Shown here: positions 1 to 64,000 of the stretch, one piece after another
Layout: every line of letters begins with the position of its first letter
Position numbering within the stretch: position 1 is the first letter of the stretch
Assembly: GCF_011397635.1 (NCBI RefSeq)
Contig: NC_064760.1
Location: 33,065,856-33,129,855 of the forward strand
Length of the DNA stretch: 64,000 bases
Direction of reading: 5' to 3'
DNA from: Epinephelus fuscoguttatus
Lineage: Eukaryota; Chordata; Actinopteri; Perciformes; Serranidae
Notes under the pieces: model-generated
Told to the model about the DNA's origin: nothing
The model's database searches: none
The model's input: only the letters and a program-made list of their open reading frames with translations
Translations under genes and position numbers: made by a program

Positions 1-2879
1 GGAGCCTTTTTGGCTTCATGCGCCACTAAGCAACTTTTATAGTAAGGAATGGGGTCCTGCCTTCACTGCTGTATCCAGGTCTCTCAATACAGCTATGTTT
101 TTCAGTGGCTACAAATACTACGAAAGTAAACCGGGAAACTTGAAACTTGAAACACTCCATTTGAATGAATACACGCCATCTTCGCATCCGATCACTAGTT
201 ATTTATGTCCAGAATGGACAAACCAAACACAGGCTCTGTATAGGGCCATTCCCATTTTTGCGTAAGCCACTGTAATTCTCCTACACGTTTAACAAACAGT
301 TAAGGTTTCAGTTCTGCAACCTCACCACTAGATGCCACCAAATCCTACACACTGGACCTTTAAGGCTTTACTCACAAACCCTTGAATAGCTGGCACAGCT
401 CAATCCTGATATTTACAGTGACGTCACCCCAGTAAAGCTCCTTTAGCATGAAATTATTACATTTCCCTGAGGTGAGCCAGGCTGAGAGGATGAAGACAGG
501 CGGACAGGCAGTGCTGTGGGAGAGCGAAGGTAGCTTTAGAAGCTGATACTCACAGGAAAGACTCATTTGTCACCCTTGTCTCAAAGCCATATGTGATTGC
601 CAAAAGTGTGTGTGTGGTGGGGTAAGGATCATGAGAGTGTGATGCACGCTGATTTTTGGGGGGGAGCTGAAAGGGGCTTTGAAGCAGCATCACTGCTCTC
701 CGCCACATGTATACCCATGAGAGCTGCTCTTCTGTTTCTCTCTTACATTTCTTACTCCATCTCTGTCTGCTCTCTCCTTCTCTCTCTCTCTGTGACCACT
801 AAATGTTCTCCCACTCGAGGCACATGGTGATTATGGTGGGTCCACATGAAGACATGTCAGTGACGTTATGAAGCACTGAGCAGTGTCTAACTTTATGGTT
901 CAACGCAACTCTGTGGCCAGCTGTTACCATAGCAGTTTTGGGGCTATATGTGTGTGTGTGTGTGTCAGCCTGTGCTTTATGTATGGCTTGGGAGCACTGA
1001 AAGGGACAAAGTCATTTGTCACTTGCGGCTTCACATGTCTGGTATTGAAATTGATGACAAATCTATGAGGTGTGTGTCTGTGCGTGTGTTCATATTTGTT
1101 GGCTTATGTGTGGGTGATGTCATGCATGAGAGCTTCTTTTTCTCACACTTTATGAAACCAGCCATGCCCCTGTAGACTCTCTCAGTTTGCTGACATTGCA
1201 TGCAAGGAGTGTGTGTGTTTGCGTCTACATGTGCATGTGTGTATTTTTATTGCTTTTGTTGGACATTTGCTGCAGACCACAGGGAAACACTGGCATTCAA
1301 ACTCCATCATGCACGCCTGCCATCCACCATTATGACGCCTGCTGCCTCTGTGTGCCTGTGCACAAAAACATGGGTGTCCATTTGGGTATGTTTTGCTCTT
1401 TTCAGCCTGAGACACACAGAAATTCTACCTAGCAGGCTTGTTAGAAAGTTTGAGACGTAAACTGGATGGACGGCAAGTTTAATCTGCCGTTAATCAGCTC
1501 CTCGGAAAACTCACTCAAGCATCAGACACTGCAGATTGCTCTGCCTCTCCCTGTAACTCCCTCTCTGTTTTTCCCAGTCATCACTTTACTCTCCCCCAGA
1601 ATCACTCCATTACACCCCCACCTGCCTCCTCGCTTCTCTCCCAAATCATCCCTTGTTTCCCTCTGGAACGAGAGTGCGGTTGCCTCCTGGCCCCCTCCTC
1701 AGCTTTTTTTCCTCTTCCTCTCTTGTGTGTGATGCTGAGAAGCCCTCAGGATTAAATCTAAGTCTTTTGTTTATCATCTCAGCTATTACTGCTAATGCTG
1801 GCTCTCCTTCTCTCTTGCTGCGTGTGTGTGCGTGTGTGTCCACGCATGCATGTGTGGGCAAGCTCTCAGATCAAACACAGCGTAAGACGAGCCCATAAAC
1901 AAGCCTTCAGGACCACTTAGGGTTTTCAGGCAGAGTCAGTTTGGGGGGGTAGGCGGAGGGGGAGTTAGGTACAGAAATCAGCTGCTCTGTTTATGTACCT
2001 TTCAGTGGTGATTACCGGTCCAATCTGTCTGTTTAACAGAGGAAATATCATAGCCTCACAGAGTGCGTGTGTGCTTATGTGTGTGTTTGTGGGACTGGGA
2101 GATGCATATGGTACAGTTGCAGCACAGAGGGCTGGAGAGATGCCACAGAGTTGCGTGGAATTAGAGCGCTGGTGCAGCAGTAAGTGTTTATTTACTCATA
2201 CATACAACCTTAAACGAGTCAGGAGAGTGAAAGCAGAGGAAGCAGAGGACCACCACAGACCAGAGGATTGAGGATATGTGTCAGACATACAGTATAGCCT
2301 TGGCACTGGGTTGTGTTTCCACACAGTACAGTGAAGGCGGCGTACTGTGTGTGTCAGTGTGAGTGGGCAGACACACTGGCAGGTAGTGCCCGGCCTGTAG
2401 GAGGGGATATATTTACAGAGTCAGTTTACAGAGTGGAATATTCACGGAGATGAATGGGCTACTTTATACACTCCAAATATTATTTTCATTACATTATAGT
2501 GCAGTCAGTGCAAAATTGAGTCATTTTGTGTCATGTGCTGTACAGAGCACAGCAGGTAAAGGGAGACAAGCTTAAATTAAAGTGTAAATAATTCAAGTCT
2601 TGTGGTATTAAGTTCAGTCTAATCATGAGTGTTGTGATGGGCAGCATTTTCAGTACACTAAAATATAGGTAACTTCCACCTGTGGCCACTAGATAGCGCC
2701 AAAGCTACACAATGCAACTCTCAAGAGAGGCTACTGGGGCAATAAATGAGGCAATAAACGGTTTTAGTGGTTACAGTCAAACCAATAGCCTAGTAACACT
2801 CTTCTAAATTATCGCAGGCGTCATCTGTTTATATATTTTATGTAGCTTGAAGTTTAAGTTGTTTCTCCAGCTTCCGTTT
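1..2879. other. Gene-free upstream region
   Basis: I see no convincing exon here. Open frames are short, lie in GT/CA-rich or pyrimidine-rich DNA (for example 940-1260 and 1540-1860), and look like no protein family I know. Short GT runs occur near 950, 1230, 1820 and 2070. The stretch may hold distal regulatory sequence for itm2a, but nothing visible proves it. Confidence 0.6.
322..362. repeat. Tail of a dispersed teleost repeat
   Basis: The segment contains CACCACTAGATGCCACCA followed by AATCCTACACACTGGACCTTT. This phrase recurs at the ends of many fish interspersed repeats. Related CCACTAGA phrases occur at about 2684, 28718 and 58973. Recognised from memory of fish repeats, not from a database. 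Confidence 0.35.
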
Positions 2880-3051
2880 CGGATGTCATCCTAATCCCCT
2901 CCAGTGACCGGAAGCTCTAGATAAAGCCGAGGTTGCAAAGTGCGTCATAGCGCGGAGCTGCTGAGAGTAACCGAGCCTGCAGCCCAGCACCGACACTCTC
3001 TCCCTTCTTCTGTTTGCACAAGAAACCTGAGCTGACGTTTTCCACTCCAGC
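2880..3051 (+). promoter_or_regulatory. itm2a: Probable itm2a promoter and 5' untranslated region
   Basis: The 170 bases before the itm2a start codon contain a TATA-like AGATAAAG (2919-2926), a CRE-like TGCGTCA (2941-2947) and rising CpG content that continues into intron 1. The start context CCAGCATGG is only moderate. The transcription start cannot be fixed from sequence; the TATA-like box would place it near 2950. Confidence 0.45.
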
Positions 3052-9777
<6,726 letters not shown>

Positions 9778-11080
9778 TGGGAAAGCACGAGCGTAGGTCA
9801 GAAAGCGAGTGATAGGGAATGATAGTGAGCCAGAGTGACAGAGAGAGAGTAGGAGGGAGTAGGCGAAGGAGGGAACAGCTTTCAGCAGAGAGTAACTTTT
9901 GTATAAAACTCTAACTCCAGTTTTTGCCTCCCTTGCTTTAACCCCAGTGATAAGTGAATTTAAGTTACAGCGTTCTATAGCCTAACACCCCTCCTATGCT
10001 GTGTTCCCCTGAACCTTTATGAGTCATAGCTCTCTTGCTCAAGTATTCACTAGCTAGTCTTGTACTAATAACCAGCGGCAGCCTGCTTACTAACAATACA
10101 CTAAGTTTCATTTGTTATGTTGGTCTCTGTTCTGTTGCTGTAGCTTCCTGCTGAATTATCTTATCGTTGTTACTGTATTACAACATCCAGTCACCTCCCG
10201 AGACGAGAGTTGTTAGTCCTACTGAATACCTTAGTGATACTGAGAAGTCATTCATATCAGACCTGTCTGTGTGTCAGCCTACTGTTCCCACTCTTAATGG
10301 GGTTTATAGAGCAGCCTTGACAAGATATACTACATGTTATAGTGTGATATAGCACAAGTCACCCAGGAAATGTATGGTACAGTACAGTTACAGTACACAT
10401 GTAACATGGTTGTCCATGTCTGTTATGGATGGTACTTTTTGTAGATATTTCCCAGAGTGCCCTGCTGCTCCCAGGGGCCTCTGCCGTGTGATAATTTTAT
10501 GTAACCAATGGTGGCGAGCAGTCCAGCACCCTATATGACAAGTGTTTGTGTTTGTGTTGAAACCTCATTTGTGACGATAAACTTGAAGGATGGTCGATAA
10601 GCTAAAGAAGTGAATGTGCTAAAGGGAAAATTTTTACCAAATTTAAAAACACTTATTCTTTTCGTCACTTTTAAATTCTTATTTATGAATTGGAGGTAGC
10701 TGCGTTAAATAGCTCACTAGGTGGCTGCAAGTTTTGCAGAATGCAATAAATTTAAAATTCTCACAAGAAGAATATGTTTTGTAAAAATCCTTCAATAAAT
10801 CTGCATAAAACGATTGTCCTTGATTTTGAGAGCCCCTAAAGAAAAGCTTGAACATATGAAAAAATGGCCGTTTGCCAAATGACTTGAAGTGATTTTCAAT
10901 TGTTTCCCACTCGATGCCTGCACAGAGAGACAATCAGACAGGAAGTGTGTGTGTAAAAATGTGTTTCTGTCTCAGCTTTTTAACAATACTAGAAGATTAG
11001 ATGAAAAACCAATGTTGTGTGCAGCTACTGAAATGAATTCACTTTGTTGCTGAATAAAGTTTCTTTACCTACTGAATATT
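9778..11080 (+). other. itm2a: itm2a 3' untranslated region
   Basis: Sequence from the stop codon to just past the AATAAA at 11053-11058. It is AT-rich, free of recognisable repeats until about 11160, and carries earlier candidate signals near 10745 and 10793. The end point is inferred from the last well-placed AATAAA. Confidence 0.5.
11053..11058 (+). terminator. itm2a: Polyadenylation signal of itm2a
   Basis: AATAAA followed by GTTTCTTT, about 1.28 kb after the stop codon. It is the best-placed of several candidates because repeats begin soon after. Confidence 0.5.
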
Positions 11081-11159
11081 TAGGCTGTTTGCTTTTTATT
11101 ACAGTGACAATAAAAGCCGCACATACACATCCTGCACTGTTCGTATGAATACCTTACCC

Positions 11160-11480
11160 ACAAAAAGTAATGCACCTGGTGTGCCAGTACCAGTTCGCAA
11201 AGTTTTTCCTCATATAAATGGGTGTGTGCCGCACACCCCCATTTATATGACAGTTCTAGTGCCCTGCACTCTAATAAAATAGCAGCACTAGCTAGCTACA
11301 GCAGTACTAGCTAGCCGGAATGTACCGGTGACTCTGCTATCCCCTATTGCGCGAGCGATGTATTGCATTTCAAGTGTCCCCTGTATCGCTTGCGTTCAAT
11401 GTGTTGACTATGAAAGGAAGTGCATTGCTTGCGTAGCTTGCTCGCGTTGTGTGCGTCGACTGTGAAACGGCCCTAAAAGT
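11160..11480. repeat. CpG-rich repeat with small palindrome
   Basis: Contains a 19-base-arm near-perfect palindrome (11211-11249, one mismatch), repeated CTAGCTAGC, and a CpG-dense right part (11340-11470) ending GTCGACTGTGAAACGGCCCT. Such an end is typical of fish miniature elements, but I could not find the matching left end. Confidence 0.35.
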
Positions 11481-11611
11481 GTCTGCAGTGTTATTTATAT
11501 GCAGATTCTGATCTCTGTCTGTATTTTCTCACCATGCCTTCAAAGTGGTGACAGCCGTGGAAGGAGGCATTACATTTTCAGATTTTGTGTCCGTCTATCC
11601 CATTGTCTTGA

Positions 11612-11725
11612 ACGCGGCATCATAAGAACTCCTTGAGGAAATTTCTTCAAATTTGGCAGAAACGTCCACTTGGACTCAAGAATGAACTGATTAGAATTAA
11701 TGGTCAAAGGTCAAAGGTAAAGGTA
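11612..11725. repeat. Dispersed repeat, first copy
   Basis: Shares GAACTCCTTGAGGAAATT and the following TTCAAATTTGGC with 12792-12845. The continuation (ACGTCCACTTGGACTCAAG, then GGTCAAAGGTCAAAGG) is familiar from many teleost genomes. Non-coding. Confidence 0.5.
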
Positions 11726-11943
11726 ACAACAAAAAGGTAGCAACAAGGTTCCAGACAATAGGCAACAAGCATCCAAGAGACACAGTGCTGAAAAAACTCA
11801 AATATAGCAAGGTGGAACAAGTTGGAATAAGCGCAGCTGGAGCAGCTACATAACCAGCCCTGTGGCTACATGATTTGCCCACCATAACCTACACATCAGT
11901 CCATGATCAGCTCCCTTTGCTCCTTGGCCTGGAAGAGGTAATC

Positions 11944-12262
11944 TTGATGAAACTGCTAAGCTAGCAATTAGCTAGCTATGAGGTATTACATCAAAAGACA
12001 GGTGGTTATGGTTGGGATAAGGGTAATGGGAAGGCTTCATCTCATTACCTATGCTAAAACTAAATTAGCAGTTAGCTAGGTTTGATGTATTACATTAAAA
12101 GAGAAGTGGTTCAACTTAGGATAAGGGTAATGGGAAGGCTACATCGTGTTACTTATGCTAAAACTAAGTTAGCGATTAGCTTGCTATGATGTATTACATT
12201 ACAAGAGAGGTAGTTTAAGTTAGAATAAGAATAATGAAAACGGTTTCATTTCAGTACTCATG
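11944..12262. repeat. Tandem repeat, 104-bp unit, about three copies
   Basis: The phrase TAGCAATTAGCTAGCTATGA and its variants recur at 11961, 12065 and 12169, exactly 104 bases apart. Each unit also holds ATTACAT, then GGATAAGGGTAATGGGAAGG (best in units one and two). Units have diverged by a few bases each. Confidence 0.7.
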
Positions 12263-12518
12263 TGAATCACGTCTTCATGTATTATGAGTTGTAAAGTGGA
12301 TTATTGCCACATTTGGTCTCATTTATTCACCACAGTGACATTGTAGCAGGGTTCAGATAACCGTAGTGTTCGTACATGTGGCTTGTGCCAGTGGTGTGCG
12401 CGGTTTGTAGAGGCATGTTGTAACGAATTGTATTTGCAGCTATACATGTCTCAGGTGGAACACCAAATGAGAATAAATCTTGGGTTGGCTTTTACTTTCA
12501 CTGGCAAAAGCATTTGCA

Positions 12519-12800
12519 CTTGAATCTTTCCTTTGCAAGAAGGACGTTTTTGTTTTTTTGTCGACCGGATATGGAAAGAGTGTAATCTACGGGTTAGCTC
12601 CGCTGGTAGCTAAGCTCTGGATACGTCACCCCGTGTATTGTTCTGATTGGTCGTAGTGTTATCCAATTATGTGCAGTGATATTTTCAAATGTATGCTTGG
12701 TGCCGCCCCTCGAGTTGGGCCATTTGCATTACTCATAGCCAGACCCTAAATCTTTCTAGATTTGGGTCTGGATTTCCAGACTACCTGTGAAGCATCTTAA
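12519..12800 (+). mobile_element. Right-end copy of RecQ-fragment element
   Basis: Matches 15323-15604 base for base over 282 positions with about four substitutions and no length change. It contains the Walker-A-coding stretch (SxGYGKS type) and the right terminal inverted repeat TCTGGATTTCCAG. The left part of the element is absent. On its right it runs directly into a second copy of the GAACTCCTTGAGG repeat. Confidence 0.7.
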
Positions 12801-13346
12801 GAACTCCTTGAGGAAATTTCTTCAAATTTGGCACAAACGTCCACATTTACGACAAATACTAACCCACAATCCTGCGTAGTCCACCTTTAATTACATGTAA
12901 CCAGTTACTCCCCAACATTGTTCGTGTATAACCCACATTCGTGGAAAGACTTTCTCAAGGTGAAGGGTGTTAAGAACCCTGTGAAACTGAGTGAACTGTC
13001 AGTTATTTATTTAAGGTACGTCATCACCACAATTCTTTTCCTAAACCTAACCTAAGTAACTTTGCTTGCCTGATAAAATCTAACCTACGTAATTTAATGT
13101 TAAGTTTGTAACGTCACTCATGGGACGCTAACTCGTTAGATATCATACAAACCATTCTATGAGGATATGTTCAGCTGTTAGCTTCTCATTAAATTGAATC
13201 TATAAGCAAGTTTAGGCAATTTCCTGTATTCTGTATTTCCTAATGCTTATTAGAGATGTTGACACTGATAACATGTTCATTCTTCGTAACAGGAACAGCT
13301 GATTTGCCACCAGCGTCATACAAATGTAGAAAGAACAGTTTAATTT

Positions 13347-13352
13347 TTTATT
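13347..13352 (-). terminator. gpr174: Polyadenylation signal of gpr174
   Basis: TTTATT on + (AATAAA on -), about 165 bases after the gpr174 stop codon. No better candidate lies between. Confidence 0.5.
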
Positions 13353-13515
13353 AAAATATAAATAGAAAAAAAATCACAGTTTAAAACGTACACTCATATT
13401 TTCAAATACTAGTTTGCATGTAAGTTACATTTCCCTGGTTTGTGCATAGTCTTTATGCTTAGTGGTTATGATTAAACTGTTCAGCCTTCCTTCGGCAAGA
13501 GAGCTTCGAGGTACT

Positions 13516-16500
13516 TCAGTCCTCCTCTGTGTCCTCTCCTCCAGTTATACATGACAAGCGTCTGCTGAATGCCATGCTCTGTGGTATCTCTGGCTTGCTC
13601 AGTCGCCTCCTGAATTCATCCGTTGTGAAATAGTACATGAGGGGGTCAAGGCTGCAGTTCAGGCTGGCCAGGCAGAGCGTGACAGGGTGACATCTCAGAA
13701 TCAGGTCCCTGAAGGTGCAGCTGCTCACAGCATTGGCTTTAACCAGGAAGTCCAGGGGCATTGTGACATGGTAAGGAACGAAGCACACTAGGAAGACCAC
13801 AGCACAGCTTAGCACCATCCTTAACGCCCTCCGCTTTTCCCCTCGGTCAGGAATTGCCCCTGCTGTCGGCTTCTGGAGACTCCCTGCGGTCAGACAGGTG
13901 CAGGCTAACACCAGGATGAGGGGGATGATGAAGCCCATCAGCTCGGCTAGGGCCAGAAGGGCCCAGGCTGCTGGGATACTGACAGTCCTCATGGGCAGCT
14001 CTGAGAAACACACCAGGTCATCTGCAGTGGGGGTGGCGCTGCCCCCTGAGGTGGGAAAACTTGAATGAGAGTCTGATCCACTGCTGGGGTTCCTCAGCAG
14101 AGGGAAGGGCAGGCAGCACAGGCAGACTAACAGCCAGCCAAGGGCACATATGAGCAAGTCCCCTTTTCTCTTGGAGGAGTTATACCTCAACGGACACATG
14201 ATGAGCTCACAGCGACGCACGCTGACACACACCAGGAAGTAGATGGACGCGTACATGTTGACGTACTTCAGGTAGAAGCAGATCATGCAGAGAGGGTGGC
14301 CAAAGGGCCAGGTGTTGTTCAGGTAGTAGTAGATCCGCAGAGGCAGAGAAAGAACCTGAAGGGAACAGAGAACATCAGGATGGTTGTAGAGGAACTACAA
14401 ACAATGTGGTAGATGCCCACTTGATATGGATAATGACCACTGAAACTTAATTTTTGTTTAGACTGAACTTTCGAATGCATTTGCACACAGCTTCTCAAAA
14501 TCATTGGACATTAAATACCCTTGCAGTTTGAACTGTAGGTCGAACAAAAGAAGCAACCTGATGATGTCGCTCACAACTTTGGCTTGCAATTGGCATTTTC
14601 CGTATTTTTTTTACATTTAGGTTAAACATTATCACTTCATTTTAACCCTTTAAACAGAATATAAACAGTCGAATAAGGTTTATGACATAACATACGTTAA
14701 TGTAGTTGGGGCTTATTGTCTGAAAAATTCTAAGACCAGTATGTAGCTGCTGAGATAGTGGGCACGTCACAGGTTGTATTAAATCAAAGAACACTTGGTG
14801 GTTGGCTGCAAGCAAAACCATACAAATAATCATTTTTCTCTCGATCTGGGTACAAAAAGAGTCAAAGAACTGTTGGTACCACTGGATACTGGGTTATTTC
14901 TGTTGATACCTTAAGGGTTTTGAATACTGATACCCAGTCCTAAGGCCTATATAAAGGCATTTTAAGTGTTTATTAATGTAGTTTTCAGCACCTATAACTC
15001 CTGTGAAGTACCCTGGAAATCCAGAGTTCTCACGAGAGCACAATTTGAATTTGCTCAGCTAGTCATTCTGGCAATCAGTAATGATGCTCATTACCCATGC
15101 CCTTGGAGCCGAGCTGCACCAATCACATCGGTGTATCTGATATAGGCGAGCCAGAGGTGAGCTAAACAGATGACGACAGCGCTGCGACATCGAAGTCCGA
15201 AATCAGTCAGTAAACATTGCAAGATGGCTACGGATGAACACCAGTTGTTTGAAACGGCTTTGGCCTCTACAATGAACGAGTTAGACTTAACTTTTTCTCT
15301 TAAAGAGGAACAGAAGACGGCGCTTGAATCTTTCCTTTGCAAGAAGGACATTTTTGTTTTTTTGTCGACCGGATATGGCAAGAGTGTAATCTACGGGTTA
15401 GCTCCGCTGGTAGCTAAGCTCTGAATACGTCACCCCGTGTATTGTTCTGATTGGTCGTAGTGTTATCCAATTACGTGCAGTGATATTTTCAAATGTATGC
15501 TTGGTGCCGCCCCTCGAGTTGGGCCATTTGCATTACTCATAGCCAGACCCTAAATCTTTCTAGATTTGGGTCTGGATTTCCAGACTACCTGTGAAGCATC
15601 TTAACTGGTGTATAAACAAATAATAAATTATCTAAAATATGACACAGTTGTAATGGTCATAAATATTTCTTTGACAACTGAGCAAATTCCATCTGCAGAT
15701 GAAAGCCATGAAATATGGCTGAAAGCTCTGCCAGAATTCTAGTATGTGGGGCTTTGGTGAAGATGTCTTGATTTGCACACGTGTGAACAGTTGACAGATG
15801 TTTAAATATCTAGTACAGAGGTGTCAATCATACGGCCCGTGGGCCAAAACTAGCCAGCCAGAGGGTCCACTCTGGCCCGCTGGATGACTCTGCACACCTT
15901 ATATTGGTGCATTTGCATAGGATAAGATGTGCAAGGTTTGCTGCTGCTTCAGAAGCTTTTTCACTTGGACCAGAATACACATCTCTAAAACAACACTGAA
16001 TACTTATTGTGGTCATATTTAGAGATATTAAACATTGTTCAAAATGTTGTCAATAAGCAGCCTCAGTAGGCCACAAAAGAATCTGTATCAAACTTCCATC
16101 TTAAAACAATATTGTAGAAACCCTATTGCGAAGGCTCAACCAAAACGTTTGATTGGTAAATGGTTTATAAGGCAGAGGATAACTTAACCTGCTTCCTTAA
16201 AGCTGCCACCTTTGTTTGATGTGGTGATGTTAGCATCACTGCACAGTGGAAATACATGGAAAAAAAATTACATGTTTATGAACTTGTACTTCTTTACATT
16301 AAAAAAAAGGGAAACATTTGGAGGTGTTGTTATTTTTGGATCATTCTACAATGGTTTTACTGTTCTGGCCCACTGGAGATCAAGCTGGGCTGTACGTGGC
16401 CCATGAACTAAAATTAATTTGACACCCCTGGTCTAGTATATAGGTTTAAGTAACAGTGAGGTTGCAAAACTGAAACTCCTCCTGTGTGCCAAGCATGTAG

Positions 16501-17010
16501 GAGACATTCGGTGGTCAACATGAAAACACAAAAACACAAATGCCCCATATAGCACCAGTGTTTTATTTTTCACTCGGTGTAAGAGGACCTGCTCTGCATG
16601 TAGATATATATATAGCTCATGCTAAAGTAATGAAAACACACTGATTCTCACTTTCAGGTGATTCTACACTGATGGAAACATAGTTATGAATGTTAAACAT
16701 CATCTCCTATGCACTGGGCCTCTAATATACAAAGTAGAGCGGTTTTTCAATTGTGTTTGTTCATATATCATTAAATGTCATTACAGCCGAGTCATCAAAC
16801 ATTCATTAACTGTTTACACACCAGTTATGGATGCTTCATAGAGAGGAGGTTATAATTGTTGACAAATGCATTACACACTTAAAAATGTGCTTATATCTGC
16901 TTGCAATTGCATTATAGTGTGTTATAAACAATCTAGGAAGTGATACTTCTTATAAATGCTTATTAGGGCAGTTAAAGTAAAGTGTGACCAGTTTAGATAG
17001 ACAGAAAGAT

Positions 17011-17073
<63 letters not shown>

Positions 17074-17297
17074 AGTCATGAGAGGCTTTTTACCTGCAGG
17101 AGGTCGGCCACAGCCAGGTTCATCATGAACACCACAGCCTTCTTGGTTTCTTTGATATAAACCTTGAACACCCATAGTGCCAGCACGTTTCCCAGCAGGC
17201 CCGGCGCTAAGATCACACTGTACACCACCGCATACACACGGTGCTGGTACAACTGGAGATCTTCACTGCTTTGACAGCTGTGGTTGGCAAAGTTCAT
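13516..17297 (-). CDS. gpr174: Lysophosphatidylserine receptor GPR174, two coding exons
   Basis: Seven-helix G-protein-coupled receptor of the P2Y-like delta branch; mammalian GPR174 binds lysophosphatidylserine and restrains lymphocytes. Exon 1 is 17297-17094 and exon 2 is 14355-13516, phase-0 intron, 347 residues (human 333). Family features: sequon NHS at 5; TM1 with GLLGNVLALWVF; TM2 ending LAVADLLQ just before the intron; WPFGHPLC with C91; VRR at 114-116 in place of DRY, as in human GPR174; TM6 CFVPYH; TM7 LDPLMYYF. The second extracellular loop is enlarged and Ser/Gly/Thr-rich. The first in-frame ATG (17297) has A at -3. The intron holds a RecQ-fragment element, a hAT element and a GATA array 20 bases past the donor. 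Transcribed in the same direction as p2ry10 and lpar4. Confidence 0.93.
15009..15588 (+). mobile_element. TIR element carrying a RecQ-like fragment, fuller copy
   Basis: Lies in the gpr174 intron, opposite to the gene. The ends form inverted repeats: CCTGGAAATCCAGAG on the left and TCTGGATTTCCAGAC on the right. CTGTGAAG flanks both ends (15001-15008 and 15589-15596), which would be an 8-base target duplication of hAT or P type. A 66-codon frame (15224-15424) encodes a helicase start with a Walker A motif. No transposase is visible, so it looks non-autonomous. The classification is open. Confidence 0.6.
15224..15424 (+). pseudogene. RecQ-like helicase N-terminal fragment in a mobile element
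   Basis: A 66-residue frame beginning MATDEHQLFETALAS in a good start context (CAAGATGG). It contains LKEEQKTALESFL, resembling the helicase Q motif, then FVFLSTGYGKSVIY, a Walker A (motif I) of RecQ type, and ends at TGA after PLVAKL. DEAH box and later helicase motifs are missing. The frame sits wholly within the inverted-repeat element and is repeated at 12519-12800, so I read it as a captured or relic helicase start, not a host gene. Function is doubtful. Confidence 0.6.
15816..16430. mobile_element. hAT-type non-autonomous element
   Basis: 615 bases bounded by CAGAGGTGTCAATC and TTGACACCCCTG as inverted ends, with flanking ATCTAGTA (15808-15815) and GTCTAGTA (16431-16438), an 8-base target duplication with one change. 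The inner ends carry the CGGCCCGTGGGCC and GTGGCCCATGAACTAAAAT phrases known from hAT elements in fish. No transposase frame remains. It sits in the gpr174 intron. Confidence 0.8.
17003..17073. repeat. GATA microsatellite beside gpr174 splice donor
   Basis: About 15 GATA units, the last 20 bases from the gpr174 intron donor (GT at 17093-17092). On the transcript it reads as a TATC array early in the intron. Confidence 0.95.
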
Positions 17298-18689
17298 TTT
17301 AAGCGTGTAACGGTTAAGACAAGCTGCCTTGTGAACCAACAGGAAGCTTGAATTAGTAGTAGAGCCGCTTGTAGTTCGGTGACGGGTTTGTTTTAGCGTC
17401 CATGCTGTCCAGTGTTGAGAGGAGTAGTTTGTGCTTCTTTAAGTTAAAGTGTGTGTCCAGCACTGGGAAACGGTTGATGTGTCAGACCACAGTCAGTCCG
17501 AGGAACACAGCATCCTGACAGAGCACAAAGAAAGAGTCAACAGGATGATATTACTGTCACTGTAAATTCACTTTTAATGACAGCATGTTTTGCATGTTGC
17601 ACGGATAGATATCAGGTTTTAAGAAAGAACCTTTCTCTATCAGACACACACGATATTGTACAGCGCTCAGTCACATACACACATGCAAACACACCCACAC
17701 CTGTCAGCCAGGCCCGCAGCTTGTTATACTATCTGTTTTAACAGTGCATGACATATAAAGTCATTTGCGTGTGATTGCAGCTTTTGCAGTGGCATTTACA
17801 GTAAATATGCAAACCCACAGAGAAGTTGATGCTACAGTCTCCCACGTAATGTATCTCCACCTGCAGGGCAGCCAGCAATAAGCCAGCGTGCACCGCCTCG
17901 GAGCAAGGCATCACTGAAACTGGCGTGGTTAGCATAGTCAGACCAGGCGTGTGGTTAACGGACCAGACAATATGAAGAATGAAATGTTATGTGGTGATTT
18001 TACAGTTTCCAAATAAGTGACACCTACATTACTATTTCTTTGTCACAAGAGCTCAAAATGAAAGCAATGTAAGAAGATTTTAAAAAGCCCTAAACCCTGA
18101 TCAGCTTCAGATATTGATTGTAACTTTGAATGGAAACGCACAGTAATGTCTGGAGCTGAGTTTCCAGCTTGTAGGTGTCATCCACCCACTGTTGTAAACA
18201 GTAGTAGGTGTATGCCGGTTCAGCACGGGGTTCCTCGCTTTTATTTTTAAGAACACACAGCGAGCTTTGAAGATTCGTCCTTGCTCTAACAGTTTTGTCT
18301 CTTTTTATTTTCCAATTTGACTTTGACTAAACATTTACTAGCTAATTATGGAACAGGAAGAGGAGAGATTGTTTAGTTTTCATTGTTCAGGTCTTTCACA
18401 CATACAGTATTTTGACAGACATGCCTTTAAATCTTTTGTCATCACAGGAGAGTTAATTTAACATGTTAGAGCGTTGTCACTTAGGGAAGTTTGATGAGCA
18501 GCAAGGGAACAAAGTGACGTAAATAGTATCTGTTCAACATCTGTCTAAACCCTTTTGCGGATGTACTTTTAACAGAGTCAGTACGTTACTGTTTTAAGTA
18601 TTTTAAGGGAATTGACACTAACTACACCCAGGATGAGGTTTTTACTATTTATAAGTTTATTAACACAACGCCCTCTTTACAAGCTAAGT

Positions 18690-19890
18690 ACACAGATCCT
18701 TCGCTTAAGTAAAAGTATCAGTACAACAATGTGAAGATACAAGTGAAAGTCCTGCATTAAAAAGTAAAAGTGCAGAAGTATTGTTAGTAAAATGTACTTA
18801 ATATATCAAAGGCAGAGTAGTCATTCTGCAGAGTGATGTTGCCTTATATATGACATCATTGGATTGTTAAAACTGATCTGCTGACCTGTTGCTAACTCAT
18901 ATCTATGACACTTACTGTATCATCATTGATAACAGCCATTCAATGGCCTGATAACAGCCAAATCAGCCGTGAATCATTTGTTAGCAGCATTTTATTGTTA
19001 TAGCTGGTGACCTCACTACCTCATATGTTAGGTAGTTAAGTCAGGTGGTTTCAACCAAGGGGTTGGGCTCCTTCAAAGGGTCACAAGATAATTCTAAGAG
19101 GTCATGAGATGATTTATGGGGGAGGAAAGGGGAGCATATCTATGTTTCCAGGGTTCTATGTTCCCCACTTAACCCTGCAAAAAAGCTTCTATGTTTCCCG
19201 CTCAACCAAGCGGGAAACATAGAACCCTTTTTGTGTAAGCGGGAAACATAGAAGCTTTTTTGCAGGGTTAAGTGGGGAACATAGAACCCTGGAAACATAG
19301 GGATGACCCCGAGGAAAGTAGGAAAAAAAGTTCTGCTGCATAAATTCATATAAAGTTTTTGAACTTTTGACATGAAAAGGAGCCTGGCTAGTCACTTTGT
19401 GAAGAGGCCACAAACCAAAAAGCTTGGGAACCACAAAAGACAACTTTGCAAACGTCTCAAAGACTTTAAATTTGGATGAAAAATTAAAGGTGAAAAAAAT
19501 CTTTTTTAGGTTGTAGATAAAACAACTTTTAAAACCATAACAGGACATCTTGATTGGATTTTCATACAGAGGTCATTCAACGCCTCAATGTTTGCTGGGT
19601 TCCTACAAATGTGATGTGATTTTCATGGCTGTTTTGGGTTATACATGGTCCAAAACAGGTGTCCACCATGGGCTAAATATTGGGACAACACATAAAAAAT
19701 AAAAGAAGTAAAATGTTATTCTGGAAAGTAACTATAGCTGTAAAATAAATATAGTGAAGTAAGAAGTAAAATATTAACTCTTGAAATGTGGTGGGATGGA
19801 AAGTATAAAGTAGCATGAAATCGAAAAACACTCGTGTAAAATAAAATGCAGACACAACAGTACTCAAGTACTGTACTTCCTGCAGGGGAC
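18690..19890. repeat. Interspersed AAGTAAAAGT-type repeat, interrupted
   Basis: The left part (18690-18860) has CTTAAGTAAAAGTATCAGTA and AAAGTCCTGCATT; the right part (19725-19885) ends ACAGTACTCAAGTACTGTAC. These are the two ends of a very common teleost element, also found at 36895-38075 and 62205-62765. Some 850 bases between include a hairpin (19140-19300) and may be a later insertion or the body of a longer member. Confidence 0.5.
19140..19300. repeat. Perfect hairpin, 63-bp arms, 35-bp loop
   Basis: Arms 19140-19202 and 19238-19300 are exact reverse complements over 63 bases. The loop also carries the core GGGAAACATAGAACCC. The core recurs at 19212, 19241, 19275 and 19291, so the structure looks like a short minisatellite of about 30 bases arranged head to head. 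Non-coding. Confidence 0.9.
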
Positions 19891-19894
19891 ATTA

Positions 19895-20400
19895 ACCATA
19901 GACTGTATGGACCTGGCTACCATGATGTCGCCCACTGGATTGTTGAGTGCCGTTTTGAGGCCTTAAGTTCGGCATTTCGACCGTCACCGCCTTGATTTTT
20001 TGAAACCAGAAGTGACCCTATCTGGACAAGAGGGTGGAGGTGTGGAGGAGCGAGGGGTGGATCTGACTCATAGGCTGTAGCAACACCACAAGCGGCCCTA
20101 CCCTTAAATATGCAGAACTTTAAGACTTGATAAAATGTAAACAGGTGAGTTACATAAAAATTCAACCCCCCCTTACAGTTGTCATGAATGGGGAAAATAG
20201 CCATAAAGACCAAAATTGTTTTTTTATACCAGCCTGTAAACATGTTTATTTCTGCTAAAAAGTTGGGCAATTTAACATTGAGGTCTATAGGGAGTGACTT
20301 GTTCCTGGAGCCAGCCTCAAATGGCCATTCAAGAAACTGGAGTTTTTGGCACTTCACTTTGACTTCATTTTTCAGCCCTGGAGGGTGCAGCTTGACGTTA
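19895..20400. repeat. Dispersed teleost repeat
   Basis: Begins ACCATAGACTGTATGGACC and includes TGAAACCAGAAGTGACC, then TGGAGCCAGCCTCAAATGG and TTTTTGGCACTTC. I recognise this ordered set from many fish genomes. The 146-codon minus frame across it is a by-product. A fragment of the same repeat lies at 56865-57010. Confidence 0.6.
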
Positions 20401-22274
20401 ACAAGCAGAAGAATTTTGGAAAACTAAAGAGGGGATTTTTTTTTTTTAAGAGATAGAAATTCTTCCACAGCACTCTGGCCTCTGCCTCTGTCTGCCTTTT
20501 ATCCCACTTAATAGCACTGAGAAAGATCTCCCAGTGGACCCTCAGTCCCCAGGCTTCCTTTTAGCCTCACTGACCTTTGATCCATGTTAGACTGTTTTAG
20601 TGTGAATCTTCCCTCATTACTCTCACTTTTGCACGTACGATATGTGTCTCTCAGAGGCTGTCTAAATGGTCTCTGTGATGACCAATCACTGTTCTTTCAT
20701 TTCCTTCTTCCAGCTTATTGCAGTGGTGTTATATGCACAGTGATGGCCTATCAAAACCAGCCCTTATGTGATGTCCAGTAACTACACAACAACATTGTAT
20801 GCCTTTTGATCTTGTTGATATAAGAGTTATATGAACGTTCTGTGTTTTGACAAAGAGCTGCAGCCCTACCTTAGGATTCAGCAGTTTTACTCATCAGATC
20901 TTGCCAATGGAAACACATTATTTTATCCGCTGTGATTCATCCTTTTGTGGGTTTGTTGGCGCCTTATAGCTTTTCCGCTCAGACACGACATCTTGCCTCG
21001 TGTATCAGCACCCAAAATGTTAGTGGCCTGCACCCGGGTCCCTCACGTGCACTGTGCCAACACACAAAAACATGTCATGATCTTCCGTCCCAGATACACG
21101 GACAGATACAGGAACACCCTGACGCTGGCCTACAGACACACATTCACACCCTCAACATAACAGGCATTCCACACATTGGAGAAACATGCAAGATCACCCA
21201 TGAGGCTACACGCTGAAGGCTTCCCGCTGCTAAAGCCTCCCACACAAAGCAGCTTAAACTCACTGTCTTCTGAAAGGAATGGACAATTAATATCTCACCT
21301 CTGTGTTCAAGCTTGAGGGTGCGTCGCGTCAAAAAGCCAGAGGGTGAAGCATCAGCCGACACACATGCCATCCCCTCCCTCCTCCCCCATAACAATATTC
21401 ACTTTCTCTGTCCCACCCCCTCTTTTCCTCACTCGTTTTTCTTGCTGTTTTGCTTCGTGTATCTAATTTCTACTGATTCTTCCTTCTCTCATCTAAAGTT
21501 ATTTCCTGTTTTAATTTTTCATTGTGGTCTCTCTGTGCATCTGTATGTCTATCTGTCTTTGCTTCTCCGCTGTACTGGGGGTTTCAGCACACACACACAG
21601 AGCTTCCTGTGAGTGTGGGGGTGTGGTTTACAAGAATTTTTGACACCATGACTTCTGCTATTATGACTATTTTCTCTCTTATGAGCAACATTGATCGGCT
21701 GTCCGCTTCTTTTGATGACAGTTGAAAACTTAATATAATATCAGGACTGAGAATCAGTACTAAAAGTAGAAACAGAGAGGTACATTTGGGGTCTTTTTTT
21801 TTTAACTGTTGTTGGTTTCTTTTTCTCACATATTCAACTCTGAGATCCTGAGATCACTCAACACAGTATTGTCAGTAGCTTGATAGCAGATAAAGTTTAA
21901 TGCAATGCTGGTGGTATGACAGGGAGAAGTGGGTACATTTTGGTGGGCGGATCAGACAACTGGCAGTTCTTCCTAAGGTGGGCAGCACACATCTGCTCGG
22001 TGGTGGGGGTAGCCTCAGAGTTGGCACAGACTTAGATTTAGCAGATGCAAGAGGAGGTGGGTGGGGGGAGATGACTTTTCGGTTTGAAAGCCGACCTCAG
22101 AGCCTGGCAGTTACAAAGCTGCTGCAACTGCTGCCAACTGTCTTCACTACTTTGCATTGTGAGAGGAAGTACAGCCAAAATGAGTTGGCACCTGTTTTCA
22201 TTCGATGTCACCCAAAGGAAACCTCACTATGAAGCTGCACAAACAACACAGCACCAGATAAAACAGATAGCGCT

Positions 22275-22280
22275 TTTATT
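22275..22280 (-). terminator. p2ry10: Polyadenylation signal of p2ry10
   Basis: TTTATT on + (AATAAA on -), about 325 bases after the p2ry10 stop codon. Confidence 0.5.
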
Positions 22281-22602
22281 TACAGAACATTTACATACAG
22301 CATTGACATTTATGATGTAGCTTATTTAAAGTTGTTGTATTTTTATAGTAAGATAAACAACCAGCTGTAGCTTATGTACACAAGGCCACTGTGATGATGT
22401 TCACATAGATATTACTGTACACACACTCATGAAACACATCCGTTCAGTTGCTGATTGATGATTTGTTTGTTCTAAAGCGGTGTTGTCTGGGAAGTCTTCA
22501 TGCTGGGGTCAAAGCTCTTCGGTCAGTTTGTATTCAGACAGCTGTAACATGTGAAATCATCTCATCCAACTTGGATCTTGTCAGTCTGTTTACAAGAGTG
22601 CA

Positions 22603-24919
22603 CTATCTGTCATCTTTAGCCGTGTCATTCTCCTTAGGAAAAAACAAATTAGCATCTGAATAATGCTGCTCCCTGTCTGAGCAGCTACTCTCCATGCTCG
22701 TCATTCTGTGCTGTGTGGGACGCTGGATCGGGGAGCTGATCGGGGAGGAGAGGAGCGAGGCGGTGAAGGAGGAGGTGCGCCTGGTGAGGTGCAATCTGAA
22801 CTCTGCATTCAGAAAGTAATAAAGCAGAGGGTTGAGGCAGCAGCTCAGGCTCGCAAGGCACAGAGACACCGGGTGGAACTGACGCACAGCCAGCCTCGTT
22901 GCACAGTGGGACACTACGTCCTGCGACACCATCAGGTAGAGCAGGAAGTTGAGATGGTAGGGGGCAAAGCAGAACAAGAAGAGGGCAGAGCAGCTCAGCA
23001 CCATCCGTAGAGCGCGCCGCTTCTCAGCGTTTATCTGCTTTTCGTGGTATTTATCTGTGTGACCATTGGAGGTGACTGACTGGATTCGGCTGCGTGCTGA
23101 GGAGTTGAGTGTGGTTGAGTTTGCATTCTCATTTTTTTGGTTGAGGGAGCGGGTGATGCGGATTGAGCTAAAAGTGATGCAGGCCAGAGGAATAATGAAA
23201 CCAAACAGCTCAGCAAGAGTTATCATGGTGACAGCCAGAGAGAGGGACAGACGACGCATGGGCAAATCCTTAAAACAGCTGACTTTGGTAGAGCTAGGAC
23301 TTGAGCCTGGCCCGAGGCTGCTGGGGCTCATACTTGTAGGTGGCACATGAAGCTTGGTGTAACCTACCTGCTGGGTAGAACTGGCATACAGAGAATAGGA
23401 CATGTTATAGACTGTCTGTGTACTAATGCTAGGACTGGTGGAGCTGTTACTGCTGCTGCTCCGCATCAGGATGAAAGGTGAGCAAGCCAGACCGACCACC
23501 ACCCACACTATAAGACTGATCAACAGGTCATAGCGCCGCCTCCACCGGCGAGCTGAGAATGGGTCAAGCAGGAAGACACATCTCTGCACGCTGATACACA
23601 CCTGGAAACAGAAAAAAAAGTTGCATGAAAATTCTCAGCCACATTCAGAGCCACATGAGGTAAATTTGTTCCAAGAACAGAGAAGAAGGGAGGCTTAGAC
23701 ATGAAGGACTTCCTGTTATAAATTAACATTTGACTCCTTTTAAATAGATGAATTAGCTGTGGTTTGAGTTCCCATGCTCCCTCTAGTGTCCTCACAGAAT
23801 TTAAGCATTACTTTTCCTTTACTGCCTGCTTACCAAAAACACTATAGCAGCGTACATGTTGAGGTATTTGAGGTAGAAGCAGAACAAGCAGATGCCTCGT
23901 CCGAAGGGCCAGGTGTGTGTGAAGTAATAATATATCCTGAGGGGCAGAGAGAGGATGTGGGCCAGGTCTGCTAGTGCCAGGTTTATCATGAAGATCACAG
24001 CCTTGGTCTTCTTACTGTGGAGCAACATGCAGAAGAGTTAGCCATGTGCAGACCCGTCTGTGTGTGTGTACTTGTACTTATGACATAGTGGGGACAGGAC
24101 CACATATTTAACAAACAGTGTGAGGACATTTTTGGAGACTGAGGACATTTAAAGTGAAGACATTTTGGCCTGTCCTCACTTCTTCAAAGGCCATTTAGAG
24201 GGTTAAGAATCGGTTTTAAGGTTCAGGTTACAATTAGGGGGCCACATCAGGGGCCCGGGCCCAGATCAGGGTACACTTGAACCCATTGTCCTGTTTGTTT
24301 GATTAGTGTCAACACTGTGTATTTTACCCAGGCACAGTATGCCACTCTGTGCCCAAGTCTGCTTGAAAAAGGGGTCTGGAGTACAGTACGGTGTTTGGCA
24401 GGCATCAGATGTAAACATCAACTATACCAAAACACGGAAGTGGACTGCTTTTAAAACAACTTCAAGGAGTTTTAAACTGGTTATAAACCAGTCTCAGTTC
24501 AATACGGATGCCTATTCATCAGAGGGCAGTGAAGCTGGGGAAAAGGGCGGAAAGCTCAGAGCCCGACAGCAGTGGCTCCTCATCTGACCATGAGTAGAGC
24601 TTCCCCTTGCTGGTCAGCTGGTCCCCACAGATGACAGTCTCTGCAGCAGTGTCTGTTTGTGGCGCCCTTTTAGAAAATGTAGCACAACAAAAATGTTATG
24701 AAGATGATGACGCAAGTTTTCTTTGGGTACGAAACAACATCAGTAGGGTGAGAGCTGAGTGGCGTGTGAGTGGAGAGGAGTAGCGAATCGTACTTGGACA
24801 TGATATGAATCAACTGTACCTAATACGAAAATGGCAATGCCCTAGTTTGGAGTTAGGGTTAGCCATTTAGATGTGGAGATAAGGGGTTAGGGTAAGGGGC
24901 TAGGAATGAATTAATGAAT

Positions 24920-24956
<37 letters not shown>

Positions 24957-25140
24957 ACCTAATGTGTCTGCAGAGGACCCAGAGAGCAGTGGTGTTGAGC
25001 AGCAGCCCAGGGATGAAGAGCAGCAGGTAGAAGTAGGTGTACATCTTATCCATGCGCTGGTCCCAGCTGGTCATGTTGTGTCCACAGGAGGAGTTGGCCG
25101 GGGATGCTCCAGACATATTCAGAGTCATTTCCTGCCTCAT
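22603..25140 (-). CDS. p2ry10: Putative lysophosphatidylserine receptor P2RY10, three coding exons
   Basis: Delta-branch rhodopsin-like receptor. Exon 1 25140-24959, exon 2 24014-23834, exon 3 23601-22603; introns of phase 2 and phase 0; 453 residues from the first in-frame ATG (human 339). ATGs at 25128 and 25116 are alternative starts with better context. Diagnostic segments: LLLNTTALWVLCRHI joined to SKKTKAVIFMINLALADL, very like human P2RY10; LSLPLRIYYY; WPFGRGICLFCFYLKYLNMY; VQRC in place of DRY; CFAPYHLNF in TM6; LNPLLYYF in TM7. Extra length comes from an extracellular loop 2 of about 61 residues between TM4 and the conserved Cys (sequons NSS and NMS), a longer Asn/Ser-rich third intracellular loop, and a Ser-rich tail. 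A GT array abuts the exon 1 donor. Confidence 0.93.
24060..24245. repeat. Dispersed repeat in p2ry10 intron
   Basis: GACATAGTGGGGACAGGACC, GTGAGGACATTTTTGGAG and GGTTAAGAATCGGTTTTAAG in this order match a common teleost repeat that often ends in TTAGGG-like runs. Related TTAGGGTTAG wording occurs again at 24850-24905. Confidence 0.5.
24922..24954. repeat. GT microsatellite at p2ry10 splice donor
   Basis: About 16 GT units ending three bases before the donor GT (24958-24957) of p2ry10 exon 1, so the intron starts GTAAACACACAC on the transcript strand. Confidence 0.95.
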
Positions 25141-25217
25141 ACAAACACTGATGGCATAACTTAACAGCAATTTCCTGTGATCAGTCCTTCATCATGTCAC
25201 TCACACACCCTGAACAC
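25141..25217 (-). other. p2ry10: p2ry10 5' untranslated part of exon
   Basis: A strong acceptor, TTATTCTCTTTCAG, ends at 25218, so the exon holding the p2ry10 start begins at 25217. A short upstream frame (ATGATGAAGGACTGA) lies within this leader and could damp translation. Confidence 0.55.
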
Positions 25218-25220
25218 CTG

Positions 25221-27512
25221 AAAGAGAATAAGGAGAGATGATTGGTAGTGGAATGGATACTACTGCATAAGCATTATTTTCTAACATAATATTTCCAGAA
25301 AATCCCAATTTGTTGCCACCATTTGTTAATAAGATCCCCCTTTGCAAAGAATGTATATGTTATAACTAATGGCCTTTTAACACAATTTAATAATGGTTTG
25401 TGGATTGGTTATAAGCTATTAATAAGGACATTTGGGTTGCTAGGTTGTGAAGAAACTCTCTTGGTCTCACATAGGGTCCATCAGTAGCTGTTCTGGAGCT
25501 TTTGGTTGTGCGCCATGATCCTCCTCAGCACATGAAGTTTGTCCAATTGTCACTGAATTGAATAATAATAAAATGTCCATTTTTTCTGAGTATTGTAAGA
25601 ACTGCTTAAAAAGCTGGAATTGAAAGTTCATTTTTTAAAATTGGAAACAGCAGTCTGCAAAACAGTCTCTACAGCCAACTGCTTCCCAATTTCAAAAATT
25701 AACTTTGAGTCTCATTTTTGGGTAGTTTCCTCCTGTGGTATAACACTTTTTTTTTTTTTTTTTTTTTTTTTAGCTTGCTCTTTAGTTCATCCCCCCCAAT
25801 GGTCTGTTGGACTACTAACCTTCTGGAAAAAGGCTGCAGGGCATCTGGACCACAATCTGTTTTTAACATCTTATTAACATTTACAAATGCAGACAGAATG
25901 TTTTTGGATTCCTTACTTTCTAAAGAAAAAACACTGTTATGTTTGCAGTTTCAAATGAAACCACTATTAGAGGGGCATGAGTTTCACTTTCTTATAAGCC
26001 ACCTGATCTACTTATATAGATAGTCATATACAAAACTGATATCAAAGTTGTAAGACTGCAGAAGCTTTGCGTGTAAGTGATCAGAAATGTGCTCTGCTAA
26101 TAGTAAGTATAAAATATCTACAGTTATTTATTTTTTACATCATCAAAGGGATGCCACTCAACCCTTAATAACGTTTTTTTTTTTTTTTTTTTTTTAAATA
26201 TTTCATCAAGTCTGCAGTTGTAAATGTTGATATGTAACCTAGTTCATAAATGTATTTCAGCCAATATGCAGCCTTTTCCAAGATGGTAAGTGGTCCTAAA
26301 GTCTATTGGAGTGATTTCCCTGATGCACTGAAGAGCTAGCAGCAAACAAAGAGCAGGTAATCATGCTGGTGGAGGATAAACAGCAGCCAATGAGATTTAC
26401 AAAACCTGGCAACCCAAACGTTGATGTGATGGCTCACAGTTGAATGATTTGTCAGATATTAATCAAGCCATTAGTTGAAACTAACTGCCTTATTATAAAA
26501 CGGTGCTAAAATATCACATGAAATATGTTATAGGAAACAAATTAAACATCAAATTCACATAGTTCACAAAATTTAACAGGAGTATGCAGAAAGCTGAGGT
26601 GCCACAGTTCTGGTATGTATCATCTGGCTGAATCATGGCTTGGCTTTCTTAAAGTATGACAGTGTTTGTTTTTGTCTGTGCCATGTATTTACTGGGTGCC
26701 AAATGAAACAGGGTTATGAAAAAAACTGATAGAAAGTGTAGTAAATCAGAAATGTCTCTTGCCAAAGATTGCAGCAGGAAATGTGTGGAAACAAGACAGA
26801 CCATTTTCTCTTCTTATCACCGAAGTATCACCCTTCCTTCTGCCATCAAGACCACACCACACCCTTCCTTTGCCAGCCCTAACCCTAACCCCTAACAGTT
26901 TGTTTTTTAACTGCTTCACATTAATTTTCACCACTTCTGACTCCTTGTGTCATTTTGGCTGTTGGGTCTGTCAGTGTGACGCAGTCAGCCAACAGATTGC
27001 CCCACGTTACCTACTCAGTTTGAGTTGTGCAACAGTGAGCCCACAAACTTGAATTTCAGGAAGTAATACGCAGGTTTGAGGGAACTTGAGAGGATAAATT
27101 GGTGACTTGCATTTTCTCAGCGTTGTTGCGTGATGAAAAATTTGTCAATTTTAAAATTCATTTGTTCAGTTTTTCAAACTTTATGTTTCATTCTTTAAGT
27201 CAAATCACTGATGAAACCACCAGATAGTGCCGCAGTGATATGATTTAGTCTGCATGACAACAAGACAAAAATTCTTTTTTTTAACTTTTTTTTTTTTTAC
27301 CTAATTCGAGTTTAATAATGCCTGTAACATGAAGCTCGTAATATGTGCACACTGATACATTTTGATATGCTGTGAAGTGAAAGAGGATTTAATACCAAAC
27401 CTCCTATCATCAGCAAAATGTGAAGCATGACATTGACCACAAATGCTCAGACAAAGCACAGAAGTGCGACTGCTTCACAGACATTATGTCTCTGAACAAA
27501 CACTGTGTATTT
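25221..27512. other. Probable 5' intron of p2ry10
   Basis: AT-rich, with poly-T runs at about 25747-25771, 26176-26195 and 27287-27298 and a small CCCTAA-like run at 26878-26895. No exon or known repeat is evident. Its intron status follows from the splice sites at 25218 and 27514. Confidence 0.4.
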
Positions 27513-27514
27513 AC

Positions 27515-27700
27515 CTTTTGCTTCTCTGTCATCTCCCTAAATGATCAGCATGGATGGAGGGGAGAGGTGAAAGCCGGGAGTGACCACCAGTGACCGCATG
27601 CTCCAGCAGCTTCACGTTTCTCTGCAAACAGCAGCCTGATGCACAAACGCACTCTCCTCCTCGTGCTGTACAGTAGCAAACGAGGTCAACGGCAAACCTT
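27515..27700 (-). other. p2ry10: Probable p2ry10 first exon (untranslated)
   Basis: On the minus strand the sequence ends GAAGCAAAAG followed by GTAAATAC, a good donor at 27514-27513, matching the acceptor at 25218. The exon is moderately GC-rich. The upstream limit is a guess because the transcription start is not visible. Confidence 0.4.
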
Positions 27701-30700
27701 CCTGTCGCACCAAAAGCAGCAGAGACCTTTCTGTCAGTGTGTTGATGTGAACAAGTCAGCTTTTACGCGCCACTGATGTGGTTTCTGCTTGAATGCACAA
27801 CATGATGGCGTCTGCTGTGGGCTGTTCTCGGTTTGTTATGTATGGTGATGAGGGGAAGGGGAAGCTCTGCCCTCATGCATGTGAGTGTTTTTCTACCGTT
27901 TGTGACGTCACTCCGCCCCTAGCAACTCAGCCAAAACTAAAGATGCACACAGTATTGGGCAGGCGGAGGGTAAGTGAGAAAGAAAACAAGATGACAGCAG
28001 TTACTGGTAGAGACATTGATGTTAAAGAAGACAGATGGACAGGAAGGAAGATGTTAGTTCCTCGTATCTCTGAAGTTTTAAAAATGCAGGTGACTTGGTC
28101 AGTGGACACAGCTTAGTCTGGGGACATGCAGTTTATAGGTACGCATCTACACTGTTATGTGGTACTACAGGTTAAATTTAGTCTCACTTGCATGCTGCAG
28201 TGTTTGGAGATAAAAAAATGCAGCCACCCACTTCCCCTATCAGATGCTACACTTCCTTTTTTAAAGCTGTTGTTTATCAGAGTGTGATTTTGTAAGGTAG
28301 ATCTGTCAGGATGTTTCATTTGTGCTTTAGTCCTCTGAAACCTTCCCTGAGGTCACTGACAGCAGCAAGTAGCGATTTGCCCTCTCGTGATACATGTATG
28401 GTTTCAGTTGTGTGTCATGTAGAAAGATTAAGTTTTCACATGTATCTGAAATGCAAAACCACAGTCCCACAAAATGGCAGCAGTTTAATCATCCTGTTAG
28501 TTTCACACCGCCCTGTACGCATGAAGTCACGCCCAGAGAAAATGACTTACTGACAGGTTCCCAGGCCTGTGCCAGGCACATGCACATCGTGTCTGTGCAG
28601 TTCAATATAGAGCCAGGACAGACAAGGTGATAATCAGCACACATGCTGAAGGCAGAGGAACATAGTTAACAGCTGGTAGAGTCTAATCTGGTGCTAAACT
28701 TTCTGTCCTCACTTATGGCCACTAGATGTCAGAACAGGCCAGTACTCAAGAGTTAAGTCAGAGTATGCATTTTTTTCCCCTTACAATCACAAGAGCAGAT
28801 TGCTCCATTAAAGGACACATTTAAGAGCTGAGTGCCTTCTGTTGCAATATTTCAGTACATTCTTGACATGAACCACTTGATGGGTAAAGGCCAGTTCTTT
28901 AATATTTTTCTACCCTCCCACTTTCCTTACTGTCCTCTCTACAGTACTTCTCCCCACTCCAGTGTATTAGTCGTCCTCTCTGCTACCCTTGACCTCAAAA
29001 TCCCAGAGGAGTCTATCTACTGTTGTCTCTCTGTCTCTGTTGCTGGATACACATGGTCACATCACTCACACTACCAGAGAGCACTACTAGAATTACTAGT
29101 TTTTTTCTCTCTCTCTTAAACACTCTATACATACTGCTGCTGGAGGTATAGGGGCGTATGACATTTCCAAGTAAGGCCACGAATCTCTAACTATGCATGG
29201 CTCTATGAAAGTATGGATAAACAACTTGTAACAACATCGTCTTGTATAATGTCCCAGTCAAAAAAAAAAAAAAAAAGGTTTCCTTTCCAGTGGGAGTCTT
29301 TAGTATGTATACAGAAACCTATAGACACTCCTGCTGCTGGCCCTTATGGCAGCTCAATTCACTGTCACTGTTAAAGGCTAACACACAAGCAAGCCAAGAA
29401 CATGCTAGTGACAGACCTAAAAGCTCCCTGGGCTTCTTTTGCTTTCTGTGTAGTCAGTTAGCCAGCTTGTTAGCTCAGCTGCTGATGGGAAAGATCTTAG
29501 TTTATTAAAAAGTATTTGTACCATTGACACCTGTCTCACAGCTGTGTGTTATTGCTCTCTCTGAGAATGGTTAAAGGAATACTTCACCCACAAAACAATC
29601 ATTTGTATATATTAATTACTACCCTTTACTTACAGTAAACAAAGAATCAAAAATCCTAGAAAATTTGATGAATTTAGGCAAAAGTAGGCCACTTTTAACA
29701 ACAGCAAAACTATATCAAAACATGCAATTACAAACTCTCACACAACTTGTGCAGTATAATCCAAGTCTCTCTTGGACTCTCCAGCTCTCTTAACATTCAA
29801 AGCAGAATCCAGTAGTCTGCTATCGGTAAACAAATTTGCATGTCAGAGTTCACCAAAGTTGAAGTAGGTGTGAAAGCAAAGACAATGCCCATTACAATTA
29901 ATTTGATTTAACTGTGATTTTGCCATTTTAGTAATAGAAGTTTATGTACTGATGACATACTCAAAGCCTTTTGGATAAAAGTATTCACCACTCATCCCAC
30001 AAATTCATACACGCGAACTCAGCAAACAGTAAGATTTGCTGACATTAGTGTTTTGCTCTACGTGCAGTGTTAACACCAAGATTTTGGGTATTTAGTCAAC
30101 AGTGTTCACCCGTACTTTGGAGTGTGTGGCCATTGCTGTGTGTAAGAGACTTTGAGCAGATCTGCAGTCTAAGGCCAGATTAAGACAGAGAGACCTCATT
30201 CAGAAGCAAACAATGGACCATTGCTCCAGTCATAATAAGCATTTGGCCTGTGACACAGCACACAGGCCAAGGTTCTCCACTGGATCAGAGCTGTCCTCTG
30301 CTCCAAGAACAAGATCGCACTGATCTGCTCCATGAAAATGAAGAGCCGGAGTAGAAAAACTCATCCATGAGTTCAAACCTACAGTCATGCTAACAAAAGC
30401 CAGGTCAGACTCTGTTTGACCGCACCAACGGGCACAAGGCTGTGGACAGAAATAATAAATGTGGCCATGAAAGGGATTCAAAACAGACATTTAATGGCCT
30501 CAAACGTCAACATGAGACACATTTAACTCAGTAGGTCAGCGCGCTGCTGTGTTATAATAACAATGGGTCTCACCACACTAAAAGTGACATAACATTAATG
30601 TCTAACATGATATAATGTGCTGTGGAAGCTTGAACTTTATGACAATAACACTTAAGGGCTCAGTGTGTTACAAAAGAACTAAACAGCATATTTCAACAAT

Positions 30701-31000
30701 GTGGACGGAAACCTCCATTCTGTCCACAATCCAGTGCATTTGTGAGTGTTTGTGTGTGTTAAGCCTGAGTGATAATGTGTTGCAGTCTCTTTTAGAGGCT
30801 CTGCGTGTCTCTGGACAATAGTCCTGGTGTGGCTGGGTCTCTGATCCCTGTAGTGTTCACTCATAATAAACACACACAGATACATTCCTCTGCTCTCCAG
30901 TGGTGGATTAATCCGTAAAGCCCAGGCCATACCTCAGGACTTACCTCAGGACTTAACTAATCTGCTGAGTTATGTGTTTGTCACTTCCAGGACCAAACAG
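27701..31000. other. Spacer between p2ry10 and lpar4
   Basis: No host exon seen. 29572-29660 begins TAAAGGAATACTTCACCCAC, the start of a common fish miniature element that may run to about 29900. A poly-A run lies at 29262-29277 and a CCACTAGATG repeat tail at 28718. The remainder shows no clear structure. Confidence 0.5.
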
Positions 31001-31008
31001 CTGATTGC

Positions 31009-31014
31009 TTTATT
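31009..31014 (-). terminator. lpar4: Polyadenylation signal of lpar4
   Basis: TTTATT on + (AATAAA on -), only 66 bases after the lpar4 stop codon. Longer 3' ends are possible. Confidence 0.5.
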
Positions 31015-31079
31015 TTTCAAATTCAGGGCTCCCGTCAAACCCAAACTGTCCTTCTTTACCTTCCTTCTCTCCTGCTGAG

Positions 31080-32289
31080 TCAGAACTGACTCTCAGACGT
31101 CTTTGACTCTTTCCCATTGCTGGCCAGAGTGTGTGTGTCTCTAGGGAGAGTGTTTCCTGTGTCTTGGGTCTCAGTGTCGCTGCGGGGGATACTCTCAGGC
31201 CGGGAGCCTGTCCCTTTGCCTCCCATGGTCAAGCTTTTCTGGAAGCTCTCTGATGTGAAGTAGTAGACAACAGGGTCCAGGCAGCAGTTGAGGCTGGCCA
31301 GGCACAGAGTGATGGGGTAAAGAGTTCGGGCAAAGCGCTCCACAGCGCAGTTAGCCAGGGCCTGGGTCCGCACCAGGGCATACAGGAAGAGGATTGAGTT
31401 ATAGGGGACGAAGCAGATGATGAAGATGCCCAGATGGACCAAAATCATCCGTAGGACACGTCTCTTGCTGTTACAGCCGTGACCAACAGTCATTGGACGC
31501 CGCAGCGTCCGCAGAACAAGCGAGGAACATACCAAGTTGGCCAAGAGGGGGAGGAGGAAGCCCACAATCTGTGAAATAAATAAATTGCATAAGAAAACTT
31601 TATGTAAATGTGGAACATCTCTACTATGTTTCTGGTTTCCTTAATAAAAGAAGTGTATAAATGGTGTATAAGGTAAAATGTGAGACTCTCAGAGTCTGTC
31701 TCTCCTCACTCACCTCGATGAAGATGGTGATTTTGGATAGGTAGGTCCTCCAGGTGCTCTTGGAGAAGCCCTCAAAGCAAGTGGTGGCTCTGTTTGTGCT
31801 GTTAATGGTGGAGAAGAAGGTCACTGATATTCCTCCCCCTACGATGGTCAGCCACACAGCGGCACACACCAGCGCCGCGTTCCTGCGTGTGCGGATGGAG
31901 CGGGAGCGGAAAGGGTAGACTATCGCCAGGAAGCGGTCTACACTGATGCAGGTGAGGAAGAGCATGCTGCCGTAGATGTTGGTGATGAAGGCTGTTCCTG
32001 ATACCTTACACAATCCATCTCCGAATGGCCAGTGGCGGTTAACGTTGTAAAAGACCTTGAATGGCAGCGTAAAAACAAATACCAAATCTGATAACGCTAA
32101 GTTAGTCATAAACATTGTGGTCTCGTTTCGCATCTTCATCCGGAAGCAGAACACAAAGAGGGCCGCGCAGTTGGTTATCAGGCCCAAGACAAAGACCACA
32201 CTGTAAACCACCGAGTACAAGTTGTACTTGAAGGAGTCGTCAATGCCACAGTCCTCCATTCCGGTCTCGTTGAGCACCAGGCTAGCCAT
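31080..32289 (-). CDS. lpar4: Lysophosphatidic acid receptor 4, two coding exons
   Basis: Receptor for lysophosphatidic acid, coupling in mammals to Gs, Gq and G12/13. Coding exons 32289-31714 and 31568-31080, phase-0 intron at the start of TM5 (IFIE then IVGFLLPLL), 354 residues (human 370). Features: sequons NETG at 7 and NST at 163; TM1 [15 protein letters not shown]2 [23 protein letters not shown] with C94 pairing with C171 (TTCFEG); DRF at 118-120 with AIVYPF; TM6 [12 protein letters not shown]7 [15 protein letters not shown]; a Ser/Thr-rich tail. The start has a strong context (AGCATGGCT). The acceptor TCCTATTCTCTCCACAG ends at 32498, so this exon starts at 32497 and a leader exon lies further upstream, probably at 36333-36640. 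Confidence 0.95.
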
Positions 32290-35096
32290 GCTGACGGCTT
32301 AGACAGGGAGGGGGGCTCTACGAAAAAAGGGTGCACCAAAGCTGTAAGGAAAGGGGGGGAGTTGGGCGGATATCTGAGGACAGGAGGTGTCAGCAGGGGA
32401 TCCACCAGTCAAGTCTCCTCCAAGTCATCATGGACATTCAGACACACAAATGGAGGCAGACAGTCAGGATGCACGGTTGCAGGGCTGGTCAGTCATCCTG
32501 TGGAGAGAATAGGAAAAGCACACGGTCACTTCCTCACTATAAAAGTTACAGCAAAGCAAACAACTCCAGTTGTCCATAGGATGAAGCATATGGTCTATGC
32601 ACACGCCTTATGCCATTATACCTAAGGTATACCTTTGTTACATTATTCTTTATAACAGTAATCAGTGTGTCTAACATCCTTTACAGTGAAGTAAAGTAAA
32701 GCAGCATTCAATCTAAATCAGTTGTAGAGAGGACAGAAATATTAGAGACGCTTGAAAAAACACTTTTTAGCTTGTTATTGGTAAAAATTTCAATGTTTTT
32801 CACAGCTGTAACATTCAGTGTATCCGCATAGCTGTGAGCGTGTGCGTGCATTTTTGCAGTTCATGTCTTATCTGTCAGTATAAATAAAGTCCCATCTGTC
32901 CACAGGGGTTTAGTTCACATGGTAGTGTGGCACGGGGCCCTCAGGCTGTCATCAGGACTATGAGTGGTAAATGACAGCCAGATACAGAGACATGTACTGT
33001 AGATTAGGAGGTAAAACACACTTCATCTTCTTTCAATCATGAGCTAATGTTAAAGAGCTCAATGTAAAATCCACTTTAAACCACAAAAGTATCTGAGACT
33101 AACTCCAACTAGAGAAAGCAGCAGGAAATCGTCAGCCTGTTGGTACAAGAGCAGAGCTGCTCCCACCACCACAGAGCAGTGTTGTCATGAAACACAATAG
33201 ATTTGCTGTCAAACATGAACAATTAGAGGGATTTGACATTGTGAAAGACAATTCATTTTCTAGTTATTTACTCAAAACAAGATGTGTTTGTGAGCGTGTG
33301 ATGTCAAAACAGGAACTAGATTGTTTTGAATGTGTTGAGTTTGAGCGCTAACTATCTTATTTGTCACAGTGTTATATGAACACACTTGATATTCTACATC
33401 CACAATAAAGTTAATTGTTTTATTGCAGAAGTGATGCCCAAAGATTTGTTGATCACCTCATAAAAATGCACATTGTGTGTTTCATAATGAGCACTTCTTC
33501 ATGTTTCAAATCATCACATCTGAACTTTTTCAGGGCTATAGGCAAAATAAGACACAGCTGTTCTGAGTCTGTTCTAAATCAATATGTCTTCTCAATAGTG
33601 CCCAACATCGTAGTTTGTTGTACTTTGCTCTGCTCCACTCTTAAAACTCTAGCAAAACAGGTATGTTGGCATGACTACGCATCTGTGTGGACTTAATAAG
33701 ACGTTAGATTCAGGCAGATACGTTGGTCTCTAGTGACTCGTTAGAAGAAATCGGTTGGAGTGGACACAATGTCACACTGAAGATGGAAAAAGAGAGTAAC
33801 AAGATGACAATTCCTTCTGATTTCAGGCAATACTTCTCAAATTTGTTGCTTACATTCACATAAAAACTTTAACTTGATTGATTGAGATTACACAGCTAAG
33901 TACACAGTATATCACACCAACTATTTTTAGATTTGTGTTTTAATAGGGCAACAGTAGGGCTGCGTAGGTCTTTGAGTGTTGCAACATACCATTATATATG
34001 AGGCATTGTGGAACCACAGAGGTGCACCCACCTACAAATCATATTTGACACATAAGGGATCATGCTTGTTTGCTACCTCAGCAAAAATCTCATCATCATA
34101 TTTATGTGTATGTGTGTGTGGGGTGGGGTGGGGGGGTTCAGTGTAAATTATATGCAAAACTTACTATCCTCACTAAAATTGCGACTCATATCGCAATTAC
34201 AATATTTTTCAAAATAATCGCAGTGTGATATTTTAGGGGTTTTTTTGCATATCATGCAGCAGCTCTAGGCCCCAAAAAAGCCGACATGTAGAATCCTTGC
34301 GACTATAGCATCTTTCAATTCCTGAACACGTCAATGACTCCCAGCCAAAACAGAAGTGAAGTAACACCTCTCTCAATCTAAAAAGGAAATTCAACACATC
34401 TATTTCAGTGGTCAGGCTCTGCACAGCATGTAAACAGTTTGTTTTCTGTGGCCCTGGACAGAGGTTTCACCCTAGGATAAGTTTCCTAACAAATCCTGCA
34501 TTAAAAACTGAAGATCTGGAGTTGAAAACATGGCTTTTAACCAGGCATGGAGAAGGTGGGATGAAAAACTTTTTTTGGAGCCTGACTGGTGTTACACACT
34601 AAAACCTCCAGACATCTCGGCCTGTGCTGAATTGATTTTGACCCTTCTTTTATCTTTCTTTTAAAATCTCTCTCCCAAGTCCTCCAGCTTTATGGGAGTG
34701 CAACTCTAAATTGCTACAGCACCGGATTTAACAAGCTAAACTGGCCTTATCTTGGGTTATGCAACAGAGCTAAAGCGGCAGCGAGGTGGTCGGCCCTTTG
34801 GCATCGAGTGTAAAAATCCTGAGTACCCCTGGAAAGATTCACTCTATCGGTCTTTTCACCACACAGACACACACAAACACACACAAAGGCAATGCTGTGA
34901 GTGTAAGCAGTCCATCAGCCCTGTCCTGTGCCAGCTGCAGTGTGACATCTTTACTGCGTTTTCACACGCCTCCCAGAAAGCCTCCACCAGCCCTCACAAT
35001 GCCCTCACTGTACCCATCTGCACCAAACACACACTTACATATGCACAAGTCTCCACACGTGCACACACAAGCAGGCAAACACTTACATGTGCCAGT

Positions 35097-35100
<4 letters not shown>

Positions 35101-35134
<34 letters not shown>
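35101..35134. repeat. AC microsatellite
   Basis: An uninterrupted run of about 17 AC units, preceded from 34865 by broken CA-rich sequence. Opposite in sense to the GT run 230 bases further on. Confidence 0.95.
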
Positions 35135-35136
<2 letters not shown>

Positions 35137-35355
35137 TAGGGTTTTGTGTACCGTGGCTCAGTCCCAGGACCTCTGACAGTGCTGGCTTCATATTCAGCTG
35201 ATGTTGTTTCTGCAGGGAGCCAAGTCTATAGAACATTGGCTGCTATACAGTTTATGTGTAAGGAAACAAGAACCGCCTCAACTTCAGAGCTGTAGCAGAG
35301 ATACATTCAAGCTTGTTGTGGATTTCTAGGAGTCCTGCCGTGGGATTTTAGACCT

Positions 35356-35360
<5 letters not shown>

Positions 35361-35394
<34 letters not shown>
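35361..35394. repeat. GT microsatellite
   Basis: An uninterrupted run of about 17 GT units inside the probable lpar4 leader intron. Confidence 0.95.
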
Positions 35395-35398
<4 letters not shown>

Positions 35399-36332
35399 GA
35401 TTTCATGTACAGGTCGTGGACAGCTGCACAGTTAAAGGGTTTCCCCCCGCAGTCGGCCGTGGCAGTGACAGAAACAGGCCTCTGGGACCCGCTGATCTGA
35501 ACGGATCGAGTTCAGGCTCAGCTCACATCCAGCTGTTCCTTTCTCTCACATGCAAGGAGGAAGAAGACAGGGAGAGGGAGAGGTGGACGACGACCAGGCG
35601 TACAGTGTGCGAGAGGACGTCTGCGCTGCTTACAGAGCGAATGGAGATGGTGTAGAGAGTAAGGTTTGTTAAAATTAGTCTGAAATTACATCACAATCCA
35701 CCAATATTTCAATGAATATGAAGTCTTACAAATACTACTTTATAAGGTTTATAATGTTGAGTTTTACTGGAGTTGGTTCAAGAACAGAATTGTCAAAAAA
35801 TATATATGATTTTTGTACAGACTGTGGAGAAAATTTAGATGCTGACTGGAATGGGATTAAATCAGCACCTAATACTTGAGGCCATTTGGAGTGATGTTAT
35901 CATCAATTTACATAAACCTCAGAGGTGTTGCTCTGTGCTTTAACCTGGTGATTCATATTAAATCTACAATATCCCTTATATGTATCAATTTTTAGCAAAA
36001 ACAAAAAGTTAAGTTCTTGAAGGAGCTCTCTAGAGATCATATAATATGTGTAGTAAATTGCATTAGCCTGTATTGAAAGCTGTTTATGTTATATGTAACC
36101 ACAGCAGCCTTCCTACAGCCTGCAGCTACATTTTGTCAGCTGTATACAACTGGTATAATTGGGTTTTGTGGCTGAACCAGCACATTAGTTCTCCTATGTG
36201 GACAGCAGCTATTCAGAGTTTTTCTTCAGCTAAAAACAAAACATGTTTTTGTCAGCTCTACACAAAAAAGTTATTGTCTAAAGACAAAGCAGAGTGGACT
36301 TACTGGCGGCTGACTGGATGGTGACAGCTCAC

Positions 36333-36640
36333 CTCCTGGTCACTGATGTTTGTCAGTCTGGCAGCAGAGCAGCTGTCAAAGGAAAAACTCCATACTTTCT
36401 TCTCCCCAGTGTCTTGGTGCTGCTCAGCCTGCTTGGCTCCGAGTTTCCAACTGTCCCGAGTCAAACTGGACCAAACTAAAACGAACAAGTCATAAAACCG
36501 CTTTTCAGCCAGTTAGCGACAGCAAACTGTGAGAGTTCTCCCATTGAATCCTGACGACTCGCTCCGTCCGTCCGCTACTAATGGGACCTCATCACATCCA
36601 CCGCGCCTGCTCACCCGGGGGGTTTGTGCGTATGCGCGTG
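36333..36640 (-). promoter_or_regulatory. lpar4: Probable lpar4 first exon and CpG-rich promoter
   Basis: On the minus strand GTGACCAGGAG is followed by GTGAGCTG, a consensus-like donor at 36332-36331. Upstream lies the most CpG-rich stretch of this part of the window (about 36540-36680, with GCGTATGCGCGTGCGTGTAC) and a pyrimidine-rich tract (36700-36790). Position and strand fit the leader exon that the lpar4 acceptor at 32498 requires. The start site is not resolved. Confidence 0.5.
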
Positions 36641-36894
36641 CGTGTACGCGGAGAGCTGCTCGCACGGCCACAGGAAACGAGACAATAGCACCTCGGCTGG
36701 GCAGCAGGGAGGGGGAGGAGGAGGAGGGGAGTGTGAATAGGGGATTGTGGAGAGGGAGGGAAGGACAGAGGGGAGAGAGAGAGGGGGGACACACAGGCTG
36801 GTGTCATCAGCTGGAGAGCTCACAGCTTAGTAAGACCACCACAAATAACATCAAAGTATATTAATATGATAATGAGCTTCTCTGCTGTGTCAGT

Positions 36895-37335
36895 GACCAG
36901 TGGTCAAAGTAACTTTACTCAAGTACTTCAGTAACACACTGAGGTACTTGCATTGCACTTCAACATTTCCATTATATTACTTTCTACAGCTTTAGTTACT
37001 AGTTTCTCAGATCAGACTTAAGTAAGTAGCAACACCACAGTGTCAAAATACTTTGTTACCAGTAAAAGTCCTGCATTCAAAATCTTACTCGAGTAAAATT
37101 ACAAAAGCATTAAATGTAATTAAAGTAGCAAAAGTGAAAGAAGACTATTTTTTCTGCAGAATGGCCCATTTCAGAGTCATATTTATATATGATATGAGTG
37201 CATTGTAGTAGCTGATGCATTACTGTGTTCATCACTTTAATGTTAAAGCTGGTACAGGTAGGACTCATTTTAATTACTTCATATCTTGCTTATTTATCAG
37301 TCAAATTGTATTTTGTATAGATAATAATAATGTCT
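36895..37335. repeat. AAGTAAAAGT-type repeat, left part
   Basis: CTTTACTCAAGTACTTCAGT, AACACCACAGTGTCAAAATA and GTAAAAGTCCTGCATTCAAA in the order seen at 18690 and 62205. Common teleost interspersed repeat; its right end is at 37930-38075. Confidence 0.6.
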
Positions 37336-37419
37336 GCAAAACAACTTGTAACTAAAGCTGTCAAAAACATGTTGCCATGATTTGAATTAGTGGTTAAGTC
37401 CTCATTTCATCACTGTATG

Positions 37420-37830
37420 TTAGGGCTTATGTGCTTTTGTATGGTACGTTTTCCTTTATGTGCTTTGGTTTTATGGTGATGTCACTGTTTTGCTAATTGT
37501 GTTCGTGTGCTATTGTCCTTGTGTATGTGCTCTTGTGTGTTTGTTTGTGGCCATGTGCTTTAATCTATGCTGTGTTTTATGCTGGACTTTTGTATAGTAC
37601 ATTCTTAATGTTTTAGGTTACATGGTTAGGTCATTGTTTTATTAATAGTGCTTATGTCTTGCTTTTTTTTACCTATGTGCCTTGCTATGGTTATATGCTT
37701 GCTCTGTGCTCATGTGCCCTTCTATGGGCATGCCATTAATCTGTTTTTATCTATGCTTATGTATCTCTGCATGTGTATGTTATTTTGTCTTTTTCTTATA
37801 TACACTTACACCATCAACCTGCCAGGGACT
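37420..37830. repeat. T/G-rich degenerate repeat
   Basis: The words TATGTGCTTT, CGTGTGCTATTG, TATGTGCTCTTG and CATGTGCTTTAATC recur at uneven spacing for 400 bases. It is very pyrimidine- and G-rich on + with little A. It looks like an eroded minisatellite, between the two ends of the AAGTAAAAGT-type element. Confidence 0.45.
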
Positions 37831-37929
37831 GCAAATTAAAATTAGCCTGCATGGCTAAATCTGACACATTGACGTGACTTAAACGATCATGTTCATCAGT
37901 GTGCAATGTCCCTTTCTAAATAAACACAA

Positions 37930-38075
37930 ACATAAAAGAATGGTCAGGCAGTAAAAAGGTACAATATTTGCTGCCAAAGTGTAGTGGAGCAGGCCTGTAA
38001 GTATGAAGTAGTATAAAATGGAAATACTCAAATGACGTAGCCTGAAAGTACATCTAAATTGCACAGTGCCTGAGT
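37930..38075. repeat. AAGTAAAAGT-type repeat, right part
   Basis: Contains GTAAAAAGGTACAATATTTG, AAATGGAAATACTCAAATGA and AAGTACATCTAAATTGCAC, corresponding to the right end of the same element at 19725-19885. Confidence 0.45.
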
Positions 38076-41000
38076 AATTGTTCTCAGTGACATTCCATCA
38101 TGGATTTTACATAGTGCAAAACAAATGATCGACATATACAATTTGATGTATCGTACGTTAACACATTTTATAGTATAGAGTATATATAGACTCAACCAGT
38201 TACATTTAAATGCTGCTTTAACACTATTAACAATAATAATACAACTATGAACATTACATTTTTGTATTACCACTTTATTTAAGTAAAGGATCTTGTGGGC
38301 TACTTTCCAGCCTCAAAGGGTTCATAAACTCTATCTGACAAATAGTAAAAAAAAAAAAAAAGTTGAGAGTAAGTGCATGTTTACATCAGAGAATAACTGA
38401 GTCACATCCGATCATATGAATGTATAAACAATAACCCACAGTGAAATAAAGAGGATGACACTATAATTAAAGTTCAAAATTGGGGTGTGACATCTTCAGA
38501 GTCTCACAGCAGCCAAAAATACTCTTAACTGTGATGGGTGATACCTTGCAAAAACAGTATAATGCTATTTTTGCTGATCAAAGTCCTGCCAGACCATTGT
38601 TACAATACATTCTTCATGTCTGAGGCTACCGCAATGGCTATTTTTAGTCAGGTGACAGGGCGGTGTTGGACAGGTTCCCATTGTGTTCAGGCTGGCATGG
38701 GACTATGAGTGTGTGTGTGTATGTGTGTGGGTGTGTGGGTGAGTGACAGAGAGAGAGAAAGAGGCACTTGACAGAGGGGAAGTGGTCTTTGGGGGTAGCG
38801 TCTGGCTGGCTGACCACTCCACAATAGCAGCCGGGAGGACAGGACATCCTGCTTACTGCATAGGCTGCCACACACACATGTGCATGCACAAACACACTCA
38901 CGCTCAACATGCAGACACGCAATCCATTACACATCACCAGATGTCTTTAACCTCTGTATTGTTAGTGTTGAGGTGCCTGTGTTTAAAGATGCATGAGTCA
39001 CGCATCGTGATAAAAACATGTTTCCTTGATGATGTTTCATAACATGTATCCAGGACTTTCCTTCATTTAGTCAGCTGTTACTTCATAGTCATTACCTGCC
39101 ACGACAATATTGTGACGGCTGTTTTTCACCAGTCTGTGTGTGTGTGTGTGTTATCATGGCAAAATGTGGTCCTGGTGACAACAATTGCAGCGAGAACAAC
39201 AACAGAAGTACTTGCCAAGTGTTTTAATGTCTGTCTATGGAGTCGCAACTATGCAAGATGCAGTCACAAAACTTTACAGGTGTGTATTTGAGGTCAAAAT
39301 GAAGGTCAAGTTTGAAGACGGATGTTGTCTGAGCAAAGGAAGCTGGGAGTAGGGGGGTAGGAAGTTGGGAAGGGGCCATTGGTCACCCCACTTCATGCCC
39401 CTGGCCGACATTTGTTTTAAGTAGCAGATTGTTGTATGAAAGCTGGATCCCATCGCAAGATGGTCTCTAGTTTTCAAATCTTTTTAAAGAGCTTACTGGT
39501 TGGGTTTGGAAAAGACATCATTTCGGCAGCAGTGACCCAGTATGCCCATTATGGGGGAACCGGCAATGGAGTTAGGGGGTAAAGTGTAATATTCATATTC
39601 ACATGTAAAATAAGACAATATTTTCATTTCAGAATCCATAAAAGGCTCCAGTTTAATAATTTTCTATGCAATCAGTATTTTCCCCACTCGCACTTCCGTC
39701 ACCTTACCTTTCAGTGTTGTCCTGCCATGTTTCCCCCAATACCGTCAGACACCCTTAAACAATAATGGCGACTGGCCGCATATGATGATGACATGAAAGG
39801 ACAGTTATTTTCATCAATGTCTGACACCAGAAAAAGCGTCAGTTTTTTGACGACCTTGGAGTGAGACCAGGTTGGTGCAAGTGCACGTTCAAGAGCTTTC
39901 CAAGATGGAACACGAGTTACATTAGTGTTGTACAGATCATGTGAGTTACTACTTTAAATTGGCACTATCCAGTCATGCTAACATAATGTCACATGTGCCC
40001 AATATCATTTGCCATGAAAATACTGCACAGAATGTATTGGCTAGTTAATTATACATCATTACAACATGAGATCAGTTTATTCAATGCACATCAAGTATCG
40101 AGGCATACAGAATACATACTATCTATGCCACCCTATAATTTGTATATTAGGTCTTACGGCTATGTAGGCCCACATGGAAACTGCCTCAGATACCTGTTTG
40201 GCATGATGCCAGATACTATTGATATCAGAAAATAGAACCCTCCCATCTGAGTAAATTTTTGTTGCTAGATATAATTGAGTCCATCTAAATTCAATATATT
40301 TAGGACTATTTAGTTTCACAAATTTTCCAGTGTAACATTATGATGGTTGTTTTGAATTTAACAGCAGTCAGGTAAGTCATTTGAATATCTGCAGGTGGAT
40401 GTGGTCACAGTTGGCAGCCATGCCAGCAACACAATGAGCAAAGATCTAAGATGTATCTTTGTGAATCAGTTATCGCAAAAAATAAATAAATAAATTAAAA
40501 AATCTCTGTTTGAAGTTACAGTTAAGTGTAAGATCTAATCTTTGGGATCAGGAAAAGATAAGGGAAATAAACAGCTTTTTAGGGTACAGTTTTGCTAGCT
40601 TATCCCAAAAGTAACGAGACAACCAGAAGCGAATTGACAAGGGCACGTATCACGCACACAACACTCAGGCAGTGCCCCCGCACATGTTTTTAGGGAGTCA
40701 TGACTTAAACTCAGTGATACTTTAAGTCAAATGCTAATGTCGGAATGTTGGCATGCTCACAGTGACATTGCTAACATGTCAATGTTTTGCAGGTCTAATG
40801 TTTACCATATTCAACATTTTAGTTTGGCCTGCTAGCATGCTAACATTTACTAATTAGCATTAAACACAAAGCACAGCTGAGGCTGAACAACGTTATTATT
40901 GTCATGACAAGCATTTTGGGTCAGTTCTTCAACTTAAGATTGGGCAAAATACCTTTGCCCTGTGACTATGTGTGACCATGTGATTCCCTTCTTTTCATGC

Positions 41001-42399
41001 ATGTTCTTTGTTTTTGTACAAAAAAGGTACTGCATCCATTTTGATGAGGTTTAGCTCTTTGACTGTGTTCTATGACTTCTGCCAAAACACTCCTGTCAAA
41101 TGTGAGATGCTGTAAAGAATGGTGTCACCTGTCAGATACTCCTGTAACTCCCAGATGACCATGTCTAACATGATGATTGTACAACTGCAGCGTAATGCTG
41201 GTTGCCCGTGATGCACTGATAGTCAACGCTGCCAACTGGGGCAGAAAAATAAACCCAGCGAAGGCACATGAGAAAAAGCTGTGTTGAAATTTCATGACTG
41301 GATGAACCAGAGGACATGTAAGGTTTGATTGGGTTGCAGAAACATCCCCCAGTTCTTACACACACACACACACACTCCTCCCTCCTTATTCTCTGTGTTT
41401 GGTAACGGTAACTAAGCTGTGTTGCTCGGGCCAAGGCTTTGTGAGTCACACCAACCAGAACAAAGACCCCATTACTGCACCTCCCTCCACCCTCTCTCTC
41501 CCCCTCCCTCCATCTCCTCTCTTCTTCAACCCCTCTGTCCTGCTCTCCTTTAATGCGATGATGAGTGTATTTCCTCTGCTCTCCTCCCCTTGCCTCTGTC
41601 CATCCTCTCATTCATTGGCTCCATTGGGGTTTAGGGGGCAGCCCCGTCGAGCCATACATACCTCTGCCCTGACAACAGAGCCGGACAAAGGCAGCAAGGC
41701 AGTACAACACAGGAGTCTTGTGCTTTGCAGGCTTTATGGATTGATATTAACATGACAGCAGTGTGGTGTCCTAAGTGTGATGTGTATACATCTACAGTTG
41801 ACCTTAGCCCCTATGAGCCAGCACTCAGCTCTGACCTGATTAGAGACCAGCTCATCCACAGTGGAGTGGATTCTGGATCAATGCTGTTGGCTGTGACTGA
41901 GGCCACAGAGGGAGACCACAGACACTCTGCAGCTACAGCCGGAGATTGAGCAGCGGCTGTTTACCCCACAGCACTGATAGGTGCAGCTTGAGCAGCCATG
42001 GGTAAGCGCTCGTTCTCTGGACTGAGAGACGAGGCAGACAGGCTGACCAGGCTGACCCCGGCCTGTGCAGACAGTGCCGGCTGTTTGTCTCTGTGATATA
42101 ATGGGCTGATGTACCTTTGCCTCAGAGTACATGCGGCAAAAAGTCAGCTGTCAAAGGTTTGATCAGTTCATTTCCAAACATGGTCTTCTTGGTAAGGCAA
42201 CTTAATCAGAGCAATACTTTTCAACAACAAGTGCTTTAAGTAAGACATAGGAGACACAAAAAGACACATTTAAGTTGGATTTAAAAGAGTAAACTAAAAG
42301 ATAAAAAGAAGACAAAAAAAATTAAATAGGAGAATAAAAATCACAATGCAATGCAAGATATGAATAAACACCCCCAATCTTTATTTAATAAAAAGCAGT
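38076..42399. other. Gene-free stretch
   Basis: No host exon recognised. It contains a poly-A run (38347-38361), GT-rich DNA at 38707-38740, a GCTAACATG-type repeat at 40735-40875, and pyrimidine-rich DNA at 41480-41610. Open frames at 41165-41755 are in low-complexity sequence and resemble nothing. Confidence 0.5.
40735..40875. repeat. Dispersed GCTAACATG-type repeat
   Basis: AAATGCTAATGTCGGAATG, GCATGCTCACAGTGACATTG and CTAATTAGCATTAAACACAA in order; the middle matches 6840-6915. A familiar teleost interspersed sequence. Confidence 0.55.
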
Positions 42400-44340
42400 G
42401 AGTTTATCTAAGAAATGTGGTGAATAAAACTGAACACTGATTCTTTGTGTGTAGTTTTGACTCTGGAGAAAGTAAGCAGACATATCCCAGATGACCTGAG
42501 AGGTCTGAACGATTTAAAACATAGCAGCAGACCACAGATGTCCTTTGGCCCTAAATCATTCAGTGCTTTATAAACAGACAGTCGTATTTGGAAATCAATT
42601 CTTTGACAAACAGGAAGTCAGTGTTAAGACCTCAGACTTGGAGTGGCATGATCCACTCTCCTGGTCTCAGCAACAACTTTCTGAATCAGCTGCAGCCGTC
42701 TGATTGATTATTAAGGAGACCTGTAAAGACACGGTTAGAGTAGTTAAGGCTACTGAAGATAAATGCATTGACAAGTTTTTCAAAATCCTACTGAGACATA
42801 AGGCCTTTAATCCTTGATATATTGTTAAGGTTCTGATAGGACAGACTTTGTAATCGTCTTACTGTGTTGAAATTCAGGTCTGAGTCCATGACGGCACTGA
42901 GATGTCTGGCTTGGTTTGTGGTCTTTATTCATGTTACAGATACTAAGCACTGGTTTTTAATTGTTTTTATTTGGCCCCAAAAAATCATTTCAGTTTTATC
43001 TCTGTTTATCTGAAAGATGTTTGGGTGCATCCCATCACTGATTTGTTCAATGCACTTATTCATCACTTGTATGGGACCATAGTCATCTGGTGGTATTGTT
43101 ATATTAATCCATGTATCTGCTGCATAATTATAGTGAGACATTTTATTGTTTTCTATAATCAGAGCTAGTGGGAGTATGTAGATGTTCAACAGAAGAGGCC
43201 CAAGAATGGAGCCTTGGGGAACGCCACAACTGTATTCTTGTATGCTCAGATGTCTAACTGTCATTTAGATAGGATTTAAACCAGTTTAGCACTGAACCAG
43301 AAAGTACCACACAATATTCCAGTTTGTCTAGTGATATGTGAGATCTAATAATACTAAGACTGAAACTTTTCCTCAGTCTATGTTTAAGAGGGTGTCATTC
43401 AAGACCCAAACAAGAGTCTGCTGTGGTGTGGTCGAATCTGGATGGGAAAACATTATAAAACTTGTTTAGGACTATTAAGGTGTTCAGTTGTTGAAAAACA
43501 GCAGTTTCAATGATTTTACTTAAAAAGGAGAAAGTTTGATATGGGCCTACAGTTGTTCATTAGTGACACATCTGGATTGCTCTTTTTTAAGAATGGCTTA
43601 ATAACTGCAGTTTCAGGTGATGTGGGAAATAGCATGAGAATAGAGAGGTGTTGACTATTTGCAGAAGATCTGATCAATCACTGAAACCTCAGAAATGTTA
43701 AGACCCCTGAAGATGATCCACCGTCATCCAGAATACAAGACATTTCTTTCGTGCTCCTGTCCTGGAGGTTGTCAATACAAATGTTAAAATCACCAACAAT
43801 AACGTCACAGTCAAAGTCAAAGAAGATGTCAGACAACCTTTCAGCAAAGTTATCAATACATTTTGCACAGTATATAGGTGGCCTATTGCAAATGCTTAAA
43901 AGTGCAGTTCGACAAGAACAATTCAGCTGAAAGCAACATACTCAGAAGAGGAAAAGATTCTGCTTGTTTTAGAAAGAATTATAAAACTCCCACTCTTTTC
44001 TCATGCACTCTAGCTTCGCTCTGAATTTGGGATGCCTTGACTCAATAAAACCTGCTGCACTGTTATCATGGTCTGACCTAGTTACAGTTCAAAACATAAA
44101 AACAAAATTGTGCAGATGATAAAATCATGAATTAGACATGATTTGTCTTCCAAAGATCTTATATTTAAATGAGCAAAACTTAGTAAGGTAAACGCACTTT
44201 GCCATTTTAACAGTTTATGTAACAGGGCTGAAGATGAGGAATGGATATAAAATTTGATTAATTTGCAGAATCGGTTAAGTGTACCCTGTTTCCATATGGT
44301 ATAACCAGATTGGATTATAGAATAGAGAAAAGAGGAATAG
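42400..44340 (-). mobile_element. Decayed L2-clade LINE (endonuclease and reverse transcriptase)
   Basis: Read on the minus strand, protein fragments appear in the right order. AHLNIRSLEDKSCLIHDFI is the endonuclease start (about 44165-44220). VIVGDFNICIDNLQDRSTKE is endonuclease core (about 43740-43830). NNCRPISNF marks reverse transcriptase onset (about 43540). CGVPQGSILGPLL with YAADT in place of YADDT lies at 42960-43240, then INRDKTEMIF. A C-terminal LRSSG-type segment follows near 42470-42560. Stops and frame changes separate the pieces, so it is inactive. The order and wording fit L2/Rex-like LINEs of fish. The 111-codon frame at 42929-43264 is its best-kept part. Confidence 0.85.
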
Positions 44341-45030
44341 AGAAATCTTTCTGGGGAAATCATAATGATTTTATAATTGAATTACTTCAGTTCTAATCTG
44401 CATTATTGGTGTGACACAGCAGAGGTCATAAGTCAAAGTCCTCCCAACAGCCCCCCAGACATTACATACAAAATCTTTTTTCCCCCTTTATTTGATCGAT
44501 TACAACAGTTCAATTACTTTTATGTAAGTCTTATATAAATTAAGCAGCTCCCTCAAGGGAATTTCTCTGGAAATAATTATCTGCTTAGTAAGCTAAACTA
44601 AACTCCAATTACTGTCTGAGGACTTTTTCCTGTAATTAAAACTAGATTGAATAGAAACAAAGTTTATTGGTGGATAGCCCCTTGGTTATGAACCGTTTCA
44701 TTTTCAAGGGGGTCCAACAAATTTGCTGTATTACTTAATACTAGTAATACTTTTATTAGATCTATTAGAGTACAGGCTTCAGTGTCCTTAATGACCAAGA
44801 AAAAAATTCAACTATAAATTATTTTTGTGTTCTACACTTTTTCCCCATGTAATTGAACTGAAATCAGTGTATCACGATCAAGGACACCGAGATGGGTGTG
44901 GGTGTATTTCTGATAATTTGACAAATATGCAAACGTATTCAACTATTTCACTCATATTGTCTGGGTTGGGATGATGAAAGAACTAGATGGTGGACACAAT
45001 GGCAGCAAATTATAGTTTTCTTGTATATAT

Positions 45031-45510
45031 TTAAAGGTCCCATATTGTGCTCATTTTCAGGTTCATACTTGTATTTGGGGATTTGACTAAAACATGTTTT
45101 CATGCTTTGATGTTCGAAAAATATAAATATATATTTTTTCTCATAGTGTCTGTCTAAATATACCTGTATTCACCCTCTGTCTGAAACATTCTGTTTTAGC
45201 TCCTGTCTCTTAAAGCTCCCCTCCCAAAAAAGCCCAGTCTGCTCTGACTGGTCAGTTTTTCCAGGTCTTCCACATCTGTCCTCTTGGTCACTGCAGGCAC
45301 AGATGCTGCAGCAGCAGTTTCCACCTATATATAGAATAGTTGTGACATCACAACTTCCTGGAACTCCTGACAGCTCGTTTTAAGGCACAGTTTCTGAATA
45401 TGGACTGGATGCATTTCTTGATACTTTTCACGGTATTCACTGAGGACCTATAATGGCTTTATAATAAAAAACACATGGAAATCTGGATTCTTACAATATG
45501 GGGCCCCTAA
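45031..45510. mobile_element. TTAA-type miniature element
   Basis: Starts TTAAAGGTCCCATATTGTG and ends ACAATATGGGGCCCCTAA, so the ends are inverted copies built on GGTCCCATATTGT, with TTAA at the left and CTAA at the right. Internal phrases CTGTCTGAAACATTCTGTTT and TAGCTCCTGTCTCTTAAAGC are those of an abundant teleost element. TTAA borders suggest mobilisation by a piggyBac-like or Kolobok-like transposase. No coding capacity. Confidence 0.75.
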
Positions 45511-48500
45511 TTGCCCTTTCAGGTGTAAATGAAGCTGCTTTAGGGTTCTGCTATTGTGCATGTTGGCTCACTGTCACACTATCATGACTCACTGGGATGC
45601 TTGAATGGAACAGAGCAATCATTAATGTTATTAGAAACACCTATGCTTTTTTCCGACAATTACAAGTCGAAATGTCTGCGGTGAAAAAGGCAAATTAAGA
45701 AAGAACACGGACTATAACGGTGACAAGAAGTAAACACAAATAGATGTCCCTTTATTCGTCATCTGGAAACAAGGATTTTGACAATCCCTGGGTAATATGG
45801 TGCATCTCACAACTGCACATACTAACAATGTCAAATTTAAGTCCATAGTAGCTGCTACAGTAGAGTGGCATGTCAAAGCAAGAGGACATAATGTTCTCTA
45901 AGTTAATGATTGGCCAAAAAATGGGATGCGGTCTTTTATTCATGGTGAACAACATGTAAATTTAATAGTTTGGCACTTTTCTCCTGTATATATTTTTAGA
46001 CACATAATTAATTATCACAGCACATGGTCGTCTCAGGGCACAAATGAACCTTGACTTGTTGAAGAGGACAAATAGGATCTATTGTTATATTTAAAAGTCT
46101 GACCTCCCACATTGTTTACACGTGACTGACAGCACTGGTGCCAAAGTACATTGTCCAGGGCTACCACTGCCAAATGGGGAGCATCATGGGAAGGAAGCCG
46201 CCACCAGTGTTCCTCCTCGCTCCTCTTCACACTGTTGTTCCTCGGTGTTCAGCCTTAATTGGTTAGTTCCAGGAACACTCGAGGTTGCAGCTACACACAC
46301 AAACCAACACACACTGAAGCAGCCATATTAATTAGCCCTGTGCAGTAGCTGTGTCCCTCCATCCTCTGCGGCCCTTTTCACTTTGTCAGGTGTTTCTTCA
46401 CAGACCACAGAACATATCAAATGCAGACTCAGTTGCTCTGTGCCTCCCTCTGCTGGATGCAGCTCACACTACAACAATTAAATCCTGAATTACTCAAAGT
46501 AAAGCTGTTACTCACCTGAACCTGAGAACATAAAACGGCTCCATATCAAGAGTTTTTCTCCTTGTTAGTCTTGTCATTTTGCATCAGTGTCAAAGCAGAC
46601 GTCTCCCAGCAGTGACAGTGTTGTGTGATGTGGTTAAGTCACAGATTCCCACACAAATGCAGACAGTTTACTCACAGGATACATCTTTGATCTTTCATAT
46701 CCTCTGTGACAGAGCTGTGTAATGCAGGGATGATTGTTGTAGCTGATAGCTGTGCTACAGCTCAGTGTGTCTGGGCACAGCCGTCAAGCCTAAAGCCTTG
46801 TGTCTCCTGTCTTATCAGTTTGACCAACGTTTGACTTGTATACAAAAATGCTCATGTGCGTGTATTATCTGATCAGTAGCTTGCAGAGGAACTGGGTGGA
46901 TGGCAGCCAATAACAAGCTGGATATGTTTCCATTCATTAGAAAAGAGTTTTGCTGCTGAACCATCCCAACCTGTGTTTAATGCTCTGCATCAGTTTTACT
47001 GTGCAAAGGATTCGCTGCAGAAAAATGTAAACAGAAATGTGTGCTATTGGTCAGCAGGAGAGATATGACAAACAAACAGAACACTCCCATTAGAAACTGT
47101 GAAGAACAACATCGTATAAAATCCTACTTAAGATGCTGCCGTGTTTGGTTTAGTACTGCAAACATTTGCTGTAGCGGCGTCTTTCGTTTTAACATCTTAT
47201 CTCTGGTTGTGTGCTAGATCAAACAGTTGAGAGACTGCAGGATGAGAGCATGTTTATAATAAGAACATGATTATAATCTCTTTCTGCAAAAATGTGCCAA
47301 CAGCAAGCATTTAAAATGTAAACTGAGGAAACCTTTGATTGAAAATTCCACATTAAAAACATTTTACAATAGCTATCAGCCTACTGTGACATATTCATCA
47401 TACTACATGTATTGTTTTGTATATTTTTAATACATGTTACAGGTTTATAAACTAAGATGGCATTTCCTGGAACTGCCTCTTTACTGAAAGGGAGACTATG
47501 TCTGCCAAAAGTCAGCCATTAGTAATTACAGACAGCGGTACAAAATTTTCCAAACTAGGCTCCTTATCCACACCCTCTCCAGCACCACCACCATGAACCC
47601 AGTGTTATACAGCCATCCAGCCATGTTCTGTTTTGCGTATATATTGAGCATAGTGTTAGTTCAGGCAGGACTCGATGTCAAGCTCAGCTCACATCCCAGC
47701 TACATCAGCTGATCTCCAACAGCCCAATCAACTGATGGAGCAGCTGACTGATGAAAGGGAGTCAGCTCATAGATCACATGACTCCTTTCTATGCAACCAA
47801 CTGGCAAATCTCATTCAGAGCACCCTATTTAAACTGCTCTGGCCTGCCTACTGTTGCTGCTTCGTCTGCAAGCTGCTTCACAACCGGCCTCCACCCCAGC
47901 TCCTCCTTTTCATGCTTTGACATTGGCTTATCAATGTCATTTCTGTTTGTCATTGATGCTGGCTCTGTTCTGCTCCTGGAGGGTCTTTGATGCTGTTCTC
48001 CCTGCCTTAAGCCTACACACTACACAAGTTTCACCGCGATTTTGACGTCGCAGAGGATCTTGAGAGCCACCTTGGGTCGGAGGTGAGTCAGCAGATAGTC
48101 TGACACGACGAATCCTCATGTGTGAAGAAGCCTACGAGCAAGTCGCCCCCTCGTCTGTGACTGGGATTGGACATCTGGCATGCTAGAAAACTGGAGAAGT
48201 GTGACATGACTGACAATGAGAGGCGGGATACGTCCCACGTCAGCACGCAGGAGGATGGAAGAAATGTGAGGAAGACAAGCCACAGGGTTGCCACTTGCCA
48301 GGTCCCCTTATTAGCCATGACTTTGGGCTTGTTTCTAAAGTGGAGTTGCTTATTTGGGCGTGCTCTCTAAACATCACCTTCCTCTATATATATCTGTCTA
48401 ATAAGTTATTTAAATGTATGATAGTCGCAAGATCTGGCAACACTGACAAGCCGGCAAGCAACAACAACAAAAATGGCAACGTCCACAGGATCACGGGGAG

Positions 48501-48738
48501 CGCCTTGTGTTTGGACCCAGGCCCTGGAGGCAGATCTGATTCAACACTGGGAAGAATATCCATGCCTTTACAATGTGTTGTCTCCAAGTTTGGTGACGTC
48601 ACCGCATTATCTGGGGCTCTGTCGGTAAGGGCTCGGAGGTCATAATGCAGTTGGTGAGACTCCCGCTGACAAAAATACACATCGCCAGGTATGAACACTC
48701 AAAAGTTTACAATACTCTCTGTGACGCAAAATCAGGGT
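45511..48738. other. Gene-free stretch
   Basis: No exon or identifiable repeat with clear ends. Open frames near 46033-46331 and 47675-48370 are short, overlap on both strands and show no family resemblance. Confidence 0.5.
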
Positions 48739-48754
48739 GAAAATCTTGTCATGT

Positions 48755-48941
48755 CGGGGCGTTGGTGGCTTAGTGGCAGAGCAGGCGCCCCATGTACAAG
48801 GCTGTTGCCACAGCGGCCCGGGCTCGAATCCAGCCTGTGGCCCTTTGCTGCATGTCATCCCCCTCTCTCCCCCTTCACGCTCACCTGTCCTGTCCAATAA
48901 AGGCAAAATGGCCAAAAAAATATCTACAAAAAAAAAAAAAA
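48755..48941 (+). mobile_element. tRNA-derived SINE with target-site duplications
   Basis: The head resembles a tRNA: box-A-like TGGCTTAGTGGCAGAGCAGG (48775-48794) and box-B-like GGGCTCGAATCC about 30 bases on. The body ends AATAAAGGCAAAATGGCC followed by an A-rich tail. Near-identical 16-base direct repeats flank it (48739-48754 and 48942-48957, GAAAATCTTG then TCATGT or TAATGT), showing target-primed insertion. One mismatch between duplications suggests moderate age. It would have been moved by a partner LINE. Confidence 0.88.
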
Positions 48942-48983
48942 GAAAATCTTGTAATGTGAACTGGGCTTTAGTTTGTCATGTTG

Positions 48984-49130
48984 GCACATGGAAGGGCAGG
49001 GAGGTTTGCTCTCTCTGCCTCAGGCTTTCCTTATTTGCACATGAAAGGGCAGACAGGTGTCCTCTCGCCGCCTTATGCTTTCCATGTAGGCGCATGGAAG
49101 AGGCTCTCTGAGTAGGCCTGAGGAAAGGCA
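48984..49130. repeat. 53-bp tandem repeat, about 2.7 copies
   Basis: GCACATGGAAGGGCAG at 48984, GCACATGAAAGGGCAG at 49037 and GCGCATGGAAGAGGC at 49090 are each 53 bases apart, with CTTTCC near the end of each full unit. Confidence 0.65.
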
Positions 49131-49761
49131 GAGAGGCCCCAGAACAGAGCCATACGGCCAAATACCGCAAATGGAAATAAAGTTTTCTTGGACTGAAGTG
49201 TTTCTGACTGAAATATATTTAATATGACTTTGAAGCACAAAAGGTCAAGTCAGTTATATCACATTTTCTTTCAAAAAGGGCTGTGACAGAAGTGATAAAA
49301 GCCCTATAATGAATGATGATAAAAGTAAAATCAAACACTGTTTGAAGAAGTTTCTGCAGTGCATTAAATCCTATCAGAATCATAAGTGAACAAATAAGTT
49401 AATTCTTCATCTATCACCATTTCCAAATCCAGTGTTACAGACTCATCCATTCCGAGTACTGTTTTGCACACATACACTCAATATTATTTGGCATTTTGAC
49501 TTAGCTAGTCAGGCTGCAGTTCATTTAACATCTTTACATGTTCTTTTCACATCTGATGCCTGCTGTTATTGTAAAAAGCTGTGCAATAATTGCTTGGTGT
49601 AATAATTAGTGTGATGAGGAGTATAAGATGACATGTTGAAATGTGTTGTATTGAAGTAAGTCAGTAAGTAAGTTGTTGGTACTTGATCTAATTTAAAATT
49701 CAACCATTGACCTGTGCAGGAGGGCCAACGGGGGGCTGGGGTCATCTGTATCCTTTGACAA

Positions 49762-49778
49762 CCCCCCCCCCCCCCCCC
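49762..49778. repeat. Poly-C run
   Basis: Seventeen C in a row followed by TCCC. The length is likely uncertain in the assembly. Confidence 0.9.
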
Positions 49779-50153
49779 TCCCGATGGCGAGGCTGACTGT
49801 CTTTTGAGAGAAGACATAACACAGTGTTCTTTTTACTACAAAGGAAGAGTGAAGTTCAAAGGAATAAAAAGCATATTTACTCTATTCAATACACAACTAC
49901 AGCCTCAGTTTATCTGGTATGACCAGCTGTTCACAGTGTCCTGTACTTGTGCTACTGTTACACTCTGTTTTAGTCTGACACACATAAACATTTCAGTGAT
50001 TTTATCACAAAAACAAAAAGGTCATGTAAACACACTGTGTTAGGTTGTGTGAATTTTTAGCCACAGGGGCCATTGCTCAGTTAAAGTTACATAGTCTTGT
50101 TACAGGCCCCTAAAAATTATTATTTACTCAGAATATCTACTATTAAAAATAGT

Positions 50154-50159
50154 TTTATT
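50154..50159 (-). terminator. Polyadenylation signal of receptor-like gene
   Basis: TTTATT on + (AATAAA on -), 48 bases after the stop codon of the receptor-like gene at 50207. The short spacing supports that frame as a real last exon. Confidence 0.5.
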
Positions 50160-50206
50160 ATATAAATAAAATATAAAAATACCAAGGAATATTGTACAGA
50201 AGACTT

Positions 50207-51102
50207 TCAGTGAAAGGAGCTTTTTCTCCTCTGTGGTTTGCTGTAGAGGACAGCATAATGCAGCCATAAATTTACCAGCCATAATGACCTCCTCAGGCAG
50301 GAGGAGAAAGCTGAAAGGGAGAGAAGAGGCTCCAGGCCCAGAGAGGAACTCTGGGGATTTTGTAGCGTTGGTGAATAAGTCTGAGGCCTGGAGTCTTTTA
50401 AAAGTTTTGAGTGAAGTGAGAAGAACAGTTCTAGCAGCACAATTATCCAGACCAGGCTGCAGCTGAGCTGAGCCCAGTAAGAAGTCCTGAATCTGCGAGT
50501 CTGCTGAGGCCAGCGAGACACCAGCGTGGCCTCCAGTCCCAGCAGCCCCAGCAGGAGCAGAGAGGCCAGGTGGTGAGCATCAAGCAGCTGCTGACAGAGC
50601 ACACTCACAGCCTCCCTCCACCAAAAGGAACTCCCCTCCCTCATGTGGCCCATCTCAGTCTCAAAACCCACCTCCTCCTCCTCTTCCTCCATCCACCAGG
50701 CTCCCAGCTGAAGCATCCAGCGCAGCAGCAGGAGACTGTCTGCGAGAGCCAGCCGGCCCAGCAGCACAGTGGAGGGCTTAGTGGAGATGTGAGGGGAGCA
50801 GAGCAGTAACAGGGCCCGCAGGCTGAGCACACAGCCCACCAGTAGGGGGAGGCCTGCAGCGTGGGGGAACAGCAGAACCATCACCAGCTTCAAAAATAAG
50901 AACCTTCGCAGCCACCCTCTGGACGCTGGGACAACTCCTTCTTTGACTGAGCCAGGCCAGCACCAAGAGCCCATCTCCCAGACTGACTTCAAAACTTGGT
51001 TTGATCTGCAGAGTTCAACACGTGGACATTAGCTCTGTACCTTGATTTGGACAATCTCTTTAGTATAAACATTCAGAATCTCTGCTCCACCCATTAAAAG
51101 GT

Positions 51103-51147
<45 letters not shown>

Positions 51148-51781
51148 GGATTATCTCCACCACATAACTCTCTTTAAAGCTTTCTTCTTCATTATGAGTA
51201 AGCCAGTGTTGAGTAAGAAGGCAGAGGCCCAGGCAAGAAAACAAGCCATCAGTAAATTCCTCAGTTTTATAGGAAGCATTTAACATGACTGAGGTTGAAC
51301 ATCACCGAGCCTTACCTAAGCTAACTTTCACTGAAAATGCATCTCTGGGGCATAAATTTGATTTACTTTAAAATGAATAACCCTCATAAATCTTAAGGAA
51401 CATTAAAATATTCATGAAGGAACATAATTAAAGTTTAGTTTATGTATGACAACTATTAAAAAGAGTCAGAAAAGTGTGTTTTATATCAGCCAGCATAATA
51501 ATATTTACATTTCACTGAATTTGATACATGTAACTCATCTTAATGTCTCTATTACCATATACCATATGGAACACAAACATGCGTCGCCTTAGCTCTCTCC
51601 TCCCCACTACCCCTCAGCTCCAAAGATGACCTCTGTGTTATTCCTAATATCTAGAGGAGTTCTTCATATTCAGAACTTCATAGTTAAACATGGATTCTAC
51701 TCATCTATCTGCCTTTAAACAAAGCTTTGAATCTTGTCTGTGTGGGACTCACCTGCGTTCTGGCAGGAAGTTGAACGTCAT
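50207..51781 (-). CDS. Unrecognised receptor-like membrane protein, two exons
   Basis: Proposed exons 51781-51753 and 51005-50207. Donor CGCAG then GTGAGTCC; acceptor GAACTCTGCAG with a CTAAT branch-like site. The join is in frame and gives 275 residues starting MTFNFLPERR. At least five hydrophobic segments: about 45-80, 89-113, 142-172, 184-207 and 234-264. Traces of a rhodopsin-like receptor: LALAD in the second segment (95-99); a Cys at 147 opening the third; LEATLVSRWP where DRYxxxxxP would lie; a Trp at 196 in the fourth; and NLWLHYAVLY, spaced like NxxLDPxxYY of TM7. Nothing matches TM5 or TM6, and the DRY and NPxxY residues are lost. A Glu run sits in the first outer loop. It may be a diverged relative of the nearby delta-branch receptors or a decaying one. 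Internal ATG 50974 is an alternative start. Confidence 0.55.
51103..51144. repeat. CA microsatellite
   Basis: About 21 CA units within the proposed intron of the receptor-like gene, about 100 bases from its acceptor. Confidence 0.95.
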
Positions 51782-52034
51782 CGTCCTGCTTCACCTGGAT
51801 GTGGGCTGGTAACTTTTTACCTCCATGCCAGTGCCTCCTCTCACAGAGGCTGAATGAGTGTAAGAGTATCTCTCTTCTCTTTATTAGCGCTGGTTGCTTC
51901 AGCTCTACTGGTTCCCGCTCGGCAAATGTCATCATGTCTCGTCTGGAGGAGAGCCAGACTGCATCTGACTCACGTTGGTGGAGGATTTGTGCCTGAGGGT
52001 TTTCCGTGCATCATTGACATCAGTGTAAACCTGT

Positions 52035-52062
52035 ATGTGTGTGTGTGTGTGTGTGTGCGTGT
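52035..52062. repeat. GT microsatellite
   Basis: About a dozen GT units with minor interruptions, upstream of the receptor-like gene. Confidence 0.8.
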
Positions 52063-52630
52063 TTCCGTGCAATGTGGGGCTTTGAATGGGAGAAGTGGTG
52101 CCAGGGAGTGAGTTCCCAAAATACCTTGCATGAATTCTGTCAAGGAACTGATGGTGAGGAGGTTTTCATACTGACTAAGATCAAATGAATATAGATATAA
52201 AGCTTATTAAAGATGCAGAGGCAATGTAATAAATATTTCCATAGATTTCATTATTACTGAATGATTTACACGGTCTCAGTGTGAGTGTGACAAGCGACAT
52301 GTGTTTTCAGTATTTTGGGTGCTGTTTCCACAGCAACCTGGGTGCGATCTCCATGATATCTGGCCTTTGTTAACAAAGAATGTGACTCTGCTCTCAGTTG
52401 AGTAATCACTCGACTCACTCAGGCGTAATGATCTGAATGCATAATTCATTACTCCCATCTTTGCTCTGATGGTTGACTGGATACAGGTGGTTTTTGTTTG
52501 TCACACGTGACAGCTTTTAACAGGTGAGGTGTGCGAGTAAGTGTGTATCACACAACATGATGAGTATATGTGTGCAAACATCTGTCAGAAAGAAATCAAC
52601 ACGGCCTTCTCAAAATTGAGTGTCTGTGTC

Positions 52631-53772
52631 AGCAGGGTCAAATACGACACTGGCAGGCCACAGCCGGCCCACCAAAGGCTCCAACCTGGCCCACTGGATG
52701 ACTCTGCACACCTGATATTGATGCACCTGTGAAGGCTAAGAGATGTCAAGTTTCAGGAGCAAGTTAAACAGTGGTTGACTTCATGTAAAATGCTGCTTTA
52801 CAGGAGTGGAAGTTTATGGAAAAATGTACATGTAATAACAGTGAGTAATAGACTGCACTTATTTTACTGAAGACATCTCAGGCTGTTCATCATCTGTTTT
52901 GTAATTTCTATTAATGGATTCTGTATATGTATGCAGACTCTGGAGAACAAGACTTTGGCAGAGAAAGAAGCAGTCTGGTTTCTGTTTCTGTTCTGTAGTC
53001 CACGGGGTGTCTACCAGGCATGTCTGAACGGCAGGTAAGCAGTCTGTTTGGAGAGGCGGAGCACATTGGCTGAAATGCAATCTCAGAACCCTTCAGCTAT
53101 TGTCTGACGATGATGTAGCTTTATATTAGCTTTTTAAAAAAGTGTAGCTGCACTCATACGCAAATGTATTTTTATACAGTTTAGCTGAAAGGGCTGGCAA
53201 GAGTAAGCCTTGGCCTGGATATCACTGGCTACACCAGAGAAAATAATGGTGGTCGCATAGCTATGTCACCACCATGACAAGACTGTAAAGCTGTGTTCGG
53301 TGTAATGACGTGCTGTTGTCTCCTTTAGCCACTTGTCAGCAACCACCTTTTTTAAAAAACACATAAAAGCTATAAAATTCATGAGTAGGGTGTTTACTGA
53401 TGTATTTTATGTTTTAGAGCAAAAAGTGATCGTCTCTTAAACTTAAATGTCTGAAGGTATCTGTTAACCACAGACCTTCAGACATCTAACCAAAAAACTA
53501 TTCAGAAAACCCACTGATTTGAGACAAGGGAACCGGGAGCACTAAAATGCTAACTCATTTCCAGGTTTTAGGATTCATTCCTGCAGCACTCTCTTGCCCC
53601 CCGGAGGCTTATCACCAGACCGCCAGCCAGAGGCTTCCAGTATTGTCTGTTTTGTAAATGGATGAATGTTCTCAGAATGTACTTGTACTTCCTTATTATA
53701 TAATGGTTTTACTGATGCGGCCCACTTGAGATCAAATTGGGTTGTATGTAGCCCATGAACTATAATGCATTC
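52631..53772. mobile_element. Old hAT-type element related to 15816-16430
   Basis: The left end AGCAGGGTCAAATACGACAC followed by GGCCCACTGGATGACTCTGC, and the right end GGCCCACTTGAGATCAAATT followed by GTAGCCCATGAACTATAAT, match the two ends of the element at 15816-16430. It is longer (about 1.1 kb) and more worn, so it is either a fuller old copy or one with an insertion. No transposase frame remains. Confidence 0.55.
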
Positions 53773-53799
53773 TGTATGTTTATATGTACTAACTTGCTT

Positions 53800-55600
53800 T
53801 TGAAGGAAAGGTAACTGCAGCCTGGATTATGTTCACTGGAAAAAATATGACAGATAGTTGTAGAATGTGCACATTTCCAAACTGTATATATAAATGAGTT
53901 GTCTTGCATGTTTTTAACTCTAAATATGCAGATTAAGTATTATGCCAAAACAGTTATTTTGGCTTATGACTCAAAATAGCATTTTCAAAGCATGTTATGT
54001 TTCCTGAGGTCTGAGTGGAAGTGACCGCAGTCATGTCAGACAAAAAGCCCAAACGTTGTGTTCATATAGGCCTACGAAGCCTTTTCCACAGCTCTCTTTG
54101 TGTGTCCAGGCCTACAGCTTCACAAAACCAGATCATATTAATAAAGACACTATTTACAGATAATGAGATAACTACCGTGATTAGTGAATCTCTCCTCTCA
54201 TTTATGTGGAACACGCCCATGATGTCTGGAATTACTACTGCATGGAGTCACAGCTGACACAGACGATATCATACAACCGTTAAAAGACTCGAAGATTGCC
54301 TTGTGACTCACGACCTGACCACGATCACTGATAACATCCAGTAAATTAACTTGCAATTAAGCTATACTGGAAAGCGCTTATAAAATAGGGATCACCTCAT
54401 CGAGTGCTCATCATCATATAAACAGTACTGGGAAGCTTTTTGAAGATGTGTGCTCAGGGGAGATAAGCACGGGTCTCTTTGTTCCTTTTTTTAAACACTG
54501 TCAAATTGATTTATCTGTGTGTTTGCAAACACTCAACTTTTTCTGTGTCATCCTGGATAGGTGTGGGAGGTTATCTAAACAAGGTCCGAAGCAATTCCTT
54601 TGGTGAATGTTAATAAAATGAAATGTAGCGGTTAAGGATCATTTGATTACATTATATTTTCCCATGTACAGAGATGATGCACTATGAGAGAATTTTAATT
54701 ATGTAATTTCAATAAATAAAGTGCTATTCTATTATGTTATGTGTGCTTTGCACATACGTCGTTTATGAACAGTCAGACATACCGCTTTTTCTACTGACCT
54801 GAAACAACCAGGATGTTTAAAACAATATCTTTACATCACCAACACTCTGAACTCCTGCACGCACGATGTCAGCAACTAGGAAACCACAGAAGTTTTTAAG
54901 TTGTTTGTTCCCCTCCAGTGTTCTGGTTGGGTCCTATCTCTGAGAACTGCTTTGTGAAACACTCCACCAAAGTGCTGAGGTAAACGGTAAATTTCAGAGA
55001 TAATGTGACCTAAATAAACATCCTAGTCTGTGGGGTATTACGAGCTCAGTCAGAGCAACAAAAAAGACCATCTGAATCACAGTAGATCTCAAAGTAAATA
55101 GACCACCAGGGTATTAATAGTCTTTGACTTAAATAAGACAGCTTTTATTATCTCAGCTTCATATATCTGTCTGTTGAATTGTGATAAATCTGCTGAACTA
55201 AACTCTACTTTACAAGTAGGCAAGGAGTGCTGGGAAGCTTAACAACTACCCAGCGGTGTAAATATACAAATTATAAAATTAATCACACAGTGATAGTTGA
55301 TGTGTGTGTTGACTCAAGGGAAACAGCTGCTCTCACTTCCATGAAAGGAGCGGTGTTGGAGCAAAGGCTGAGAAGTTGCTGGGCCCCGATCAAATATGCA
55401 GGGTATCTGTATCCAGTAAACACAAGTTAACAAGCATTCATACCTAAATGATTGCATAGGTGGTTTGTTGGGTCCTTCTAAAACAACTCATGTGAGTGCT
55501 TTGTGATCTACTAACTCCATACTTTAAGTTAAAGAAATTTCAGACAAGCTGTTGTAGCCTACATAAAGGAATATTTAGCAGCTCAAGAGTCAGATATTTC
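53800..55600. other. Gene-free stretch
   Basis: AT-rich sequence with no exon, known repeat or clear structure visible to me. Confidence 0.45.
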
Positions 55601-55639
55601 CTTCAGGAGTTGGCACAGATAAAGACAAAGCTATAAGGA

Positions 55640-55895
55640 GAGTGAATGTTGGACTTACATGATCCTGTCTGGGTTTAGCTTTTCCTGTGGCCCTTTTTCA
55701 TTGGAAACAGCTAAAGAGTACAAATATCTGGTTTGATCTTAACAGAATACTCAGATTACAATGAAGCTGTCAAGCATTTAGCAATGCATGCCAGTAGAGC
55801 TCTGGGTGCAGTTATAGCCAAATGTAAATGCATGGGTGGTTTCCCTTTCAAATGTTATACTAAACTGTTTGAACACCAACAGACCTTCAGGTAAG
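55640..55895 (+). mobile_element. LINE reverse-transcriptase fragment
   Basis: On +, KEYKYLV is followed, after a frame change, by LTEYSDYNEAVKHLAMHASR and ALGAVIAKCKCMGGFPF, then YTKLFEH. This is the YKYLG to TKLFE region downstream of the reverse-transcriptase core found in several fish LINEs. The wording differs from the L2 element at 42400-44340, so it is probably a different clade. Only this short piece is visible, with at least one shift and stop. Confidence 0.55.
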
Positions 55896-56074
55896 TTAAT
55901 TAACGTATTGTTGTTAACCTAACTTAATGAGTGGTGTTTCCCAGGCTTGGGGGTCCACAGGCTATGTACATGGTTCCAAAAAAATGTGTTGAAAATGATA
56001 TACTATGGCGCTGTATTAGATTATAGCCGACATTCAGCGCCCCCACGACAACCTGATTATGTAAATGTTTATTT

Positions 56075-56075
56075 C

Positions 56076-56116
<41 letters not shown>
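56075..56116. repeat. TATC microsatellite
   Basis: Ten ATCT units; the complement of the GATA array at 17003-17073. Confidence 0.95.
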
Positions 56117-56573
56117 CCTTTAAAGTACACACAAACTTCAATGCTTCATAAATGCAAATGTTTCTCCATAATTGCTGAATAAGTTTAGGGACAGACTGTG
56201 TTCACATTTTGAAGAAAACAATGTTAGTGTCAGTAGGAAATAGCACACCAACCAGAGTCTCTGGTGTCAAGTTACACACTTGTTATCCACCACGGCCTCC
56301 TCTTTAAGAGAGTTTGCAGCAGCATTAAGAGCATCACACTGCAACATGTCTCTTGCTAGAGAGGACAGTTTCAAACTGGAGGTAGCATGTTCCATTTTAA
56401 TTAAAATTCCCCCCTTTTTACATTATTTGGAAGGGTCCCTCATGAGTGCCAGTTGCTGCTGTTGTGAGTGCAGTGCAGGGTTAGTCCAATTTATCTGAGA
56501 ATTAATCCATATTAACCAATTCTGACCAATTTACTCAGTGCCATTCCAACATCTGTATTTTTCATGTCACAGC

Positions 56574-56620
56574 CAACCAGCCAACCAACCAACCAACCAA
56601 CCAAACAACCAACCAACCGG
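56574..56620. repeat. CCAA microsatellite
   Basis: About eleven CCAA units with one AAAC interruption. Confidence 0.9.
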
Positions 56621-56864
56621 AAAGATGTCTAAATGCAAAACAAAGGACCCACTTCCCACCCACACACTGTCAAGCAGGTCTTTTTCACAGCACATATTTG
56701 ACTTGACACACCATTAACCAAATCAATAATGGCTGCATTCCATGTAAGTGTGACAGTGATTCTGTTATTGTGCTTGCTCACTGCACCCTTTGATATGTTA
56801 ACAACTGACTGAATGGGTGTTATCAGTGGTTATTAGCCTCACAGATATGGGTTAGAAGCATGGC

Positions 56865-57010
56865 TTTTATAAACTAATGGACCTAGCAGCCATGATGTCC
56901 CCCATTGGTTTGCGGACTCCATTGTTGAAGCCATCTTTTTTTTTGTGGAACCATGAGTGACCATAAATGTGACCAGAGGGTGAGGACTTGGACCATTTCA
57001 GATGTTCCTC
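56865..57010. repeat. Fragment of dispersed teleost repeat
   Basis: AATGGACCTAGCAGCCATGA, GTCCCCCATTGGTTT and GTGGAACCATGAGTGACC parallel the left part of the repeat at 19895-20400. Confidence 0.45.
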
Positions 57011-58084
57011 TTTACCAGTTTGACACGAAGGGGACAGAAGTAACAAGGTTTCCAAGTAATAATAATAATGTTTATTAAATGTATGAACTAAAAACAAGAT
57101 GTAAGAAACAATGTTCGTTGGCAACCAGAAAGACTTATGTGACAGTCCCAGGCGAAGCTAAAACTTGAGCATACAAAAAATGTGGCTGTGTAAGTTAAGA
57201 GCTATTAGTCAAGGGGAGGGTTGCAGTGTGCCAAGCCAGGGGAAATATTAGGGGAAGACCAACTCAAGCCAATGCAAAAAAAGGGGAATGTTGTTACATA
57301 CACACACATGCGAGACACACAAAACTAAAGATATGTGCAAGGTGAGAGCACAGCAAACAACACTCAACCGTGCAACAGGAGTGGATGCTTGGAGAGCTGG
57401 TCCCCGGCCTAGACAGGCCCTAACCCTCCCTTCCTCAGTCAGGGTTCAGCCTAAAAGCAAAGACAAAAAAAAACAAACAAACAAAAAACCCACATTCAAA
57501 TGGGCAGGTGTGAGATAGCACTGTTTCCTCTACTGTTGACACAACCTGTTACAAACTCTCAGAAAAGATAAATAGATTAAAAGAATAATCCTAGCACTTG
57601 ACAGTCATGAAATGGGTTAAATCAGGTCTCACTACAGAAAAAGACAACAATGTTGTAATTTTAAATAGTGCAAAAAAAAACAAAAAACAAAACCTCATAC
57701 CTCCTCAAACACCTTCTAGAGCAAATAGTAGGCGTTTCAGGAAATAAACCCAACCCAAGGTTTGCCCTCCTTGTAGCCCTACACTGGCTAAACAACCCAA
57801 ACTAGATTTTAATCTTGGACAGCTGCAGGCTACAAGAAGTGACAAGGAACTTATGGAGCTTGTGGCTGGATATGTGGTGGATGACATGTTGCCTATCTCC
57901 ACAACTGACTCTCCATCTTACAGATAGATCCTTGGGGAAAAGACTGGTCACAGGCAACAGAAGACCCTCAGGTAAAATAATCATTTGCAAGCTATTTAGC
58001 CTTAGCTGCACTTACTGGTGGCAACCTTGACATTCACACGGAGGCGCACATGCAATGTCGGAATTTTGAGGAGAAAGGGTGCAA

Positions 58085-58620
58085 TTAGCCATTTTCTGGC
58101 ATGTAATCAGGAAAGTAATATCCCAAGTAGTGTAACCAACTATTGTTGGCAGGGAAATGTATCGCGATTCGCAAGTAAAAAAGCAATAAACTACATTTTC
58201 TGAGTAAACCTAAGACTGTGGAGGACAAGCCTTGACTAGGACAGAAACATCCTCTGAATTCCTCTGGTGGAGCAGAGGATCGGGGGAAGGGGGGGTGATA
58301 CAGGTATTTAGACTGTATCTGTGTGTGCTGGTGTTCCCGCTTCTCTCTGCGTGCTTGTTTGGGTATGGCATCTACAGAGCATGATGTAGGCTGGCAAAGA
58401 GCAATCTGCAACCAACCACGTTTAGATGTATCCCATCAGGCTTAAAGCTTTCTGTACAGTAGAGCTCTGAATCTCTGCCTGAGCTCGATTGAGTCCAGTC
58501 CAACCCGCCAGGTTTGGGCCAGAGTGGGCTGCAAGGCAATTTAGATGGTAGGATTACCTTCTGCCTCCCAAGGAGTGGGAGTGATGTGTGTAACATGCAG
58601 CAAAGAGAGGTGATCATCAT
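58085..58620 (-). mobile_element. Possible LINE first-frame fragment with esterase-like motif
   Basis: A minus frame includes LWPKPGGLDWTQ and SFKPDGIHLNVVGCRLL. The DGIHLN phrase resembles the DxxH block of SGNH esterase-like domains found in the first reading frame of some fish LINEs. The rest of the domain is not clear, and surrounding frames are broken. It could also be chance. Confidence 0.35.
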
Positions 58621-59756
58621 CTGTGTGCTACACCATGATGAGAAGTAGTGTGAGGAAACTTAACAGGACATGTTTTTTCACCTAAGAATTCAGGTTTTTA
58701 ATCAGGCTCGGGCCTAAAACTGCTACAGTTTGATTTTCAGTCATTGCCATTCTTACATGCTTTGTTACCCAGAACAGTGCCTGGCTTATCAGATGTGAAG
58801 TTAGAAACATAGACTTTTGGTTTCATGTGAGACACAAACACCATTCTCCTGGGTCAGAGTCCTGTGTTTGTTTGATCCATCCATTACCACGACCTTCACC
58901 GTATGCAGACTTTGTTGCTCTTTATACTACATCATCTGACTTCCTCCTTTGCTCCCATCATGATTACTACAGCCACTAGAGGTCACTGCCTATGCTCCTG
59001 ATGACAACTGACAATGGTCATTTGATGGGCTGATTATAGCCTTCTGAACCTACCAGTAGGTGTATCCGTCCCCTTCACTATGAGGCTGATAACTACTGAT
59101 AACAGCCATTTAATAGACTGTACCTAAATGGTACAGAGCTATCATTTTTTTCCTAGATCTTTACTGAAAGAATCACATCACAAACAGTCAAAAGTGTCTT
59201 GGAAATGAGGTGTGTAAAGCCGACTACAGGAGTTTTAAGACAATTTATTCTCCCCTCACAACAATTGGAGGAGAAATCTGGTCTGGGATCTTGATCTGTA
59301 CCAGACTATCTGGTAATGTGAGAAGTTAACGATCCAGTCTGGAGCCTCCTGGACTGCTTGCATGCTCATTGGGGTCACTTCAATAATTCCAAACATGTCT
59401 GACATTCAGGAGTTAAAATCTGGATGGTTACAGTTATGATTACATCAGTAGCCCTTGAGGCTAATGTTAGCTAGCATATTACTGTTGACAGATATTAAAA
59501 CTGACAGTTATAATCTCACCTCCAGTTCTCACTGAGGAATAGACAACCCATGTTGACTATCTCTCCCCAACCATTCATTTAGCCTTCTGCTTTTGTTTCT
59601 CTCAATGCAAAGCACTGTTAACATTACAGCAAGTTGTCACACTATGTCAGTCTCATAGACTTATAAAGAGAACCGAATACAGCGTTGGAGGCAAAGCCCA
59701 ATTTATTTCTATTAAAGCTGGCACATGAAGCCAAAAAAGTTTGATTTCCGCATCAT

Positions 59757-60113
59757 TCATTTGTTTATTCATTCATCCATTTTTCATAACCGCTTAATCT
59801 GTTGGGGTTTGCGGGGATGCTGGAGCCTATCCCAGCTGACATCGGGTGAGAGGCAGGGTACACCCTGGACAGGTAGGCAGGGACAGAGACAGACAGCCAT
59901 TCACACTCACATTCACACCTACGGGAAATTTGGAGTCACCAATTAACCTGCCTGTCTATGGATTGTGGGAGGAACCCGGAGTACCTGGAGAAAACCCACG
60001 CTGACATGGGGAGAACATGCAAGCTCAGTACAGAAGGGCTCCCCCACCCTGGGTTCAAACCAGGAGCCCTCTTGCTGTGAGGCGAGAGCCACTGCACTAC
60101 ATTGTCGCCCCGT
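59757..60113. repeat. Dispersed teleost repeat (CATTCATCCATTTTT type)
   Basis: Ordered phrases TCATCCATTTTTCATAACCG, GGAGCCTATCCCAGCTGACA, CAGGGTACACCCTGGACAGG, CATTCACACTCACATTCACA, GGAGAAAACCCACG and GGGAGAACATGCAAGCTC belong to a very abundant fish repeat. The minus frames across it (59936-60145) are repeat-derived. Confidence 0.8.
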
Positions 60114-60114
60114 T

Positions 60115-62200
60115 CCAAATGTATCCATTGGTTTTCAAATGTCAAATGGAAGTTGTAGTTCCACGGACTGACAATTATGTGAAACTGGCTTCTCAGCTCG
60201 GCGCTCTTTCCTTGGGGCTTAGCTCTTCCTGCTCACCCATGAGATCACGTGAAGTGGTGTATTCATGCTCCCTCTGGCACGATAATCTTAATAATATCCT
60301 GTAGTGTGTGATGCCCCATTATTTTCAAATCTTGTAACGGACGCATGTTTGAGATGAGAGAGACCATCTCTGTTTCATAAGTTTCTCCTTATGTATGTGA
60401 TGCAACCCAATTTCAGAATCAGTTAGGATTTTAAAATCCCTCTTTAATAAAAACATTACATGCAAAATGGCCAGTTTGGTCAGTTACTGTCATATTTTGA
60501 CCACATTGAGATTTTCTGTTCCCAAAAGACATTCAGCTGTAAATCCAGATGTAAGCTTTTTCAAAATGTCTCGTTAAAAAGCCTGTAGTGACTTCACGAA
60601 TGCTAAACACTGTGCAACTGTATCCACTCCTGTAATCAAAACAGTGGTCATTGGCATGTTGTTTTACAACATGCCAGTCTACTCCCTACCATTGTTGATG
60701 ACTTAGCTGCCTATTTCTTACAAAGAACTTGTGAGGTGCAATGAAAGCTCAATCAGCAGCTCAAGACTAACCAGACTAAGGTGTAAATAAGCACAAACTT
60801 ACTGTGCAACACAGAATAAATAGAGAAAATCCACTTACAAATAAAAACTGGATAATGCCTGGGATGATGCACTTAGTCTATTAAGAATTTCGACTTCCCA
60901 CCCACATTATTGGATTTTGTAGATCACTGCAATTATAATCGACACAACAGCAACCACAACTGCTCCTGAAACTGCACTATACTCAACCCTTATTCATTGT
61001 CTGCCACCTGTAGATGCAGACAGGTAGTATTCTTCACTGTGCACCTATATTTAAATAAGCTGCTTATGTGTTACAAGTACTGTTTAAGTTGTTGATGACT
61101 GTACTTTCCTTGGCACTTTCCTTGGCATGTTTGATGCACTATTGCTGCTCTGATTGTGGAGAGTATCTATTGCCAACAATAAGGCTTCTGTGCAATCAAA
61201 CAATTAAGTCATACCACGTAGAGTTATATATGGAAAATGTACTACATATGTGTGTGTGGAGAAATAAAAGCATTGTGGTTCCGGCCCTTAGCTGACCACT
61301 CAAGATAAGTTAAGATGGCATTATCAGAAATTACAGATGCACTTCCACCATCTCTCAGAAGGGTCAAAACACTTATTGTGGCTTTCTGCCCCTGCCATTA
61401 TTATTTGCGTTGCACTTATTGCACTGTTGAGCTACTAGAGTAATAATCCTCTGATCATGCAGAGCCAGTGGTGTTGATGCAGACGACTCCTGAGAGCAAG
61501 TGGGGCTGAATGTTTTTCTTTGCTGGTGCCTAACCACTAAATGAGTTACAGATGAATTATCCTGCCCTTCCACCACACAGGCCTTTCAACTGCAAAAATG
61601 AGTTTGCCCATTTCCACTGCAGTATCCGCAGTCCATTTACTAACTGCATATCACAGTCATTAGCAACATACAAAGGAAATGCGGTGGAATAAACAAAAGT
61701 CTTTCATCATCAGTCAAGAGGAATCATGTTGGTTGATCCGTGTGTCTTTATGTCCGCCACGCACCTCAGGCTACAGACTTGTTTCCACAGAACGTGACAT
61801 GGTTATCAACATGAAAAAACAGTATTCCTCTATGTAAATACTTGTTAAAACCTACAAGACTGTTGACAAGTACGTCAGTGGTTCCAGAATAAACAGTTGA
61901 AGTGGAACAGGTCAGACAAGTTAATACAAGGAAATGAGACCAAAGTATGAGCTGATGCATAATGAAAAGAGGGAGTCTGTCTGTCAACTCATTCGATCCT
62001 GTGTGGACAAAATGCCAGATGAAGTATGTTCAGAATGGAAACAGGTCTGCAGGAGTTTGCAAAATGAACAGTAAGAGTGCGACTAAGGTGAATTCAGGCA
62101 AGTGTTTAAATGGAATAGGATCAATCATGTCCAGAGCAACCAAACACAGTGGCGAATGCATTCGGATCCTTTGTAAATAAAACTACTAATCCCACGCTGT
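60115..62200. other. Gene-free stretch
   Basis: No exon, repeat with ends, or structured element recognised. Confidence 0.45.
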
Positions 62201-62204
62201 GAAA

Positions 62205-62322
62205 ATACTCCACTACAAGTATAAGTCCTGCATTCAAAACCAACAAGTATGTCAGCAAAAAGTGTCAAAAGTAGTCATTGTGCAGTAAAATGCTCCTTGT
62301 CAGTGTTTTACCATTATCTATG

Positions 62323-62385
<63 letters not shown>

Positions 62386-62765
62386 AGGATGTTTTTACTG
62401 TTGCACTAATGTGTATGTTGCAACTTTTCATGGTATCAGAAAACCAACCCTATGTTCAGCTTTGTAACAATGCATTTTCCAGCTAGACCAAGAGGGTTTT
62501 TCAAGAGTTTATCTAGCCACACAAGTCAGACAAAACACAAAAAGGAGCACTTAATCCTTCAGTTTATCGCAAACATTCGAAATCACCAAATTTGGAGATA
62601 CATTGTTTTGGTTGGACAAGAAGGGAAAAACAAAAATGTCATCTCTAAGCTGTCAGATAAATGCAGTGGAGTAACAAGTACAACATTTATCTTTTAGATT
62701 AGGCAGAAATACTCAAGTTAAGTACAAGTACTTTGCATTTGTGCTAAAGTACAGTACTCTACAAC
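62205..62765. repeat. AAGTAAAAGT-type repeat, third copy
   Basis: The left part (62205-62300) has ACTACAAGTATAAGTCCTGC and GTAGTCATTGTGCAGTAAAA; the right part (62700-62765) has ACTCAAGTTAAGTACAAGTA. It matches the family at 18690-19890 and 36895-38075. An AT array splits it. Confidence 0.5.
62322..62386. repeat. AT-rich microsatellite with ATGT interruptions
   Basis: Two runs of TA units separated and flanked by TATG variants. Inside the third AAGTAAAAGT-type copy. Confidence 0.9.
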
Positions 62766-62879
62766 AAGAGCACAACTTTCAGTGTTAATGCAACTCTTTT
62801 TTTTATCCTCTGTTCTTTTTACCGTAAGTGCGTGGCTGCATGGTCTATGATGTCATTGTGCTCGATGCTGTTTGTGCTG

Positions 62880-63091
62880 CAGAGTAGAAGAGACAGACCA
62901 GTCCTACTTTGAAAAGTTTCCCACCAGCTGAGGTTGTGAGGAAGCAGCCACCTGCTTCAGTGCCCTCCCTCTACTGCTCCGACATCTGGCAGACGAGGCA
63001 GAGAGGCGAAAGAGACACACACTACTCAACAGCCTCGACAGAAGATCAACAGACTGGCTGCACCGCTCTGACACCAGACAGAAATACAGTG
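62880..63091 (+). other. Probable first exon (untranslated) of a + strand gene
   Basis: Ends AATACAGTG followed by GTAAGTAAG, a near-perfect donor at 63092. The sequence is more GC-rich than its surroundings. An acceptor-like pyrimidine tract TTTCTCTGTGTCTTTGCAG ends at 63994, so a second exon could begin at 63995 at the window edge. The frame at 62909-63199 runs through the donor and is not taken as coding. The gene cannot be named from here. Confidence 0.4.
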
Positions 63092-64000
63092 GTAAGTAAG
63101 GGAAACTTGTTAGAGAAAGATTTGATTAGACTGAAAGTTTTACTTTTGTTTGTTTTTTTATGTTTAATTCATGTTTTCATTATTGTTGAGGGGAGTTGAC
63201 TTATAGATGTAGCTGTAATGGAACATGTTGCATCCTGTGTTGAGCACATTATCAGTTTGTATAGACAATCTTTTATGGAGCAAGCTTCACATATCTCTCT
63301 AAATCAAAAGGCAAACAAAGGCGACAATGCAAATAGCCATTCAGCATGACTGAATTAAATGAATGGATCTACGCTTTCATATCATTCATTTATTACTCAT
63401 GACGCAAACTGTGCATCAGAGCTACTCAGATCATTTACAGTAAAGCACATAACACTCTAATTCTCTGAATGCATTTTACATTATTGATGACAGTGAGAAA
63501 AACATTTCAATACATTGCCTTTGTATTTTCAATTGAGGATGCCAGTTAATGTAACAAGTATGCAAATTATTAAATCATTTATCACCTGAGGTACAGATAT
63601 ATAGACGGCAAAAGAAACATCAGTATGCTGCAGTCTCCTTCAGTACAGAAAAATCTATCAGAATGTCATCAGTCTAGGGGATTTTCAGTGTGTCAGGTTC
63701 AACTCTGAATTCTCCAAAAGAAAAAACAAAAGAGTAATTGAGGCTTTTATTACCCAGAAAAAAAAACCAGAACCTTTTTTCGTAACAGGATGACTGTCTA
63801 AAAAGTTTATCAACTTCCTGAGTTTCCTCCAGAGTCTGCACAGCAGCAGAATATAGAGTCAATCTCTGAAACGATCTGCCACACTCTGCAGGTCTCTTTT
63901 GCTTTTTCTTGCACAACGGCATGTTTTTGTTTCTCTCATTCACATGCTCTCTTTTGCACACACCATCATATCATCTTTCTCTGTGTCTTTGCAGCTGCAG

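Follow-up and report, generated by a model that had tools for sequence, protein, structure and literature searches.

The described systems closest to the gene candidate reported here are a truncated receptor form, two orphan clades and those class A receptors that belong with LPAR4/6, CYSLTR and P2RY10/GPR174. NMUR2S arises by splicing as a shortened form of neuromedin U receptor 2 and is reported to be able to brake whole receptors by pairing with them (PMC4552561). The likeness to the candidate lies in the missing helices and the absent ligand response reported there, whereas NMUR2S is a six-helix splice form of a working gene and the candidate a separate, diverged gene with four helices (PMC4552561). 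Orphan clades of fish and vertebrates have been placed near LPAR4/6 (GPR202) and near P2RY10/GPR174 (GPR203). These are orphans of the receptor group of the candidate and occur in fish, but, unlike the candidate, the receptors newly reported in that study are described as complete and as carrying conserved motifs (PMC6504862). No paper describing the candidate gene was recognised among the partly seen open-licence papers to which the literature search was confined, which makes this a weak negative.

With the class A receptors the candidate shares a TM1–TM4 profile match, D2.50, the Pro after TM3 and W4.50, and it sits, as such receptors do, in an itm2a–P2Y10-like–LPAR4-like–CYSLTR1-like cluster. 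It differs from them in being without TM5–TM7 and in the loss of 14 of 20 near-invariant TM1–TM4 residues, including N1.50, C3.25 and R3.50. Judged from its sequence, the candidate frame is genuine and derives from a receptor, and it is both truncated and extremely diverged; its parent kin would be the LPAR, CYSLTR and P2Y10 receptors of the rhodopsin class. The reading we prefer, with a probability of roughly 0.4, is that of a protein-coding, receptor-derived but non-coupling gene, in which TM1–TM4 were kept, the frame was long maintained by selection and a short unrelated tail follows.

The window, that is, the whole 64 kb stretch of DNA analysed, covers positions 33065856-33129855 of contig C9 in an assembly of 1.05 Gb and 26 contigs, and its genes point to a bony fish. 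The genes are arranged in the order itm2a-like gene, two P2Y10-like receptors, LPAR4-like receptor, candidate and CYSLTR1-like receptor, names that we assigned presumptively (itm2a-like by eye). The earlier note was right in placing the candidate near lpar4, the LPAR4-like gene lying approximately 18 kb away. The intact CYSLTR1-like receptor, approximately 12 kb from the candidate, is found at C9 33129862, just beyond the window and on the opposite strand, where it is open and whole; this complete gene ruled out a cysltr1 remnant as the identity of the candidate. No second genome copy of the candidate was detected at E ≤ 1e-3 (7 places scored), and the 15 kb examined on contig C12 between lpar6-like and cysltr2-like receptors held nothing resembling it. 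In the right-hand part of the window, a Pfam search covering two of the six frames of 52-64 kb returned 0 families.

The surrounding receptor genes differ in their exon structure. The LPAR4-like receptor (31080..32298, minus strand) has an intron of approximately 100 nt opening TM5 (GAG/GTGAGT, phase 0), and each of two lpar6-like genes at other genomic positions (L013, L014) forms a single long open frame. In the P2Y10/GPR174-like receptors (13516..17438 and 22603..25188, minus strand), the coding part is interrupted by introns, an arrangement unusual among receptors of this type. The first receptor is split behind TM2, the second both behind TM1 and where TM3 ends. LINE reverse transcriptase and endonuclease-like pieces were recognised by eye at 42929..43941 (minus strand), and approximately 60 kb past the CYSLTR1-like gene lie exons of what we take to be an endothelin-receptor-like gene (L007-L008, C9 about 33189147-33196250).

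The minus strand of the window contains an open frame of 273 codons from stop to stop (50207..51028). For three spans, 1000 dinucleotide shuffles apiece produced no frame of this length (longest 258, 243 and 215). The long open frame reported in the earlier note is thus present and beyond chance, and the small ATG-bearing exon proposed there does splice in frame to exon 2, yielding one intact reading of 275 residues. With regard to a repeat origin of the frame, comparison of 48-54 kb with the window produced three short repeats, none of them inside the frame. The features of the proposed gene and its product are as follows.

51753..51781, minus strand: proposed exon 1, predicted from sequence, with the ATG; 29 nt, ending at the donor CAG/GTGAGT
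51006..51752, minus strand: proposed intron, 747 nt, GT-AG, GTGAGT...CTCTGCAG
50207..51005, minus strand: exon 2, with the remaining part of the reading frame of 275 residues up to the TGA stop
50154..50159, minus strand: possible polyadenylation signal AATAAA (AATAAA background on the same strand 0.69 per kb)
51753..51935, minus strand: upstream frame from the ATG at 51935, in another phase, covering the proposed start and crossing the donor
50705..50857, minus strand: putative TM1-TM2 region, profile domain 1, residues 64-104, 10.3 bits, containing LALAD
50414..50599, minus strand: putative TM3-TM4 region, profile domain 2, residues 157-211, 12.2 bits
50210..50413, minus strand: tail of approximately 68 residues, no receptor match, a single weakly hydrophobic stretch

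By a weight table, also used for the other donor score given below, the donor of exon 1 scored 8.18, and a score of at least 7 was reached by five minus-strand sites in the 64 kb. The AATAAA begins at 50159, 48 bases past the stop codon, as previously noted. The proposed start call is weakened, as had also been suspected, because of upstream ATGs, among them that of the frame from 51935, which overlaps this start. Read across the same splice junction, the frame from the ATG at 51935 would extend to approximately 136 residues in the other phase.

The GC content of exon 2 was 0.558, compared to 0.317 and 0.42 in the flanks and similar to the 0.48-0.556 of nearby receptor exons, and its codon score of 0.133 was higher than that of all 1084 presumed-noncoding windows of 801 nt (maximum 0.047). 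However, a reverse frame with 13 stops scored 0.183, and the final third of exon 2, with a score of -0.013, was without coding signal. For these two reasons, the composition supports an exon but does not single out the candidate frame. The final 75 codons of exon 2 are also open in a second frame.

Receptor descent was assessed with a profile built from 32 receptors of this genome, consisting of the neighbours A and B, the LPAR4-like and CYSLTR1-like receptors and 28 of 30 loci kept from 150 matches, where L012 and L020 were left out as duplicates. The candidate reached 25.2 raw bits against this profile, while the top of 4000 block-shuffles was 8.2, and the similarity over TM1–TM4 thus exceeds what composition gives. 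When the window was scanned in six frames with the same profile, the candidate was matched with an E value of 5e-6; every better match was a receptor exon, and the first non-receptor segment thereafter came at 0.13. The first matched domain corresponds to TM1-TM2 and the second to TM3-TM4, in the order of a receptor. A two-sequence BLASTP comparison with the LPAR4-like exon gave 13 identities in 44 positions over TM3-TM4 (E 1e-4, which applies to this single comparison). In the pairwise comparisons with the 32 receptors the top z was 8.1, with no receptor standing out. Receptors also made up four of the six matches to solved structures at E up to 10, occupying the top ranks (GPR15 0.017 and 0.061, LPAR6a 0.16, GPR17 0.93); the reversed candidate matched two enzyme chains and the shuffled candidate none. 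No relative was found in the prokaryote contigs searched. A derivation of the first four helices from a rhodopsin-class receptor is well supported by these alignments, and the truncated, atypical receptor proposed in the earlier note holds for TM1–TM4, by the four- and 32-receptor profiles and the window scan.

The divergence of the candidate from its putative kin is considerable. Among the 20 columns conserved in at least 80% of the 32 receptors over TM1–TM4, six are retained, including D2.50, the TM3 Ser, the Pro following TM3 and W4.50, and the lost anchors include the TM4 Pro in addition to the three named above. At a conservation of at least 60%, 12 of 40 columns are retained, a number reached by 0 of 147 circular shifts (mean 3.0, maximum 9). 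The LALAD motif and TM4 Trp described previously were both found, and the DRY motif of a working class A receptor is indeed replaced, its place at the end of TM3 reading E-A-T with Ala in the R column. A Cys opening TM3, which had also been claimed, could not be confirmed: the C3.25 column holds Ser in the alignments, with a Cys three residues further on. The putative second outer loop is without any Cys, so the pair of C3.25 and loop Cys of a working class A receptor is missing as well. A tree built from 33 sequences and 148 columns gave the candidate the longest branch (2.78, the second-longest end branch being 1.14), and it was placed beside an unrelated-looking partner with a bootstrap of 26.

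The similarity to receptors ends after TM4. The last 70 residues scored -2.2 against the 32-receptor profile, with 984 of 2000 shuffles equal or better, and no match to the tail was reported with the four-receptor profile. Four helix stretches exceeded the hydropathy cut of 1.2, while the NLWLHYAVLY segment stayed below it (highest value printed 0.88); the earlier designation of this segment as TM7-like is therefore unsupported. A search for TM5–TM7 over 32.3-50.46 kb, on both strands and in all frames, gave nothing convincing, the best match (E 0.22) spanning only profile positions 44-73 of 155. The absence of TM5 and TM6 was thus rightly noticed, but TM7 could not be found either, and the candidate should be described as lacking TM5–TM7. 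The seven helices of a working class A receptor, with NPxxY in the last part, are not seen in it.

To what extent the frame could have survived without selection was explored by simulating neutral drift from the present sequence in 1000 runs, assuming one indel per ten substitutions and 80% of indels to be frame-breaking. With indels, the frame remained open in 37% of the runs at d 0.01, in 4.2% at 0.03 and in none at 0.1 or above, and with substitutions alone in 69%, 34% and 3.5% at d 0.01, 0.03 and 0.1, respectively. At d 0.4, 46.7% of the residues were unchanged. The 275 codons are open, in place of the broken frame of a long-dead pseudogene, and since prolonged neutral decay would break the frame, the candidate was coding until recently at least. 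The late decay considered in the earlier note is consequently unlikely if a long neutral decay is meant, though a very recent onset is compatible with the data. For 14 of 20 anchors to be lost, drift would have to go well beyond what an open frame tolerates, so that these changes probably arose under a kept frame. Conversely, the open frame today does not show function today, because 37% (d 0.01) and 4.2% (d 0.03) of the neutral runs with indels stayed open.

The data are equally compatible with TM5–TM7 having been lost during the most recent few percent of neutral divergence, and the noncoding appearance of the tail counts in favour of this. Almost as likely as a working partner gene is an orphan receptor that evolved fast and was inactivated only very recently. 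In such a receptor, TM5–TM7 would have been lost too recently for the frame to have broken, and the tail would derive from an intron or other noncoding sequence, now read as far as the first stop. This would account for the lack of TM5–TM7 nearby in any frame, and for a last third of exon 2 that carries no coding signal and, over its closing 75 codons, can be read in a second frame without a stop; the share of indel runs still open at d 0.01 also allows it. At 50275 lies a weakly scoring donor-like site (3.12) in phase 0, the phase in which the LPAR4-like gene is interrupted at TM5; with 77 sites on the minus strand of the window reaching at least this score, it is no more than a hint. The lost anchors and the branch of 2.78, on the other hand, place most of the change under a kept frame, so death must be limited to a short and recent time, at d 0.03 already an open frame being the minority outcome with or without indels. 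The splice sites of the first intron, moreover, are intact.

The site at 50275 could also be the donor of an intron leading to a further exon, and the neighbours A, B and LPAR4-like all have introns in the coding part. The candidate would then be a full seven-helix receptor with TM5–TM7 in a downstream exon, as in the neighbouring LPAR4-like gene with its intron at TM5, but diverged beyond recognition. We consider this improbable, as the best TM5–TM7 match remained at E 0.22 against 5e-6 for TM1–TM4, the AATAAA comes after the stop and the conserved coupling residues are absent.

Several comparisons, taken singly, gave little sign of a receptor. Pfam returned 0 families for the candidate at E up to 10, and the 7tm_1 cut-off was thus not reached. 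Structure models were poor, whether built for the candidate alone (pLDDT 53.5) or with the window receptors (59.4), and among their Foldseek matches (163 and 72) none reached E ≤ 0.001; the second model included receptor rows, and its weak receptor matches are hence not independent. Among single neighbours, receptor A was silent (428 of 4000 shuffles as good, compared to 1 for the LPAR4-like receptor and 2 for B), 13 of the 32 receptors gave a z below 2, and a six-frame scan with a three-receptor profile ranked an unrelated segment at 57806-58027 (plus strand) above the candidate, with 10.2 versus 6.9 bits. That TM7-like segment, which we take to resemble a ZBED-type transposase piece read in another frame, was rejected, as it is absent among the matches of the 32-receptor profile at E below 0.5. 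That the frame arose by chance, or codes for a hydrophobic protein unrelated to receptors, is nevertheless very hard to reconcile with a score that rose from 12.4 raw bits for the three-receptor profile to 20.6 on adding the CYSLTR1-like neighbour and on to 25.2 with all 32 receptors, matched by 0 of 4000 shuffles each time, with the colinear domains and with the length of the frame.

If the candidate is a protein-coding but non-coupling gene, as we prefer to read it, a rhodopsin-class receptor would have retained TM1–TM4, lost TM5–TM7 together with the residues for G-protein coupling, and come to end in a short unrelated tail, while selection, as the drift simulation suggests, held the frame open through most of the divergence. 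The product would reside in the membrane with its N terminus outside, an orientation that suits the acidic outer loop following TM2 and the basic stretches found behind TM3 and at the C-terminal end; placing this basic end inside would require the weak fifth helix. Without R3.50 and TM5–TM7, the usual G-protein coupling is impossible, and because these are gone the product would probably have no signalling of its own. By analogy, its most likely action, if any, would be to pair with full-length kin, restraining them or blocking the ligand site. That a receptor cut to TM1–TM4 was retained by selection specifically to partner the adjacent lipid-receptor genes without signalling itself, forming a kind of its own, is a more specific proposal and an unlikely one. 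If the half-fold has been kept under selection, the N-terminal four-helix half would be useful on its own; if the loss is instead fresh, the locus would represent ordinary receptor turnover.
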